From contig NZ_BMID01000001.1 in assembly GCF_014641655.1 (NCBI RefSeq), forward strand, positions 124,001 through 188,000: a DNA stretch of 64,000 bases, written 5' to 3'. The notes beneath the pieces are model-generated. The model saw only the letters and a list, made by a program, of their open reading frames with translations, ran no database searches and had not been told where the DNA came from. Below are positions 1 through 64,000 of the stretch, piece after piece. This DNA comes from Pseudoblastomonas marina. GTDB lineage: Bacteria; Pseudomonadota; Alphaproteobacteria; Sphingomonadales; Sphingomonadaceae. Within the stretch, counting starts at the first letter, position 1. The number at the start of each line of letters is the position of its first letter. The position numbers were made by a program, and so were the translations under genes.

Positions 1-267
1 GCTCCCACTGCGCGCACGCTGGTGGTCGCGACCGCGATCGGGTTCCTGGCACTCGTCGGCGCGCATCTGCAGGACCGCAAGAAGGAAGCAGCGTTGGGCG
101 AGGCGTGGACCGCGTGGGAAGCGAAAACCAGCTACTGGCCGCGCTGGAGCAAATTGCTGTCGGCCGGCTGGCTGTGGTGGGCGATCGGGCTGGTGCTGTG
201 GCTCGGCCTCACCCACGCGCATCAGGCGATGGGCGGCTGGGAAGCGGGCGTGTGGCGATGGGTTTAG
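1..267 (+). CDS. NnrU-family membrane protein, 3' end only
   Basis: The open frame runs from the window edge to a TAG stop, so this is the C-terminal ~88 residues of a longer protein. It begins inside a hydrophobic segment, followed by a GAHLQDRKK basic loop, a Trp-rich stretch (TSYWPRW) and a final membrane segment ending in GVWRWV. This pattern (HLQDRKK, then a conserved Trp/Arg loop and a last helix) is what I recall of NnrU proteins, integral membrane proteins named for a role near nitric-oxide reduction genes but with unproven biochemistry. It converges on dxs, whose stop lies 1 base beyond this stop. The family call rests on the C-terminal part alone. Confidence 0.6.
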   Translation, partial: APTARTLVVATAIGFLALVGAHLQDRKKEAALGEAWTAWEAKTSYWPRWSKLLSAGWLWWAIGLVLWLGLTHAHQAMGGWEAGVWRWV

Positions 268-268
268 T

Positions 269-2191
269 CTAAGCCCGCGCTTCCTCTACTCCCGCGCTGT
301 TGTGGCGCAGAGCCTTCAGCACCGTATCGACGATCTGCGGCGCGTTGAGACCGGCCTCGTCATACTGCTTTTCCGGCGAATCCTGGTCCTGGAACACGTC
401 GGGCAGGCGCATGGTGCGGATCTTGAGCCCGCCATCGGTGAGGCCGGTGTCGCTGGCGTGGGTCAGGACGTGCGCGCCGAGGCCGCCGATGCTGCCTTCC
501 TCGACCGTGACGACGACTTCGTGGGTCTTCATCAACCGGTCGATCAGTTCGGTGTCGAGCGGCTTGGCGAAGCGCAAGTCGGCGACGGTGGTCGATAGCC
601 CCTTGGCCTCGAGCAGGTCGGCGGCCTTGCGTGCCTCGGCGAGGCGTCCGCCGAGCGACAGGATCGCGACCTTGCTACCTTCCTTGACCACGCGGCCCTT
701 GCCGATTTCGAGCTTCTGCGGGGTCTCGGGCAATTCGACGCCCACGCCGCCGCCGCGCGGATAGCGCAGCGCGATCGGGCCGTCGTCGTACTCGGCGGCG
801 GTGTAGGTCATGTGGACCAGCTCTGCCTCGTCGCCTGCCGCCATCACCACGAAATTGGGGAGCGTGGCGAGATAGGTGATGTCGAAGCTGCCCGCATGGG
901 TCGCGCCATCGGCGCCGACCAGCCCCGCGCGGTCGATCGCGAAGCGGACCGGCAGGTTCTGGATCGCGACGTCGTGTACCACCTGGTCGTAGGCGCGCTG
1001 GAGGAAGGTCGAATAGATCGCCGCGAACGGTCGCATGCCCTGGGCCGCAAGCCCGGCGGCGAAGGTCACGCCGTGCTGTTCGGCGATGCCGACGTCGAAA
1101 GCCCGCTCGGGATGCGCCTTGGCGAAGCGATCGACGCCGGTGCCGCTCGGCATCGCGGCGGTGATCGCACAGATCCGCTTGTCGGTTTCGGCCAGCTTGG
1201 CGAGCGTATCGCCGAACACGTTCTGGTAGGCCGGTGGCCCGCCCGCGCTCTTCGCCTTCTCTCCGGTCACGACGTTGAACTTGGGCACGCCGTGATATTT
1301 GTCGTCGCTGCTTTCGGCGGGTTCGTAGCCCTTGCCCTTCTGGGTCACGACATGGACCAGGATCGGGCCCTTCTCGCTGTCGCGCACGTTCTCGAGCACC
1401 GGGATCAGGTGGTCGAGATTGTGACCGTCGATCGGGCCGACGTAGTAGAAGCCGAGTTCCTCGAACAGCGTGCCGCCGGTGACCATGCCGCGGGTGTATT
1501 CCTCGGCCTTTTCGAGGCCCGACCAGACCCGGCGCGAGAGCTTCTTGGCCGCCTTCGAGGCGAGCTGGCGCAGACCGAGATATTCGCTGCTCGAAACCAT
1601 CCGCGCGAGATAGGCCGACAGGCCGCCGACCGGCGGGGCGATCGACATGTCGTTGTCGTTGAGGATCACGATCAGGCGATTGCCCGCTTGTTCGGCATTG
1701 TTCATCGCCTCGTAGGCCATACCTGCGCTCATCGCACCGTCGCCGATCACCGCGATCGCCTTGCCCGGCTGGTCGTTTAGCTTGTTCGCGATCGCGAAGC
1801 CGAGGCCGGCGCTGATCGAGGTCGAGGAATGCGCCGCGCCGAACGGGTCGTATTCGCTTTCCGAACGCTTGGTGAAGCCCGACAAGCCGCCGCCCTGCCG
1901 CAACGTGCGGATACGATCGCGCCGACCGGTGATGATCTTGTGCGGATAGCACTGGTGGCCGACGTCCCAGATCAGTTTGTCGTCGGGCGTGTTGAAGATG
2001 TAGTGGATCGCGACCGTCAGCTCGACCACGCCGAGCCCCGAGCCGAGATGCCCGCCGCTGGTGCTGACGGCATCGATCATTTCGGCGCGCAACTCGTCGG
2101 ACAGCTGGCGGAGCTGGTCGGGCTTGAGCTTGCGGAGATCGTCGGGCGTGTCGACCGTGTCGAGCAACGGCGTATCGGGGGTAGTGGACAT
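269..2191 (-). CDS. dxs: 1-deoxy-D-xylulose-5-phosphate synthase
   Basis: A 640-residue, full-length Dxs. It condenses pyruvate and glyceraldehyde 3-phosphate to 1-deoxy-D-xylulose 5-phosphate, the first and usually flux-controlling step of the MEP isoprenoid pathway; the enzyme is a cytosolic thiamine-diphosphate- and Mg-dependent homodimer. Visible signatures are the N-terminal [12 protein letters not shown] motif (about residues 43-54), the thiamine-diphosphate motif starting at GDGAMSAG (about 150) and ending in the Asn-rich NDNDMSI, and the C-terminal transketolase-like half with [13 protein letters not shown]. The ATG start gives the usual length. In a sphingomonad the product would feed carotenoids, quinones and hopanoids. 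It stands alone, convergent with the NnrU gene. Confidence 0.97.
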
Positions 2192-2252
2192 GCGTAAAGG
2201 CTTACAGCCCCCTATTCCCCTTGTCGATTCGTCTGTTGGCCAATCCGCGCGC

Positions 2253-2717
2253 CTATTGCGCGCTGCAGCTTCGGCAGGTCCCGCGCAGTTCGATCACCGG
2301 GCGATCGGGCTGGAATCCCTGTTCCTTTGCCGCGCCCGCCAGTGCGCCGGTCAGCGCATCATCATCGAAATGGGTCGCCTTCCCGCAGGAATCGCAGATC
2401 AGGAAGATGCAGTCGTGGCGGCAGCCGGGATGCGGATTGGCGAGATACGCGTTCGCGCTCTCGACCCGGCGCGCGAGATTGGTGCGCACGAACAGGTCGA
2501 GGATGCGGTACACACTGTTTGCGGCCACCCGCTTGCCGCGGCTGTCGGCGACATCCTCGGCGATATCGTAGGCCGAGGCCGGGGCTGCACGCGCGGCCAG
2601 CGCTTCGAACACGGTAGCGCGCATCTGCGTCCACTGCTCGCCCGAATCCTTGAGCGAGGCCCGTGCCGCGGCGACCAGCGCGTCGCCTTCGAGTTCGTGA
2701 TGGTGATGACCCGCCAT
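2253..2717 (-). CDS. zur: Fur-family metalloregulator, Zur-like
   Basis: A 154-residue Fur-superfamily repressor. The open frame runs further upstream, but the start at MAGHHHH fits the family N-terminus. It has a winged-helix DNA-binding half ([13 protein letters not shown], then [18 protein letters not shown] and SVYRILDLF), the dimer-region metal site around [10 protein letters not shown], and two Cys pairs, CDSCG and CRSC, typical of the structural zinc site. The CxxC pairs and the phrase [15 protein letters not shown] resemble Zur more than Fur. Zur proteins sense zinc and repress zinc uptake genes; no such target is adjacent, so the zinc assignment comes from sequence resemblance. The His run at residues 4-7 is native to the N-terminus, not a tag. 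Confidence 0.8.
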
Positions 2718-2784
2718 GCGCCGGTTATAGCGAGGTTTCGATCGGCATTGGAAGGGGCGAGCGCGCGCGTGCGACCTGCCGTCC

Positions 2785-3474
2785 TCAGCCTTCGAAATCG
2801 CGCAGGAAATCATCGCGATAAAACGACGGGAACTTGGCCTCGAGCTTGTCGATCATCTCGATCTCCTTGGCCTTGGCACGCGCGATCAGCGGGTTGCGCG
2901 GAATCCAGTCCTGGTGCTCGGCCTCGGCCGGATAGAACTGCATGTGATCCTCGATCTTGACCGCGATCGGCTCGGACCAATTGCCCGACGCATCCATCTG
3001 CCTGACGAAACTGGTCGCAACCGCGCGCTGTTCTTCGTTCAGGGGGATGATCGCGGCGCGATACTGGTCGCCGATATCGGGCCCCTGTCCATTGGCCTGG
3101 GTGGGATCGATGCCAACGGTGAAGAAGATGCGCAGGATCTCGTCGTAGCGAATCTGCGCCGGATCGTAGGTGATCCGGACGGTCTCGGCATGCCCGGTGG
3201 TGCCGGTGTTGCTCTGTTTGTAGGTCGCGGTCTCGGCGCTGCCGCCGTGATAGCCGGTGACGGCGCCGGTTACGCCCTTGGTATGGCTGTAAATGCCCTC
3301 GATGCCCCAGAAACAACCGCCCGCGAGCAGCGCGGTCTGCAGGCCGGCGGCTTCGTCGGCGACGCGTTCTGCGGTGGGTGCGATCGGGTTTTCGGGCGGC
3401 GATTGACAGGCGGCGAGCGCGAGGCTCGCCAGCGCCGCGGCAGCTAGCCGATGAAGGCCAGGACCTCGCTCCAC
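2785..3474 (-). CDS. msrA: peptide-methionine (S)-S-oxide reductase MsrA, probable lipoprotein
   Basis: MsrA reduces methionine S-sulfoxide in proteins using thioredoxin. The catalytic GCFWG motif is present, followed by GVTGAVTGYHGG and the family core (HAETVRITYDP, FFTVGIDPTQ, GPDIGDQYRAAI). The frame is open 45 codons further upstream, but I chose the GTG at 3474 because it yields a compact lipoprotein signal (positive start, hydrophobic core, lipobox LAAC before QSPPENP). This suggests a membrane-anchored periplasmic enzyme repairing envelope proteins; export is inferred from the signal only. The alternative upstream start would read in another frame through the 40-residue ORF at 3444-3566. 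Length is 229 residues. Confidence 0.88.
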   Translation of the reverse strand: MERGPGLHRLAAAALASLALAACQSPPENPIAPTAERVADEAAGLQTALLAGGCFWGIEGIYSHTKGVTGAVTGYHGGSAETATYKQSNTGTTGHAETVRITYDPAQIRYDEILRIFFTVGIDPTQANGQGPDIGDQYRAAIIPLNEEQRAVATSFVRQMDASGNWSEPIAVKIEDHMQFYPAEAEHQDWIPRNPLIARAKAKEIEMIDKLEAKFPSFYRDDFLRDFEG

Positions 3475-3566
3475 AGACCCGGGGCGAGCGCGTTGCTCAT
3501 CGCTAGTGCGGTGAGAGCGAAGCCGGCGGCGAAGGCCTTGAAAGGGTCTGAAGTGAGAAATTGCAT
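3444..3566 (-). CDS. small 40-residue membrane protein
   Basis: A short ORF beginning MQFLTSDPFKAFAAG and ending EVLAFIG, overlapping the 5' end of msrA by 31 bases in another reading frame. One hydrophobic helix (roughly residues 10-32) follows a short N-terminus with a Lys, like many one-pass small membrane proteins. I recall similar short proteins starting M-x-FL-x-SDxF-x-x-FA in sphingomonads, but cannot verify this here. A possible ribosome site (GAAAGAC) lies upstream on the minus strand. Translation could be coupled to msrA. Function unknown. Confidence 0.5.
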   Translation of the reverse strand: MQFLTSDPFKAFAAGFALTALAMSNALAPGLWSEVLAFIG

Positions 3567-3704
3567 CGGTCATCTGTCTTTCGAACTTGTCCGTCCTGTG
3601 TAGCGACATCCTCTTTAGGTTCGGTGAATACCGCTGAAAGGTTGCAGGCGGACGCGACGAAACGCGCCGTCCTGTCGACGAAACGCGCTCGATCGCGATT
3701 CAGC

Positions 3705-5291
3705 TCAGTGGCGGAAGTGGCGCATCCCGGTGAAGACCATCGCCAGCCCGGCCTCGTTGGCGGCGGCGATGACTTCGTCGTCGCGGATCGAACCGCCCGG
3801 CTGGATCACCGCGGTCGCGCCCGCCTCGGCAGCGGCGAGCAGGCCGTCGGCGAAGGGGAAGAAGGCGTCCGAAGCGACCGCGCTGCCGACCGTGCGGGGG
3901 GCGTCCCAATCGTATTTCTCGGCGGCCTCGGCGGCTTTCATCGCCGCGATGCGCGAGCTGTCGCGGCGGTTCATCTGGCCCGCGCCGATCCCGGCGGTCG
4001 CGCCGTCCTTGGCATAGACGATCGCGTTCGACTTGACGTGGCGGGCGACGGTCCAGGCAAACAGGCAGTCCTTCAACTCCTGTTCGGTCGGCGCGCGCTC
4101 GGTCACGACCTTGAGCTGGTCGGGTTCGATCGCGCCATTGTCGCGCGTCTGCACCAGCAGGCCGCCGGTGATCGGCTTGACCAGGAGCCCGCCGCGGCGC
4201 GGGTCGGGCAGGCCACCAGTCACCAGCAAGCGCAGGTTCTTCTTCCTCGCGAACGCGGCCTTTGCTTCCTCGCTGACCGAGGGTGCAATCACGACCTCGG
4301 TGAAGATCTCGCAAATCGCCTCTGCGGTAGGGCCGTCGAGTTCGGTATTGACCGCGACGATGCCGCCGAAAGCCGAAACGCTGTCGCAGGCCAGCGCGTC
4401 GTTCCACGCTTCGTGAAGGGTCGACGCCTGCGCCACGCCGCAGGGGTTGGCGTGCTTGACGATCACCACCGCGGGCTCGCCTCCGGCGAATTCGGCGCAC
4501 AGTTCGAGCGCAGCGTCGGCATCGTTGTAATTGTTGTAGCTGAGCTCCTTGCCCTGGAGCTGTTCGGCCTGCGCGATCCCGCTCCCGTGCGGGCCAGCGG
4601 GCGTGTAGAGTGCCGCCTTCTGGTGCGGGTTCTCGCCATAGCGCAGTTCGACCGGCGCCTTGCCGTTGACCGCGAGGAAATCGGGGAAGAGCTGCTGCTG
4701 GTCGGCAAAGGCGAACCACTGGCTGATCATGCTGTCGTAGGCGGCGGTGGCGGCGAAGGCCTTGGCCGCGAGCCGCTTGCGAAAGGCGAGCGATGTGGTG
4801 CCGCCATCCTTCAATTCGCCGAGCAGCTCGTCGTAGTCCGCGGGATCGGTGACGATCGCGACATAGGCGTGGTTCTTTGCCGAGGAGCGGACCATGCTCG
4901 GTCCGCCGATATCGATGTTCTCGATGATCTCGTCGCGCTCGGCGCCGCGCATGACGGTCGCCTCGAACGGGTAGAGGTTGACCACGACGAGGTCGATCGC
5001 CCCGATCTCGTGCTCTTCCATCGCCTTGGCGTGTTCGGCATCGTCACGCACAGCGAGCAGGCCGCCATGGACCTTGGGGTGGAGCGTCTTGACCCGCCCG
5101 TCCATCATCTCGGGAAAGCCGGTCAGATCGGAAATGTCGCGCACCTCGAGGCCCGCCCCGCGCAGCGCCTTGGCGGTACCGCCGGTCGAGACGAGTTCGA
5201 CGCCCATGCCCGCAAGCGCGGTACCCAGTTCGGCCAATCCAGTCTTGTCGGACACTGAAAGCAGCGCCCGTTTCACTTTCACATCGCTCAC
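3705..5291 (-). CDS. purH: bifunctional AICAR formyltransferase/IMP cyclohydrolase
   Basis: A 528-residue PurH carrying the last two steps of IMP synthesis: formylation of AICAR by 10-formyl-THF, then ring closure. The N-terminal MGS-like cyclohydrolase domain starts [14 protein letters not shown] and contains TGGTAKALR and [13 protein letters not shown]; the C-terminal transferase domain contains the conserved KHANPCGVA and ends with the [13 protein letters not shown] region and RHFRH. Length matches the family. It follows the heparinase gene by about 10 bases, in line with a co-transcribed rpe-heparinase-purH unit on the minus strand. Expression is probably housekeeping. Confidence 0.97.
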
Positions 5292-5301
5292 GCGAACACC
5301 T

Positions 5302-7152
5302 CTAGCTCATGCGTTTGAAGGTCCAGGCGAAGCTGCCGCCGCCTCGCGACGCCAGGCCCTGGACCACGATCTGCCGTGCCGGGCGCGGCCGCGCATCGGC
5401 ATCGACCCGAAATCCTTCTTCCAGTGTCACCGCATCGCGGCAGCGGAACTGCCAGTGCGATCCGTCGGGCAGGCGCAGCAGCGCGCCCTTGCCGTCCGAG
5501 CTCGGAGTCGCCTCGATATCGTCCGACAGGTGGAAGCGTACCGCATAGCCGATCTGGCCGCGTTTGCCATTCCCCTTGGTCGGGACGAGCGAATCCTCGC
5601 CGACCAGCTCGCTGCCATCGTCGCGCAGCACCAGCACCCGGCGATGGGCGAGGCCGTAGCGCGCGGCATAGCCATCATGGCTGGCCTCGATCCGGGTCGC
5701 GCCGCCTTTCACCGTGCGGCGTTCGAGCGTGACTTCGCTGACGCCCTTGCCGATCCCGCCGCGGACGTGAATCGCGGTCGAATTGGCGTTGTCGAGCACC
5801 AGCGTCGAATGCGCCGCGGTGCCGCGCAGGCCCTGTTCGAGCCGCGCGGGCACCAGCGCGCCGGAGGCCTCGGCCCCGCCGCAATTGGTGACGATACGCT
5901 GCCCGCGATAGCTGAGTTCGAAGGCGAGCGTGGAGGCGCAGGGATAGCGCGCCTCGCCCTTGGCCGGTGGCGGCGCGGCGTCGAGCTGGACGATCGCCTC
6001 GCCCGCGCGCATTCGCTGGTAACCCCATTGGCGCGCGTCGCGCACCGGGCGCACGCGCACGCCGCTGGCACGGATCAGCCGCGCGAGATCCTGTTCGCGC
6101 ATCGGCCAGGCGCCCTGCCAGCTGCCGAGCCCGTCATGGTTGTGGACCACCGCGAGGAGCGGCGGGACGAGCGAGGTGAGCCCCTGCACCAGCGCCTGCG
6201 GCGGGTCGCGCTGGACCGCGGAATAGCAGGCATTGAGGCGGACGATCAGCGCGATCGCGGCGGCCTGGTCACTCGGGCTGCGCGAGAGCATGCCGCCCTC
6301 TTCGCCGACCGCTTCGCCCAAGGCGCGGATCAGGCCCGCTTCGCCATAGAGGCGACGCGGCTTGCCATCGGGCAACAAGAGCCCGGCGGCCGTAATCGCG
6401 CACCATCCGGCAAGCGCGGCGAGCCGCGTTTCGGCCTTCGCCACATGCTTGTCGAGCCAGCGCGCCTGGTCGCTCAGCGCGGCGAGGATCTTGGCGCGCT
6501 TGGCATTGGCGGTGGTCGAGAGCACGAGCGGGGCGTGGAGGATCCAGTTGAGAACGCGGTGCGCGGTCGCCTCGACGCTCCATGCCATCCCCTTGCCCGG
6601 CTTGGCTGGCGGCTCCTTGTTCGCCGCGAGCCACATGTCGAGCACGCGCTCGGCGGTCGGTGCACCTTGAGCCGGCGCCGAACAGGCGGCGAGATCGGCG
6701 AGCCAGTGGAAACCGTGGACATAGCGTGCGATCGGCGCGGTCAGCGTCTCTGTGCCGTGGAAATCGACCTGTGCGACCGGCTGCTTCAGCCCGAGCACGA
6801 GGAAATGTCCCGCGCGTAGAGCCATGCCCGCCGCAGCGTGACCCGGTAGCGGTTCGGTGACCGTCGCGAGCACGCGCGGTGCGCTCGCCTTGCGCAGCGG
6901 GCGGGCGAGCACGTTGCCCGGCATGCCGAGCCGATAAGCCAATCGCACCATCCGTTCGACCGGGCCGACTTCGGGCGCGACGTAATCGGTCGGCACCAGC
7001 GCGGTCGACGCACTCGGCAGGTCGGGTTTGGGCACCGGGCGTGGCGAGGGCGGCGCGACCAGCGCTTCTGGCGCGCTGTCGCCCAGGGGCAGGGCAGGCT
7101 GGTCGTCCGCTTCGCGCTCGCGGCGATCGAAATCGAACAGCGTCTCGCTCAT
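5302..7152 (-). CDS. heparinase II/III family protein
   Basis: A 616-residue protein with an alpha/alpha-barrel N-terminal half rich in Leu/Ala/Trp (for example [12 protein letters not shown] and WLAANKEP) and a C-terminal beta-rich half containing [13 protein letters not shown] and [15 protein letters not shown], the region that typifies heparinase II/III-like polysaccharide lyases. No signal peptide is visible: the N-terminus is acidic and disordered. The position between rpe and purH is common in alphaproteobacteria and suggests a housekeeping envelope or glycan role rather than heparin degradation; the substrate is unknown. Its ATG overlaps the rpe stop in an ATGA, so translation is coupled. 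Confidence 0.85.
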
Positions 7153-7808
7153 GCCGCGTCGCCTCTCAGCGTGCGGATATTGTCGGCGTAGCGATCGGGA
7201 CCACCCTTGAAAGTCGCGCTCCCGGCGACGAGGACGTCCGCGCCGGCCTCGATACAGAGGGGCGCTGTCCGGGAATCGACGCCCCCATCGACTTCGAGGT
7301 AGATGTCGCGGCAGCTGGCGTCGATCCGGCGGCGGATCGCCTCGACTTTCTTCAACTGGCTGTCGATGAAACTCTGCCCGCCGAAGCCGGGATTGACGCT
7401 CATGACGAGGACCAGGTCGACCATGTCGATCAGGTAGTCGAGCGTGTCGACCGGGGTGGCGGGATTGAACACCACGCCGGCCTTCTTGCCGAGCGACTTG
7501 ATCGTCTGGACCGTGCGGTGGACGTGCGGGCCGGCTTCGGGGTGCACGGTGATGATGTCCGCCCCCGCGTCGGCGAACTGTTCGAGATAGGCATCGACCG
7601 GGGAGATCATCAGGTGGACATCGAACGGCTTGTCGGTGTGCGGTCGCAGCGCCTTCACCACCGCGGGGCCGATCGTGATGTTGGGGACGAAATGCCCATC
7701 CATCACGTCGATATGGATCCAGTCGGCCCCGGCCTCGTCGACGGCACGCACCTCTTCGCCCAGGCGCGCGAAATCGGCGGACAGGATCGAAGGGGAAATA
7801 AGCGGCAT
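7149..7808 (-). CDS. rpe: ribulose-phosphate 3-epimerase
   Basis: A 219-residue TIM-barrel epimerase interconverting ribulose 5-phosphate and xylulose 5-phosphate in the pentose phosphate pathway; it needs a divalent metal. Family motifs are [12 protein letters not shown] at the start, [12 protein letters not shown] (metal ligands His and Asp), [16 protein letters not shown] and EVDGGVD with the catalytic Asp. The frame is open upstream, but [13 protein letters not shown] is the usual N-terminus and gives the usual length. It is the first gene of the rpe-heparinase-purH unit and overlaps the next gene by ATGA. Confidence 0.96.
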
Positions 7809-8041
7809 CGGTGCGGGGCTCCGGTAAGCTTGTGGCAGGGCTTCCCGATACGCCACCACATGTCGTATCTCCACCTCGCGCGAGTGCTTATCCACCGGGG
7901 GCGAGGGGCAGGGTTAAGCCGCTATTCAGTGCGTTTTCGCGAGCTTCGGTTATGATCGAGGCCGCGACTGCGCGCTCTGGCGCGCCGGGCCAATGGGTGG
8001 CAAGCTGGCCGCGCAAAGAAAGTAACAGGGATTTCAATACC

Positions 8042-8530
8042 ATGCCGAGACGCTTCTTCGCCGCGGCAATCGCCGTTATCGCCGGTTCGACCGGCGCGCT
8101 CGTCCTTCCGGGAGATGCGGCGCAGGCCCAGTCGCGCCAATGCATCGGCACCAAGAGCGATACGATCGCCCATGTCTTCGTCGACGGGATCCAGAATTCG
8201 AAAGGCCTGATCGCGATCACGCTCTACGGCAACGAGCGGAGCAAGTTCCTTTCGAGCGACGGGCATTACTGGGTCGATCGGGTGAAGGCGAAAAAGGGTA
8301 CGGTGCGCACCTGCATCTACCTGCCCGAACCCGGCGCCTACGTGATCGCGGTGTATCACGATGAGAACGCCAATATGAAGCTCGACCGGTCGAGCTTCGG
8401 TCCCCCGACCGAGGCCTATGGTTTCACCAACAATCCGGGCACCTTGTTCGGCCTGCCGAGCTTCGGCCGGGTGCTGACGAGCTTTCCCAAGAGCGGCCTC
8501 GCGACGCGGATCACGCTGACCTACCCGTGA
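8042..8530 (+). CDS. secreted DUF2141 protein
   Basis: A 162-residue protein with a clear Sec signal (PRRFF, hydrophobic core, cleavage near AQAQS). The mature part has the DUF2141 pattern: a strand ending GLIAITLYGN, a middle segment with TVRTCIYLPEPGAY, then VYHDENANMKLD and a C-terminal PTEAYGFTNN. DUF2141 proteins are small secreted beta-rich proteins of unknown function. Start choice: the frame extends 77 codons upstream, but only this ATG is followed by a signal peptide. It is transcribed divergently from rpe across 233 bases in which I see no other gene; a TATGAT hexamer near 7950 could be a -10 element, without a convincing -35. Confidence 0.8.
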   Translation: MPRRFFAAAIAVIAGSTGALVLPGDAAQAQSRQCIGTKSDTIAHVFVDGIQNSKGLIAITLYGNERSKFLSSDGHYWVDRVKAKKGTVRTCIYLPEPGAYVIAVYHDENANMKLDRSSFGPPTEAYGFTNNPGTLFGLPSFGRVLTSFPKSGLATRITLTYP

Positions 8531-8599
8531 TGCGGTGACCTTGTCTCCGGGCGCTGCTTCGCTATGGCGGGCACGCACAGGAAACAGGAAGGTCCGACC

Positions 8600-9766
8600 G
8601 TGGAAATTGCCCTTACCGATGAACAACAGGCGATCGTCGACGCGGTGAAGAAGGTCACCGACCAGTTCGACGACGAGTACTGGTCCGGCAAGGAAGAACG
8701 GAAGGAATTCCCGCACGAATTCCACCGCGCCATGGCCGAAGGCGGTTGGCTCGGCATCACCATGCCTGAGGAGCTCGGCGGCAGCGAACTCGGCGTGACC
8801 GAAGCCGCGCTGATGATGCACACGGTCGGGCGCAGCGCGGGTGGTTTCGCCGCCGCCTCGACCATCCACATCAACCTCTTCGGCCCGCACCCGGTCAAGC
8901 GTTTCGGCACGCCCGAACAGAAGGAGCGGATACTCAAGCCCCTGATCGCGGGCGAGGACAAGGTCTGCTTCGGTGTGACCGAGCCAAATGCCGGGCTCGA
9001 CACCACCTCGATCACCACCTTCGCGACCAAGGTCGATGGTGGTTACCGCGTTACGGGCCGCAAGATCTGGACCACCAGCGGGCAGGTCGCGAACAAGATC
9101 TTGCTGCTCACCCGCACCACGCCCAAGGACCAGTGCAAGAAGAGCACCGAAGGCATGACGCTGTTCTACACCGATCTCGACAAGGAGCAGATCGAGGTCC
9201 GCCGGATCCCCAAGATGGGCCGCAACGCGGTCGATTCGAACGCCGTCTTCATCGACGATTTCTTCATCCCCGACGAAGACCGGATCGGCGAGGAAGGACA
9301 GGGTTTCAAGTACATCCTCCACTCGCTCAACCCCGAACGCATCCTGATCGGCGCCGAAGCGATCGGCCTCGGCCAGAACGCTCTCGATCGCGCCGCGAAA
9401 TATGCGCAGGAGCGCGAGGTGTTCGGCCGACCGATCGGGCAGAACCAGGGCATTCAGCACCCGCTGGCGGAAAACTGGATGGCGCTGGAAAGCGCTTACT
9501 GGATGATGCTGCGCGCGGCCTATCTCTACGATACCGACCAGCCCTGCGGGGCCGAGGCCAACGCGGCCAAGTTCCTCGGCGGGCGCGCGGCCTTCGATGC
9601 CTGCACCCGTGCGGTGATGACGCATGGCGGGATGGGTTATTCGACCGAATACCAGGTCGAACGGCTGTTCCGCGAGAGCATAGTGCTGCGTATCCTGCCG
9701 GTCAGCGAACAGATGATCGCGAATTTCATCGGCCAGTCCGTGCTCGGCCTGCCGAAGAGCTACTGA
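8600..9766 (+). CDS. acyl-CoA dehydrogenase
   Basis: A 388-residue FAD-dependent acyl-CoA dehydrogenase, oxidising acyl-CoA to trans-2-enoyl-CoA and passing electrons to ETF. Motifs: EGGWLGITMPEELGG, the flavin/substrate segment CFGVTEPNAGLDTT, ITGRKIWTTSG-like VTGRKIWTTSG, and the C-terminal THGGMGYSTEYQVERLFRES. The substrate class cannot be read from the sequence. I chose the GTG at 8600 because AGGAAGG sits just upstream; an ATG at 8564 is in frame but lacks a comparable site. A MaoC-type hydratase follows 26 bases downstream, so the pair probably performs two consecutive steps of a branched or alicyclic acyl-CoA degradation. Confidence 0.93.
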   Translation: MEIALTDEQQAIVDAVKKVTDQFDDEYWSGKEERKEFPHEFHRAMAEGGWLGITMPEELGGSELGVTEAALMMHTVGRSAGGFAAASTIHINLFGPHPVKRFGTPEQKERILKPLIAGEDKVCFGVTEPNAGLDTTSITTFATKVDGGYRVTGRKIWTTSGQVANKILLLTRTTPKDQCKKSTEGMTLFYTDLDKEQIEVRRIPKMGRNAVDSNAVFIDDFFIPDEDRIGEEGQGFKYILHSLNPERILIGAEAIGLGQNALDRAAKYAQEREVFGRPIGQNQGIQHPLAENWMALESAYWMMLRAAYLYDTDQPCGAEANAAKFLGGRAAFDACTRAVMTHGGMGYSTEYQVERLFRESIVLRILPVSEQMIANFIGQSVLGLPKSY

Positions 9767-9792
9767 TCCAAACGTTTTAGGGGAGAGAAGCG

Positions 9793-10260
9793 ATGGCAGG
9801 CCTCTGGTTCGACCAGCTCGAAGTGGGTCAGACCTTCGACCACGCGATCCGGCGCACGGTGACCGAGACCGACAATCTGCTGTTCACGACGCTGTCGCAC
9901 AACCCGGCGCAGCTGCATCTCGATGCCGAGTACATGAAGGACACGGATTACGGCCGCATCCTCGTCAATTCGTGCTTCACGCTGTCGCTGATGGTCGGCG
10001 TTTCGGTGGGCGACACCACGCTCGGCACCGCGGTGGCCAATCTCGGCTGGGACGAGGTGCGCTTCCCCGCGCCGGTGTTCGTCGGCGACACGCTGAGGAT
10101 CGAGACCGAAGTGGTCGAATTGCGCGAAAGCAAGTCGCGCCCCAATGCCGGGATCGTCACCTTCGAACACCGCGCCTACAATCAGGACGAGGTGCTGGTC
10201 GCCACCTGCAAGCGCGCCGGACTCCAGCGCAAGACTCCGGGCGAAAGCTACGACGCCTGA
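9793..10260 (+). CDS. MaoC-family (R)-specific enoyl-CoA hydratase-like protein
   Basis: A 155-residue hot-dog-fold protein. MaoC enzymes add water to enoyl-CoA. The opening GLWFDQLEVGQTFDHAIRRTV and the hydratase segment DNLLFTTLSHNPAQLHLDAEYMK (Asp/His-containing) fit the family, and the end has VTFEHRAYNQD. It follows the acyl-CoA dehydrogenase with a GGGGAGAG ribosome site, so the two probably act in series: dehydrogenation, then hydration. Homologues include mesaconyl-CoA hydratase-like proteins, so the substrate could be branched. The stop codon lies inside a hairpin shared with the convergent GGDEF gene. Confidence 0.88.
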   Translation: MAGLWFDQLEVGQTFDHAIRRTVTETDNLLFTTLSHNPAQLHLDAEYMKDTDYGRILVNSCFTLSLMVGVSVGDTTLGTAVANLGWDEVRFPAPVFVGDTLRIETEVVELRESKSRPNAGIVTFEHRAYNQDEVLVATCKRAGLQRKTPGESYDA

Positions 10261-10277
10261 TCTTCCGGGATCAGGCG
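10254..10277. terminator. hairpin spanning two convergent stop codons
   Basis: CGCCTGATC at 10254-10262 pairs perfectly with GATCAGGCG at 10269-10277 around a 6-base loop. It includes the stop codon of the MaoC gene and that of the opposing GGDEF gene. There is no T-tract on either side, so it may be a weak or factor-assisted bidirectional terminator or a 3'-end stabiliser. Confidence 0.45.
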
Positions 10278-11947
10278 GCGTCCTGGGCGATCGGGAGCTC
10301 GATTTCGTGCATGCTGACGCGCTCGGCCACAGTCCGGTTGCGCCCTTCCTTCTTGGCCCGATAGAGCAGATTGTCGGCGCGCATGTAGTAGGCTTCCAGG
10401 CTGCTCGACTGCGCCGCCGCGTCGTCGAATTCGACGACGCCTTGGCTTGCGGTGACGATTCGATCGAGCGATGCGACCTCGCGCGCGATGCGGACGGAGA
10501 TCGCGGCTCGGCGGCGCTCGGCGCGCTGGTGAGCGTTCGGTCCCCGCAACAGCAGCATGAACTCCTCGCCGCCCATGCGTATGGCCAAGGTGTCCTCGTC
10601 AGGGGCGAGCGCGCGACCGACCGCCGTCAGCACGTCGTCGCCGACGACGTGGCCGAACTGGTCGTTGATCGACTTGAAATGATCTAGGTCTAGCAGCGCG
10701 CAAGCGGTAAACCCGTCCGCCTGCAGCTCCTCGAAATGCTTATGGATCGCGCGACGATTCATCAGACCGGTCAATGGGTCACGCTCGGCGAGGCCTTCCA
10801 TTTCCAGGGCCCGCTCGCGCGCCCGGTCGCGGTCCGCTCGCAACAGCATCACCCGGTCGGTCACGCCAATTGCGCCGATCGCGATTTCCCACACCATCGC
10901 GTAATAGACGATCGACATGTCGCTGTTGAGAAAGCCTCTCTGGCCCAAGCCTTTGATCGCCATGTCTGCGGCCAGAACCATCGGTGCCGACCATCCCACG
11001 ATCTGGTAGCGAACCCAGCGACTGTTCCGGCGGACGGCCTGGATTATCGCGCCGACCAAGGATGCCAGCACGACCAGCATGGTGGCGCCGAACAGAGCGG
11101 GGCTCGGCACGACGAAGGCATTGAATGCGCCCACCCCGAGGATCGCTATACCCGCCCAGAGGAGCGCTGCTCGCGACAGCGGCGACAGGGCTTCGCGCTC
11201 GATAAAGCTGCGAGCGAAGAGACACGATCCGAACACGATGAGCGTGAACCCTATCCGCTCGAATGCGAGAAATGTGGATAGCGCCATCGCGGTCCATGAG
11301 ACAATCAGGCCACTTGTCATGCCGATCGTCACGACCATGCCCAGGCACATCACCGCATACCAGGCGACGAAACTCTGCCGGAGGCCGATAGCCAGCATGA
11401 TCCCGATGACGCAGGGCGCGAAAACGAGTCCGCTCAAAAGGGCGGCGAAAATCAGTTCATTCACTGGGCGAACCGACTGGTCCGGCGTCTCCAGCAGGGC
11501 GACGTGCGGCGGATCGCGATAATTCACATAGCCGTCGATCCGGACATAGACAGGGCCTGTTGCACCCTTGCCCTCGGGTATCGCGCCGACGACGTCATTG
11601 AACCCGGAGAGGCTGACCGTATCCGATGAGATGCGGTCGGAGTGAACCCGGCCGTCTTCGCCGATTGCATAGATCGTTATGTCGCCGAACGGTCGCGCTT
11701 CCATTGCGAAATGGCGGTAGCGATCCGACCCGGAACGTTCGAACTTGAGCCAGATGTAGGGCGCCGAATCGATCCTGTGATTATCGCTGCAATCCCAGCT
11801 TCGGTCGGCCCGGGCCGCTTCCAGGCTCGCCGCGCTGGAACTCGAGAGGACACAATCCGCCGGCAGCGTTTCGGCGCTGGCGGGCGCAGCCAACGCCGCG
11901 CCCGCCAGTGCGAGAAATGCACACAGCCGCTTTATCAACCACCCCAT
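10271..11947 (-). CDS. membrane diguanylate cyclase (7TM sensor plus GGDEF)
   Basis: A 558-residue signalling protein. It starts with a Sec-type signal (WLIKRLCAFLALAGAALAAPASA), then a ~150-residue periplasmic beta-rich region (SAPYIWLKFERSG, GPVYVRIDGY) like the 7TMR-DISM extracellular domain, then about seven transmembrane helices, then a GGDEF domain from ERDPLTGLMNRR. The active-site motif is GGEEF (RMGGEEFMLLL), a functional variant, so it should make c-di-GMP from GTP. I do not see a clear RxxD inhibitory site just upstream. The ligand is unknown. By sampled lines its GC (near 58%) is lower than its neighbours, hinting at a variable or acquired gene. Confidence 0.9.
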   Translation of the reverse strand: MGWLIKRLCAFLALAGAALAAPASAETLPADCVLSSSSAASLEAARADRSWDCSDNHRIDSAPYIWLKFERSGSDRYRHFAMEARPFGDITIYAIGEDGRVHSDRISSDTVSLSGFNDVVGAIPEGKGATGPVYVRIDGYVNYRDPPHVALLETPDQSVRPVNELIFAALLSGLVFAPCVIGIMLAIGLRQSFVAWYAVMCLGMVVTIGMTSGLIVSWTAMALSTFLAFERIGFTLIVFGSCLFARSFIEREALSPLSRAALLWAGIAILGVGAFNAFVVPSPALFGATMLVVLASLVGAIIQAVRRNSRWVRYQIVGWSAPMVLAADMAIKGLGQRGFLNSDMSIVYYAMVWEIAIGAIGVTDRVMLLRADRDRARERALEMEGLAERDPLTGLMNRRAIHKHFEELQADGFTACALLDLDHFKSINDQFGHVVGDDVLTAVGRALAPDEDTLAIRMGGEEFMLLLRGPNAHQRAERRRAAISVRIAREVASLDRIVTASQGVVEFDDAAAQSSSLEAYYMRADNLLYRAKKEGRNRTVAERVSMHEIELPIAQDAA

Positions 11948-12031
11948 GCGGACGCCTTAGCGCAACATGGTTACCGAACCGGAAAAATCCCCGACAGGCG
12001 CGTGCCGGACCCGTCGGTACGGGGCGCAGGG

Positions 12032-13147
12032 TCAGCCGAGCACGTCTTCGAGCGAGCGGTATTCGTAGCCGAGCTCGTCGGCGACCGCCTTGTAGGTCAC
12101 CTTGCCCTTGTGGACATTGAGGCCGGCGGCGAGGTGCTCGTCGGCACGCAGCGCTTCCTTCCAGCCCATCCGCGCGATCCGCAGTGCGTGCGGCAAGGTG
12201 ACGTTGTTGAGCGCGTAGGTGCTGGTGCGCGCGACCGCGCCCGGCATGTTGGCAACGCAGTAATGGACGATGTCGTCGATGACGTAGGTCGGTTCGGCAT
12301 GGGTGGTGGGCTTCGAGGTTTCGAAGCACCCGCCCTGGTCGATCGCGACGTCTACCAGTACCGCGCCGTTCTGCATGTCGCCGAGCATTTCGCGCGTTAC
12401 GAGCTTCGGAGCGGCGGCCCCGGGGATCAGCACCGCGCCGATCACGAGATCGGCCTGGGTCACGGCATCATAGAGGTTGGCGCGGTTCGAGAAGCGCGTC
12501 GAGGCGCGCGCCTCGAAGAAGGTGCCGACCTTCTCGAGCACTTCGGGGTCGCGATCGAGGATCGTCACGTCGGCGCCGAGGCCGACCGCCATCTGCGCGG
12601 CGTTGAAGCCGACCACGCCGCCGCCGATCACCGCGACCTTGCCCGGCATCACGCCCGGCACGCCGCCGAGCAGCACACCGCGGCCACCATGCGCCTTCTC
12701 GAGCGCGCTGGCGCCGGCCTGGACGCTCATGCGCCCCGCGACCTGGCTCATCGGCTTGAGCAACGGTAGCTGCCCGCGCGGGCCGGTGACGGTCTCGTAG
12801 GCGATCGCGGTCACGCCGCTGTTCATCAGGTCGACCGTCTGTTCGGGGTCGGGCGCGAGGTGGAGGTAGGTGTAGAGGATCTGGTCTACGCGCAGCTTCG
12901 CGCGTTCGATCGCCTGCGGCTCCTTGACCTTCACGATCATTTCGCACTCGGCGAAGATCTCGTCGGGCGTATCGACGATCTTCGCGCCGGCCTCGACATA
13001 CTGGTCGTCGGTCGCGTCGATTCCGGCACCGGCCTGGGTCTCGATCCAGACCTCGTTGCCCTGCGCGACGAGTTCGCGCGCGCTCTCGGGCGTCAGGCCG
13101 ACGCGATATTCGTGGTTCTTGATTTCCTTGGGGCAGCCGACACGCAT
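12032..13147 (-). CDS. ald: alanine dehydrogenase
   Basis: A 371-residue NAD-dependent alanine dehydrogenase that interconverts L-alanine and pyruvate plus ammonium. Family hallmarks are the N-terminal [20 protein letters not shown], the substrate-binding VKVKEPQ, the Rossmann motif [17 protein letters not shown] and the C-terminal [26 protein letters not shown]-type segment (shown in part). I chose the ATG at 13147, with AGGA 9 bases upstream; an in-frame ATG six codons earlier is less likely. It is divergent from the DUF305 gene, with 135 bases between them. In many bacteria ald supports alanine catabolism. Confidence 0.95.
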
Positions 13148-13282
13148 TTCGAAAGATCCTCTCACAATGTGCGCCGCCGATTAGACCGCTTGTCGAGCCC
13201 ACGCAAACGTTGGTCGAAACGCTTCCAAAAGCGACCGTTTTCGTTACAAACCCCCACGAAATCGATCATGGAGAGACATTAT

Positions 13283-15700
13283 ATGACGCTGCGCCGAATC
13301 GCCCTCGCTTCCTCCACCGCCATCGCGCTTTCGCTGCCCTCGCTGGCGCAGGCGCAGGACGTGACGATCGTCCAGCCCGGTGCGGTCGGCGAGGAAACCA
13401 CGGCGCTGAGCGCCGACGAAGCGATCAAGCTCGCCGATGCGAGCTACACCGAGGATGACGTCGCCTTCATGCGCGGCATGATCCACCACCATCACCAGGC
13501 GCAGTTGATGGCCGCACTGGCCGAGGACCGCACCAACCGTCCCGAACTGATCGAGGCCGCCGGGCGCATCGACGCGAGCCAGGGCGACGAGATCGCCTTC
13601 ATGCGCACCTGGCTGACCGATCGCGGGCTCAAGGCGCCCGATCCCGCCATGCATGCCCAGCACGTGGCGATGGGCCACATGGAAGAGATGACCATGCCGG
13701 GCATGGCGACCAAGGAACAGATGGCCGAACTCGCGACGCTCAGTGGCGTGGCGTTCGATCGCATGTTCCTGCGCCTGATGATCGCGCATCACGAAGGCGC
13801 GCTGCGGATGGTCGAGGACCTGCTCGACCAGCCCGGATCGGCCTACGACCCGGCGCTGGCCGATTTCGCCGCCGACGTGCGCAACGAACAGCAGGCCGAG
13901 ATCGACCGCATGGCGCGCTTGCTCGACAGCCTGTCGGACGATCCGCGCGCCACGCTCGCCGCGGGCTTCCGCGATGCCGGTGAAGCGGCGTGGAACATGC
14001 AGCTCGTTTCCGCGCAGCCCAAGGCACCGGGTTTCTTCGATCCCGAGAATCCGGCCGGCCTGCGGCCCGAAAAGCCCAAGAGCCCTGACTCCGAGGATGT
14101 CGAGGAAGTCGCCGAGGCAGACGAGGAAGCGGGCGAAGGCGATGCGCGCGAACCCTCGCTGGTCGAGCGCGCGCCGCTGTTCAGCTTCTCGAACACCGAC
14201 ATGGCGTTCCAGGATCGCACTTTGTTCGTCGGCAATTATCACGGCTTCCAGGTCTACGATCTCGGTGACGACGGCATTCCGACGCTCCGAGCCGCGGTGG
14301 TCTGCCCCGGCGGGCAGGGCGACGTCTCGGCGGTCGGCAATTTGCTGATCATGAGCGTCGAACAGACCCGCGGACGCAAGGATTGCGGCACCCAGGGCGT
14401 GCGCGAGGACGTTTCTGACGAGCGCTTCCGTGGCGTCCGCATCTTCGACATCTCCGATCCCTATCGCCCGAAACAGGTCGGTCAGGTCCAGACCTGCCGC
14501 GGCTCGCATACCCATTCGGTCGTTTCCGGCCCGGGCGAAGACAATACGTTGGTGATCTACAATTCGGGCACCAGCTTCGTGCGCGACGACGAGGAACTGG
14601 CCGGCTGCAACAGCGATTACGCCGCCGCCGATACCTCCTATTTCAGCATCGACGTGATCGAAGTCCCGGTCGACAATCCCGCCGCCGCACGGATCGTCGA
14701 CAGCCCGCGCGTCTTCGGGATCGACGACAAGGTCGCCTCGCTGTGGCCGGGCGGCGATCACGGCGACGATACGCAGGACACCCGCCGTACCGACCAGTGC
14801 CACGACATCACCGTGTTCCCCGCCAAGAACATTGCCGCCGGGGCGTGTTCGGGCAACGGCATCCTGCTCGACATCACCAATCCGCGCGCGCCGAAGCGGA
14901 TCGATTCGGTGACCGACGACGGTTTCGCCTACTGGCATTCGGCGACCTTCAACAATGACGGCACCAAGGTGATGTACACCGACGAATGGGGCGGCGGTGG
15001 CCGTCCGCGTTGCCGCGCGAAGGACAAGCGCAACTGGGGTGCCGATGCGATCTACGACATCGACGGCACCGAGCTCGTCTACCGCAGCCATTACAAGCTG
15101 CCCGCGCCGCAGACCGAAAAGGAAAACTGCGTCGCGCATAACGGCTCGATCATCCCGGTCCCCGGGCGCGATATCTACGTCCAGGCGTGGTACCAGGGCG
15201 GCATCAGCGTAGTCGATTTCACCGACAGCGCGAACCCGGTCGAGATCGCCTATTTCGACCGCGGCCCGGTCGACGAGAAGCAGCTGATCACCGGCGGTTA
15301 CTGGTCGGCCTACTGGTACGGCGGCAAGATCTACGGCACCGAGATCGCGCGCGGTCTCGACGTGTTCGAGCTCGCGCCGAGCGAGCATCTTTCCGCCGCC
15401 GAAATCGCCGCCGCCAAGGCTGCGATCTACGAGGACGACCGCTTCAACCCGCAGCAGCAGACCGAAGTGACCTGGCCCGCCGAAGTGATGGCGCTGGCGC
15501 TGATCGACCAGCTGGTGCGCGCAGAAGCGCTCAATCCCGCAGAGGCGGCGATGCTCAAGGTTGTGGCCGAAGAAGGCCGGCCTTTCTCGGTCGTCGGGGC
15601 CGGGATGATCGCCAAGAAGATCGCCGAAACGGCCGATCCCGCGCAGGCCGCCCAGCTCGGAGCGCTGCGTGAAGCGCTCACGTCGATGAACGGCGGCTAG
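13283..15700 (+). CDS. secreted DUF305-LVIVD repeat fusion protein
   Basis: An 805-residue exported protein: signal peptide (cleavage near AQAQD, about residue 25), then a DUF305 domain at about 55-225 with the His-rich MIHHHHQAQ and MIAHHEGAL motifs, then an acidic linker (about 250-295, rich in Glu/Asp), then a large beta-propeller-like region with LVIVD-type segments such as VRIFDISDPYRPKQVG and ILLDITNPRAPKRI, and a helical tail. DUF305 proteins are helical bundles with His/Met clusters, some linked to copper; LVIVD repeats form propellers of unknown role. I infer a periplasmic metal-related or binding role. The ATG at 13283 has GGAGAG 8 bases upstream; another ATG sits 15 bases earlier. 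Confidence 0.82.
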   Translation: MTLRRIALASSTAIALSLPSLAQAQDVTIVQPGAVGEETTALSADEAIKLADASYTEDDVAFMRGMIHHHHQAQLMAALAEDRTNRPELIEAAGRIDASQGDEIAFMRTWLTDRGLKAPDPAMHAQHVAMGHMEEMTMPGMATKEQMAELATLSGVAFDRMFLRLMIAHHEGALRMVEDLLDQPGSAYDPALADFAADVRNEQQAEIDRMARLLDSLSDDPRATLAAGFRDAGEAAWNMQLVSAQPKAPGFFDPENPAGLRPEKPKSPDSEDVEEVAEADEEAGEGDAREPSLVERAPLFSFSNTDMAFQDRTLFVGNYHGFQVYDLGDDGIPTLRAAVVCPGGQGDVSAVGNLLIMSVEQTRGRKDCGTQGVREDVSDERFRGVRIFDISDPYRPKQVGQVQTCRGSHTHSVVSGPGEDNTLVIYNSGTSFVRDDEELAGCNSDYAAADTSYFSIDVIEVPVDNPAAARIVDSPRVFGIDDKVASLWPGGDHGDDTQDTRRTDQCHDITVFPAKNIAAGACSGNGILLDITNPRAPKRIDSVTDDGFAYWHSATFNNDGTKVMYTDEWGGGGRPRCRAKDKRNWGADAIYDIDGTELVYRSHYKLPAPQTEKENCVAHNGSIIPVPGRDIYVQAWYQGGISVVDFTDSANPVEIAYFDRGPVDEKQLITGGYWSAYWYGGKIYGTEIARGLDVFELAPSEHLSAAEIAAAKAAIYEDDRFNPQQQTEVTWPAEVMALALIDQLVRAEALNPAEAAMLKVVAEEGRPFSVVGAGMIAKKIAETADPAQAAQLGALREALTSMNGG

Positions 15701-15706
15701 GCGATG

Positions 15707-15738
15707 GGGCAGCCCGCTCGCTTTAGAGCGGGTTGCCC
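15707..15738. terminator. strong hairpin at convergent gene ends
   Basis: A 13-base arm beginning GGGCAGCCC (15707-15719) pairs with the arm 15726-15738, all Watson-Crick except one G-U, around the 6-base loop GCTTTA. The loop contains the ftsK stop codon. It sits 7 bases after the DUF305-LVIVD stop. There is no U-tract, so termination efficiency is uncertain; it may protect both 3' ends. Confidence 0.5.
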
Positions 15739-18065
15739 ATCTCGTCGCGGTAGATTTCGCGGCGGCCGACATGGTTGGCGGGGCCGACGAGGCCTTCGTC
15801 TTCCATCCGCTCGATCCACTTGGCGGCGGTGTTGTAGCCCACGCCCATCTGGCGCTGGATCCAGCTGGCGCTCGCCTTCTGGTTCTCGAACACCATCTGG
15901 CAGACCTGGCGGTATTGCCGTTCCTTGGGATCGTCCGATCCGGTGACGTCGTCGTCGAAGCCGAAGCCGCCATCCTCGGGCTCTTCGGTGACGGCGGTGA
16001 CGTAATCGGGCTTGCCCTGCTGGCGCCAGTGATCGGCGACGCTCTCGACTTCCTCGTCTGATACGAAGGGCCCGTGGGCCCGGGTGATCGGTTCGGTGTT
16101 GGGCTTGTAGAGCATGTCGCCCTTGCCGAGCAGCTGTTCGGCGCCCTGTTCGCCGAGGATCGTGCGGCTGTCGATCCGGCTGGTGACATGGAAGCTGATG
16201 CGGGTCGGCAGGTTCGCCTTGATCACGCCCGTGATGACGTCGACCGACGGGCGCTGCGTCGCCATGATCAGGTGGATGCCCGCCGCGCGGCTCTTCTGCG
16301 ACAGGCGCTGGATCAGCACTTCGACTTCCTTGCCGACGGTGACCATGAGGTCGGCGAGCTCGTCGACGATCACCACGACCTGCGGGGCTTCCTCGTAATC
16401 GAGCTGGTGTTCCTCGTACAATTCCTCGCCCGTTTCGGGGTCGAAGCCGATCTGCACGCGGCGGCCCAGCGGGGCACCCTTGGCCTTCGCCGCGCGGACC
16501 TTGTCGTTGAAGCTCTTGAGATTGCGGACCGAGAGCTCGGACATCATCCGGTAGCGACGCTCCATCTCCTCGACCGCCCATTTCAGCGAACGGACCGCCT
16601 TCTGCGGCTCGGTGACGACCGGCGCGAGCAGATGCGGGATGTCGTCGTAGCTCTTCAGTTCGAGCACCTTCGGATCGATCAGGATCAGGCGGCACTCTTC
16701 GGGAGTGAAGCGGTAAAGCAGCGAGAGCAGGATCGCGTTCAAGCCCACCGACTTGCCCGAGCCGGTGGTGCCTGCGACGAGCAAATGCGGCATCGCGGCG
16801 AGATCGGCGACGATCGGTTCGCCCGAAATATCCTTGCCGAGGATGATCGGCAGCCGTCCCTTGTGGTCGGCGAAGGCGGGATCCTCGATCAATTCCTTGA
16901 GCATCACCGTCTGGCGCTCGGCATTGGGCAGTTCGATGCCCATCACCGTGCGTCCCGGAATCGGCGAAACGCGGGCCGAGATCGCCGACATGTTGCGCGC
17001 GATATCGTCGGCGAGGCCGATCACGCGGCTGGCCTTGATCCCCGGCGCGGGCTCGAGCTCGTACATCGTGACCACCGGCCCGGTGCGCACTGCGCTGATC
17101 TCGCCCTTGACGTTGAAATCGTCGAGCACGGTCTCGAGCAACCGTGCATTGCGCTCGAGTGCGAGCTTGTCGAGCTTCTCGACCTTGCCCGGCGGCGGAT
17201 CGGCAAGCAGCGTGGCGGCGGGGAGGTTGTAGCTGTCGAACAGGTCGCGCTGCGGGGCCTTGGCAGGCGGCTTGGTGCGTTCGCGCGGTGCTGCGGCGTC
17301 CTCGATCCGGGGAGGCTTACGGATGGGTCGTTCCGGCGCGGCATCGCCATCCTCCCCTCCGGTATCCTCGATCCGCCGGGCCGGGCCGAAATCGGCATCG
17401 TCATCGGTGTCGAAGCGCGCGGTGATTTCGCGCGTCTTGCGTTTGAGGAAGCCAGGCAACTTGAACAGCGGGCTCCAGTCGATCGCGAAAAGCCGGGTGA
17501 CGATGGTCGCCCCGATCGCCAGCGCGACGAGCCCGAGTCCGCCGATGATCCAGCCCGAAAACGCTTCGGGGGCGAGCCCAGCGAGCGCCTCGATCCCGCG
17601 GGCGCCGAGCAGGCCGGCGATCCCGCCGCCCGAGGCCGGAAGCACCGAGCCGCGCCCGTCGACAAGCAACGCGCCGACGGTGGCGAGCATGACGATCGCG
17701 ACCAGCAGCAGGCCGACCGGCTTCCAGCGCGGCCACAGCCCGCCCTCCTCGGTCGGACCGGTCCACAGGCCGCGCCCGAAGACGTAGAGCAGCGGCAGGA
17801 ACAGGACGCAGGCCGGACCGACCAGCATCAGCACGAAATCGGCGATCCACGCGCCCGCAGTGCCCATCCAGTTCTCGACCGGTCCGCCCGCGGCGGTCGA
17901 GGCGGAAGGGTCGGTCTGGTGATAAGTGATCAGGGCGATCGCGAGGAACGCGGTCGCCGCGAAGAACACCAGCGCGCCGCCGATCTGTGCGGCGCGCGCC
18001 GATGTCTGGCGCAAAGCCTCGCGCCATTCGCCTTCCTTGCGCCGCTTGACCGCGGTCGATGCCAT
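15723..18065 (-). CDS. ftsK: DNA translocase FtsK
   Basis: A 780-residue FtsK/SpoIIIE-type translocase that pumps chromosomal DNA at the division septum and activates dif recombination. The N-terminus holds four predicted membrane helices (about residues 30-190), then a short disordered linker rich in Pro/Arg/Asp, then the motor: Walker A GTTGSGKSVGLN near residue 430, Walker B-like VVIVDELADLM, and the C-terminal winged-helix gamma domain (QRQMGVGYNTAAKWIERME) that reads KOPS. The linker is short compared with E. coli, usual for alphaproteobacteria. The ATG at 18065 has AAGGGG 8 bases upstream; an in-frame ATG 11 codons earlier is less likely. Confidence 0.96.
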   Translation of the reverse strand: MASTAVKRRKEGEWREALRQTSARAAQIGGALVFFAATAFLAIALITYHQTDPSASTAAGGPVENWMGTAGAWIADFVLMLVGPACVLFLPLLYVFGRGLWTGPTEEGGLWPRWKPVGLLLVAIVMLATVGALLVDGRGSVLPASGGGIAGLLGARGIEALAGLAPEAFSGWIIGGLGLVALAIGATIVTRLFAIDWSPLFKLPGFLKRKTREITARFDTDDDADFGPARRIEDTGGEDGDAAPERPIRKPPRIEDAAAPRERTKPPAKAPQRDLFDSYNLPAATLLADPPPGKVEKLDKLALERNARLLETVLDDFNVKGEISAVRTGPVVTMYELEPAPGIKASRVIGLADDIARNMSAISARVSPIPGRTVMGIELPNAERQTVMLKELIEDPAFADHKGRLPIILGKDISGEPIVADLAAMPHLLVAGTTGSGKSVGLNAILLSLLYRFTPEECRLILIDPKVLELKSYDDIPHLLAPVVTEPQKAVRSLKWAVEEMERRYRMMSELSVRNLKSFNDKVRAAKAKGAPLGRRVQIGFDPETGEELYEEHQLDYEEAPQVVVIVDELADLMVTVGKEVEVLIQRLSQKSRAAGIHLIMATQRPSVDVITGVIKANLPTRISFHVTSRIDSRTILGEQGAEQLLGKGDMLYKPNTEPITRAHGPFVSDEEVESVADHWRQQGKPDYVTAVTEEPEDGGFGFDDDVTGSDDPKERQYRQVCQMVFENQKASASWIQRQMGVGYNTAAKWIERMEDEGLVGPANHVGRREIYRDEMGNPL

Positions 18066-18141
18066 TGTCGTGACCCCTTGAGTAATGCTGGTCACCATGC
18101 CCGAGTGCGGATTCCGCCGTCAAGCGGAGTGTGTCGGATGG

Positions 18142-18666
18142 TTAGGACAGTCCGTCGATGGCGCCCCAGCGGGGCCAGCCCAGTTCGTCGGCGCGTTCCG
18201 GCGTCATGCCGCCAAGCGCGATGACCGGCAACGCCGTGTGCTGGGCGAGGAGGTTGAAGCCGATCGAGCCGAGCGTCGCCCCGTCCGGATGCGAGCGCGA
18301 GGGGAAGACCGGCGAGAGGAAAATGCCGCCCGCGCCCGCCGTTTCGGCGGCTTCGATCTCGTCGGCGTTATGCGCGGTGGCGAGGAAGAGCCCGGTACGC
18401 CAGGCCTCGGCAAACGGGCTCCCGTAAGTGCCGTCGGCCCCGGCGAAACGCTCGTCGCCGCGCGCGACGATCACGAGATGGTCGCGCGCCTTCGCCGCGC
18501 GGGCGAGGGTCCGGAACCGGTCGAGCCGGGCCGAATCGTCGAGATGGTAGTGGCGGAAGACGAAGCCCGATCCAGCTGGCAACCGTGCCAATGCGTTTTC
18601 CAGCCGCGCGTCGTTGCGCGCGTCGCTGAGGAGCCAAAGGAGGGGGAGGGGCTGGCCTGTCGTCAC
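18142..18666 (-). CDS. thiamine-phosphate-synthase-like (ThiE/TenI) protein
   Basis: A short TIM-barrel protein of the thiamine monophosphate synthase superfamily (174 residues from the GTG chosen here). Signs are LWLLSDARND at the start, GSGFVFRHYHL, ATAHNADEIEAAETAGAGGIFLSPVFPSRSHPD (quoted in pieces: AHNADEIEAAE, GGIFLSPVFPS) and the phosphate-binding IALGGMTPE. The AGGIFLSPVF segment is the family hallmark. It is shorter than canonical ThiE (about 210) and no other thiamine gene is near, so a role in thiamine synthesis is plausible but unproven; TenI-like proteins lack the activity. An ATG at 18690 is in frame but overlaps the divergent YggS start, so I prefer GTG 18666. Confidence 0.75.
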   Translation of the reverse strand: MTTGQPLPLLWLLSDARNDARLENALARLPAGSGFVFRHYHLDDSARLDRFRTLARAAKARDHLVIVARGDERFAGADGTYGSPFAEAWRTGLFLATAHNADEIEAAETAGAGGIFLSPVFPSRSHPDGATLGSIGFNLLAQHTALPVIALGGMTPERADELGWPRWGAIDGLS

Positions 18667-18688
18667 CGGCACGTTATAGCGCGCCAGC

Positions 18689-19351
18689 ATGGAAAAGGCA
18701 GATACCCCGCTCGCAGACGTCGAACAGCGCATCGCCAGGGCGTGCCGGATCGCCGGGCGCGATCGCGACGAGGTTGAACTGATCGCGATCTCCAAGACGC
18801 ACGATGCCGAAGCGATCGCGCCCCTGCTCGAGCAGGGGCACCGGATCTTCGGCGAGAACCGTGTGCAGGAAGCGCAGGCCAAGTGGCCCGAACTGCGCGA
18901 GCGCCACGGCGATATCCAATTGCACATGGTCGGCCAGTTGCAGTCGAACAAGGCGGAGGATGCCGTCACGCTGTTCGATTGCATCCATGCGCTCGACCGG
19001 CCGAGTCTCGTCAAGGCGCTGGCCAAGGCGTTCGACAAGGCCGAACGACAGGTGCCGTGCTTCATCCAGGTCGATATCGGCGAGGAGGAGCAGAAGGGCG
19101 GCGTCGCGATCAAGCAGCTCGAGACGCTGATCGCGCAGGCGCGCGACGCGGATATCCCGCTGCTCGGCCTGATGTGCGTGCCCCCGCTCGAGGTCGAGCC
19201 CGCGCCCTATTTTGCGCTGCTCGGCAAGCTCGCGCAGGATAACGGGCTGGCCGGCCTGTCGATGGGGATGAGTGGCGATTTCGAGACCGCGATCAAACTC
19301 GGGGCGACGCATCTGCGCGTCGGCTCTGCGCTGTTTGGCGCCAGAGACTGA
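18689..19351 (+). CDS. YggS-family PLP homeostasis protein
   Basis: A 220-residue fold-type III PLP-binding protein (PLPBP/YggS). It binds pyridoxal phosphate without known catalysis and helps balance B6 vitamers and amino-acid pools. Signatures: ELIAISKTHDAEAI with the PLP lysine, IFGENRVQEAQAKW, LHMVGQLQSNKA, FIQVDIGEE and the C-terminal SMGMSGDFETAIKLGATHLRVG (in pieces: SMGMSGDFE, GATHLRVGS), which holds the phosphate-binding Ser/Gly residues. It is divergent from the ThiE-like gene with 22 bases between the starts, too little for two ordinary separate promoters unless they overlap. Confidence 0.93.
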   Translation: MEKADTPLADVEQRIARACRIAGRDRDEVELIAISKTHDAEAIAPLLEQGHRIFGENRVQEAQAKWPELRERHGDIQLHMVGQLQSNKAEDAVTLFDCIHALDRPSLVKALAKAFDKAERQVPCFIQVDIGEEEQKGGVAIKQLETLIAQARDADIPLLGLMCVPPLEVEPAPYFALLGKLAQDNGLAGLSMGMSGDFETAIKLGATHLRVGSALFGARD

Positions 19352-19375
19352 TCGGCGCGACTGGCGCAAGAGAAA

Positions 19376-19401
19376 AGGGCGCCCCCGCGAGAGGGCGCCC
19401 T
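19376..19401 (-). terminator. intrinsic terminator of the TonB-receptor gene
   Basis: AGGGCGCCC (19376-19384) and GGGCGCCCT (19393-19401) form a perfect 9-bp stem with an 8-base loop. Read on the minus strand the stem is followed by TTTTCT. It lies about 43 bases past the receptor stop. In the plus direction no T-tract follows, so it should mostly act on the receptor transcript. Confidence 0.8.
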
Positions 19402-19444
19402 GTCAATCACCAGATAGCGGCGCGGTAGCCGCCGGACGGTTCGA

Positions 19445-22198
19445 TCAGAACTTCCCGCGCAGCGTCACGCCGAAGGTGCGCGGCTCGGCGAGGAACGCCG
19501 AATAGGTCTGCTGCGGCGCAACGAAGGGCGTGTTGAACGCGACCTGCGTGTACTGTTCGTCGAACAGGTTCTGGACCCAGCCCTCGATCGAGAACGCCCC
19601 GCCGATATTGGTCAGGCCGATCCGGCCGTTGACCACGACGTAGCCGTCCTGCTCCTTGCCGTAGAGCAGGTCCGAGCCGGTGTTGTAATCGTCGACCGCG
19701 CGGGCGTTGAGATAGAACAGGCCGCGCATCCCGCTGTCGCCGATTTCCGGCGTCCAGGTGAACGACATGGTCCCGATCAGCTCGGGGGCGTTCGACAGGT
19801 TGTCGTCGGGCAGCAGTCGCAGCGCCGGATCGAGCGGCTCACCGGTGTTCGAACCGACCAGGTGGTCTTCGTAGCTGGTGTCCGAATAGGTGATGCCGAG
19901 CGAGGCGCGAACATCGCGAACCGGGCTGATCGCGGCCTCGATCTCCACGCCCTGCGCGACGACGCCGTTCTTGACCTGGTCCGCGGCACAGGCCCCGGTG
20001 GTGGCGCTGGCATCGCGATCGGCACCCTGCAGGTCGGTTTCGCAGCCATTGATGTTCTGCACGAGGAAGACCGAACCGTTGAAGGTGTTCAGCTGGAAGT
20101 CGCTGAATTCCTGGTGGAATGCGGCGACGCTCAGGCTGAATTTCGGGATCGCGTACTTGAAGCCGACTTCGTAGGAATTCACCGTCTCGGCGTCGAACTG
20201 CAGGTTCGCGGTGTTGAGGTTGGCAACGTTCAGCGTGAGCGGGTTCGACAGCGCCGAGCGATCGAGGTTGAAGCCGCCGGCCTTGTAACCGCGCGAATAC
20301 GAACCGTAGATCAGCAGGTCGTCGAGCGCCTTGTAGCTGAGGATCGCGGTGCCGGTGAACTGGTCCTCGTCGCGCGAGTCGGCGATCGTCACGCCGTCGA
20401 GTTCGGAGGTCGAGTTGCCCTGGCACGAGAGCGCCAGGATGCCGCCGGCGAAACCTGCGAGGGCCGGGACCGCGAGCAGCGGGCCGACGATCGCGCGGTT
20501 GGTCGGGCAGACCGTGTTGTCGTTCCCGAAGCTCGCGTCGAAGTCCTTGCTTTCGCTGGTGTAACGCAGGCCAAGCGTGATGTCGAAGCGATCGGTGACG
20601 TGGAAGATATTATGCGTGAACAGCGCGAAGTTGTCGCTGGTCTGGTTGTAGATATCGCCCGTCCCGCCGGCATCGCTGATCGACGCGAGATTGTTGAGGC
20701 CGGCCACGATCGCGGGCGTCGCGGCACCGAAGACCGCTCCCGAATTGAGGATGGCGAAGGCCGTCGGACTGAAGCAGTTCTGCTGGGACGGATCGGGTAC
20801 GGTCACCGGAAGCGCCGGGTCGAGCGCGATCGCCAGGCGGCAGGCCACGAACGTTCCGTAATCATCGCCGAAGCGCAAGTTGTCGCGCGTCTGCAGCTTC
20901 TCGTTGGCGTAGTAGCCGCCGACCAGCCAGTCGAGGACCCCGTCGAACGCGGTGCCCTGCAGGCGGACTTCCTGCGTGAAGGTCGCGAATTCACGCGCGC
21001 CGGCGAATTCGCCCGGGGCACGGTAGAGGATGTCGACCTGGGTGTAGTCGGTGTCCGAGGCCTGGGTATTCGAATATTCGCGATAGGCGGTTATCGAGGT
21101 CAGCGAGGCATTGCCGAGATTGTAATTGATCTCGGCGCTCACCCCGTAATCCTCGGTATCGCCTTCATAGGTGCGACCCGGCGTGACATAGATATCGCGA
21201 TTATAGGTGCTCTGCGTGAAGGCACGCGGATCGTTGCCGAGGCCGATCAGGATCGGGATGATCGGGTTGGCGGTCGAGGTCAGCGGTGTGCTGCCGGTCG
21301 GCCGGGTGAACGGATCGAGTCCCGGGCTGACCAGCGCGAGCGGCGCGACCTCGGGCTGGACGAAGGTCGCGGCGCAGCAGGCCTCGTCCTTCTTCGAATA
21401 GTCGCCGACGAGGCGAATCGAGAGATCGTCGCTCGGCTCGAACAGCAGCTGGCCGCGAACGAGGTAGCGATCGCGATTGTTGACGTCGGTGTTGTTGACG
21501 ACGTCGTTGTAGAAACCGTCGCGGCTGAAATAGATGCCGTCGATGCGGCCCGCGACGGTGTCGCCGAGCGGGGCGGTGATGCCGGCCTCGATGCGCAGCG
21601 CATCGTAATTGCCGTAGGTCAGCGCGCCGTAACCGCCGAGCGTGAATTCGGGCTGCGCGGTGTAGATGCTGATCAGGCCGGCGGTGGAGTTGCGCCCGCC
21701 GAGCGTGCCCTGCGGGCCGCGCTGGATTTCGATCCGGTCGAGCGGGCCGAGCTCGCTCAGCGCGTTGCCGGAGCGCGAGCGATAGACGCCGTCGATGAAG
21801 ACCGGGACCGAACTTTCGAGACCGGGGTTGTCGCCGACCGTGCCGATGCCGCGGATACGCGCCGAACCGTTGGCTTCGTTGCCGGTCGAGGAGACCAGCA
21901 GCGAGGGCGCGACCTGGTTGAGTTCGCGGATATCGGTGGCGCCCGATCGTTCGAGCTCGGCGGCGTTGATCGCAGACACGGCGACCGGGACATCGGCGAG
22001 TTCCTGCTGGCGCCCCTGGGCGGTGATGACGATCCGGTTCTCGGCTTGCGGTGCTTCGGCCGTTTCCTGGCCATCGTCCTCGACCGATGCGTCGTCTACA
22101 TCCTGTGCGAAGGCGGGGAAGGCAAGACCGCTTCCCAGCAGTGCGATGGCGAAAAGAGAGCTGCGCGTCTTCGACACGCGGGCGAAGCGATGGGTCAT
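19445..22198 (-). CDS. TonB-dependent outer-membrane receptor
   Basis: A 917-residue TonB-dependent receptor. After a signal peptide (cleavage near FAQDVDD) comes an acidic segment and the TonB-box-like [11 protein letters not shown], then a plug domain ([50 protein letters not shown]) and a 22-strand barrel ending in aromatic LRGKF. The plug with [17 protein letters not shown] is typical of sphingomonad receptors of the type often annotated for siderophores or plant glycans; the substrate cannot be read here. It is alone, with its own promoter candidate and a terminator, downstream of pyk on the same strand. Confidence 0.93.
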
Positions 22199-22263
22199 TT
22201 GATTGTGTCCTCTCCAACACGCCGGCCAAGCCCGTCCGGCGTCAATTGCGTCCCGGTGAGAGG
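22199..22263 (-). promoter_or_regulatory. structured 5' leader of the TonB-receptor gene
   Basis: A hairpin (ACGCCGG 22219-22225 pairing with CCGGCGT 22236-22242, perfect 7 bp) lies just upstream of a strong Shine-Dalgarno whose sequence on the transcript is GGAGAGGA (complement of 22208-22215). The ribosome site therefore sits in an accessible gap between the hairpin and the ATG at 22198. GGAGAGGA is exactly complementary to the C-rich stretch of the putative small RNA at 54505-54566. Confidence 0.4.
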
Positions 22264-22293
22264 AATCTATGCCAGCCCTGACTCCAATGCCAA
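22264..22293 (-). promoter_or_regulatory. candidate sigma-70 promoter for the TonB-receptor gene
   Basis: On the minus strand TTGGCA (22293-22288) is followed after 18 bases by TAGATT (22269-22264). The -35 matches consensus at 5 of 6 positions, the -10 at 4 of 6. Transcription would start near 22257, giving a leader of about 60 bases. Confidence 0.4.
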
Positions 22294-22345
22294 GGGTTTT
22301 GTTACGGAAATGCGTGAGACGGTGCAGCTGTGCAACATATGTGCG

Positions 22346-23800
22346 TCAGTGGCGATAGCCTTCGAGCTCGTCGCCGGAGAGGGTGACGACATGCAGCAGG
22401 TTGGTCGAGCCGGGCGTGCCGAAGGGGACGCCTGCCAGGGTGATCAGCTTTGCGCCGGCCTTGCCGAAGCCGTGACGCAGTGCCATTCGCTTGCCCTTCG
22501 CGATCATCTCCTCGAAGCTGCCGATATCGCGCGTGTGGATCGCATGCGCGCCCCACAGCAGCGCGACCCGACGGGCGACTTCGACCCGCGGTGTGAGCAC
22601 CAGCATCGGCACCGAAGGGCGCTCGCGTGCGACGCGGCGGGCGGTCGATCCCGATCCGGTGAACACGACGATGCCCGACAGCACCACCGTTTCGGCGATG
22701 GTGGCGCAGGCATGGCTCAACGCGTCGGCGGTGGTCGCGTCGGGCAGCATCTCGGCGAAGTGGACCCGCGCGCCGTAGCCCGGATCGCGCTCGACCTGCT
22801 TGGCGATGCGATCCATGATCCCGACAGCCTCGGTCGGCCACTTGCCGACTGCGGTTTCGGCCGAAAGCATCACCGCATCGGCCCCGTCATAGACGGCGGT
22901 GGCGACGTCGGAGACCTCGGCGCGGGTCGGCGCCGGATTCTCGATCATGCTTTCGAGCATCTGCGTGGCGACGATCACCGGCTTGCCCTGGCGGCGTGTG
23001 AATTCAACGATCCGCTTCTGGATCGGCGGAACCTCCTCCGGCGCGAGTTCGACCCCGAGATCGCCGCGCGCGACCATGATGCCGTCGGACAATTCGATGA
23101 TCTGGTCGAGATTGCGAAGCGCGGCGGGCTTCTCGATCTTGGCGCACAACGCGCCCTTCGGTCCCATCAGGCGGCGGCACTCGGCGACGTCCTCGGCGCG
23201 CTGCACGAAGCTCAACCCGATCCAGTCGCAGCCCTGCTCCATCGCGAAGGCGAGGTCGCGGCGATCCTTGTCGGTCAGCGCCGGGACCGGGATCAGTGCG
23301 TCGGGCACGTTGACGCCCTTGCGGTCCGAAATCGGCCCGCCGACCTCGGCCGTACACAGGATCTCGTCCTCGGCGGCCCGGATCACCCGCAGTTGCAGCT
23401 TGCCGTCGTCGACCAGCAAGCGCTGGCCCTTCTCGAGCAGGTTGAACAATTCGGGATGCGGCAGGCTGACACGGTCGTCGTTGCCGGGCTCGTCCTTTCG
23501 ATCGAAGGTGAAATGCGCGCCGTGCTTGATGAAGGCCTTGCCGCCCTCGAACTGGCCGACCCTCAGCTTGGGGCCCTGCAAATCGGCGAGGATCGCGATC
23601 GGGCGGCCCGCCTTCTTCTCCTGTTCGCGGATCGTGGCGATCGTCGCGGCGTGGAAGTCGTGGTCGCCGTGGCTCATGTTGACGCGGAAGGCATCCGCCC
23701 CGGCCTTGATCAGCGCACCGATCGTCTCGCCATCATTGCTCGCCGGACCGAGCGTGGACAGGATCTTCACTTTGCGCCCGCGCGGCTGTGGGTAGGCCAT
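22346..23800 (-). CDS. pyk: pyruvate kinase
   Basis: A 484-residue pyruvate kinase that turns phosphoenolpyruvate and ADP into pyruvate and ATP, the last glycolytic step. Motifs are [15 protein letters not shown] at the start, [22 protein letters not shown], the catalytic/metal region [10 protein letters not shown] and [16 protein letters not shown], and ATQMLESM with the signature Glu/Met. The C-terminal domain ([18 protein letters not shown]) is the usual regulatory fold. I chose the ATG at 23800 ([12 protein letters not shown]); the open frame continues 26 codons upstream, without family resemblance. It is divergent from gapR across a 192-base gap in which I found no convincing promoter. 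Confidence 0.96.
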
Positions 23801-23992
23801 GATCGTACGTGTTTCCCTCGTCTGGTCGGGCCGCCCTATGGCAAAGATGCGACAGTTGAAAGGCGTATGGCGCAGCAAGCCGCGCAGAGAACCGTTTTGC
23901 CGGAATTATCCACGTGCGCGGCTTTCGCACGGGGCCGTGCAGCCGCTAACAGCGCCGCCAATCGATTCTCATTCCAGACTACGGAGCTTAAA

Positions 23993-24229
23993 TTGGCCGA
24001 ATCCACCGACGACCGCCTGCGCCTGCTGATCGAACGCATCGAGCGCCTCGAGGAAGAAAAGAAGGGCATCGCCGACGATATCCGCGACGTCTACGCCGAG
24101 GCCAAGGCGGTAGGTTACGACACCAAGATCATGCGCCAGATCGTCCGCCTGCGGAAGATGACCCCCGACGATCGGGCCGAGATGGATGCCATCCTCGACA
24201 CCTACAAGGCGGCGCTCGGCCTCGGTTGA
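23993..24229 (+). CDS. gapR: GapR, nucleoid-associated protein (DUF2312)
   Basis: A 78-residue protein starting with [30 protein letters not shown], then [21 protein letters not shown], then [12 protein letters not shown]. This matches GapR (DUF2312), studied in Caulobacter, where it binds AT-rich or overtwisted DNA and supports replication, transcription and segregation. The N-terminal long coiled-coil helix and the Lys/Arg-rich region that clamps DNA are both visible. No ATG lies in a usable place; the TTG has GGAG 7 bases upstream, which decides the start. Its neighbours (pyk divergent, CPBP convergent) carry no functional hint. GapR is essential or near-essential in Caulobacter. Confidence 0.92.
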
Positions 24230-24262
24230 CGCCATGCCGGCGGCGGGCGCGCTCGCCCGCCG

Positions 24263-25003
24263 TCAGGCGACCGCGAGCGCCTCGCCGCCCAGCACCAGCG
24301 CGATGAAGGTCGCGTTGTGCAGCATGTGAAGCAGGATGCTCGACCACAACCCGTGCATGACGCGCGCATAGGCGAACAGGATCCCGGCGATGAATTGCGG
24401 GATCACCAGCGGCCACAGCATCTGCTCGGTGTCGGCATAATTGCCGAGATGGATCGCCGCGAAGCCGAGCGTGCTGAGCCAGAAGAACAGCGGAAAGAGC
24501 CTGGCGAACCAGCCGAAGGCCGGTCGGTCGCGCAACACGTAGGCCGAACCCAGCGCGAGGACGATGCAGCCGGTTACCAGGAACACGGTCGTTGCCGCGC
24601 CGAACGATTGGTCGAAGAGATTGCCGATCGCCAAGGCCAGTGCGAGCAATGCGATCGCCGCCAATGCGCCCGGCCGCCCCGACAGCCAGCCGCGAAACGC
24701 GATCTCTTCGCCGATCGGCGCGAACAGGACGATGAAGGCGATCATGCCAGGCCCGAGATCGATCGATTCGAGCTCGTTGCTCGGCAGGTCAAACCCGGCG
24801 CCTTCGATCGCCACGAACACCAGCAGCGCGATGCCCATCAGTACCATGTCGAGCGCATAGAGCTTGATCGTCGCGAGCAACGAAGCTGGCGAGATGCCGC
24901 TCATCGACTGCGGCAGGCGCGGGCGGATCGCGAAGCGCGCGACGTCGCCCCACGCCGGAACGATGCCGCGCGTGTCGACGAGGCTTGAGGATTGATCGGT
25001 CAT
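24263..25003 (-). CDS. CPBP-family intramembrane metalloprotease
   Basis: A 246-residue integral membrane protein with about seven hydrophobic helices. It carries the CPBP (CAAX protease and bacteriocin-processing) motifs: GEEIAFRGW (Glu-Glu and Arg), AIHLGNY (His) and HMLHNATF (His, Asn). These are the four conserved blocks of the family, so it should be an active intramembrane glutamic/metallo-type peptidase. Bacterial substrates are mostly unknown; some members act on bacteriocins or anti-sigma factors. It converges with gapR with 33 bases between. Confidence 0.88.
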
Positions 25004-25057
25004 GCGGCTATTGCGGCCCCCAATAATTCTATTCCTCCACCGCTAACGCGAGTTCCC

Positions 25058-25804
25058 ATGGCAGGCCATTCCAAATTCAAGAACATCATGCACCGCAAGG
25101 GTGCGCAGGACAAAAAGCGTTCGAACCTGTTTTCGAAGCTCAGCCGCGAAATCACCGTCGCGGCGAAGATGGGCGCGCCCGATCCCGACATGAACCCGCG
25201 CCTGCGGCTGGCGATCAACAATGCCAAGGCGCAGTCGATGCCGAAGGACAACATCCAGCGCGCGATCGACAAGGCGAGCGGCGGCGACGACGAGAACTAC
25301 GAAGAGGTCCGCTACGAGGGCTACGGCCCGGGCGGCAGCGCGATCATCGTCGAGGCGCTGACCGACAACCGCAACCGCACCGCCACCGCCGTGCGCACCG
25401 CGTTCTCGAAGAACGGCGGCAATCTCGGCACCGAGGGCAGCGTCGTCCACGGCTTCGAACGCCTGGGCTTCATCCTCTACCCGGCCGATGCCGGAAGCGA
25501 GGACAAGGTGCTCGAGGCAGCGATGGAAGCGGGCGCGGAGGACATCACCAGCACCGAGGACGGGCACGAGATCTGGACTGCGGCGGACGACCTCCACCAG
25601 GTCGCCAGCGACCTCGAAAAGGCGCTGGGCGAGGCCGAGACGGTCAAGCTGGCGTGGAAGCCCAACCTCACCGTCGAGATGGACGAAAAGGACGCCGGCA
25701 CGCTGCTCAAGCTGATCGACGCGCTCGACGACGATGACGACGTCCAGACCGTGTGGGGCAATTACGACATCTCCGACGAGGTGATGGACAAGCTCGACGC
25801 GTAA
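25058..25804 (+). CDS. YebC/PmpR-family protein
   Basis: A 248-residue YebC-family protein. Members act as transcriptional regulators or, as more recent work suggests, ribosome-associated factors easing translation of proline-rich stretches. The signature [21 protein letters not shown] opens the protein, followed by [25 protein letters not shown]-type text (pieces: [12 protein letters not shown]) and an acidic C-terminus. I chose the ATG at 25058; the frame is open 22 codons upstream. As in most bacteria it leads the ruvC-ruvA-ruvB cluster, 15 bases ahead of ruvC, so it is probably co-transcribed with it. Confidence 0.96.
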
Positions 25805-25819
25805 CGCGCAGAACTGACA

Positions 25820-26284
25820 GTGATCATCCTCGGCCTCGATCCTTCACTCAGTTGCACCGGCTGGGGCGTGATCCGGGTCGAGGGATCGCGCATTGCGCAT
25901 ATCGCCAACGGGCAGGTGCCGACCGATGCGAAGGCGCCGATGGCCGCGCGGCTTGCGACGTTGCAATCCGCGCTGGCCGAGGTGATCGCCACTCATGGGC
26001 CGACCCGCGCCGCGGCGGAGGAAGTCTTCGTCAACAAGAACCCGCAATCGACATTGAAGCTCGCGCAGGCGCGCGGGGTGGTGCTCGCGGCTTGTGGTGC
26101 GGCGGGCCTCGACGTCCGCGAACATGCCGCGCGACTGGTCAAGAAGGCGGTGGTCGGGACCGGCGGTGCCGACAAGCGCCAAGTCCAGGCGATGCTCAAG
26201 GTACTGTTGCCGGGGGCCGAGATCGCCGGTGCCGACGCCGCCGACGCCTTGGCAGTTGCGATCGCCGACGCGCACCTGAACTAG
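25820..26284 (+). CDS. ruvC: crossover junction endodeoxyribonuclease RuvC
   Basis: A 154-residue RuvC, which resolves Holliday junctions by symmetric nicking. Catalytic acidic residues sit where expected: Asp7 (GLDPSL), Glu67 (AAAEEVF), Asp139 and Asp142 (ADAADALAVA). The start is GTG at 25820, 15 bases after the yebC stop. Its stop overlaps the stop of the opposing DksA/TraR gene in the tetranucleotide CTAG at 26281-26284. It works with RuvAB, but here RuvA and RuvB lie further downstream. Confidence 0.96.
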   Translation: MIILGLDPSLSCTGWGVIRVEGSRIAHIANGQVPTDAKAPMAARLATLQSALAEVIATHGPTRAAAEEVFVNKNPQSTLKLAQARGVVLAACGAAGLDVREHAARLVKKAVVGTGGADKRQVQAMLKVLLPGAEIAGADAADALAVAIADAHLN

Positions 26285-26544
26285 CGCAGCTGGCTGTCCT
26301 TCGAGCCGCGGCGATTGATCGCGGAATGGCGGACTGAACGGTCCTCGCCCGACTGGCACTCGACACATTTGCGCACACCGGGCACCAGCTCGCGACGCTT
26401 CTCGGGGATCGGCTCGCCGCATTCGTCGCAATGGGTCGCGCTCGGCCCGCGATTGAGGCGCGCACGCGCGGCGTCGACCGCATCGCGCACGGTGTCGTCG
26501 ATCTGGTCCTGTACCGCGCCGTCGCGGGTCCATCCGCCTGCCAT
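26281..26544 (-). CDS. DksA/TraR-family C4 zinc-finger protein
   Basis: An 87-residue short DksA/TraR-type protein. It ends with a four-Cys zinc finger (CDECGEPIPEKRR, CVECQ) preceded by an N-terminal helix rich in Arg and Asp (DQIDDTVRDAVDAARARL). Short TraR-like proteins bind the RNA polymerase secondary channel and mimic DksA with ppGpp. It lies antisense between ruvC and ruvA, with the stop codons of ruvC and this gene overlapping. The chosen ATG at 26544 is the one giving the usual short form; the frame continues upstream for 68 codons without resemblance. Confidence 0.82.
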   Translation of the reverse strand: MAGGWTRDGAVQDQIDDTVRDAVDAARARLNRGPSATHCDECGEPIPEKRRELVPGVRKCVECQSGEDRSVRHSAINRRGSKDSQLR

Positions 26545-26661
26545 GTCGGATCCTCGAAATTGCTTGTTCCTCAGATATATGGGGTTTCGGTCGCGAATTT
26601 CCAGTTGGCGGAGCGAGGCGGTCCCTTCCTTGGCGCGGAGGGCTGTGGCAGGGTCCTCGCC

Positions 26662-27264
26662 ATGATCGCGAAACTCACCGGCACGCTCGACGATTTCGGC
26701 GCCGACTGGGCGATCGTCGACGTCGGCGGCGTCGGCTATCTCGTCCATTGTTCCGTCCGCACGCTCGAGGCGCTCGGCGCGCGCGGCGATGCGGTGACGG
26801 TGTTCACCGACCTCCAGGTGAGCGAGAACGACATGCGCCTGCTCGGTTTCGCCGATGCGGGCGAGCGCGACTGGTTCCGCCTGCTGACCCAGGTGCAGGG
26901 CGTGGGCAGCAAGGTCGCGCTGGCGATCCTCTCGGCGCTGACCACCGGCGAATTGCGCGATGCCTGCGCGAGCGGCGACGCCGCGATGGTCGCCCGCGCG
27001 CAGGGCGTGGGGCCGAAGCTGGCGGGCCGGATCGTCAACGAGTTGAAGGACAAGGCAGGCGCGCTGCCCGGTGGCGGGGGGATCGCCGGTGTCGCCGCCT
27101 CGCCTGCAGGCAGCGCCAGCGCCGATGCGGTCAGCGCACTGCAGAACCTAGGCTTCAAACCCGCCGTGGCCGCGCAGGCCGTCGCCCGCGCGCAGGAGGA
27201 GCTGGGCGAGGACGCCGGCGAAAGCGAGCTGATCCGCGTCGCGCTCAAGCGAGCTGCGGGTTGA
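26662..27264 (+). CDS. ruvA: Holliday junction branch migration protein RuvA
   Basis: A 200-residue RuvA. It forms a tetramer that grips the Holliday junction and loads RuvB. Domain I is the OB-fold (MIAKLTGTLDDFGADWAIVDVGGVGY), domain II holds two helix-hairpin-helix units (LTQVQGVGSKVALAILSAL and AQGVGPKLAGRIVNELKDK), and domain III is the C-terminal RuvB-binding helix bundle (ADAVSALQNLGFKPAVA), joined by a Gly-rich linker. The ATG at 26662 is chosen since MIAKLTG is the family N-terminus. The gene ends in TTGA, whose TTG starts the next gene. Confidence 0.97.
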   Translation: MIAKLTGTLDDFGADWAIVDVGGVGYLVHCSVRTLEALGARGDAVTVFTDLQVSENDMRLLGFADAGERDWFRLLTQVQGVGSKVALAILSALTTGELRDACASGDAAMVARAQGVGPKLAGRIVNELKDKAGALPGGGGIAGVAASPAGSASADAVSALQNLGFKPAVAAQAVARAQEELGEDAGESELIRVALKRAAG

Positions 27265-27659
27265 CCCTGCGCACCGCCTCCTGCCTGTGCGGCGCGCTGT
27301 CGGTCACCTGCGAGGGCGATCCGTTCCGCATCTCGGTCTGCCATTGCCTCGATTGCCAGAAACGCAGTGGTTCCTCCTTCGCCGCGCAGGCGCGCTTTCC
27401 GGCGAAGCAGGTGACGGTGACCGGCGAGGCGAAGGTCTGGGTCCGCACCGCCGACAGCGGCAAGACCAGCGACCACCATTTCTGCCCGACCTGCGGCGGC
27501 GAAGTCTGGTACGTCGCCGAACCCTTCCGCGACATGATGGCGATCCCAATCGGCCGCTTCGCCGATCCCGCGTTCCCGCCGCCCGAATATTCGGTCTATG
27601 AAGAACGCAAGCACGACTGGGTGCAGATCGTTGGCGACGGGGTCGAGCATTATGACTGA
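27261..27659 (+). CDS. GFA-family zinc protein
   Basis: A 132-residue protein of the GFA (glutathione-dependent formaldehyde-activating, CENP-V) family, a small beta-fold with two zinc sites. Cysteines: ASCLCGALSV near the N-terminus, VCHCLDCQKRSG and later CPTCGGEVW. Most members are uncharacterised; the formaldehyde activity is shown for few. The TTG start overlaps the ruvA stop in a TTGA, and no ATG is available, so translation is coupled to ruvA. It is one of three non-ruv genes between ruvA and ruvB. Confidence 0.9.
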   Translation: MTLRTASCLCGALSVTCEGDPFRISVCHCLDCQKRSGSSFAAQARFPAKQVTVTGEAKVWVRTADSGKTSDHHFCPTCGGEVWYVAEPFRDMMAIPIGRFADPAFPPPEYSVYEERKHDWVQIVGDGVEHYD

Positions 27660-27689
27660 GCCAGAACGCATCGATGCGATGGAGAGGCG

Positions 27690-28232
27690 ATGATGAAATA
27701 CGCAATTGTCCTGCTGGCGCTTGTCCTCGCGACGCCCGCAGCGGGGCAGGACATGTCGTCCTTCACCATGGGGCCGGTGTTCGAGGAGTTCGGGCCGGTG
27801 GCCGATGTCGAGGCGGACATGGACCTGCCCGACAACGCCTATTTCCGGGCCGCGTTCGACGCTGCCAAGGGGGCCGAGGACGGCAAGCTCAATTCCACGC
27901 TCAATGGCGCCGCGCGCTTCATCAACATGCATGTCCGCGCCGGGGTACCCGAAGAGCGGATCGACGTCGCGGTGGTGGTGCATGGCGGCGCAGTGCTCGA
28001 CCTGTTGCGCGCCGAACCCTATGCCGCGCGCAAGGACGGCGCCGAGAATGCCAATGCGCCGCTGGTCGCTGCGCTGGTCGAACACGGCGTGCGAATCATC
28101 GTCTGCGGCCAGAGCGCGACCGCGCTGGGCGTCGCCAACGAGGACCTGCTGCCGGGGATCGAAGTCGCCCTCTCCGCCATGACCGCCCACGCCCTGCTCC
28201 AGCAGCAAGGCTATACGGTAAACCCGTTTTGA
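27690..28232 (+). CDS. exported DsrE-family protein
   Basis: A 180-residue protein with a signal peptide (KYAIVLLALVLATPAAG) and a DsrE/DsrF-like domain: VDVAVVVHGGAVLDLL-type text (DVAVVVHGGAVLDLL), VHVRAGVPEERID and IIVCGQSATALG, where the last Cys corresponds to the sulfur-relay position in some DsrE proteins. The Cys in VCGQS could carry sulfur; the periplasmic address suggests an envelope sulfur or redox role, which is inference. It sits after the GFA gene with a GGAG ribosome site; a second ATG one codon later is equally possible. Co-transcription with ruvA is likely. Confidence 0.8.
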   Translation: MMKYAIVLLALVLATPAAGQDMSSFTMGPVFEEFGPVADVEADMDLPDNAYFRAAFDAAKGAEDGKLNSTLNGAARFINMHVRAGVPEERIDVAVVVHGGAVLDLLRAEPYAARKDGAENANAPLVAALVEHGVRIIVCGQSATALGVANEDLLPGIEVALSAMTAHALLQQQGYTVNPF

Positions 28233-28242
28233 GTGTCGACGT

Positions 28243-28494
28243 ATGATCTTGGTTCGAGGCATTAAGGGTAACCTCAAATTGAACCCCGCCATTAAATTAT
28301 GGGGTGGGTTGGGCTTGCTCGTCGTCTTGATTGTCTGGGGAGTGGTTTCGAAGGTTCTTAGTGCTCAAGACGAAATGCAGGAATGCGCATCGGAAGGTGG
28401 TGTATGGATCGGCGCAATGCCGCTTCGCATAGGCATGCTGAGAGTGCTTGACGGTCGCTGCGAGCAAATACGCCAAGGCGAGAAGAAATGGTGA
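28243..28494 (+). CDS. AT-rich orphan small membrane protein
   Basis: An 83-residue ORF I do not recognise. One membrane helix ([17 protein letters not shown], about 19-35) follows a basic N-terminus, then a short C-terminal domain with two Cys (ECASEGG and GRCEQ) and a Lys end. Its GC is about 51% in the portions I counted against roughly two thirds around it, and codons such as AAA, TTA and ATA are unusual here. It ends in ATGGTGA, where its TGA falls in the first codons of ruvB (7 bases overlap). This points to a recently acquired or fast-evolving gene within the ruvA-ruvB interval. An assembly error is unlikely, because the frame is clean. Confidence 0.55.
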
Positions 28495-29531
28495 CCGAAC
28501 CCGCCCCCCTCCATACCCCCGATCGCCAGCCGGACGATCCCGATGCGGCGCTGCGGCCGAAATCGCTGGCCGAGTTCATCGGGCAGGAAGCCGCGCGTGA
28601 GAACTTGCGGGTGTTCGTCGAGGCCGCGAAGGGTCGCGCCGAGGCGATGGACCACGTGCTGTTCTTCGGCCCGCCGGGGCTGGGCAAGACCACGCTGGCG
28701 CAGATCGTCGCGCGCGAGCTGGGCGTGGGGTTCCGCGCCACCAGCGGGCCGGTAATCGCCAAGGCGGGCGATCTCGCCGCGATCCTCACCAATCTCGAAG
28801 CCAACGACGTGCTGTTCATCGACGAGATCCACCGGCTCAATCCGGTGGTAGAGGAGGTGCTCTATCCGGCGATGGAGGACCGCGCGCTCGATATCATCAT
28901 CGGCGAGGGGCCCTCGGCGCGCAGCGTGCGGATCGACCTGCCGCCCTTCACGCTGGTCGGAGCGACCACGCGGCAGGGGTTGTTGACCACGCCGCTGCGC
29001 GATCGTTTCGGCATCCCGGTACGGCTCAATTTCTATACCGTCGACGAGCTCGAACGCGTGGTGACGCGCGGGGCAGGCAAGCTCGGCCTGGCGATCGACA
29101 GCGACGGCGCGCGCGAGATCGCCGGGCGAGCCCGCGGCACGCCGCGCGTCGCCGGGCGGCTGCTGCGCCGTGTGCGCGACTTCGCGCAGGTGAAGGACAG
29201 CGGCACGGTGACCCGTGCGGTAGCGGACGAGGCGCTGACGAAGCTCGAGATCGACCGGCTGGGTCTCGACGCGCAGGATCGCCGCTATCTCCGCATGATC
29301 GCCGAGACCTACAAGGGCGGGCCGGTGGGCGTCGAAACGCTGGCGGCGGGTCTTTCCGAGCCGCGCGACACGATCGAGGAGGTGATCGAGCCCTTCCTGA
29401 TCCAGCTCGGCCTCGTCGCGCGAACCGCGCGCGGGCGCTGCCTCAACGAGGACGGTTGGAAGCACCTCGACATGGCGCCGCCCAAGGGCGGGGCCGGAGG
29501 ACAGGCGGGGCTGTTCGGCCCGGGCAAGTAG
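28488..29531 (+). CDS. ruvB: Holliday junction branch migration helicase RuvB
   Basis: A 347-residue AAA+ motor that drives branch migration with RuvA. Sequence signs: [12 protein letters not shown] at the start, Walker [11 protein letters not shown] (about residues 61-70), Walker [10 protein letters not shown], sensor I-type GATTRQGLL with the arginine-finger region of [10 protein letters not shown], and a C-terminal winged helix ([12 protein letters not shown]). The start is ATG 28488, overlapping the preceding orphan by 7 bases. Between ruvA and ruvB lie three other genes, unlike the ruvCAB order with adjacent ruvA and ruvB seen in many bacteria. Confidence 0.97.
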
Positions 29532-29544
29532 CCCGCAACCCGAA

Positions 29545-29707
29545 ATTAACCAAAAAACCGTGTCAATCGTGGACGCGCAGCGTTATAAGGCAGGCGCTTG
29601 GGGTCCGAATCCCGGATTGGGACGGATTGGGAGGGTTAACGCGATTGCGCGTACATCCTTCCTTTGCCTTTCTGATCCATGACCAAATGGGACACGGAGC
29701 GGTTAAC
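29545..29707. promoter_or_regulatory. three TTAACC half-sites upstream of the PEP-CTERM gene
   Basis: Three copies of TTAACC or its complement sit in this 211-base gap: 29545-29550 (TTAACC), 29635-29640 (as GGTTAAC) and 29701-29707 (GGTTAAC). The two GGTTAACGC copies lie in a wider direct repeat (GAG-GGTTAACGCGATTGCGCG versus GAGCGGTTAACGCCGATTCG, with small indels). TTAACC is the core half-site recognised by CtrA in alphaproteobacteria. I infer possible CtrA-type control; a full TTAA-N7-TTAA box is not present. Confidence 0.35.
29560..29589 (+). promoter_or_regulatory. candidate promoter for the PEP-CTERM gene
   Basis: GTGTCA (29560-29565) is followed after 18 bases by TATAAG (29584-29589), matching sigma-70 consensus at 4 and 5 of 6 positions. 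The leader from a start near 29596 would be about 150 bases long and include the GGTTAACGC repeats. Confidence 0.4.
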
Positions 29708-29742
29708 GCCGATTCGCGTCCGGTGGACACCAAGAGGGCAAT

Positions 29743-30855
29743 ATGTCGGTAAAAATGGCTTTGGCGAAACTGGCGGCGGCGGCTGCGGGCGGTGCGCTCG
29801 TTGGCGGCGGCGCGGTGCACGTGGCGGAAGCTCCGGCCACCGATGCGCCATCCTACAAATCCGGCAAACAGGCCAAGGGCACCAAGACGGTCAAGCAGGT
29901 GAAGCGCCCGATCAAGCGCGCGCGCACCATCCCGCGCAAGCAAACGCCACCCCCGCGGGCCCGCGCGATCCCGGCGCGCCAGGAAGAGCCCGAGACGCAG
30001 GTCATCCTCGTACCCTACGAGCAGCCGGTCACCCGCGCACGTTCGATCCCGCCCAGCGGCGGCGGTTCGACACCGGTCATCATCGGGGGCTCGAGCGGCG
30101 GCTTCGGCGGGTTCGGCGGCGGCTTCTTCGGCGGCTTCATCGGTTCGAGCGGAGGCGGCAGCGTCGTCGTCAACAACAGTTTCGGACAGCAGCAGGACCA
30201 AGGCCAGGACCAGGGCCAGAACCAGGATATCATCATCGATATCGACAATTCGACCACCACCAGCACGTCTGGCGGCTCGTCGTCCACGTCGACTTCGGGC
30301 GGTTCTTCCTCGACCTCGTCGAGCACCGGCGGTGTCACCAGCACCACCGGCGGTATCACCTCGACCAGCACGACCGGCGGAGTCACGAGCACGACCTCGA
30401 CCAGCTCGGGCAACGTCTCGTCGACCAGTTCGTCGGGCAACGTCACTTCGACGTCTTCGGGGAACGTCTCGAGTTCGTCGTCCGGCAATGTTTCGAGCTC
30501 GACCTCGGGCAACGTCTCGAGTTCCACCAGTTCGTCGACGTCGGGCAATGTCAGCACATCGACCAGTTCGTCGACCTCTGGCAATGTCAGCACCAGCACG
30601 TCCTCGAGCACGTCGACATCGACTTCGTCCTCGACCAGCACGAGTTCGAACGGCTGCATGACTTGCCCGCCGCCGCCCCCGCCTCCGCCGCCTTGCACGA
30701 CGACGGGCAATTGCCCGCCGCCGCCTCCGCCCCCGCCGCCGACCCCGGTGCCGGAACCGGGCATGCTCGGCCTGTTCGGCCTTGCCGCGCTCGGCGCGGT
30801 CGGCCTGCAGCGTCGCCGGCGTCGCAAGGTGAAGGTGAGTTTCGACTTCGATTGA
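29743..30855 (+). CDS. PEP-CTERM protein with Ser/Thr/Gly-rich tract
   Basis: A 370-residue protein. It starts with a signal-like hydrophobic N-terminus (MALAKLAAAAAGGAL), then a basic Pro/Arg region (KRPIKRARTIPRKQTPPP), a Gly-rich block (GGFGGFGGGFFGG), a Gln-rich patch, and from about codon 170 a long tract of Ser/Thr with recurring SGNVSS and TSTSSS units. Two Cys-flanked poly-Pro runs follow, then VPEPGMLGLFGLAALGAVGLQRRRRR, read in parts: VPEP, a hydrophobic helix and an Arg cluster. That tail is a PEP-CTERM sorting signal, processed by an exosortase in EPS-producing bacteria. No exosortase is in the window. A surface or matrix role is likely but inferred. A terminator follows. Confidence 0.82.
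   Translation: MSVKMALAKLAAAAAGGALVGGGAVHVAEAPATDAPSYKSGKQAKGTKTVKQVKRPIKRARTIPRKQTPPPRARAIPARQEEPETQVILVPYEQPVTRARSIPPSGGGSTPVIIGGSSGGFGGFGGGFFGGFIGSSGGGSVVVNNSFGQQQDQGQDQGQNQDIIIDIDNSTTTSTSGGSSSTSTSGGSSSTSSSTGGVTSTTGGITSTSTTGGVTSTTSTSSGNVSSTSSSGNVTSTSSGNVSSSSSGNVSSSTSGNVSSSTSSSTSGNVSTSTSSSTSGNVSTSTSSSTSTSTSSSTSTSSNGCMTCPPPPPPPPPCTTTGNCPPPPPPPPPTPVPEPGMLGLFGLAALGAVGLQRRRRRKVKVSFDFD
30253..30651 (+). repeat. Ser/Thr-rich tandem repeat region
   Basis: Inside the PEP-CTERM gene, short units coding for (S)GNVSS and (T)STSSS recur about every 24-60 bases, with TCG-GGC-AAC-GTC as the most constant DNA core. The period is irregular and the units stay in frame, so it is a coding microsatellite-like tract prone to slippage and not a CRISPR. 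Confidence 0.75.
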
Positions 30856-30879
30856 GCTCTTTCAACCAATCGAAAAACG

Positions 30880-30908
30880 AAAAGGCCGGGAGCGATCCCG
30901 GCCTTTTT
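30880..30908. terminator. bidirectional intrinsic terminator
   Basis: AAAAGGCCGGGA (30880-30891) and TCCCGGCCTTTT (30896-30907) form a 12-bp stem closed by a GCGA tetraloop (GNRA type). The run of T follows on the plus strand, and the mirror-image A-run gives T on the minus strand. It separates the PEP-CTERM gene from the convergent hydroxylase gene and should stop both. Confidence 0.88.
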
Positions 30909-30930
30909 CATGGGCGCTTTCGGGGACGGA

Positions 30931-31661
30931 TCAGCCGCCGCCGGCGATGTCCCAGGGATCCTGCCGGTACCACTGGGTGATCACGTATTTCTTCCCTTCT
31001 ATGACCGGCGTGCCGGCGTGGAAGGTATTGGGGTTCTTGCGCCCGTCGCGATCCATGTTGTTCCAGGTCAGCAAAGTCCCGGTCTCGGGCGGGATCGACA
31101 AGCCGAGCTCCTTGAAATCGGTCTCGCCGCCCTGTTCCGGCTCGTTGAGGAACACCATCGCGGTCCATGTCCGCTGACCGCCGCGTCGACGTTCGGTCTG
31201 CCAGTAGGATTCGCTTTCGAAGAAATAGTCGTAGTGGTGCTTGAACTGCTGCCCGACCTCGTAGCGCTGGCCCTGCGTGGTCTCGGCGAAGCGGTGGTCT
31301 AGGCCCAGCACCGCGTCGATCTTTTCCTCGAGTTTGCAGGTTTCAGGATCGAGGCGGTCGAAATAATGCGTCGAGCTGGTGCGGAAGCCCTCGATCTGGG
31401 TTCCTTCGAACAGTGTCGAGGGACCGATCTTTCGATCGATCACCCTGCAGATGCGCGCGCATTCCTCCTGGCTGAGAAAGCCCGGAATGCGGAACAGGTC
31501 GGCCTTTTCTCCGCCGAGGTCCTCGGCCTCCTCCATCGCGTGGAGGCGCGCACGCACCTGCGCGCCCACCATCGCCATCTTCGCCGCATCGGCCTTGGGA
31601 TCGGCGTCGGTGAACGCCGTCTGCATGCCGTAGGAGACGCGGATGTTGGAGAAGTCGAGCG

Positions 31662-31665
<4 letters not shown>
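30931..31665 (-). CDS. 2OG-Fe(II) oxygenase, prolyl-4-hydroxylase-like
   Basis: A 244-residue 2-oxoglutarate and Fe(II)-dependent dioxygenase. The iron triad is visible: His and Asp in FKHHYDYFF, and His in TFHAGTPV, followed by the 2OG-binding Lys region [10 protein letters not shown]. The core beta-barrel sequence [18 protein letters not shown] is typical of P4H-like enzymes. It probably hydroxylates a protein or small-molecule target; the substrate is unknown. The ATG overlaps the acnA stop as ATGA (31662-31665), so it is coupled to aconitase, an unexpected partner unless both respond to iron or 2-oxoglutarate. Confidence 0.9.
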
Positions 31666-34334
<2,669 letters not shown>

Positions 34335-34453
34335 GCGTCAACTTTCCTGTTGTTATGGCGCGCGCGGATGAGGGTGCGGCGGCGCGAAAATGCTCGCCGC
34401 GCGATGCGCGCGATTAGCTGAAAAATCAAGGGAGGAAGCCGTTTGTTCCGAGA

Positions 34454-35323
34454 TTAGCGAGTCGGAACCGGCTCCTCGCCGCCGTAATCGTAGAAGCCGC
34501 GGCCGGCCTTGCGGCCCAGCCAGCCCGCCTCGACATATTTCACCAGCAGCGGCGCGGGGCGATACTTGCTGTCGCCGGTGGTCTCGAACAGCACCTTGAT
34601 GATCTCGAAGCAGGTGTCGAGGCCGACGAAATCGGCCAGTTCCAGCGGCCCCATCGGGTGATTGAGCCCCAGGCGACAGCCCTTGTCGATATCGGCGATG
34701 CTGGCGGTCGACTGGCCGAGCACGAAGATCGCTTCGTTGATCATCGGCAGCAGGATGCGGTTGACCACGAAGCCGGGTTCGTCCTGCGACAGCACGACCT
34801 GCTTGCCGAGACTTTCGGCGAAGGCGGTGGTGCGGTCGGTCGTGTCCTGCGCAGTGGCGAGGCCGGGGATCACCTCGATGAGCCCCATGACCGGGACCGG
34901 GTTGAAGAAGTGCAGCCCGATGAAGCGCTTGGGATCGGGCGAGTGGTTGGCCATCCGGGTGATCGGGATCGAGCTGGTGTTCGACGCCATGATCGCGTCC
35001 TCGGCGAGCACTTCGCTCGCCTTCTCGAAGATCTTGGCCTTGACCTCTTCGCGCTCGGTCGCGGCTTCGATGATGAAGCTCGCCTCGGACATCGGCGTAT
35101 AATCGGCGACCGGCTCGATCCGGCCGAGTACCGCTTCGGCCGCATCGGCCTCGATCTTGCCGCGCCCGACCAATTTGGCGAGCGCCTTGTCGACCTTGGC
35201 CTTGCCGGCCTCTGCATGCGCAAGATCAAGATCGGCGAGCAGCACCTTCATCCCGTGCTGGGCGACGGTCTGCGCGATGCCGGTACCCATCTGGCCCGCG
35301 CCGATGACAGCGATGGTGGTCAT
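34454..35323 (-). CDS. 3-hydroxybutyryl-CoA dehydrogenase
   Basis: A 289-residue NAD(P)-dependent 3-hydroxyacyl-CoA dehydrogenase, oxidising 3-hydroxybutyryl-CoA to acetoacetyl-CoA or the reverse. The Rossmann motif [14 protein letters not shown] opens it, with the catalytic His in the [14 protein letters not shown] segment and [12 protein letters not shown] further on; [15 protein letters not shown] is the family hallmark. It could serve in butyrate or polyhydroxybutyrate metabolism or beta-oxidation. It lies just downstream of the cobalamin adenosyltransferase on the same strand (45-base gap) and may share its transcript. Confidence 0.93.
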
Positions 35324-35368
35324 GCGAATTTCCTCGAATTGTAGAACTTTGATTGGGCGAGTCGCCGG

Positions 35369-35944
35369 TTACCTGTTGGCACCGGGGACCCACAGCACGT
35401 CGCCCGAGCCGCCGGCATTGATCGCGCGGGCGAGGGTGAAAAGATAGTCCGACAGCCGATTGACATATTGCAGCGCGGCCGGGTTGATCGGTTCCTCGCG
35501 ATGCAATGCGACCATGTCGCGCTCGGCTCGGCGCACGATTGCGCGGGCGAGGTGGATGCGCGCCGCGGCCTCGCCGCCGCCGGGCAGGATGAAGCTGGTC
35601 AGCGGCTCGAGCGTCTCGTTGAGCGCGTCGATCGCGCTTTCGAGCCATTCGACCTGCGCGGGCACGATCCGCAGTGTCATTTCCGACGGGCCGAAGTCCT
35701 CGCCATCCTCGGCGGGGGTGGCGAGGTCGGCACCGCAATCGAACAAGTCGTTCTGGATTCGGGTGAGATCGCTCGCCGCTTCGCTGCCCACCGCGACAAT
35801 CGCGAGCCCGATCGCGCTGTTGGCCTCGTCGACCGAACCGATCGCGGCGATCCGCGCCGAGTGTTTCGGACAGCGCGAACCGTCGACCAGCCCGGTGGTG
35901 CCGTCGTCGCCGGTGCGAGTGTAGATCTTGTTGAGCTTGACCAT
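35369..35944 (-). CDS. corrinoid adenosyltransferase, PduO type
   Basis: A 191-residue PduO-type ATP:cob(I)alamin adenosyltransferase. It transfers adenosyl from ATP to the cobalt of cob(I)alamin, making coenzyme B12. Motifs: the N-terminal MVKLNKIYTRTGDDGTTGLVDGSR with the ATP-binding TRTGDDGTT, DFGPSEMTLRIVPAQVEWLE (in pieces), and the catalytic FILPGGGEAAARIHLARAIVRRAE. A trimer in the cytosol. In the same run, hbd follows. No B12-biosynthesis gene is in the window, so the corrinoid may be salvaged. Confidence 0.93.
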   Translation of the reverse strand: MVKLNKIYTRTGDDGTTGLVDGSRCPKHSARIAAIGSVDEANSAIGLAIVAVGSEAASDLTRIQNDLFDCGADLATPAEDGEDFGPSEMTLRIVPAQVEWLESAIDALNETLEPLTSFILPGGGEAAARIHLARAIVRRAERDMVALHREEPINPAALQYVNRLSDYLFTLARAINAGGSGDVLWVPGANR

Positions 35945-35966
35945 GTCCTCCCCCGACCGGCCCCGC

Positions 35967-36194
35967 TCAGCGGTTGATCATCAGCAGCACGGCGACGACC
36001 ACGACCGCCAGCGCCTGGTACTTGATGCGCGCGAACATCATCTCGTTCTGGCGCTTCTGCATCTTGCCCGCGCGTTCGTCGTCGGCCTCGAGCTCCATCT
36101 TGGTGCTCTGCATGAAGGCGACGATCCCGCGCACGAGGCTGACGACGACCATGATCGCGAGGAGGACGATGAGGATGGTGAGGAAGGTGTTCAT
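35967..36194 (-). CDS. twin-helix membrane protein, HIG1-like
   Basis: A 75-residue protein with two hydrophobic helices: FLTILIVLLAIMVVVSLVR and KYQALAVVVVAVLLMI, joined by a charged loop (KMELEADDERAGKMQKRQNEMMFAR). This matches the small alphaproteobacterial twin-transmembrane proteins related to HIG1/DUF1467-type proteins; the exact family is uncertain, though the QKRQNEMMFARIKYQ core is typical of HIG1. Those eukaryotic relatives stabilise respiratory supercomplexes. It is coupled to gluQ by an ATGA overlap (36191-36194). Confidence 0.72.
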   Translation of the reverse strand: MNTFLTILIVLLAIMVVVSLVRGIVAFMQSTKMELEADDERAGKMQKRQNEMMFARIKYQALAVVVVAVLLMINR

Positions 36195-37054
36195 GGCGCA
36201 CCAGATAGGGATTGCGAGAGGGTAATGCCAGCGGGGAAGTGGCCCGCGCGCAGCGCGGCCGCAACAGTCTGCCCGTCCTCGCCCGCGCGGCGGCGGTCGG
36301 CGAGGCCGAAGCCTTCCTCGCCGGAACCGCGCCGCTTGGCGAGCTTGCGCCCGTCCTCCTCGACCAGCAGCGCGTGATGGTGCCAGCGCGGCACCGGCAG
36401 GCCGAGCAATTCCTGCAGCAGGCGGTGGATGTCGGTGGCATCGAACAGGTCCGCCCCGCGCGTCACCAGCGTCACCCCCTGCGCCGCATCGTCGAGCGTG
36501 GCGGCGAGGTGATAGCTGGCCGGCGCATCCTTTCGCGCCAGCACCACGTCGCCGAAGCGTACGGGACGCGCCACGATCGTGCCGGCGAGCGCATCCTCCC
36601 AGTCGAGTTCGCCCGCGCGCTCGATCGCCGCGTCCATATCGAGCCGCCACGCCCACGGACGATCGGAAGGAATCTCGCGCCCTTTGCAGGTGCCGGGATA
36701 GACCGGGCCCTCGGGTCCCTCCTCGCGCGCCGCCGCGGCGATCTCGGCGCGGGTGCAGCGGCACGGATAAAGCAGCCCGTCGGCCTTCAGCCGCTCGAGC
36801 GCAGCATCGTAGGTCGCAAGGCGCTCTGACTGGCGAACGACCGGACGATCGCTCTCGATACCGAGCCAGGCAAGGTCGGCGAGGTGCTCCGCGATCCATT
36901 CGGGGCGCGACCGCGCGCCGTCGATATCCTCGATCCGGATCAGGAAGGTGCCGCCCGCCTCGCGCGCGAGGTCATGCGCGACCACCGCCGAATATGCATG
37001 CCCCAGGTGCAGCGGGCCGTTGGGGCTGGGGGCGAAGCGGGTCACGGTGCTCAC
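36191..37054 (-). CDS. gluQ: glutamyl-Q tRNA(Asp) synthetase
   Basis: A 287-residue truncated glutamyl-tRNA synthetase that attaches glutamate to the queuosine base of tRNA(Asp). The catalytic domain shows the HIGH-like PLHLGHAYSA and the KMSKS-like KLAKRRGSGEEG; the Zn-binding segment CRCTRAE and later YPGTCKG with the Cys/Tyr/Cys ligands is intact. The anticodon-binding domain is absent, as in all GluQRS. It reads from MSTVTRFAPSPNGPLHLGH. It is coupled to the HIG1-like gene by a 4-base overlap. Confidence 0.95.
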   Translation of the reverse strand: MSTVTRFAPSPNGPLHLGHAYSAVVAHDLAREAGGTFLIRIEDIDGARSRPEWIAEHLADLAWLGIESDRPVVRQSERLATYDAALERLKADGLLYPCRCTRAEIAAAAREEGPEGPVYPGTCKGREIPSDRPWAWRLDMDAAIERAGELDWEDALAGTIVARPVRFGDVVLARKDAPASYHLAATLDDAAQGVTLVTRGADLFDATDIHRLLQELLGLPVPRWHHHALLVEEDGRKLAKRRGSGEEGFGLADRRRAGEDGQTVAAALRAGHFPAGITLSQSLSGAP

Positions 37055-37164
37055 GCGCCCTTCCTAACGATGACTGTGGAATAGCGCGACCCGCACAATG
37101 TCATGGACTTGACGCAATTTTTCGCTTTTGCTCCCTTCCAGATCGATCGGGGAGGACGCAACAC

Positions 37165-37773
37165 GTGTTCAAGGCCGAACTTCTGGAACGGGCGGCGCGC
37201 TTTCGTAGCGCGGACGAGGATCCGTGCCGGAAGCTCGAAAGCTGCCCGGCGCTGGTGCTCAACGCCGATTACACCCCGTTGTCCTACTACCCGCTGAGCC
37301 TGTGGCCGTGGCAGACCGCGATCAAGGCGATCTTCCTCGACCGGGTCGACGTGATCGCGAGCTACGAGCGCGAGGTCCACTCTCCCAATCTCGACATGAA
37401 GATCCCCAGCGTGATCGCGCTGAAGCAATATGTGCGCCCTAGCGAATTTCCCGCCTTCACCCGCTTCAACCTGTTCCTGCGCGATCGCTTCTCGTGCCAG
37501 TTCTGTGGCAAGATGGATCACCTGACCTTCGATCACGTCGTCCCGCGCCGGCTCGGCGGCAAGACGACGTGGGAGAACATCGCCACCGCCTGCGCGCCCT
37601 GCAACATGAAGAAGGGCGGCCGCACGCCGCAGCAGGCTGGGATGCAGCTCTATGCCGAGCCGATCCGGCCGACCCACTGGCAGCTGCAACAGCACGGCAA
37701 GGCGTTCCCGCCCAACTACCTCCACGAAACCTGGCGCGACTGGCTCTACTGGGACATCGAGCTGGAGGAATAG
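37165..37773 (+). CDS. HNH endonuclease family protein
   Basis: A 202-residue protein with an HNH nuclease module. The core runs CQFCGKMDHLTFDHVVPRRLGG, then TWENIATACAPCNMKKGGR; it contains the CxxC zinc pairs, the DHVVPR motif and the Asn, so the fold should be catalytically complete. The N-terminal part LVLNADYTPLSYYPLSLWPW is a conserved region in this bacterial subfamily, of unknown function. I chose the GTG at 37165 with the strong GGGGAGGA 9 bases upstream; no ATG fits. It is divergent from gluQ across 110 bases. It is not in a recognisable restriction or phage context. Confidence 0.85.
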   Translation: MFKAELLERAARFRSADEDPCRKLESCPALVLNADYTPLSYYPLSLWPWQTAIKAIFLDRVDVIASYEREVHSPNLDMKIPSVIALKQYVRPSEFPAFTRFNLFLRDRFSCQFCGKMDHLTFDHVVPRRLGGKTTWENIATACAPCNMKKGGRTPQQAGMQLYAEPIRPTHWQLQQHGKAFPPNYLHETWRDWLYWDIELEE

Positions 37774-37985
37774 GCGGAGTCGGTGTGACACCGATGCCGG
37801 GGTTTTGAAAAAGCGGCAACGGGTGGGTTGGTGCCCGATTTCAAGTCTTTGCGGAGGATATTCCCGCGCGCATTGTAACCTTCCGACATGGCCGGCCCGA
37901 AAGTGTATCGGCTGCATCGGGGAATGCTACCGCGCCTTGCCACCTGTAGGAAAGTGCGATCCGAGCGCGCCGCTTTCGCCGGTTG

Positions 37986-38246
37986 CTACCTGTCCGACCG
38001 CCAGACGATAAACGCGCTGGCGAGCAGCACGAGGCAAGCGATTGCCAAGCTCAGGAGGTAGTTCTCCCTGCTCGCATATAGCCAGCTTCCGGCGGCCGGA
38101 CCTTCGGCCCCCCATGGATAACAATCCGGACCGTGTGAAGGTGCGGAGCAGGGGGACGAACCGAAGGCGACTATCGCTTCCCATCCGACAAGCCCCGCGG
38201 CGATGCAAAGCAGGACGACCGTTGCAAAGTGCTTCCCGCTTTTCAC
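37986..38246 (-). CDS. two-helix membrane protein coupled to rpoN
   Basis: An 86-residue protein with a GTG start that overlaps the rpoN stop as GTGA (38243-38246). It has two hydrophobic helices, FATVVLLCIAAGLVGWEAIVAF and the C-terminal NYLLSLAIACLVLLASAFIVW, separated by a periplasmic loop with two Cys (SSPCSAPSHGPDCYP). It ends WRSDR. Not recognised. The coupled start suggests co-expression with sigma-54. The 212 bases up to HNH (37774-37985) hold no gene; a small palindrome (37780-37794) is all I noticed there. Confidence 0.55.
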   Translation of the reverse strand: MKSGKHFATVVLLCIAAGLVGWEAIVAFGSSPCSAPSHGPDCYPWGAEGPAAGSWLYASRENYLLSLAIACLVLLASAFIVWRSDR

Positions 38247-39685
38247 CTGCCCGCCAGTTTCTTCGCCCGCCGCCGCTGAACCGAGCTGCCGATCCCGGCG
38301 GCCTCGCGATATTTCGCGACGGTGCGGCGCGCGACGTCGAAACCGCGTTCCTTGAGCAGCGTCACCAGCGCGTCGTCGGAGAGGATCTTCTTCGGGTCCT
38401 CGGCGTCGGTCAGCTCGCGGATTGCAGCCTTGACCGCTTCGGCGCTCGCGCCCTCGCCGTCGGCCGAAGAGACCCCGCTCGAGAAGAAATATTTCAGCTC
38501 GAAGGTGCCGCGCGGGCAGGATAGGTACTTGTTCGAGGTTACCCGGCTGACCGTGCTCTCGTGCATGTCGATCTGTTCGGCGACGGTGCGCAAGGTCAGC
38601 GGTTTCAGGTGCGAGACGCCGCGGCGGAAGAAGCCGTCCTGCGCCTTCACGATCGCGCTCGCGACCTTGAGGATCGTCTTCTGTCGCTGGTCGAGCGCCT
38701 TGATCAGCCATTTGGCGTCGGCCAGCTTTTCCGAGAGCCAGCCGCGCGAAGCCTTGTCGGTGCAATCCGATTTGAGCTCGACGTAATAGTCGCGATTGAC
38801 CACCAGCCGGGGCAGCGTGTCGCGGTTGATGCGGATCTTCCAGCCGCCCTCATCACTCGGCGAGAGCAGTACGTCGGGCACCACCGCCGCGCCCGCCCCC
38901 CCGCCATATTTGAGGCCGGGCTTGGGGTCGTAGCCGCGCAGTTCGGCGAGCATGTCGGCAAAATCCTCGTCGTCGACGTCGCACAGCCGCCGGAGCCGCG
39001 CAAACTCGCCCTTGCCGAGCAGTTCGAGGTTGTCGATCAGCCGCGCCATGCACGGATCGTGGCGATCGGCCTCCTTCGCCTGCAATGCGAGGCATTCGGA
39101 CAGTGAGCGGGCGCCGACACCCGTCGGATCGAAGGACTGGACCAGCGCCAGCGCCTGTTCGGCCTCGGCCTCGCCGATGCCGAGCATCCCGGCGAGCTCC
39201 TCCAGCGTCACGGTCAGGTAGCCGGCCTCGTCGAGCGCATCGACGATCGCATGCGCGACCAACGCTTCGCGCTCGTCGGCGGAGGCCGGGCCGACCTGCT
39301 CGTGGAGATGCTCCGCCAGCGTCGGTCCGTCGCTGCTCTCGTTTTCGATCCCGGGCAGGTCCTCGCCCGAGGCGATACTGCCGGAAGCCGACCAGTCGCC
39401 GGTGTCGCGATCACGGTCGAGCGCGCTTTCGTCTATGTCGAGCGCGCCGCCATCGCCATCCATCGCGTCGGCCTGCGCGGGCTCGGCTTCGGTCGCGGCA
39501 TCGCCGTCTTCGTTCTCGCGGCTGGTCTCGCCCATCTCGAGCAACGGGTTGTTGTCGAGCGCATCTCCGACGAAGGTCTCGATTTCGAGATTGGACAGCG
39601 CCAGCAGCTTGATCGCCTGCTGGAGCTGCGGCGTCATCACCAGCGATTGCGACTGGCGCAGGTCGAGGCGTGGCCCGAGCGCCAT
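38243..39685 (-). CDS. rpoN: RNA polymerase sigma-54 factor
   Basis: A 480-residue RpoN. Sigma-54 directs RNA polymerase to -24/-12 promoters that need an enhancer-binding ATPase. Region I is the Gln/Leu-rich start LDLRQSQSLVMTPQLQQAIKLLALSNLEIETFV (in pieces: SQSLVMTPQLQQAIK), region II is acidic, region III core-binding and DNA-binding segments include TLRTVAEQIDMHESTVSRVTSNKY, and the RpoN box is VARRTVAKYREAAGI near the C-terminus. The RpoN box and length are normal. Its -24/-12 enhancer partners are not in the window. Confidence 0.97.
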   Translation of the reverse strand: MALGPRLDLRQSQSLVMTPQLQQAIKLLALSNLEIETFVGDALDNNPLLEMGETSRENEDGDAATEAEPAQADAMDGDGGALDIDESALDRDRDTGDWSASGSIASGEDLPGIENESSDGPTLAEHLHEQVGPASADEREALVAHAIVDALDEAGYLTVTLEELAGMLGIGEAEAEQALALVQSFDPTGVGARSLSECLALQAKEADRHDPCMARLIDNLELLGKGEFARLRRLCDVDDEDFADMLAELRGYDPKPGLKYGGGAGAAVVPDVLLSPSDEGGWKIRINRDTLPRLVVNRDYYVELKSDCTDKASRGWLSEKLADAKWLIKALDQRQKTILKVASAIVKAQDGFFRRGVSHLKPLTLRTVAEQIDMHESTVSRVTSNKYLSCPRGTFELKYFFSSGVSSADGEGASAEAVKAAIRELTDAEDPKKILSDDALVTLLKERGFDVARRTVAKYREAAGIGSSVQRRRAKKLAGR

Positions 39686-39743
39686 TATTCCATCGTACCC
39701 TTACGACCCTGACCCTGAAGCACCGTTCCCCCCAACCTCGATC

Positions 39744-40538
39744 CTACAACTCGAAATTCTCGCCGAGGTAGAGCCGCCTCACGTTCTCGTCGGCGACGAG
39801 GTCCTCGGGGCTGCCCGCGAACAGGACCTGCCCGCCATAGATGATGCAGGCGCGATCGACGATTTCGAGCGTCTCGCGGACATTGTGATCGGTGATCAGC
39901 ACACCGATCCCGCGCGTCTTCAGGTCGGCGACAAGATCGCGGATGTCGCTGATCGAAAGCGGGTCGATCCCGGCGAAGGGTTCGTCGAGCAGCATGATCG
40001 AGGGCTTGGCCGCGAGCGCACGGGCGATCTCGCAGCGGCGGCGCTCGCCACCCGACAAAGCCATCGCGGCGGAATCGCGCAGCCGGGTAAGCCCGAATTC
40101 TTCGAGCAGCCGCTCGAGCTCGGCGGCGCGCACGTCCTTGTCGGGCTCGACCAGCTCGAGCACGGCACTGATGTTCTGTTCGACCGTCAGCCCACGGAAG
40201 ATCGAGGTTTCCTGCGGCAGGTAACCGAGGCCGAGGATCGCGCGGCGATACATCGGCAGGTTGGTGACGTCGACGCCGTCCATCATGATCCGGCCGGCAT
40301 CGGGTTTGACGAGGCCCATGATCGAATAGAAGCAGGTCGTCTTGCCCGCGCCGTTGGGACCCAGCAGGCCCAGCACCTCGCCCTTGCCGACCGTCAGCGA
40401 GATATCGGACAGCACCTGCTTCTTGTCGTAGCTTTTCGCGATCGACACCACTTCGAGCCCGCCCTGCGGGATCGGCTCGGAGGCGTGAGCTGGCGATACG
40501 TCGTCCGAAGTTTCGGCCGAGGCGGCGGGCATATCCAT
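39744..40538 (-). CDS. lptB: LPS export ABC transporter ATPase LptB
   Basis: A 264-residue ABC ATPase powering LPS transport to the outer membrane with LptFG. Walker A GPNGAGKTTCFYS, Q-loop YLPQETSIFRGLTVEQNI, signature LSGGERRR, Walker B IMLLDEPFAGIDP and H-loop LITDHNVRETL are all present. The chosen ATG at 40538 (MDMPAASAET) adds a disordered Ala/Ser-rich N-terminus to the usual core, so an internal start is possible. It is upstream of rpoN by 58 bases, the usual lptB-rpoN order in proteobacteria. lptA and lptC, usually just upstream, are not here. Confidence 0.93.
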   Translation of the reverse strand: MDMPAASAETSDDVSPAHASEPIPQGGLEVVSIAKSYDKKQVLSDISLTVGKGEVLGLLGPNGAGKTTCFYSIMGLVKPDAGRIMMDGVDVTNLPMYRRAILGLGYLPQETSIFRGLTVEQNISAVLELVEPDKDVRAAELERLLEEFGLTRLRDSAAMALSGGERRRCEIARALAAKPSIMLLDEPFAGIDPLSISDIRDLVADLKTRGIGVLITDHNVRETLEIVDRACIIYGGQVLFAGSPEDLVADENVRRLYLGENFEL

Positions 40539-40718
40539 GATGCCGCCATAGCATTCCGACGCGCGTGATCCACCCCCGCCGGAAACGATTGGCAGACTTC
40601 GTGCATGCCTTGGTCGATCAGGCGCGGCCTTTCGCACCGGGCGGGTGGCGATCGTCCTTGCAGCAGCGCCGCGTTCGTGATTAACTGCGAACTTCGGGAA
40701 CTGGGGAGAGACCGACTG

Positions 40719-41096
40719 ATGGCACAGGCTGCGTACGACGAGGAAACCGAGGCCCGCACCGAGGGCAAGAAGCTCGACTGGCGCAAGCGGATGAGCGACC
40801 ACATCGCCTATGCGCTGATGGTCTATACCGCGCTGCAGATCTTCGTCACCGTCGATGCGATGCAGTCACCGGGCACTTCGATCGCCCCCTATATCGCGCT
40901 GGCCATCCTCGTCGCGCTCGTCATTCCCGCCTGCAAGACCTACGAATCCTGCTGGATGAAGATGAGCGACGAGCAGGCCGCCGACCCGTCCTACGAACCG
41001 CGCTATCGCAAGTCGGTGATCGGGTTGTGGGTCGTCGCGATCGGCCTGCCCTTCTTGCTCGCCGGACTGTTCAAGGCGCTTTACGCGCTGAACTGA
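40719..41096 (+). CDS. three-helix membrane protein of unknown function
   Basis: A 125-residue protein with a charged N-terminus (EETEARTEGKKLDWRKRMSD), then three hydrophobic segments (IAYALMVYTALQIFV, YIALAILVALVIPACK and VIGLWVVAIGLPFLLAGLFKAL). Not recognised. The ATG at 40719 has GGGGAGAG 8 bases upstream. It is followed by the channel gene whose reading frame starts with an overlap, so it is likely an accessory or companion of the mechanosensitive channel; this is inference. Confidence 0.65.
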   Translation: MAQAAYDEETEARTEGKKLDWRKRMSDHIAYALMVYTALQIFVTVDAMQSPGTSIAPYIALAILVALVIPACKTYESCWMKMSDEQAADPSYEPRYRKSVIGLWVVAIGLPFLLAGLFKALYALN

Positions 41097-42496
41097 CCAT
41101 CTCCCACCTGTCGAAATTGCTGATATTTGCGCTGGCGCTCCTGGTGGGCGTCGCCGCGATGCCCGCCACGGCGCTCGTTCCGGGGGCGGCGAGCGAAACC
41201 GCGGCACCCGCGCCGACGCCGACCGCGCAGGCGATCGAAGCCGAGACCGGCGCCTCCGACGACGAGCAGATCGCGCGACGCCTCCGTGGGATCCTCTCGC
41301 AACTGCCGGCTTTCGCCGAGGTCGCGGTTACGGTGAACGAGGGGGTGGTCGCCCTGTCGGGGACAGTGCCCGAGGAAGGCGATATCGCGCGGGCCGAGGA
41401 AATAGCTTCGCGCATCACCGGGGTGGTGACGGTCGAAAACGGGCTCGAACGCGACCTATCGGTCGGACAGGCAGGCGGGGTCCTGACCTCGCTCGAAAGC
41501 AAGCTGGCCGATGCGCGCGCGCTCGCGCCGCTCGGGGGACTCGCACTGGTGGTTGCGATCGCGATCGCGGCGTTCGGATACCTGCTCGCCGGGCTGACCG
41601 GGTTGTGGCGCCGGGTCGCCCCCAATTCCTTCCTCGCCGAACTGATCGCTTCGGCGATCCGCTTCGTGTTCGTGGTGCTCGGCCTGGTGATCGCGCTCGA
41701 CATGCTCGGCGCGGGGGCCTTGCTCGGGGCAGTGCTCGGCGGGGCTGGGGTGATCGGCATCGCGCTGGGTTTCGCCATGCGCGATACGATCGAGAATTAC
41801 GTCGCCTCGTTGATGTTGAGCCTGCGCCAGCCCTTCCGCGCCAACGACCATGTCGTGATCGACGATCTCGAGGGCCGCGTGATCCGCCTGACCAGCCGCG
41901 CGACCGTTCTGATGACGCTCGAGGGCAATCACTTGCGGATTCCCAATTCGACCGTCTTCAAGGCGGTAATCCTGAACTATACGCGCAATCCGCAACGCCG
42001 CTTCGAGTTCAAGCTCGGCATCGATGCCGACGACAATCCCGAGGCGGCGCGCAAGGTCGGCCGGGAGGCGCTCGAGGCGCTGCCCTTCGTGCTCGCGGAT
42101 CCGCCGCCCGAGGTCCGCACGGTCGAAGTCGGCGATTCGAACATCGTGTTGAGCTTCCTCGGCTGGGTCGACCAGGAGGAGAGCGACTGGCACAAGGCCA
42201 GGAGCCGCGCGATCGGTGCGGTCAAGGCGGCGATAGAGGAAGCAGGCTTCGCGCTGCCCGAACCGATTTACCGCCTGCGTTTCGATTCGCGCACCGACCC
42301 GCTGCCTATGGCGCAGGTCGCGGAAGGGTCTGCGGGCAAGCCGCCGCCCGTCCCCAAGGCGGCGACCGTGACCATGAGCGCCGAAGATGCGGACGTCGCG
42401 CCGCAGAACGAGATCGCCGAGCTGGTCGACAAGGAACGCCGGACCGATTCCGAGCAGGCCAAAGACCTGCTCGACGAAGGGCGCCCGGTGGAGTGA
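41093..42496 (+). CDS. BON-domain mechanosensitive channel (MscS family)
   Basis: A 467-residue protein with a signal or membrane anchor at the start (KLLIFALALLVGVAAMPATA), a BON domain at about 50-115 (DDEQIARRLRGIL, EVAVTVNEGVVALSGTV), three membrane helices and an MscS pore/beta domain (GFAMRDTIENYVASLMLSLRQPF, GRVIRLTSRATVLMT). The start is uncertain: CTG at 41093 gives a CTGA overlap with the previous stop; the next candidate in frame is TTG at 41117, which shortens the signal. BON domains bind lipids and are common in periplasmic proteins, so the channel may sense outer-envelope state. It overlaps the next gene as GTGA. Confidence 0.82.
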   Translation: MTISHLSKLLIFALALLVGVAAMPATALVPGAASETAAPAPTPTAQAIEAETGASDDEQIARRLRGILSQLPAFAEVAVTVNEGVVALSGTVPEEGDIARAEEIASRITGVVTVENGLERDLSVGQAGGVLTSLESKLADARALAPLGGLALVVAIAIAAFGYLLAGLTGLWRRVAPNSFLAELIASAIRFVFVVLGLVIALDMLGAGALLGAVLGGAGVIGIALGFAMRDTIENYVASLMLSLRQPFRANDHVVIDDLEGRVIRLTSRATVLMTLEGNHLRIPNSTVFKAVILNYTRNPQRRFEFKLGIDADDNPEAARKVGREALEALPFVLADPPPEVRTVEVGDSNIVLSFLGWVDQEESDWHKARSRAIGAVKAAIEEAGFALPEPIYRLRFDSRTDPLPMAQVAEGSAGKPPPVPKAATVTMSAEDADVAPQNEIAELVDKERRTDSEQAKDLLDEGRPVE

Positions 42497-42942
42497 AGGA
42501 ACCGCAGCGCCCGGCGCAATTGCGGCTCGACGAAGCGATCGACCGGCAGGGGCCCGAACTCGCCGCGATCGGACGCGAGGCGATCACCGCCGCGACCGCC
42601 GCCATGCCGACCGCGAACCGTATCGTCGACAACAGCGACGGTCTGCTGCGGGTGCATTTCGCGCCCGGCGTGGACCTGGCCGCGACGATCGTCACGGTGT
42701 CGTTCCATGCCTTCTGGGTGAGCTACGATTTTCCGCGCGGGGACCGGATGTACGACCTGGACGAGCTGCTGCGCGGCACGCTGGGCTCGATGCGGCACTA
42801 CGTGATCGAGGGCGCGGGCGACGTCCGCGATACCGAGGTCAAGCTGCTGCTGCGCGACGCGATCGACCGCGCCGACCCGCCGCTCAACCCCGAAAACCGC
42901 GCGATGCTGTGCTTCCGCTCCGACCTCGAAGCGGGACGCTAG
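42493..42942 (+). CDS. unrecognised 149-residue protein after MscS
   Basis: A soluble-looking protein with a GTG start overlapping the channel stop (GTGA). No signal peptide or membrane helix. Visible features: an N-terminal helix with QLRLDEAIDRQGPELAA, a central segment DGLLRVHFAPGVDLAATIVTVSFHAFWVSYDFPRGDR (in part: VSYDFPRGDRMYD) and a C-terminal ETEVKLLLRD. I cannot assign a family. Tight coupling suggests a common function with the channel. Its TAG is 1 base from the ppa stop, convergent. Confidence 0.65.
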   Translation: MKEPQRPAQLRLDEAIDRQGPELAAIGREAITAATAAMPTANRIVDNSDGLLRVHFAPGVDLAATIVTVSFHAFWVSYDFPRGDRMYDLDELLRGTLGSMRHYVIEGAGDVRDTEVKLLLRDAIDRADPPLNPENRAMLCFRSDLEAGR

Positions 42943-42943
42943 C

Positions 42944-43474
42944 TCAGCCCTTCGCCCGCTCGATCGCTTCCTTGACGATCTGCTTGGCTTCGGCAGCGTC
43001 GCCCCAATTGCCGACGCGCACCCACTTCTCGGCTTCGAGATCCTTGTAGTGGGTGAAGAAGTGCTCGATCTGCTGGAAGATGATCGAGGGCAGGTCCTTC
43101 GTCTCGGCGACGTCCGAGTAATAGGGGAAGGTCGTATCGATGGGCACGCAGATCAGCTTCTCGTCGCCGCCATGCTCGTCTTCGAGGTTGAGCACGCCGA
43201 TCGGGCGGGCGCGCACCACGCAGCCGGCGATGAAGGGCGAGCGCGCGATCACCAGCGCGTCGAGCGGATCGCCATCGGGCGACAGCGTGTGGGGAATGAA
43301 GCCGTAATTGGCCGGATAACGCATCGGCGTGTGGAGGATGCGGTCGACGAACAGCGCGCCCGAATCCTTGTCGAACTCGTATTTCACCGGTTCGCCGCCG
43401 GTCGGCACTTCGATGATGACGTTGAGGCTTTCGGGCGGATTGTCGCCGGTGGGGATCTTGTCGATGCGCATCAT
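42944..43474 (-). CDS. ppa: inorganic pyrophosphatase
   Basis: A 176-residue family I soluble pyrophosphatase that hydrolyses PPi to two phosphates and so drives biosynthetic reactions. Active-site residues are in the conserved KYEFDKDSG, DRILHTPMRYPANYGFIPHT, the metal-binding DGDPLDALVI, and CVPIDTTFPYYSDV. The start can be at the first or second Met (MMRIDKIP). It converges with the previous gene and is divergent from hisS across 108 bases. Confidence 0.97.
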   Translation of the reverse strand: MMRIDKIPTGDNPPESLNVIIEVPTGGEPVKYEFDKDSGALFVDRILHTPMRYPANYGFIPHTLSPDGDPLDALVIARSPFIAGCVVRARPIGVLNLEDEHGGDEKLICVPIDTTFPYYSDVAETKDLPSIIFQQIEHFFTHYKDLEAEKWVRVGNWGDAAEAKQIVKEAIERAKG

Positions 43475-43582
43475 GCGTCCTTGCTGAAAATGTTCGGTCC
43501 CCCTCCCCAGAAAGACTTGGCGGGCCGATAGCGAAGGGCGGAGGATTGCGGAAGGGGGCAGTTCGCCTTAATCGCGCGACCC

Positions 43583-44827
43583 ATGCCAAAAACGCCACAA
43601 GCCATCCGCGGGACGCAGGACATCTTCGGAGCCGATGCCGAGGCCTTCGCCTTCGTGGTCGAGACCTTCGAGCGCGTGCGCAGGCTCTACCGCTTCCGCC
43701 GGGCCGAAATGCCGGTGTTCGAAAAGACCGAGGTGTTCGCCCGTTCGATCGGAGAGACCACCGATATCGTATCGAAGGAAATGTATTCGTTCGAGGATCG
43801 CGGCGGCGAATCGCTGACCTTGCGCCCCGAATTCACCGCGGGCATCGCCCGCGCCTTTCTTTCGAACGGCTGGCAGCAGCACGCGCCGCTGAAGCTCGCC
43901 ACGCACGGCCCGCTGTTCCGTTACGAGCGCCCGCAGAAGGGCCGCTATCGCCAGTTCCACCAGATCGATGCCGAGATCATCGGCGCGGCCGAACCGCAGG
44001 CCGATGTCGAACTGCTGGCGATGGCCGACCAGCTCTTGAAGGAACTCGGCATTGAGGGCGTGACGCTGCACCTCAACACGCTCGGCGACGGCGACAGCCG
44101 CGAAGCCTGGCGCGCCGCGCTGGTGGAGCATTTCCGTGCGGTGAAGGACGAGTTGAGCGAGGATTCGCAGGAGCGGCTCGAAAAGAACCCGCTGCGCATC
44201 CTCGACAGCAAGGATCGCCGCGATCGGCAATTCGTCGCCGATGCGCCGAAGATCGACCAGTTCCTGTCCGACGATGCGCGCGCCTTCTTCGACGCGGTCA
44301 CCGCCGGGCTCGACGCGGCGGGCGTGAAGTGGACGCGCGCCGAAAGCCTCGTGCGCGGGCTCGATTATTACCGCCACACCGCGTTCGAATTCATTCCCGA
44401 CGAGGGCAGCGAGGCGGCCGGAAGGCTCGGCAGCCAGAGCACGATCCTCGGCGGCGGTCGCTATGACGGGCTGATGGAAAGCCTCGGCGGCGCGCCAACG
44501 CCCGCGGTCGGCTGGGCCGCGGGGATCGAGCGATTGGCGATGCTGGTGGGGGAGAAGATCGAGCCCATGACGGATGCTATCGTCGTCGTGGAAAATGATG
44601 AGAAACTTGCGGAAGCCGTGAAGATGGTCGCCGCAATGAGAAAGGCACATTTCTCGGCAGAGCTATTTGCGGCGGGTTCGCCCAGGAAACGCTTTGACAA
44701 AGCCAAGAAACTTCCGTCGCACGCCTTGGTTTCTTTCACGGTGACTGAGGGCGGCTCGCCGGTGAGAATCATGGGTAACGGCAGCGAGCGGGCAACTGCC
44801 GTCGAGAACTTCGTTTTGTCGATTTGA
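43583..44827 (+). CDS. hisS: histidyl-tRNA synthetase
   Basis: A 414-residue class II synthetase, charging tRNA(His). The catalytic core is well conserved: [10 protein letters not shown] at the start, motif 2 [23 protein letters not shown], histidine-binding [15 protein letters not shown] and motif 3 [15 protein letters not shown]. The C-terminal anticodon domain (from about 44571) is present but divergent ([14 protein letters not shown], then [17 protein letters not shown]) and its DNA drops to about 56% GC from over 70% just before. This suggests recombination with a foreign allele or relaxed codon selection. The stop is TGATG, overlapping the prfA ATG by 1 base. Confidence 0.95.
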
Positions 44828-45894
44828 TGACCATCCCCGCCGAACGCCTCGACCAGATTGCCAATCGCTTCGCCGAGCTCGAAGCGCGGATGGCCTCGGG
44901 CACGCTCGAGGGCGAGGCTTTCGTGCAGGCGAGCCGCGACTATGCCGAGCTCGAACCGGTGGCCAAGATAGCCAACGAGGTAAAGGCGATGCGCGCCGAG
45001 ATCGCCGAGCTGTCCGAGCTCGTCTCCGATCCCGAAATGAAGGCGCTCGCCGAAGAGGAGCTGGTCGAACTCAAGGCAAAGCTGCCCGAGGCCGAACGCC
45101 GGCTCGCCGCGGCCATGCTGCCGCGCGACAGCGCCGATGCGAAGCCCGCCATGCTCGAAATCCGCGCCGGGACGGGCGGCGACGAGGCCGCGCTGTTCGC
45201 GGGCGATCTCTACCGCATGTACGAAGGCTATGCCGCCGAACGCGGCTGGAAGGTCGAGCCGGTCTCGATCAGCGCGTCGGACGTCGGCGGCTACAAGGAA
45301 ATCATCGCCAACGTGAAGGGCACCGGCGTTTTCGCCAAGCTCAAGTTCGAGAGCGGCGTGCACCGGGTCCAGCGCGTGCCGGTGACCGAGAGCGGCGGGC
45401 GCATCCACACCTCCGCGGCGACCGTCGCGGTGCTGCCCGAGGCCGACGACGTCGACGTGCAGATCGACCCGACCGACCTCAAGATCGATACCTATCGCGC
45501 CAGCGGCGCGGGCGGCCAGCACGTCAACACCACCGACAGCGCAATCCGGATCACCCACCTGCCCACCGATACGGTGGTGACCTGCCAGGACGGGCGCAGC
45601 CAGCACAAGAATCGCGAGAAGGCGATGCAGGTCCTGCGCGCGCGGCTGTTCGAGAAGCAGCGCGATGCGCTCGAGGGGGCCGAGGCCGAGGCGCGCAAGG
45701 CGATGGTCGGCTCGGGCGACCGCTCCGAACGCATCCGCACCTACAATTTCCCGCAGGGCCGCGTGACCGATCACCGCATCGGGCTGACGCTGCAGAAGCT
45801 GCCGCAGATCCTCGAAGGGCCCGGGCTCGGCGAAGTGATCGACACCCTGATCGCCGAGGACGAAGCCAAGCGCCTCGCCGCGATGGAGGAATGA
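44827..45894 (+). CDS. prfA: peptide chain release factor 1
   Basis: A 355-residue RF1 that reads UAA and UAG and triggers peptide release. GGQ is at about 229-231 ([13 protein letters not shown]) and a P-x-T-like anticodon loop lies near RIHTSAATV. The length is normal. The ATG at 44827 overlaps the hisS stop by one base (TGATG); a TTG one codon earlier is in frame. The prfA-prmC pair is the standard order, with prmC overlapping as ATGA, so PrmC methylates the GGQ Gln of its own neighbour. Confidence 0.96.
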
Positions 45895-46721
45895 CCGTCG
45901 GCGAAGCCCTGCGCGCCGCGGCGGATCACCTGTCCGCCACTAGCGACAGCGCGCGGCTCGACGCCGAATTGCTGATGGCGCATGCGCTCGATTGCTCGCG
46001 CTCGGACATGCTGCTCCGGCATCAGCGCGATCCGGCACCGGTGGGCTTCGAGGCGCTGGTCGATCGCCGCGCCCGGCACGAGCCGATCGCCTACATTACC
46101 GGCGAGCAGGAATTCTACGGGCGTTGCTTCGCGGTACGACCGGGCGTTCTGATCCCTCGCGGCGACAGCGAAACGCTGGTGCGCGCCGCACTTGAATCCT
46201 GTTCGTCGCTGCGCCGGGTGCTCGACCTCGGAACGGGCAGCGGTGCGCTCTTGCTGACCCTGCTTTCGGAGCGCCCCGCGGCAGCGGGCGTCGGGATCGA
46301 TGCTTCGTCCCGGGCGATCGAAACCGCGACCGAGAATGCACGGGCGCTCGATCTGGCGAACGACTGGCGGTTCGAACGGCGCAGCTGGCTCGACCACGGC
46401 TGGCAAGACGATCTCGGGCGGTTCGACCTGGTGGTGTGCAACCCGCCCTATGTCGAGGCCGATGCCTTGCTCGATGCCGATGTGCACGATTACGAGCCCG
46501 GCGAGGCGCTGTTCGCCGGCCCCGAAGGCCTCGATGACTACCGCGTCTTGATCCCGAAATTGCCCGAACTGCTTGCCGAAAACGGTGTCGCAATCTTCGA
46601 AATCGGCCACCAACAGGCCGAATCGGTGGCGCAGATCGCCTCCGAGGCCGGGTTCTCGAGCGAATTGCGGCGTGATCTCGCGGGGCGGCCACGCGCACTT
46701 ATCCTTCGCCCGAAACCATAG
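45891..46721 (+). CDS. prmC: release-factor glutamine methyltransferase
   Basis: A 276-residue SAM-dependent methyltransferase that methylates the Gln of the GGQ motif in RF1 and RF2. Domains: an N-terminal helical substrate-binding domain, then a Rossmann MTase fold with [11 protein letters not shown] (SAM motif I) and [10 protein letters not shown] (residues 184-187 NPPY). The [12 protein letters not shown] motif precedes the fold. Coupled to prfA by ATGA. The 216-base space that follows before DUF4167 has no gene but a structured leader. Confidence 0.96.
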
Positions 46722-46937
46722 GGGGCTTGGCAAGGCGTCCTACAACCGCTACCTCTGGAGTTGCTCCGGCGGGAACCAGAGGGTTCGCCGGAGACAAGTC
46801 CCAGACCAGACCGGATACCAGCGCGCCGCTCGTCGACGTGCAGGAACCGGAAAGGATACCGGGATTGGCCCCGCGCGAAGAGCGTGCGGAGGAGGGATAC
46901 CGCCGCGTATGACGGCGTCACAAAGGAACACGAATCC
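46722..46937 (+). promoter_or_regulatory. structured leader of the DUF4167 gene
   Basis: The 216 bases between prmC and DUF4167 show two interleaved perfect inverted repeats: CCTCTGG (46752-46758) with CCAGAGG (46776-46782), and CTCCGGCG (46764-46771) with CGCCGGAG (46786-46793). Their arm order A1-B1-A2-B2 makes them an H-type pseudoknot or two mutually exclusive hairpins. Downstream, GGATACC occurs at 46813, 46854 and 46895, exactly 41 bases apart. The ribosome site AAAGGAA (46922-46928) lies close behind. An open frame crosses the region but has no family likeness, so I treat it as untranslated. Possible cis-regulatory RNA. Confidence 0.5.
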
Positions 46938-47576
46938 TTGAGCAACAATCGTGGTAACAACCGTCGTCGCGGTCGCGGCGGCAACAACCGGTCGCAGGGC
47001 AATCAGTTTCCGAACCGGATCGACAGTCGCGCGCGCGGCAACGCACCCCAGCTTCTCGACAAGTACAAGAAGCTGGCGAACGACGCGCAGATGAACGGCG
47101 ATCGGGTGCAGGCGGAATACTACCTGCAATTCGCCGATCACTATTTCCGCGTCATCGCCGACAACAAGGCCCGGCAGGACGAACAACGCGCCAAGCGCGA
47201 CGACAATCGCGGTGGCAAGCACGGCTCCGACGATGACGACGACGATCGCCGGGACGATCACGACAACGACGGTCGCGACGATCGCCCGAAGAAGCCGCGC
47301 CGCTCGCGCAAGAACGAAGGGCAGGAAGCCACCCAGGGGCGCGAACAGAACGAAGGTTCCGATGCCGACGGCGAGGAAAACCCCTTCGTGACCAAGCGCA
47401 AGCCGGCCAAGGCGAAGGCCAACGGCAAGGCGAAGCCGGCCAAGGACAACGGCCCCCACGGGCTCGATCCCAGCGCGCTGCCGCCCGCTATCGGCGACGA
47501 CGCGGACGAGGCGCCCAAGCCGCGTCGCCGAACCCGTCGCGCCGCCAGCGAAGACGGCGAAGAAGCCGCTGCCTAG
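46938..47576 (+). CDS. DUF4167 protein, putative RNA-binding
   Basis: A 212-residue protein starting from TTG at 46938 (read as MSNNRGNNRRRGRGG). A Gly/Asn/Arg-rich RGG-like N-terminus is followed by the conserved DUF4167 core NAPQLLDKYKKLANDAQMNGDRVQAEYY (seen in part, for instance QLLDKYKKLANDAQ) and LQFADHYFRVIAD, then a long low-complexity tail of Asp/Arg/Lys blocks and an Ala-rich end. The family is specific to alphaproteobacteria and of unknown function; the RG-rich and basic character implies RNA or nucleoid binding. The TTG has AAAGGAA 10 bases upstream. No ATG fits. The 216-base leader may be an autoregulatory target. Confidence 0.85.
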   Translation: MSNNRGNNRRRGRGGNNRSQGNQFPNRIDSRARGNAPQLLDKYKKLANDAQMNGDRVQAEYYLQFADHYFRVIADNKARQDEQRAKRDDNRGGKHGSDDDDDDRRDDHDNDGRDDRPKKPRRSRKNEGQEATQGREQNEGSDADGEENPFVTKRKPAKAKANGKAKPAKDNGPHGLDPSALPPAIGDDADEAPKPRRRTRRAASEDGEEAAA

Positions 47577-47586
47577 GAATTGACGG

Positions 47587-49194
47587 GTGGGCTCGCTCGA
47601 CAGGCGCGCCCGCACCGGCGCGAACGCGATCGGTCGCTGGCTCGTCGCTCACCCGCGATTGAGCGCGCTGGCGGCCGGGCCGCTCGCCGCGCTCGGCTTC
47701 TCCCCTTACAATTTGTGGCCGCTGGCGCTCGCGGCGCTGGCGCTGTTCGTGGCGCTGGTCGCCCACGCACCGAACGGGAAGTCCGCCGCCTGGCGTGGCT
47801 GGATGTTCGGGTTCGGCCATTTCACGCTCGGCAATAGCTGGATCGCGGTCGCCTTCGGCTACCAGGCGAACATGCCTGCCTGGCTCGGCTCGATCGCGGT
47901 TTTGCTACTCGCGGTTTATCTCGCCGTATTTCCTGCGCTTGCCGCGCTTGCCGGCTGGTGGCTGGCGGGCCGGGCGCGCACCGGCTGGGTGATGGTTCCC
48001 GCATTGGCGGGAGGCTGGATCGTCGCCGAATGGCTGCGCAGCTGGGCTTTTACCGGCTATGCCTGGAACCCGCTCGCGATGATCGCACTCGGGCCGTTCG
48101 AACGACCGGGGCTCGCCGCGATCGCGCAGTTCACCGGGACCTATGCGCTGTCGGGCATGGTGATCGGATTGGGCGGTTGCTGGTGGCTGGCGGCGCGCTG
48201 GCGCGAACGGCGCGGACTCGCGATAGCGCTCGCGCTGCTGCCGGTGTTGGCGCTGCTCGTCCCGCGCCCGTTGGGAGAGCCGCGCGAAGGGACGCTGCGT
48301 TACACGCTCGTCCAGCCCGATATCCGCCAGGAAAAGCTCAACGAGCGCGAGTATTTCGAAGAGAATTTCGCGCGCACCGCGGCGCTTTCGCGCCCGCGCG
48401 ACGATGAGCCGCGGCTGGTGCTGTGGCCCGAATCGGGCATCCAGGACTTCCTGCGCGAAGGCTATCCCTTCCGCTACTACCTGCGCTTCAACTACCTCGC
48501 CGACCCGCTCGCCTCGAAGCGCCGGATCGCACGCACGATCGGCGCCAACGCGCTGTTGCTGAGCGGTACGCAGGATCTCGAATTCGAGGATGGCGCGCTC
48601 GCCGGGGCGCGCAATTCCGTTACCGCGATCGACGGCAGCGGGCAGATCCGCGCGAGCTACAACAAGGCGCACCTCGTCCCCTACGGCGAATACCTTCCGA
48701 TGCGCGACGTGCTGGAGCCGCTCGGGCTCTCGCGGCTGGTGCCGGGCGCGGTGGACTTTTTCCCCGGACCGGGGCCGCGCACGCTCGAGCTCGGCGAATA
48801 CGGTCGCGCGGGCGTGCAGGTCTGCTACGAGATCGTGTTCAGCGGACAGGTGGTCGATCGTTCGGACCGGCCCGATTACATCTTCAACCCTTCGAACGAC
48901 GGCTGGTTCGGCCCATCGGGACCGCCGCAGCATCTCGCGCAGGCGCGGATGCGCGCGATCGAGGAAGGCCTGCCGGTGCTGCGCTCGACGACCACCGGGA
49001 TCAGCGCGGTGATCGACGCGCGGGGCGTGGTGCGCGAATACATCCCGCGCCACAGCGCGGAGCGGCGCGATGGGTTCGTCCCACCCGCCCACGCGCCGAC
49101 CTTGTTCGCGCGGCTGGGGAATTGGCTGGCGATGGTGTGGGCGGTGCTATTTTGCGTGATTGCGCTGGTTGCCAGCCGCCGCGCGCGGGGCTAA
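47587..49194 (+). CDS. lnt: apolipoprotein N-acyltransferase
   Basis: A 535-residue Lnt that adds the third acyl chain to lipoproteins in the inner membrane. It has an N-terminal multi-helix membrane part ([20 protein letters not shown]) and a periplasmic nitrilase-like domain with the Glu-Lys-Cys triad: Glu in [10 protein letters not shown], Lys in [14 protein letters not shown] and Cys in [14 protein letters not shown] start (47587) follows 10 bases after the DUF4167 stop. It should act on the lipoproteins predicted in this window (for example MsrA and the proteins at 52314, 52858 and 63671). Confidence 0.96.
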
Positions 49195-49205
49195 CACGCG
49201 CCCCA

Positions 49206-49227
49206 CACATAAAGCTTTCTTTATATG
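49206..49227. promoter_or_regulatory. palindromic operator candidate before metK
   Basis: CACATAAAG (49206-49214), spacer CTTT, then CTTTATATG (49219-49227): a near-perfect inverted repeat (one mismatch) just upstream of the metK ribosome site GAGG. The CATATAAAG-N4-CTTTATATG pattern resembles, from memory, the sites of ArsR-type SAM-cycle regulators (SahR/SamR) in proteobacteria. Alternatively it is an RNA hairpin (ATAAAG/CTTTAT). Confidence 0.45.
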
Positions 49228-49235
49228 AGGCTCAA

Positions 49236-50447
49236 ATGCGCTCCGACTACCTGTTTACCTCCGAAAGCGTGTCCGAAGGCCATCCCGACAAGGTGTCGGA
49301 CCAGATTTCGGATGCGATCGTCGACCTGTTCCTCGCGAAGGATCCCGAGGCACGGGTCGCCTGCGAGACGATGACGACCACCCAGCGGGTGATCCTGTCG
49401 GGCGAGATTCGCGGCCAGGGCATCATGGACGCCGATGGAAACTGGGCGCCCGGTGTCGAACAGGAGATCGAGGAAACCGTGCGGGGCGTCGTGCGCGAGA
49501 TCGGCTACGAACAGGACGGCTTCCACTGGCAGACGCTGGTGTTCGAAAACCACCTGCACGGACAGAGCGTCCACATCGCACAGGGCGTCGATGCGAGCGG
49601 CAACAAGGACGAAGGCGCGGGCGACCAGGGCATCATGTTCGGCTTCGCCTGCGACGAGACGCCCGACCTGATGCCGGCACCGATCGATTACAGCCACAAG
49701 ATCCTCCACCGACTGGCCGAGGACCGCAAGAGCGGCGTCGCGCCGTTCCTCGAGCCCGACAGCAAGAGCCAGGTCACGCTGCGCTACAAGGATGGCAAGC
49801 CCGTCGCCTGCACCGCGGTGGTGGTCAGCACCCAGCACGCGCCGGGCTATGACGAGGGCGAGAAGGAAGCCGAGCTCCACGCCTACGTGAAGGGCGTGGT
49901 GACCGAGATCCTGCCCGACGGCTTCGTCTCGGACGACACCGTGTGGCACATCAACCCGACCGGCACCTTCGAGATCGGCGGACCGGACGGCGATGCGGGC
50001 CTCACCGGTCGCAAGATCATCGTCGACACCTATGGCGGCGCGGCCCCGCATGGCGGCGGCGCGTTCAGCGGCAAGGATCCGACCAAGGTCGATCGCAGCG
50101 CGGCCTATATCACCCGTTACCTCGCCAAGAACATCGTTGCAGCGGGTCTCGCCTCGCGCGTCACGATCCAGCTCGCCTATGCGATCGGCGTGTCCGAACC
50201 GCTGTCGCTCTATGTCGACACGCACGGCACCGGGACGGTCGACGACGCGGCGATCGAAGACGCGATCCGCGGCATCGCCAAGCTCGGCGGCCTGACCCCG
50301 CGCGGCATCCGCACGCATCTGGGTCTCAACAAGCCGATCTACCGCAAGAGCGCCGCCTACGGCCATTTCGGCCGCGACGTCGACGGCGATCACTTCCCGT
50401 GGGAACGGACCGACCTGGTCGACGATCTCAAGGCCGCGCTGGCGTAA
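49236..50447 (+). CDS. metK: S-adenosylmethionine synthetase
   Basis: A 403-residue MetK forming SAM from ATP and methionine. Signatures: [24 protein letters not shown] (in part: [10 protein letters not shown]), the [13 protein letters not shown] hexapeptide, the glycine-rich [22 protein letters not shown] (seen as GGGAFSGKD) and the catalytic His/Asp residues. Long metK types in alphaproteobacteria match this size. The ATG at 49236 is preceded by an operator-like palindrome and GAGG; an intrinsic terminator follows. Likely to be regulated by SAM/SAH state. Confidence 0.96.
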
Positions 50448-50467
50448 GCTTCAGTCTCACGCATACG

Positions 50468-50501
50468 AAGAGGGCGGCCCCGGCCGTGAGCCGCCCTTTT
50501 T
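50468..50501 (+). terminator. intrinsic terminator after metK
   Basis: AGGGCGGC (50471-50478) pairs with GCCGCCCT (50490-50497), 8 bp, extended by A-T and G-T pairs outwards, and is followed by TTTT. The loop is 11 bases. The minus strand side lacks a T-tract, so it mainly stops metK before the convergent CoA-transferase gene. Confidence 0.85.
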
Positions 50502-50505
50502 CGTT

Positions 50506-51645
50506 TCAGTCGCCGTGCTCGCCCTGGCGCGGCGAGGGCTGGTCGAGCGCCAGCTCGGCATCGGAGAAGCGGAACGGGCTGCGCAGGCCGGGCACCCCGT
50601 CGCAATCGAGCTTCATGCCGCGCGCGATCACCTGCGGGTCGGCGAAGACCTCGTCGAGATCGTTGATCGGGCCGGCGGGGATTCCGGCCTCGGCACAATG
50701 GTGCAGCAGGTCGTCCCGGTTCCAAGATGTGGTCTCGACCGCGATCAGCGCGTCGAGTTCGTCGCGGTTGGCGAGGCGATCGGCGTTGGTGGCGAAGCGT
50801 CGTTCCTCGAGCAGGTCGTGGCGGTCGAGCACTTCGAGCAGCTTGCGGAACAGCTTGTCGTTGGCGGGGGCGAGCACCACCGGTCCGTCTTGGGTCGGGA
50901 ACACGCCATAGGCGCTGACCTGCGCGTGACTGTTGCCCATGCGCGGCGGGTTCCGCCCGGTCGCGAACAGGCTCATCGCCTGGTTGGCGAGCAGCGAGAC
51001 CGAGCAATCGAGCAGCGCCATGTCGATCCACTGACCCATCCCCGTGCGTTCGCGCATCAGCAGTGCCGACTGGATCGCGATCACCGACCACAGCGCGCAG
51101 GACAGGTCCGAGATCGAGACCCCCGCCTTCATCGGTTCGCCGTCGGGCTCGCCGGTCAGCCCCATGAACCCGCTCATCGCCTGGATCATGAAATCGTAGC
51201 CCGGCTCGTCGCGTCGCGGCCCGTCCTGCCCGAAGCCGGTGATCGAGCAATAGACTAGCGACGGATTGGCGTTCGAGAGCGCGGCGTAGTCGAGCCCGAA
51301 TTTCGCCAACGCATCCGGTTTGAAGTTCTCGAGCACGACGTCCGCGTCCGCGGCGAGCTCGCGCACGCGAGCAAGGTCGCCCTCGTCGCGAAAATCGGCA
51401 ACGATCCCGCGCTTGCCGCGATTGCAGGCATGGTAATAGGCGGCGGTGGTCTCGCCTTCGCGCTCGACGAAGGGCGGCCCCCACTGGCGCGTCGTATCGC
51501 CTTCGGGGCTTTCGACCTTGATCACGTCCGCGCCGAGGTCCGCGAGAATCTGTCCGGCGAACGGCCCGGCCAGAACCCGCGACAGGTCGAGCACCTTCAC
51601 CCCCGCGAGCGGGGCGTTCGGCTTGCGCGGATTATCGAGCCACAT
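50506..51645 (-). CDS. CaiB/BaiF family CoA-transferase
   Basis: A 379-residue class III CoA-transferase, moving CoA between carboxylic acids through a covalent Asp intermediate. Signs: GVKVLDLSRVLAGPFAGQILADLGADVIKVESPEGD (read in parts: LDLSRVLAGPFAGQ, DVIKVESPEGDTTR), GKRGIVADFRDE and the catalytic Asp region PGYDFMIQAMSGFMGLTG. Family length is normal. It ends the scoA-lipoproteins-scoB run, 20 bases after scoB, so it is likely part of the same operon; substrate not predictable. Confidence 0.92.
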   Translation of the reverse strand: MWLDNPRKPNAPLAGVKVLDLSRVLAGPFAGQILADLGADVIKVESPEGDTTRQWGPPFVEREGETTAAYYHACNRGKRGIVADFRDEGDLARVRELAADADVVLENFKPDALAKFGLDYAALSNANPSLVYCSITGFGQDGPRRDEPGYDFMIQAMSGFMGLTGEPDGEPMKAGVSISDLSCALWSVIAIQSALLMRERTGMGQWIDMALLDCSVSLLANQAMSLFATGRNPPRMGNSHAQVSAYGVFPTQDGPVVLAPANDKLFRKLLEVLDRHDLLEERRFATNADRLANRDELDALIAVETTSWNRDDLLHHCAEAGIPAGPINDLDEVFADPQVIARGMKLDCDGVPGLRSPFRFSDAELALDQPSPRQGEHGD

Positions 51646-51665
51646 GGCCGGTCAGCCCTACAATA

Positions 51666-52310
51666 TCAGCCGAGAGCGACCTCGTACTCGGCGGTGGTCG
51701 CCGCGGCGATCTCCTCCTCGGTCACGCCGGGCGCGAGTTCGATCAGCTGGAACTTGCTGTCGTGATCCTTGCGACGGAACACGCCCATATTGGTCACGAT
51801 CATGTCGACCACGTTGGTGCCGGTGAGCGGCAGCGTGCATTCGGGGATAAACTTGGGCGAACCGTCCTTGGCGGTGTGATCCATCACCACGATGATCTTC
51901 TTGACGCCCGCGACGAGGTCCATCGCCCCGCCCATGCCCTTGATCATCTTGCCCGGGATCATCCAGTTGGCGATGTCGCCGTTTTCGGCGACTTCCATCG
52001 CGCCGAGCACGGTCAGGTCGATATGCCCGCCGCGGATCATCGCGAAGCTCTGCGCACTGTCGAAATAGGCGCTGTGCTCCAGTTCGCTGATGGTCTGCTT
52101 GCCGGCATTGATCAGGTCGGCATCCTCCTCGCCCTCATAGGGGAAGGGGCCGATGCCGAGCATGCCGTTCTCGCTCTGCAGCGTTACGTGCATCCCTTCG
52201 GGTATGTGGTTGGCGACCAGCGTGGGGATGCCGATGCCGAGATTGACGTAATAGCCGTCTTCGAGCTCCTGCGCGGCGCGCGCGGCCATTTGATTGCGAT
52301 CCCAGGGCAT
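51666..52310 (-). CDS. scoB: 3-oxoacid CoA-transferase subunit B
   Basis: A 214-residue beta subunit of succinyl-CoA:3-ketoacid CoA-transferase (SCOT), which activates acetoacetate using succinyl-CoA. Motifs: [17 protein letters not shown], the catalytic Glu in [26 protein letters not shown] and [12 protein letters not shown]. The A subunit (scoA) is 1.3 kb upstream in the same operon, separated by two lipoprotein genes. The start lies 3 bases after the stop of the preceding gene. Confidence 0.95.
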
Positions 52311-52313
52311 GAA

Positions 52314-52856
52314 TTACTCTCCGCTCATGTCAGTCGGCAGCGCGCGGCCGGGGCCGGTCGCCTGCCAGAAAATCGATTGTACCTTCCAAATCCCGTCGAT
52401 GCGGGCGAACTGGAAGGAATTGATCCCGCGCACGCTGCCAGGCGTGCCGTCGGGATTGGTGAATGTGCCTTCGTAGGACGACCATGCATGGGCGAGGTCG
52501 CCCCATACCTCGATTCGCCGCGAAAGCTGGCGTTCGGTGAAGCCGCGCTCGACGAGGAACGGGCCGCTGCGCGCGATGTAATCGTCGACCGTCCCGCCCG
52601 AAACGCCATCGGGCCCGATCGAGGAGAGACGCGCATCGGCGGTGAACAGCGAGCGCATCCGGTCGAATTCGCGCGATTGGCCGACGGGGCCGCTGATGAC
52701 GCCGTAGACATCTTCGAGCAGCGCATCGATCGCTGCGACGTCGGCCGCGGGCGCTTCGGTGCGGGGCGTAGCCGGTGCCGCCTCGTAGGTGTTGTATGTG
52801 CTGGTCGAGCACGCCGCCAGCGGCAGCATTGCAATGGCGAGGATCAGATATCGCAT
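52314..52856 (-). CDS. NTF2-like lipoprotein
   Basis: A 180-residue lipoprotein (signal with LPLAAC lipobox, Cys at residue 16). The mature part resembles the SnoaL/NTF2-like fold (DUF4440-type): VAAIDALLEDVYGVISGP at the helix, FDRMRSLFTADARL, YIARSGPFLVERGFTE, and SYEGTFTNPDGT, ending in IWKVQSIFWQATG. The fold is often a ligand or catalytic pocket. It is squeezed between the HAD lipoprotein (1 base) and scoB (3 bases), so it belongs to the acetoacetate operon. Function unknown. Confidence 0.72.
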   Translation of the reverse strand: MRYLILAIAMLPLAACSTSTYNTYEAAPATPRTEAPAADVAAIDALLEDVYGVISGPVGQSREFDRMRSLFTADARLSSIGPDGVSGGTVDDYIARSGPFLVERGFTERQLSRRIEVWGDLAHAWSSYEGTFTNPDGTPGSVRGINSFQFARIDGIWKVQSIFWQATGPGRALPTDMSGE

Positions 52857-52857
52857 G

Positions 52858-53661
52858 TCAGTCTCCCTCCGCGAGCACCGGGGGAACTAGGAACCACCCT
52901 TGGCCGATCAGCGGTTCGAGTGCGAATGCCGCGCTTTCGTCGCGCAGAAAACCGTAAAGCTCGTCGAAATCGGCGCGTCGGTCGCCCGCGATCGCCTCGA
53001 TGCAGAATTCCTCGCCGAGACGGCGGCGAAGGCCCTGCTTGCGTTCGCTCGGCGCGGGCAATGCGAGCACGTCGCGCCCTGCCGGATCGAGCATGGTGCG
53101 CGCGAGCAGCTGGCGGATCGCCTCGGTCCGGCTGCGGTCGGCACCGCTCAGCCACACGATCGTCAGCCCCTTGGCGCGCAGTCGCGACAGCGCGGGCGCA
53201 AGCTCGACCGCGATTTTCGCCACCGCATCCGGATCGAGCACCTCGTCCTGCGGATCGAGATCGATCATCACGGCGGGGGCCTGGTCGGCGCAGGCGCGCG
53301 TCTCGGGCGAAAGCGCGTCGGGATTCGCCAGCACGGTCGAGCGGCGGGTCTCGTTGGGCAAGTAGGCACGCGCCTCGGCCAGCGCGTAGGCCACGAACGC
53401 GTCGTAGGGCGTCGGCCCCGACAGCGCAGCCTGTAGCGGGAGGGGTGTCGACGCCTCGAGGCCGGTCGCGGCGCGAGTGGCCGTCGTGTCGGGGGGCGTC
53501 GGTCGCGTGGCAACCGTCTCGGGTGCTGTCTTCGCGGTGCCGCCGCGCGCGGTGGACCCGGCGATCGCGCCGCCGGCCAGCACCGGGATCGCCGCCGCGA
53601 CGCAGCCCGACAGGGCGGCCCCCAGCAGCGTCGCCAGACCGAGGCGGCCCGCGCGGATCAA
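52858..53661 (-). CDS. HAD-like lipoprotein
   Basis: A 267-residue lipoprotein: TTG start (overlap TTGA with the scoA stop), signal IRAGRLGLATLLGAALSGC with the lipobox LSGC, then a Thr/Pro-rich spacer, then a HAD-type fold: DLDPQDEVLDP (motif I, DxD), TIVWLSGADRS (motif II Ser), RKQGLRRRL (Lys) and IAGDRRADFDELYGF (motif IV). I infer an envelope acid phosphatase-like protein. Such proteins are annotated as hypothetical in sphingomonads. It is located between scoA and scoB, which is unusual. The start is decided by the lipobox; no ATG is available. Confidence 0.68.
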   Translation of the reverse strand: MIRAGRLGLATLLGAALSGCVAAAIPVLAGGAIAGSTARGGTAKTAPETVATRPTPPDTTATRAATGLEASTPLPLQAALSGPTPYDAFVAYALAEARAYLPNETRRSTVLANPDALSPETRACADQAPAVMIDLDPQDEVLDPDAVAKIAVELAPALSRLRAKGLTIVWLSGADRSRTEAIRQLLARTMLDPAGRDVLALPAPSERKQGLRRRLGEEFCIEAIAGDRRADFDELYGFLRDESAAFALEPLIGQGWFLVPPVLAEGD

Positions 53662-54365
53662 GCCTCGGCGCGCTCGCGCGTGGTGCGGAACTCGATCTTC
53701 TTGTCGTAAGGCGCGCCGACGATCATCCGCTGGACGTAGACGCCCGGCAGGTGGATGCAGTCGGGATCGAGTTCGCCCGCGGACACCACTTCCTCGACCT
53801 CGACCACGCAGACCTTGCCGCAGGTCGCGGCCGGCTGGTTGAAATTGCGTGCGGTCTTGCGGAACACGAGGTTGCCGGTCTCGTCGGCCTTCCATGCCTT
53901 CACCAGTGCGAGATCGGCGAAGATGCCCCGCTCCATCACATAGTCCTCGCCGTCGAAGCTGCGAACTTCCTTGCCCTCGGCGACCTGCGTTCCGACCCCG
54001 GTCTTGGTGAAGAAGGCGGGGATGCCCGCGCCCCCGGCGCGCATGCGCTCGGCGAGCGTTCCCTGCGGACAGAATTCGACTTCGAGTTCGCCGGCGAGAA
54101 ACTGGCGTTCGAACTCCTTGTTCTCGCCGACATAGGAGGAGATCATCTTCCTGACCTGCTTGGTGCGCAGCAGCTTGCCGATGCCTTCATTGTCGATTCC
54201 GGCATTGTTGCTGGCGAAGGTCAGGTCCTTGACCCCGCTGTCGCGCACCGCGTCGAGGAGGCGTTCGGGAATGCCGCACAGGCCGAAGCCCCCGGCGGCG
54301 ATGATCAGGCCGTCTTCGAGCAATCCTTCGAGGGCGGCGGCGGCATCGGGATAGAGTTTCTGCAT
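53658..54365 (-). CDS. scoA: 3-oxoacid CoA-transferase subunit A
   Basis: A 235-residue alpha subunit of SCOT. The glycine-rich start GGFGLCGIPERLLDA, DLTFASNNAGIDNEGIGKLL, KMISSYVGENKEFERQFLAGELEVEFCPQGTLAERMRAGG (seen in parts) and GIPAFFTKTGVGT are family signatures. I chose ATG 54365 (MQKLYPDAAAAL); the frame continues 41 codons upstream but crosses the operator-like repeat. It leads a tight minus-strand operon: scoA, HAD lipoprotein, NTF2-like lipoprotein, scoB, CaiB-type transferase. Confidence 0.94.
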   Translation of the reverse strand: MQKLYPDAAAALEGLLEDGLIIAAGGFGLCGIPERLLDAVRDSGVKDLTFASNNAGIDNEGIGKLLRTKQVRKMISSYVGENKEFERQFLAGELEVEFCPQGTLAERMRAGGAGIPAFFTKTGVGTQVAEGKEVRSFDGEDYVMERGIFADLALVKAWKADETGNLVFRKTARNFNQPAATCGKVCVVEVEEVVSAGELDPDCIHLPGVYVQRMIVGAPYDKKIEFRTTRERAEA

Positions 54366-54430
54366 GCCGCGCGGATTAAGCGGCACGAACGCGATTGTCA
54401 CGGGTCGAATTGTGGGCATTCCGCGGCGGA

Positions 54431-54451
54431 GTGTTGCGCAAGACGCAACAC
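54431..54451. promoter_or_regulatory. 8-bp inverted repeat, candidate operator
   Basis: GTGTTGCG (54431-54438), 5-base spacer CAAGA, CGCAACAC (54444-54451): a perfect dyad 66 bases upstream of the scoA start and 19 bases before the -35 of the small RNA. Its position between two divergent transcription units suits an operator for a dimeric repressor or activator. Identity unknown. Confidence 0.45.
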
Positions 54452-54469
54452 GCGGCCCGCATTTCGCAC

Positions 54470-54498
54470 TTGCACAAATTTGCTGCACCGCACATAAA
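54470..54498 (+). promoter_or_regulatory. promoter of a putative small RNA
   Basis: TTGCAC (54470-54475), 17-base spacer, CATAAA (54493-54498). The -35 matches the TTGACA consensus at 5 of 6 and the -10 matches TATAAT at 4 of 6, with ideal spacing. No plus-strand gene begins between it and the terminator at 54536. Confidence 0.5.
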
Positions 54499-54504
54499 GA
54501 CTGC

Positions 54505-54566
54505 GCCTATTAGGCATCCTCTCCCAAAACTTCCCAGCCCGGGAGCTTCGGCTCCCGGGCTTTTTT
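54505..54566 (+). ncRNA. putative ~60-nt small RNA with anti-SD stretch
   Basis: Between the candidate promoter and a textbook terminator there is no plausible ORF. The transcript would begin near 54505, carry the single-stranded CATCCTCTCCCAAAAC (54515-54530) and end with the terminator hairpin (UUCG loop). The TCCTCTCC part is complementary to a purine-rich Shine-Dalgarno such as the GGAGAGGA of the TonB-receptor leader. Similar short C-rich RNAs are known in alphaproteobacteria. It could alternatively be an attenuated leader of the CDC48-like gene. Confidence 0.5.
54536..54566 (+). terminator. intrinsic terminator with UUCG loop
   Basis: AGCCCGGGAGC (54536-54546), loop TTCG, GCTCCCGGGCT (54551-54561) and TTTTT (to 54566). 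The 11-bp perfect stem with a UUCG tetraloop and a T-tract is a very strong terminator on the plus strand, with no annotated gene upstream of it on that strand. Confidence 0.9.
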
Positions 54567-54690
54567 CTTGCTCGCTCGCTGGAACTGCAGGGCCCCCAAG
54601 GCACCTTTGCCTGGCTCGTTCATTTGCATTGGAGGGAGGGCGTTCCTAGCTCTCCCCGGCAAACGAGAACGATAACGGAGCGGGCTTTCC

Positions 54691-57021
54691 ATGGCGGATG
54701 CGAAGAGGGCGGTCGAAGAGAAGACCGTCAAACTACAGGTCGCGAACGCCAAGCAGGAGGAAAGCGGCAGCGGCATGGCCCGCATCGCGCGCTCGGCGAT
54801 GAGCGCGCTCGGAGTCACCGAAGGCGACGTGATCGAGATCGAGGGCAAGGATACTACCGTCGCACGCGTGCTTGCGCCCTATGCCGACGACGAGGGGCTC
54901 GAAGTGATCCGGCTCGATGGTCTCCAGCGCTCGAATGCCGAGGCGCGTGCGGGCGACCACGTCACCATCCGCAAGGTCGAATCGCGTCCCGCCAAGCGGG
55001 TGATCTTCGCTCCCGCCCAGCGCGAGATGAAGCTCCAGGGGCCAGGCGAGGCATTGAAACGCAATTTCTTCGGTCGTCCCTTGCTGACCGGCGATTTGGT
55101 CGCGACGCGTGGCCGCCAGCCGGTGCAGAACATGCCCCCCGAACTCGCGCGGATGGTCAACGCGCCGGCCTTCGCGCTGACCGAGATCCGCCTGTCCGTG
55201 GTGTCGACCGCACCGCGCGGCGTGGTCCATATCGACGAGACGACCGAAGTCGAATTGCGAACAGAGTTCGCCGAAGCGCAGGGCCCCGGCGCGGCGGTCA
55301 ATTACGACGATGTGGGCGGGATGGAGGAGACCATCCAGCAATTGCGCGAGATGGTCGAACTCCCGCTGCGTTATCCCGAGCTGTTCACCCGGCTCGGCGT
55401 GGATCCGCCCAAGGGTGTGCTGCTCCACGGTCCGCCGGGAACCGGCAAGACCCGGCTCGCGCAGGCGGTCGCGAACGAGAGTGAAGCGGCGTTCTTCACC
55501 ATCAACGGTCCCGAAATCATGGGCTCGGCCTATGGCGAGAGCGAAAAGCGCCTGCGCGACGTGTTCGAGGAGGCGGCGCGCAGCCAGCCCGCCATCGTCT
55601 TCATCGACGAGATCGATTCGATCGCCCCCAAGCGCGACCAAGTGCAGGGCGAAGCCGAAAAGCGCCTCGTCGCCCAGTTGCTGACGCTGATGGACGGGTT
55701 GTCGAACCGCGCCAACGTCGTGGTGATCGCAGCCACAAACCGCCCCGATGCGGTCGACGAGGCGCTGCGGCGACCCGGCCGCTTCGATCGCGAGATCGTT
55801 ATCGGTGTGCCCGACGAGAACGGGCGCCGCGAAATCCTCGCGATCCACACCCGCGGCATGCCACTCGGCGACGAAGTCGATCTCGACGAGCTGGCGCGCG
55901 GGACGCATGGTTTCGTTGGCGCCGACCTTGCCGCGCTCGCGCGCGAGGCGGCGATCGAAGCGGTCCGCCGGATCATGCCCGAGCTCGATCTCGAGGCGCA
56001 GGCGATCCCCGAGGACGTCCTCGAGAAGCTGCAGGTCGAGCGCGACGATTTCCTCGAGGCGCTGAAGCGCGTCAGCCCCTCGGCGATGCGTGAGGTGATG
56101 GTCCAGGTCCCGCAGGTCGGCTGGAAGGATGTCGGCGGGGTCGACGAGGCGGCCGACCGCTTGCGCGAGACCGTCGAACTGCCGCTCAAGGATCCCGAGA
56201 GCTTCCACCGGCTCGGCATCCGTCCGGCCAAGGGCGTGCTGCTCTACGGCCCGCCCGGCACCGGCAAGACCCTGCTGGCGAAGGCCGCGGCGCGCGAGGC
56301 GCAGGCCAATTTCATCTCGATGAAGAGCTCGGACCTGCTCAGCAAGTGGTACGGCGAGAGCGAGCAGCAGATCGCCCGCATGTTCGCCCGTGCCCGCGCG
56401 GTGGCGCCCTGCATCGTCTTTATCGACGAGATCGACAGCCTCGTGCCCGCGCGCGGCAGCGGGAGCGGCGAACCGCAGGTCACTGCGCGCGTGGTCAACA
56501 CGCTGCTCGCCGAGATGGACGGGATGGAGGAATTGCAGTCGGTGGTGGTGGTCGGCGCGACCAATCGCCCGACGCTGGTCGATCCCGCGCTGCTGCGCCC
56601 CGGGCGCTTCGACGAGCTGGTCTATGTCGGCCCGCCCGACCTCGAGGGACGCGAGCACATTCTCAGGATCCACACCAAGAAGATGCCTCTCGCCAAGGAT
56701 GTGGATCTTGCCGCGATCGCCAGGAAGACCGCGCGCTTCACCGGGGCCGATCTCGAAGACGTGGTCCGCCGCGCCGGCCTGATCGCGATCCGCAAGGAAG
56801 GCTCGGAGGTGAATGAGGTGACCGCGGAGAACTTCGCCGAGGCGCTCGAGGATTCGCGCGCCACCGTCACCGCGCAGATGGAGAAGGAATATTCGAAGAT
56901 GAAGGGCGAACTGAAGAAGCGCGCCAACGCGGTGCGTCCGATCGGCTTCGTCTGGCCCGACACGCTCGAACCCGAACGCGACGAGAAGCATCCGAACCCG
57001 ACCCCGCCCGGGATCGAATAG
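54691..57021 (+). CDS. CDC48/VAT-type AAA+ ATPase
   Basis: A 776-residue protein with the p97 architecture: an N-domain (residues 1-195, double-psi barrel KLQVANAKQEESG, ARIARSAMSALGVTEGD), D1 with Walker A HGPPGTGKTRLAQ at 247-254 and Walker B FIDEIDSIAP, and D2 with Walker A YGPPGTGKTLLAK at 520-527 and Walker B FIDEIDSLVP. Both modules keep the catalytic Glu and SRH (NRPDAVDEALRRPGRFDR and NRPTLVDPALLRPGRFDE). It should unfold substrates by ATP hydrolysis. Homologues are typical of archaea and eukaryotes, with a minority of bacteria. It is alone on the strand, after a small-RNA-like element. Confidence 0.9.
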   Translation: MADAKRAVEEKTVKLQVANAKQEESGSGMARIARSAMSALGVTEGDVIEIEGKDTTVARVLAPYADDEGLEVIRLDGLQRSNAEARAGDHVTIRKVESRPAKRVIFAPAQREMKLQGPGEALKRNFFGRPLLTGDLVATRGRQPVQNMPPELARMVNAPAFALTEIRLSVVSTAPRGVVHIDETTEVELRTEFAEAQGPGAAVNYDDVGGMEETIQQLREMVELPLRYPELFTRLGVDPPKGVLLHGPPGTGKTRLAQAVANESEAAFFTINGPEIMGSAYGESEKRLRDVFEEAARSQPAIVFIDEIDSIAPKRDQVQGEAEKRLVAQLLTLMDGLSNRANVVVIAATNRPDAVDEALRRPGRFDREIVIGVPDENGRREILAIHTRGMPLGDEVDLDELARGTHGFVGADLAALAREAAIEAVRRIMPELDLEAQAIPEDVLEKLQVERDDFLEALKRVSPSAMREVMVQVPQVGWKDVGGVDEAADRLRETVELPLKDPESFHRLGIRPAKGVLLYGPPGTGKTLLAKAAAREAQANFISMKSSDLLSKWYGESEQQIARMFARARAVAPCIVFIDEIDSLVPARGSGSGEPQVTARVVNTLLAEMDGMEELQSVVVVGATNRPTLVDPALLRPGRFDELVYVGPPDLEGREHILRIHTKKMPLAKDVDLAAIARKTARFTGADLEDVVRRAGLIAIRKEGSEVNEVTAENFAEALEDSRATVTAQMEKEYSKMKGELKKRANAVRPIGFVWPDTLEPERDEKHPNPTPPGIE

Positions 57022-57036
57022 CGCGTTCTGGTGCGG

Positions 57037-58200
57037 TTAGCGGTTCGCCAGCCGCCAGCTGGCCTCGACCCGAAGCAGGAAGGCAGGACGTGCGCTTTCG
57101 AGGCTCCGGCGCGCGAGCGCGTCGGCCGCACCGGTCATCGCCATTGCCTCGAGTGCGGCTTGCTGCGCCGACATCAACAGGCTCCGCGCGAGTGGCAACG
57201 CGCGCTGTTCGCGCACCAGCGGCGCGGCATCGAGCCGATAGAGCAAGGTCCGCAATTCCGCCGGAAACGATTGCGGGGCGCTCGCCAAGAGCGCGCGATT
57301 GCGGGCGAAGAGTTCGTCGGCCTCCGCCTCCTTTCCGCGCAGCGAAAGCACGCGCGCGGCCTGCGCGCGGGCGAGCAGCGAATTCACGTGTTCGGGCCCC
57401 ATTAGCTCGTCGTGCGCGTCGGTTGCGATCCGCAAGACGCCTTCGGCCCGCTCGAGGTCACCGATCTCGATCAACGACTGCCCCCAGGCGAGCGAGCAGG
57501 TCGCGACGCCCCAGGTTTCGCCCATCGTCCGGTACATCGCCACGCAGGTGTCGGCATAGAGTGACGCTGCCTCGTCATGGTCGCCGCGCGCGGCGGCGAG
57601 CGCGGCTTCGGTGCTCCTGACCGAGATCGCGAACGGGTTCTGCCGCCATTCGCCGTCCGCGATGAAGGCGAGCACCGGGGCTAAATAGGCCTCGGCCTCG
57701 TCGAGCCGGCCCAGGCCGAGCATCAGCACAGCAAGGTGGCCGAGCGCGCTCATCTCGATCATCGCGTCGAGCCCGGCAGAGCGCTCGACCACGAGCCGCA
57801 GGCGATCCTCCGCCGCCTTCGCCCGACCGATCCGCGCGAGGTAGAGCCCGTAGGTGCGGTGAAGGTGGATCGGGGTCTCGGCGACAGGCCCATGCTTCGC
57901 TTCGGCAACCGCGATCGCGCGCTCATATCGCGCGCCGACCTGTTCTGCATCGAGCAGCGCCTCGCCCGAGAGGGCGGCGGACAGGTTGAACGGTTCCTCG
58001 CATACCGTCTTGTCGGCCTCGATCCGCTCGCAGCGTTCGGCTTCGGCGTCGATCCGCGCGAGTAGCGCACGCAGCGTAGCGAGGTCGGGGGACTCGCCGG
58101 CCTCATCGATCGCGGCATATATCTCGGGCGGCATTTCCCAGCGCGCGACTTGGCCGGGCGTACCCGACGCGAGGGCCAGCGCGGCGAGCATCCCGATCAC
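57037..58200 (-). CDS. exported TPR-like repeat protein, paralogue 2
   Basis: A 387-residue protein with a signal-like start (MIGMLAALALASGTPGQ) and alpha-helical repeat character (LRALLARIDAEAERCER, RTYGLYLARIGRAKAAEDRL, GRLDEAEAYLAPVLAF, GDLERAEGVLRIATDAHDEL) ending ARPAFLLRVEASWRLANR. I infer TPR-like scaffolding. It is homologous by eye to the preceding gene product: same end (AFL-x-x-V-x-A-x-WRLA), same ERAIAVAEA/QRAIVLAER segment and matching FARNRALLASAP/FSDNRAALADAP. It overlaps the upstream gene as ATGA and ends convergent with the CDC48-like gene. Confidence 0.7.
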   Translation of the reverse strand: MIGMLAALALASGTPGQVARWEMPPEIYAAIDEAGESPDLATLRALLARIDAEAERCERIEADKTVCEEPFNLSAALSGEALLDAEQVGARYERAIAVAEAKHGPVAETPIHLHRTYGLYLARIGRAKAAEDRLRLVVERSAGLDAMIEMSALGHLAVLMLGLGRLDEAEAYLAPVLAFIADGEWRQNPFAISVRSTEAALAAARGDHDEAASLYADTCVAMYRTMGETWGVATCSLAWGQSLIEIGDLERAEGVLRIATDAHDELMGPEHVNSLLARAQAARVLSLRGKEAEADELFARNRALLASAPQSFPAELRTLLYRLDAAPLVREQRALPLARSLLMSAQQAALEAMAMTGAADALARRSLESARPAFLLRVEASWRLANR

Positions 58201-59441
58201 CGTGCGCCCGGGCCTTTCGCCAATCGCCAGTCTGCTGCGACGGTCGCGAGAAAGGCCGGCTGCGCCTTCTGCATGACCTTGCGCGCCTCGCCATCATATT
58301 CGGGGAAGCCGGCCATCGCAGTGAGGAATTCCTCGGTCGACCGGCGCAGCAGCGTGCGGGCTCGCGCCAGCTGCTTCGCATGGCGGAGGTAATGTGCCCC
58401 CTCCTCGAAATAGATCGGACCTCGCTGCGAGGCAGGCGTCGTCGGCGGGGCATCGGCCAGCGCGGCCCGGTTGTCGCTGAACAGGGCTTCCGCGCGCTGC
58501 TCGTCGCCCTCAATGCTCGCCGCCTTGGCGGCCATGCTGCGCGCATTAAGCGTCCAGAGATTCTTTGCCCCGAGTACGGCGGTGGACCGGGCGAGCGCGA
58601 CCTCGAAAAGCTTTCGGGCATCCGCGATCGTGCGGTACTCCATCGTCAGGATCCCGATGTCGAGCCAGCAGGTGAGTTCGGCCGTGCTGCCGGTCAGTTC
58701 GCGAACGAGAATTGGGCAGGCCTGTTCGTAGAGGCGGTCGGCCGTCGCGAAGTTGCCCGCCCGGTATTCGAGTTGGGCAAGATTGGCCAGGCCGACAACA
58801 TAATTGAGTCGTTCGCCGGGGCCCGCGGCCAGTGCGAGTTCGTTCGATCGTTCGAGCAGCGCGCGCGCCTCCCTGTATTTTCCCCTGCGCATCAGGAGTG
58901 ATCCCAGATCGCCCGTCGCCGCGATGAGATGCGGGCTGCGGATGCGCTCGCGGCGTTCGAGGACCAAGCGCTCGAGTGGTTCGGCCAGGTCGTCGCGTCC
59001 GATCGACTGGTAGTGCGTTGCCAAATGATCGATCAATTCGATCGTGAACTCGTCGCTGAGTGGGCCGTACAGGCGCTCTGCCAGCACGATCGCCCGCTGG
59101 AAGCGCCGCTGGATTTGCGCCGGTGTCTCCAGTGTCCGCGCCGAAAGGGCTGCGGCATAGAAGATCAGGTCCTGGCACGGTTCGAGATCGCGATGACGCG
59201 CCGAACACTTGGCAATCTCGCTGTCGACATCGGCGAGCAGCACGGTGAGTTCGGCCAGCATGTAGGTGTCCGACATCACCAGGATCCGCTGCGAGAGCGC
59301 GCGGTCGATCGGCCATCGATCCTTCGCCACCGCCGACGTCGGCGCGGAGAGCAACGAGAACAGGAGGAAGAGGCCGCACAGGAGCGTTCGGACGGTCGTC
59401 GCACCGCCTCTCTGGAAGGGTCCTCCGGTGCTCCGGATCAG
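58197..59441 (-). CDS. exported TPR-like repeat protein, paralogue 1
   Basis: A helical repeat protein of about 414 residues, with a signal peptide: RTLLCGLFLLFSLLSAPTSA. The start is uncertain: no ATG, GTG or TTG precedes the signal; CTG at 59441, in a CTGA overlap with the MscS stop, is the only codon that fits. Repeats: QIQRRFQRAIVLAERLYGPL, LATHYQSIGRDDLAEPLERLV, GKYREARALLERSNELALA and ARKLFEVALARSTAVLG. Paralogous to the next gene. Envelope scaffold or sensor partner of the channel, inferred. Confidence 0.62.
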   Translation of the reverse strand: MIRSTGGPFQRGGATTVRTLLCGLFLLFSLLSAPTSAVAKDRWPIDRALSQRILVMSDTYMLAELTVLLADVDSEIAKCSARHRDLEPCQDLIFYAAALSARTLETPAQIQRRFQRAIVLAERLYGPLSDEFTIELIDHLATHYQSIGRDDLAEPLERLVLERRERIRSPHLIAATGDLGSLLMRRGKYREARALLERSNELALAAGPGERLNYVVGLANLAQLEYRAGNFATADRLYEQACPILVRELTGSTAELTCWLDIGILTMEYRTIADARKLFEVALARSTAVLGAKNLWTLNARSMAAKAASIEGDEQRAEALFSDNRAALADAPPTTPASQRGPIYFEEGAHYLRHAKQLARARTLLRRSTEEFLTAMAGFPEYDGEARKVMQKAQPAFLATVAADWRLAKGPGAR

Positions 59442-60526
59442 GGCTCTCCGGCCTTGGGGTGGCCGCGCGGCACTTCGAGCCGATGGCGGATCAGCGCGTC
59501 GGGCTGGTTGTTGCGGATCCAGTCGAGCATGTGCTCGCGCACCGCGCAACGCAGGTTCCAAAGATCGCCAATGGTCGCCGCGCTGACGGCGATGCGCAAT
59601 TCGATGCTTTCGGGATAAGCCTCGGTCATCAGCATGGCGGCGGTACGACCGTCCCACAGCTCGTGGCCTTCGACATAGCGCTCGAGCTCCGCGCGGATCG
59701 GGTCGACCTCGCTCGCCGGGTCGAGATGCAGGTAAACCGGCCCGGTCAGCATCTCGCTGCCGCGCGACCAGTTCTCGAAGCTCTGGTCGAAGAACTGAGC
59801 GGTCGGGACTACGATCAGCCGTTCGTCCCAAGTGCGTACGAGCACGAAGTTCATGCGGATCTCCTCGACCCGCCCGACATGTCCGTCGACCTTGACCATG
59901 TCGCCGATCCGGATCGGTTCGGTCAGCACCATCTGGATCCCCGCGATCAGCGATTTGAGCGCGGGCTGCGCGGCGGCGCCGACTGCGAGGGCGGCGAGAC
60001 CGGCCGAGGCCATCAGCGTGATGCCGATATCGCGCACCCCCGGGATCGACAGCAGCATCAGCCCGACGGTGATGAAGATGATGATTGCCGAGACCAGCCG
60101 CGAGATGATCGTCAGCCGGGTCCGGCGGCGGCGTGCCGCAATATCGAAGGCAATGTCGCCCCCGCCGCGCTCCTCGGCCGCATGGATCAGCGCGCGGAAC
60201 ACCGCGAGCACCATCCAGCCTACGATCAGCGGCATCACGAAGCCGGCGATCTTGTCCCACACCGTCTCGAGCATCGGCACTTCGCGCGCGACCAGTACCA
60301 GCGCCAGCGCGACCATCGCATAGCGCGATGGACGGGCGATGTTGCGCACCAGCACGTCGTCGCTCTCGCTTTCGCTCTGTTCGACGATCTTGCGCAGTCC
60401 CTTGAGGAGGATGCGATGGATGACCAGGGCGAGCAGGACCGCCAGCCCCGCCGCCAGCGCGGCCACGAGCCAGTCCTGGGTCTGGTCGGGCAGGAGCTCG
60501 AGCTGTTGGCGGATCGTCTGCATCAT
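59438..60526 (-). CDS. mechanosensitive ion channel, MscS family
   Basis: A 362-residue MscS-type channel with at least five hydrophobic helices (WLVAALAAGLAVLLALVIHRIL, YAMVALALVLVAREVP, FVMPLIVGWMVLAVFR, RLVSAIIIFITVGLMLLSIP and the pore helix ASAGLAALAVGAAAQPALKSLIAG), then the beta domain (EPIRIGDMVKVDGHVGRVEEIRMNFVLVRT) and a C-terminal alpha/beta cage. It would release osmolytes on hypo-osmotic shock. Leads the operon with the two helical-repeat proteins. The first Met pair makes the exact start ambiguous by one codon. Confidence 0.9.
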   Translation of the reverse strand: MMQTIRQQLELLPDQTQDWLVAALAAGLAVLLALVIHRILLKGLRKIVEQSESESDDVLVRNIARPSRYAMVALALVLVAREVPMLETVWDKIAGFVMPLIVGWMVLAVFRALIHAAEERGGGDIAFDIAARRRRTRLTIISRLVSAIIIFITVGLMLLSIPGVRDIGITLMASAGLAALAVGAAAQPALKSLIAGIQMVLTEPIRIGDMVKVDGHVGRVEEIRMNFVLVRTWDERLIVVPTAQFFDQSFENWSRGSEMLTGPVYLHLDPASEVDPIRAELERYVEGHELWDGRTAAMLMTEAYPESIELRIAVSAATIGDLWNLRCAVREHMLDWIRNNQPDALIRHRLEVPRGHPKAGEP

Positions 60527-60578
60527 GCCCGGGACCTAACGCGCAGGCCCGGCAATGCAACAGTCGGAACCTGTCGCG

Positions 60579-63395
60579 TCAATGCGCGTCGTCCCAGCTC
60601 GGCCCGATGCCGACCTCGATATCGAGCGGAACGTCGAGCGTGACGGCGGGCTCGGCGGCAGAGGACATGACGCGCGCTATGACCTTGCCCGCTTCCTCGG
60701 CCTGCGCCTCGGGGCATTCGAACACCAGTTCGTCGTGCACCTGCAACAGCATGCGCGTGTCGTGGAGGCCGGCCTCGCGCAGGGCCGGTACCATCCGCAC
60801 CATAGCGCGCTTTATGATGTCGGCGCTGGTGCCCTGAATCGGCGCGTTGACCGCGGCGCGCTCGGACCCGGCGCGTTCGTTCGGGTTCTTCGCATTGATC
60901 CGCGGGAACCACGTCTTGCGACCGAACAGGGTCTCCGAATAGCCATTCTCGCGCACGCTCTCGAGGGTGCGGACGATGAACTTCTGGATGCCCGGGAAGC
61001 GCGCGAAATAGGTGTCGATCAGCGCCTGTGCCTCGTCGGCCTCGATCTTGAGGCGACCTGCCAGGCCCCAGCGCGAGATGCCGTAGAGGATCGCGAAATT
61101 GATCGTCTTGGCCTTGGCGCGGTTGTCGCGATCGACGTTGCCGAACATTTCCTCGGCGGTGCGATTGTGGATGTCCTCGCCCGCCCGGAAGGCTTCCTTG
61201 AGCGGCGCGACGTCGGCCATGTGCGCGGCGAGCCGCAATTCGATCTGCGAATAGTCGGCGGCGAGGATGACATTGCCCTTTTCAGGCACGAAGGCGCGGC
61301 GGATCTGGCGCCCGATCTCGGTGCGGATCGGAATGTTCTGGAGGTTCGGATCGGTCGACGACAGGCGCCCGGTCTGCGCGCCGACGAGGCTGTAGCTCGT
61401 GTGCACCCGACCGGTATCGGGATTGATCGCCTCCTGCAGCGCGTCGGTGTAGGTCGATTTGAGCTTGGTCAGCTGGCGCCATTCGAGCACCTTGTCGGCG
61501 ATGTCCGCACCTTCGTTCGAGAGCCGTTCGAGGATCGTCTGATCGGTCGAATACTGCCCGCTCTTGCCCTTGCGCCCACCCTTGTAGCCGAGCTTGTCGA
61601 ACAGCACGTCGCCCAGCTGCTTGGGGCTGCCGACGGTGAACTCCCCGCCCGCGAGCCGATGGATTTCCTTTTCGAGCCCGGCGACGGTCTCGGCGAAGCT
61701 TTTCGACAGCTCGGCGAGCCGTTCGCGATCGACCCTGATGCCCTCGCGCTCCATGCCCGCGACCACCGGGATCAGCGGGCGATCGACGCGTTCGTAGATC
61801 CGCGTGCCGCCTTCCTCTGAGAGGCGTGGCTTGAGCAAGTGGTGGAGGCGCCAAGTCACGTCGGCATCCTCGGCGGCGTATTCGGTCGCCTTGTCGAGCG
61901 CGACCTCGCCGAAGGGGATGGCCTTCTTGCCCGTCCCGCAGACCTGCTTGTACGGAATGCATTCGTGGCCGAGATGGCGCTGCGCGAGCTCGTCCATCCC
62001 GTGTCCGCCGCCGATCCCTTCGCTCGCGCGCCCGGCGTCGAGATCGAAGCTGATCACCATCGTGTCGTCGAGCGGCGTGACATGGATGTCGTGCCGCGCG
62101 AGCACGTTGAGATCGTATTTCCCGTTATGCGCGATCTTGAGGACGGCATCGTCCTCGAGCAGCGGCTTCAACAGCGCGATCGCCTCGTCCATCGGGACTT
62201 GCTCGGGTTTTTCGTCGAACATGTCCGAACCGCCATGCGCGAGCGGGATGTAGCACGCCTCGTTGGGCCCGGTCGCGAGACTCACCCCGACCAGGTCGGC
62301 GCGCATCGCGTCGAGGCTCGAGGTCTCGGTGTCGAAGGCGACGAGGCGGGCGGATCGCGCGCGCGCGATCCATCGCTCGAGCGCTTCGATCGTCTGGACC
62401 GTTTCGAATTTCGACCGGTTGCATGCGGGCAGTTCGGGGAGCGGCTGGCGATCGCCCTCGCTCTCTTCGTTTGCCTGCGCGACCTCGCCCTGCGTCGCGG
62501 GCGCGGTTTCGAGCCGTTTGCGTAGCGAAGAAAAGCCGTGCGTCTCGAGGAATTCGCCGAGCGGTTCGGGCGGAATGCCGTCGAGCTTCATCTCGTCGAG
62601 CGGCTGGGGGAGGTCGCAATCCTCCTTGAGCGTGACCAGGACGCGGCTCAGCTCGGCCATGTCGCGCCCCTCGAGCAGGCGCTCCTTAAGCTTGGACTTT
62701 TTCATTTCGGGTGCCGCGTCGAGCGCCCCGGCGAGCGAGCCGTGCTCGGCGATCAGCTTCGATGCGGTCTTGGGCCCGATCCCGTAGATTCCGGGAATGT
62801 TGTCGACGCTGTCGCCCATGAGTGCGAGCACGTCGCCGACCTTTCCGGGCGGGACGCCGAATTTTTCCTCGACCTCCGCGGGGCCGATTCGCGCGTTCTT
62901 CATCGTGTCGAGCATGTCGATCGTGCCGCCGTGCTCGTCGCCGACCAACTGCATCAGGTCCTTGTCCGAACTGACGATGGTGACGTTCCAGCCCTGTTTC
63001 GCGGCGGCCACGGCATAGCTCGCGATGAGGTCGTCTGCCTCGAGGCCCTGCTCCTCGATGCAGGGCAGCGAAAAGGCCCGCGTGGCATCGCGAATCAACG
63101 GGAATTGCGGGCGCAGGTCCTCGGGCGGTTCGGGCCGGTTGGCCTTGTATTCGGCGTAGATCTCGTTGCGGAAGCTCTGCGAATCCTTGTCGAGGATCAC
63201 CGCGAGATGCGTCGGACCGTCTTCCTTGTCGAGCTGGTCGGCGAGCTTCCACAGCATCGTCGTGTATCCGTAGACCGCGCCCACCGGCGTGCCCTCCGGA
63301 TTGGTCAGCGGCGGAAGGCGATGATAGGCGCGAAAGATGTAGGACGAGCCGTCCACGAGATAGAGGTGCTGCTGCGCTTGATCACTGTCTGGCAT
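60579..63395 (-). CDS. polA: DNA polymerase I
   Basis: A 938-residue Pol I that fills repair gaps and removes RNA primers. Three domains: N-terminal 5'-nuclease (LYLVDGSSYIFRAYH, GLEADDLIASYA), a 3'-5' exonuclease (about 380-560) whose carboxylates seem intact (VAFDTETSSL, HNGKYDLNVL, YAAEDADVTW), and the polymerase (from about 620) with motif A AADYSQIELRLAAH, O-helix RDNRAKAKTINFAILYG and motif C LQVHDELVFE. So proofreading appears active, unlike in some Pol I. The ATG at 63395 (MPDSDQAQQHL) is chosen; the frame runs 47 codons upstream without similarity. Confidence 0.97.
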   Translation of the reverse strand: MPDSDQAQQHLYLVDGSSYIFRAYHRLPPLTNPEGTPVGAVYGYTTMLWKLADQLDKEDGPTHLAVILDKDSQSFRNEIYAEYKANRPEPPEDLRPQFPLIRDATRAFSLPCIEEQGLEADDLIASYAVAAAKQGWNVTIVSSDKDLMQLVGDEHGGTIDMLDTMKNARIGPAEVEEKFGVPPGKVGDVLALMGDSVDNIPGIYGIGPKTASKLIAEHGSLAGALDAAPEMKKSKLKERLLEGRDMAELSRVLVTLKEDCDLPQPLDEMKLDGIPPEPLGEFLETHGFSSLRKRLETAPATQGEVAQANEESEGDRQPLPELPACNRSKFETVQTIEALERWIARARSARLVAFDTETSSLDAMRADLVGVSLATGPNEACYIPLAHGGSDMFDEKPEQVPMDEAIALLKPLLEDDAVLKIAHNGKYDLNVLARHDIHVTPLDDTMVISFDLDAGRASEGIGGGHGMDELAQRHLGHECIPYKQVCGTGKKAIPFGEVALDKATEYAAEDADVTWRLHHLLKPRLSEEGGTRIYERVDRPLIPVVAGMEREGIRVDRERLAELSKSFAETVAGLEKEIHRLAGGEFTVGSPKQLGDVLFDKLGYKGGRKGKSGQYSTDQTILERLSNEGADIADKVLEWRQLTKLKSTYTDALQEAINPDTGRVHTSYSLVGAQTGRLSSTDPNLQNIPIRTEIGRQIRRAFVPEKGNVILAADYSQIELRLAAHMADVAPLKEAFRAGEDIHNRTAEEMFGNVDRDNRAKAKTINFAILYGISRWGLAGRLKIEADEAQALIDTYFARFPGIQKFIVRTLESVRENGYSETLFGRKTWFPRINAKNPNERAGSERAAVNAPIQGTSADIIKRAMVRMVPALREAGLHDTRMLLQVHDELVFECPEAQAEEAGKVIARVMSSAAEPAVTLDVPLDIEVGIGPSWDDAH

Positions 63396-63554
63396 GCGGG
63401 CAGTGCTAGCAGCGGTCGCGCGGTTCGTCGCGCGCGAAATGTGGCCTGTCCGCAGCCGCTTTGCGAAGGTTGCGCCCGCTCGCCAGACGCCGCAATTTTG
63501 CAAGGCTCCATCCGTATCGGGCGACCGATGTCGCAATTATGACGAAAATAGGGC

Positions 63555-63583
63555 TTGCGTCGCCACATTCCCGCCACTATTTA
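63555..63583 (+). promoter_or_regulatory. candidate promoter for the small lipoprotein
   Basis: TTGCGT (63555-63560), 17-base spacer, TATTTA (63578-63583). The -35 matches TTGACA at 3 of 6 and the -10 matches TATAAT at 4 of 6, spacing ideal. A start near 63590 gives an 80-base leader. The rest of the 275-base gap from polA shows nothing recognisable. Confidence 0.4.
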
Positions 63584-63670
63584 AGACCGCGAAGCCGCTG
63601 CCCGATCGGCGCGGCCTCCCATTGGGGGCTGACCCTCGATGGAAGTCCACAGACTGCAAGGAATATCATT

Positions 63671-63919
63671 ATGCGTAAGCTCGTTCTCGTCGCCGCCGCC
63701 GGCGCCGCTCTCTCGCTCGCCGCTTGCTCGGAGCAGACCGAAGACGCCGCCGCGACCACCGCTGACGAAGCCGCCGAAGACACCGCCGAAAACCTCGACG
63801 CGACCGGCGAAGCCATCGAAGCCGGTGCCGAAGAAGTCGCCGCCGAAACCGACGAAGCTGCCGCTGAAGTCGAAGCCGAAGTCGAAGGCGAAACCGAAGC
63901 CGAAGCTCAGGCCGACTAA
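63671..63919 (+). CDS. acidic Ala/Glu-rich lipoprotein
   Basis: An 82-residue lipoprotein: signal RKLVLVAAAGAALSLAAC with lipobox LAAC (Cys at 19), then a mature tail made only of Ala, Glu, Asp, Thr and a few others (ATTADEAAEDTAEN, AAETDEAAAEVEAEVEGE). Likely an extended helix or disordered acidic brush on the envelope; function unknown. AAGGA lies 8 bases upstream of the ATG. Repetitive codons (GAA GCC) dominate. A terminator follows; the gene is monocistronic in this window. Confidence 0.78.
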   Translation: MRKLVLVAAAGAALSLAACSEQTEDAAATTADEAAEDTAENLDATGEAIEAGAEEVAAETDEAAAEVEAEVEGETEAEAQAD

Positions 63920-63942
63920 GCTTCGTTTCGATACGAACAGAG

Positions 63943-63973
63943 AAGGGCGCGCCATTGCGGCGCGCCCTTTTTT
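63943..63973 (+). terminator. intrinsic terminator after the lipoprotein gene
   Basis: AAGGGCGCGCC (63943-63953), loop ATTGC, GGCGCGCCCTT (63959-63969), then T to 63973. The 11-bp perfect stem and six Ts form a strong plus-strand terminator, 24 bases after the stop. Confidence 0.88.
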
Positions 63974-64000
63974 GTGTGCGAAATGCCGGTGGGCCGGTTC

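Follow-up and report, generated by a model that had tools for sequence, protein, structure and literature searches.

SuhB from Sphingopyxis granuli TFA was reported to be a 61-nt, Hfq-dependent small RNA (sRNA) that represses the thnR mRNA at its 5' UTR, and its transcription is favored by PHB granules (PMC6563040). SisA from Caulobacter crescentus was described as a repressor of TonB receptors that acts via an anti-Shine-Dalgarno (anti-SD) core, and the alpha-R8 genes were found to adjoin the gene for N-formylglutamate amidohydrolase (FGase) in most species (PMC12559287). MmgR from S. meliloti, the first characterized member of the alpha-R8 family, was reported to be repressed by PhaR/AniA, with a dyad between the -35 and -10 elements (PMC8401924).

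An initial annotation of the window (the whole 64-kb stretch of DNA that was analyzed) had described an orphan sRNA, matched to no named family, in the divergent gap between scoA and a CDC48-like gene. The gap is as described, with gene starts at about 54419 (-) and 54691 (+), and the TTGCAC-N17-CATAAA hexamers, the C-rich stretch (CCTCTCCC at 54518-54525), and the UUCG terminator all lie where they had been placed. The orphan status was abandoned, because the segment scored 48.4 bits against Rfam RF00519 (suhB/MmgR, alpha-r8), above the gathering cut-off of 41 and over positions 1-77 of the 77 in the model. RF00519 was the sole Rfam family matched at the gathering level within the window. Judged by its sequence, the window RNA is a member of the known MmgR/SuhB/SisA family. 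The coordinates of the features are presented in Table 1.

Table 1. Features of the sRNA locus, its neighbors, and one candidate target (window coordinates)
Feature	Position	Strand	Basis
Predicted sRNA transcript, about 61-64 nt	54503..54566	+	RF00519 model match; both ends inferred
RF00519 model match	54498-54575	+	Rfam covariance search
5' hairpin GCCUAUUAGGC	54505..54515	+	predicted fold
Seed AUCCUCUCCC, anti-SD	54516..54525	+	single-stranded in predicted fold
Intrinsic terminator, UUCG loop and T run	54536..54566	+	terminator scan, fold, covariation
-35-like hexamer TTGCAC	54470..54475	+	position fixed in relatives
-10-like hexamer CATAAA	54493..54498	+	N17 after -35
Box 1, inverted repeat GTGTTGCG-CAAGA-CGCAACAC, presumed operator	54431..54451	.	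family form TTGCR-N5-YGCAA
Box 2, TTTCGCACTTGCACAAA, near-palindromic, overlaps -35, presumed operator	54462..54478	+	conserved in 70 promoters
PhaR-type site, core TGCACCGCA at 54484-54492	54478..54498	.	published 21-nt S. meliloti motif, between -35 and -10
CDC48 promoter-like element TTGCAT-N16-CTAGCT	54624..54651	+	conserved pattern in relatives
scoA-type 3-oxoacid CoA-transferase subunit A, divergent neighbor	53661..54419	-	TIGR02429; start codon uncertain
CDC48-family AAA ATPase, conserved downstream neighbor	54691..57021	+	TIGR01243, PF02359
Candidate target: ribosome-site region GGAGAGGA of TonB-dependent receptor gene (about 19448-22198)	22199..22215	-	8-nt perfect seed complement, prediction

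The alpha-R8 layout of a weak hairpin, a single-stranded C-rich core, and a rho-independent terminator is recovered for the window RNA by structure prediction and covariation. The exact alpha-R8 core UUUCCUCCCU was not found in it; UCCUCUCCCA, which differs at 4 of the 10 positions, occupies the same place and is still anti-SD. Since the core departs from UUUCCUCCCU, we assign the window RNA to a variant sub-lineage, with its membership in the family resting on the Rfam score. The window copy also does not lie beside the gene for FGase, the usual place for alpha-R8. Two RF00519 copies over the cut-off were identified in the 2.63-Mb host genome, and the second of these (G000:C1:898051-898133, - strand, 41.4 bits) is convergent with the gene for FGase. 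A weaker RF00519 match was noted in Thermus composti, among the named control genomes.

The predicted architecture of the RNA proceeds from a small 5' hairpin to a single-stranded seed and then to a strong terminator. The fold energy of the 69-nt segment is -29.8 kcal/mol (z = -4.2), which was equaled by none of 200 shuffles. The terminator stem-loop spans 54536-54561 with the T run directly after it, and 9 of the 11 pairs in its stem are G-C. The earlier description of a very strong UUCG-loop terminator is borne out by these values, as is that of a single-stranded anti-SD stretch, which is unpaired in the predicted fold and conserved. Across 30 relatives, 94.7% of the cells were paired and two-sided changes were found at 9 of the 14 pairs; for neither measure did any of 500 shuffles reach so high a value. 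Eight of these nine pairs are located in the terminator stem, and the small 5' hairpin is almost invariant and contributes little to the covariation support. The segment had also been called free of open reading frames. Several of at least 60 amino acids do run mechanically across it, so the description holds only in that none of them was, in our judgment, taken for a gene.

With regard to the neighbors, scoB turned up in 16 of 20 stretches of 10 kb. Strong relatives of the archaeal-type CDC48 ATPase (54691-57021) are nearly restricted, within the order, to Sphingomonadaceae; of 57 matches with E <= 1e-150 in a set of 147 genomes, 55 were in Sphingomonadaceae, and the other two are 50-54% identical.

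At E <= 0.001, RF00519 was detected in at least 179 of the 199 genomes of the family, a lower bound given that the scan used stricter filters that lose weak matches; at least 160 genomes had a match over the cut-off, and none was listed in 20. Using a covariance model of our own, built from 30 copies, the sRNA was located in 53 of 60 stretches directly upstream of CDC48, always on the same strand as CDC48 (53/53). These 60 stretches, chosen after the RF00519 and CDC48 match lists had been seen, comprised one per genus among the CDC48-bearing genomes not yet covered and four extras (G108, G163, G093, and G164, the last three with a match already known nearby). A further scan with the model covered 30 automatically picked CDC48 loci, some of them from genomes shared with the 60-stretch set, together with 25 of the 80 CDC48 loci from the named-genome set. 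The sRNA was found at 27 of these 30 loci and at 11 of the 13 named loci of the Sphingomonadales type (L168-L180). It lies upstream of CDC48 in the named genomes Novosphingobium sp. PC22D, N. capsulatum, Sphingomonas koreensis, Erythrobacter dokdonensis, and Novosphingopyxis baekryungensis, and the model scan gave no copy upstream of CDC48 in Sphingopyxis microcysteis (L174) or S. italica (L178).

The seed of the CDC48-linked sub-lineage is AUCCUCUCCC instead of UUUCCUCCCU, and GGCATCCTCTCC is present in all 70 of the CDC48-linked copies examined. This set, used for copies and promoters alike, combines the window with 16 linked loci of 10 kb and with the 53 linked stretches; L033, L039, L040, L042, and the second match of L087 were omitted. 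At the latter locus (G057), two sRNA copies stand in tandem ahead of CDC48, at 161-238 and 353-430 (-). The check for conservation in relatives that had been proposed with the initial annotation was thus carried out, and conservation extends far beyond the terminator.

The promoter had been described as sigma-70-like. Relative to the E. coli consensus the hexamers are weak, with 3/6 matches at -35 and 4/6 at -10 (7/12 in total). A strict sigma-70 scan (at least 9/12 hexamer matches to the E. coli consensus) found nothing at this promoter, and a strict sigma-70 promoter was dropped from consideration; a sigma-54 promoter was dropped after comparison with its consensus by eye. The promoter is called because of its conservation in relatives and not because of a consensus match, and what stands of the earlier description is that the sRNA has its own conserved promoter among relatives. 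Box 1 occurs without mismatch in 48 of the 70 promoters (1.1 of 70 in shuffles), and it begins at -64/-65 in 62 of the 66 promoters where it has at most one mismatch. With the promoters aligned on the model start, the box 2 consensus TTTCGCACTTGC is found with at most one mismatch in 65 of the 70 and with at most two in 69, and its best match sits at -36/-37 in 69.

Searching 20 genomes for the exact box 2 (TTTCGCACTTGCVMRA) gave 11 matches, with one or two in each of nine genomes, and the reversed control gave none. By position, eight of the 11 are at an sRNA of the CDC48 lineage and three are elsewhere. Box 2 was dropped as a general regulon site, the exact matches being few and mostly at the sRNA. 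The host genome has a second exact box 2 (G000:C1:451080-451095; L054, L258) ahead of a gene that resembles the one for phosphoserine aminotransferase (serC by eye), and the second copy in the sister species G059 precedes a different gene (L251). An exact box 2 is also found in G200, from another bacterial family, with no sRNA within the 220 bases read (L248).

The published 21-nt PhaR motif from S. meliloti has a single match in the window, which is at this promoter, and a putative PhaR-type site thus occupies the spacer (54478-54498) as it does in MmgR. The 9-mer TGCACCGCA is the core of the S. meliloti mmgR site and is listed among those efficiently bound by PhaR (PMC12542648, Table 3); the published 10-mer PhaR core has no exact match at the window site. 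The core YGCRNYGCR was found between -30 and +9 in 25 of the 70 promoters, most often at -12, and is absent from the other 45; in 500 shuffles the mean was 4.4 and the maximum 11. Control stretches of the same length contained the core in 2/70 cases upstream and 5/70 downstream. The core alone is common (81 occurrences in the window). The extended S. meliloti motif was present in 8 of 70 promoters versus 0.05 in shuffles. The gene for PhaR (PF07879) is found in 192 of the 199 genomes, including the host genome, and with so many positive its presence or absence has no power to test the spacer site and was dropped for that purpose.

The initial annotation had itself raised the alternative of a mere attenuated leader belonging to the CDC48-like mRNA. 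In that case, transcription from the promoter would stop at the terminator except for read-through. The constant placement on the same strand, directly upstream of CDC48, in all 53 linked stretches (of 60 taken) is what such a leader would display, but the terminator is strong and the conservation is centered on the seed. Moreover, the pattern TTG[ACG]A[ACT]-N-[CT]TA[GT][CT]T is found after the terminator and ahead of the CDC48 start in 29 of the 70 leaders (the other 41 do not fit), and the spacer of this promoter-like element is 16 in all 29 although 14-20 was permitted. Twelve copies have no CDC48 in their 1.5-kb flanks; nine of these retain box 2 with 0-1 mismatch, and five of the 12 have a PhaR core in the spacer. 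In one of the nine, L008, the CDC48 gene is about 1.5 kb off with one gene between. Because the CDC48 gene appears to have a separate promoter-like element, and because CDC48-free copies keep the same seed and box 2, we give very little credence to the proposal that the RNA is a mere leader. A G-rich stretch near 54633 in the CDC48 leader was considered as a conserved pairing partner and rejected, since by eye it is absent from most of 25 leaders.

Using our own model, FGase-linked copies were found at 18 of 30 FGase loci (E <= 0.1, weakest 0.06). All 18 contain CUCCCUGAACC, and none has box 2 within two mismatches or a PhaR core between -30 and +9. No RF00519 match was obtained at E 0.001 in the 18 FGase loci (of the 30) that were scanned, 13 of which have a match to our model (L261, L265, L266, L269, L270, L273-L277, and L279-L281). 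We estimate that a match at the cut-off score should have appeared in such a scan (48.4 bits corresponds to 7e-7 at a similar length). Rfam therefore misses the FGase lineage in those 13 loci; RF00519 does detect the FGase-linked copy of the host genome itself. It could be argued that the two copies in the host genome, both of which exceed the RF00519 cut-off, are redundant and that the window copy is a mere dosage duplicate of the canonical FGase-linked sRNA. However, the two seeds differ (AUCCUCUCCC in the window copy and UCUCCUCCCU in the FGase-linked copy), the window seed is kept in 70/70 CDC48-linked copies, and neither box 2 (within two mismatches) nor the PhaR core (between -30 and +9) is present in the FGase-linked copies (0/18). 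Redundancy is thus quite unlikely.

Start codons for the target predictions were chosen by a rule that favors SD-like sites. A perfect seed complement of at least 8 nt was found at 5 of the 19 TonB receptor starts in the host genome, and none of 2000 shuffled seeds gave as many. When TonB receptors were compared with SD-preceded ATGs of the window, matches of at least 8 nt were found in 4/12 and 5/113, respectively (p = 0.005; one of the five window controls is the window's own TonB receptor), and matches of at least 7 nt in 4/12 and 18/113, which is not significant (p = 0.14). The duplex energies of the TonB receptors versus 42 other window genes, a control group that includes the window's own TonB receptor, did not differ significantly (p = 0.085), and the same test with the seed of the other copy gave p = 0.56.

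For dctA, 31 places were listed in 30 loci, and 28 orthologues were retained after two without a usable start were dropped. A match of at least 8 nt was found in 6 of the 28 (3 of 2000 shuffled seeds gave as many) and, without the host genome, in 5 of 27 (0 of 2000). The two orthologues whose match reaches 9-10 nt rank among the closest relatives; the match of at least 8 nt is absent from 22 of the 28, including L308 and L310, which are about as close as the matching ones. The pattern GGGAGAGG-N3-14-ATG occurs at 15 places in the host genome versus 3 for the reversed pattern, a reversal that does not control for SD likeness. Eight of the 15 places look like real gene starts, namely those for a TonB receptor with a 10-nt match, a gluP-type sugar transporter (MFS), DctA, an ELFV-type amino acid dehydrogenase, an M28 peptidase, a Usp protein, an unknown protein, and a histidine kinase divergent from dctA. 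No NCBIfam model names the kinase, which may be DctB-like. Between the divergent genes for DctA and the sensor histidine kinase (G000:C1:2243070-2243279; L299, L300), GGGAGAGG, a perfect 8-nt complement of the seed, is found at both ribosome sites. Repression in trans by pairing is predicted for such targets and would be Hfq-dependent.

We consider it reasonably likely that the window RNA is a trans-acting sRNA of the RF00519 kind, with an anti-SD seed, that is gated by PHB through PhaR and represses uptake mRNAs, and that it belongs to a sub-lineage in which both the seed and the promoter are distinctive. Comparison of the sequences shows the family match, the conserved promoter boxes, the seed, the terminator, the second copy, and the CDC48 promoter-like element in many relatives. 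With Hfq, the sRNA would expose AUCCUCUCCC and pair with purine-rich ribosome sites, and this pairing would lower the translation of nutrient-uptake mRNAs such as those for TonB receptors, DctA, and the sugar MFS transporter. When PHB is scarce, PhaR, the sensor of PHB granules, would occupy the spacer site and repress the sRNA; as the granules fill, PhaR would be drawn off and the sRNA would shut down alternative uptake. Uptake genes are thus probably shut down by an RNA in well-fed cells. Boxes 1 and 2 would serve a further regulator, distinct from PhaR. The observation made in the initial annotation is confirmed and its interpretation is partly supported.

Instead of uptake genes, the sRNA might mainly control the genes for PHB granule proteins (phasins), a role that has been proposed for MmgR. 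The promoter has a PhaR-type site, and the neighboring scoA encodes a type of enzyme that works on acetoacetate. MmgR was also reported to lower phasin protein in S. meliloti (PMC8401924). However, the seed complements in the host genome include several uptake genes, and we regard a main action on phasins as unlikely. Returning to repression of uptake mRNAs, a broader scheme can be offered tentatively as one possibility. A single sRNA sub-lineage might span many genera of the Sphingomonadaceae, with a two-operator promoter read by a transcription factor other than PhaR; PhaR would supply a further input, gained or lost repeatedly. It would act as a switch from storage to uptake (with PHB full, the sRNA is on and the uptake mRNAs are off), and the FGase sibling, missed by Rfam in the scanned loci, would have a separate regulon.

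Sphingomonads degrade pollutants and plant aromatics, and the use of these bacteria is limited by carbon catabolite repression. If the window RNA is a wider form of SuhB, the boxes and the seed open a direct test of the control of uptake and degradation by a storage polymer across the family, and they point to a further regulator.

The family and its mode of action are already known, and novelty is limited to the CDC48-linked variant, which is widespread in the Sphingomonadaceae, has its own conserved switch region and an altered seed, and looks new. A CDC48-linked sub-lineage with a changed seed and a dedicated promoter was not found in the literature searched, the coverage of which did not extend to the key papers on SuhB, MmgR, and the family phylogeny. 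The window copy resembles MmgR in the placing of its putative PhaR/AniA site, which lies in the promoter spacer in both, and the 9-mer core is identical (PMC12542648, PMC8401924). It differs from MmgR in that the latter is described as the sole copy in the S. meliloti genome (PMC12559287) and as being under NtrC control as well; boxes 1 and 2 are absent from the published descriptions covered. With SisA-SisD of C. crescentus (alpha-R8), as far as the published account covered describes them, it shares the weak 5' hairpin, the single-stranded C/U-rich anti-SD core, the terminator, and the presence of several siblings per genome. The core is UUUCCUCCCU in C. crescentus and UCCUCUCCCA in the window copy, and SisA is reported beside the gene for FGase whereas the window copy is beside CDC48. 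The nearest studied RNA is SuhB of S. granuli, of which the window RNA may be an ortholog. The known target of SuhB, thnR, is a regulator of tetralin genes, and no copy was found upstream of CDC48 in the two named Sphingopyxis genomes (L174 and L178). Both RNAs are nevertheless from the same bacterial order and are of similar length (61 nt for SuhB and a predicted 61-64 nt here), and L007 and L012, from one genus that is presumably Sphingopyxis, carry the window seed, box 2 with one mismatch, and the PhaR core.
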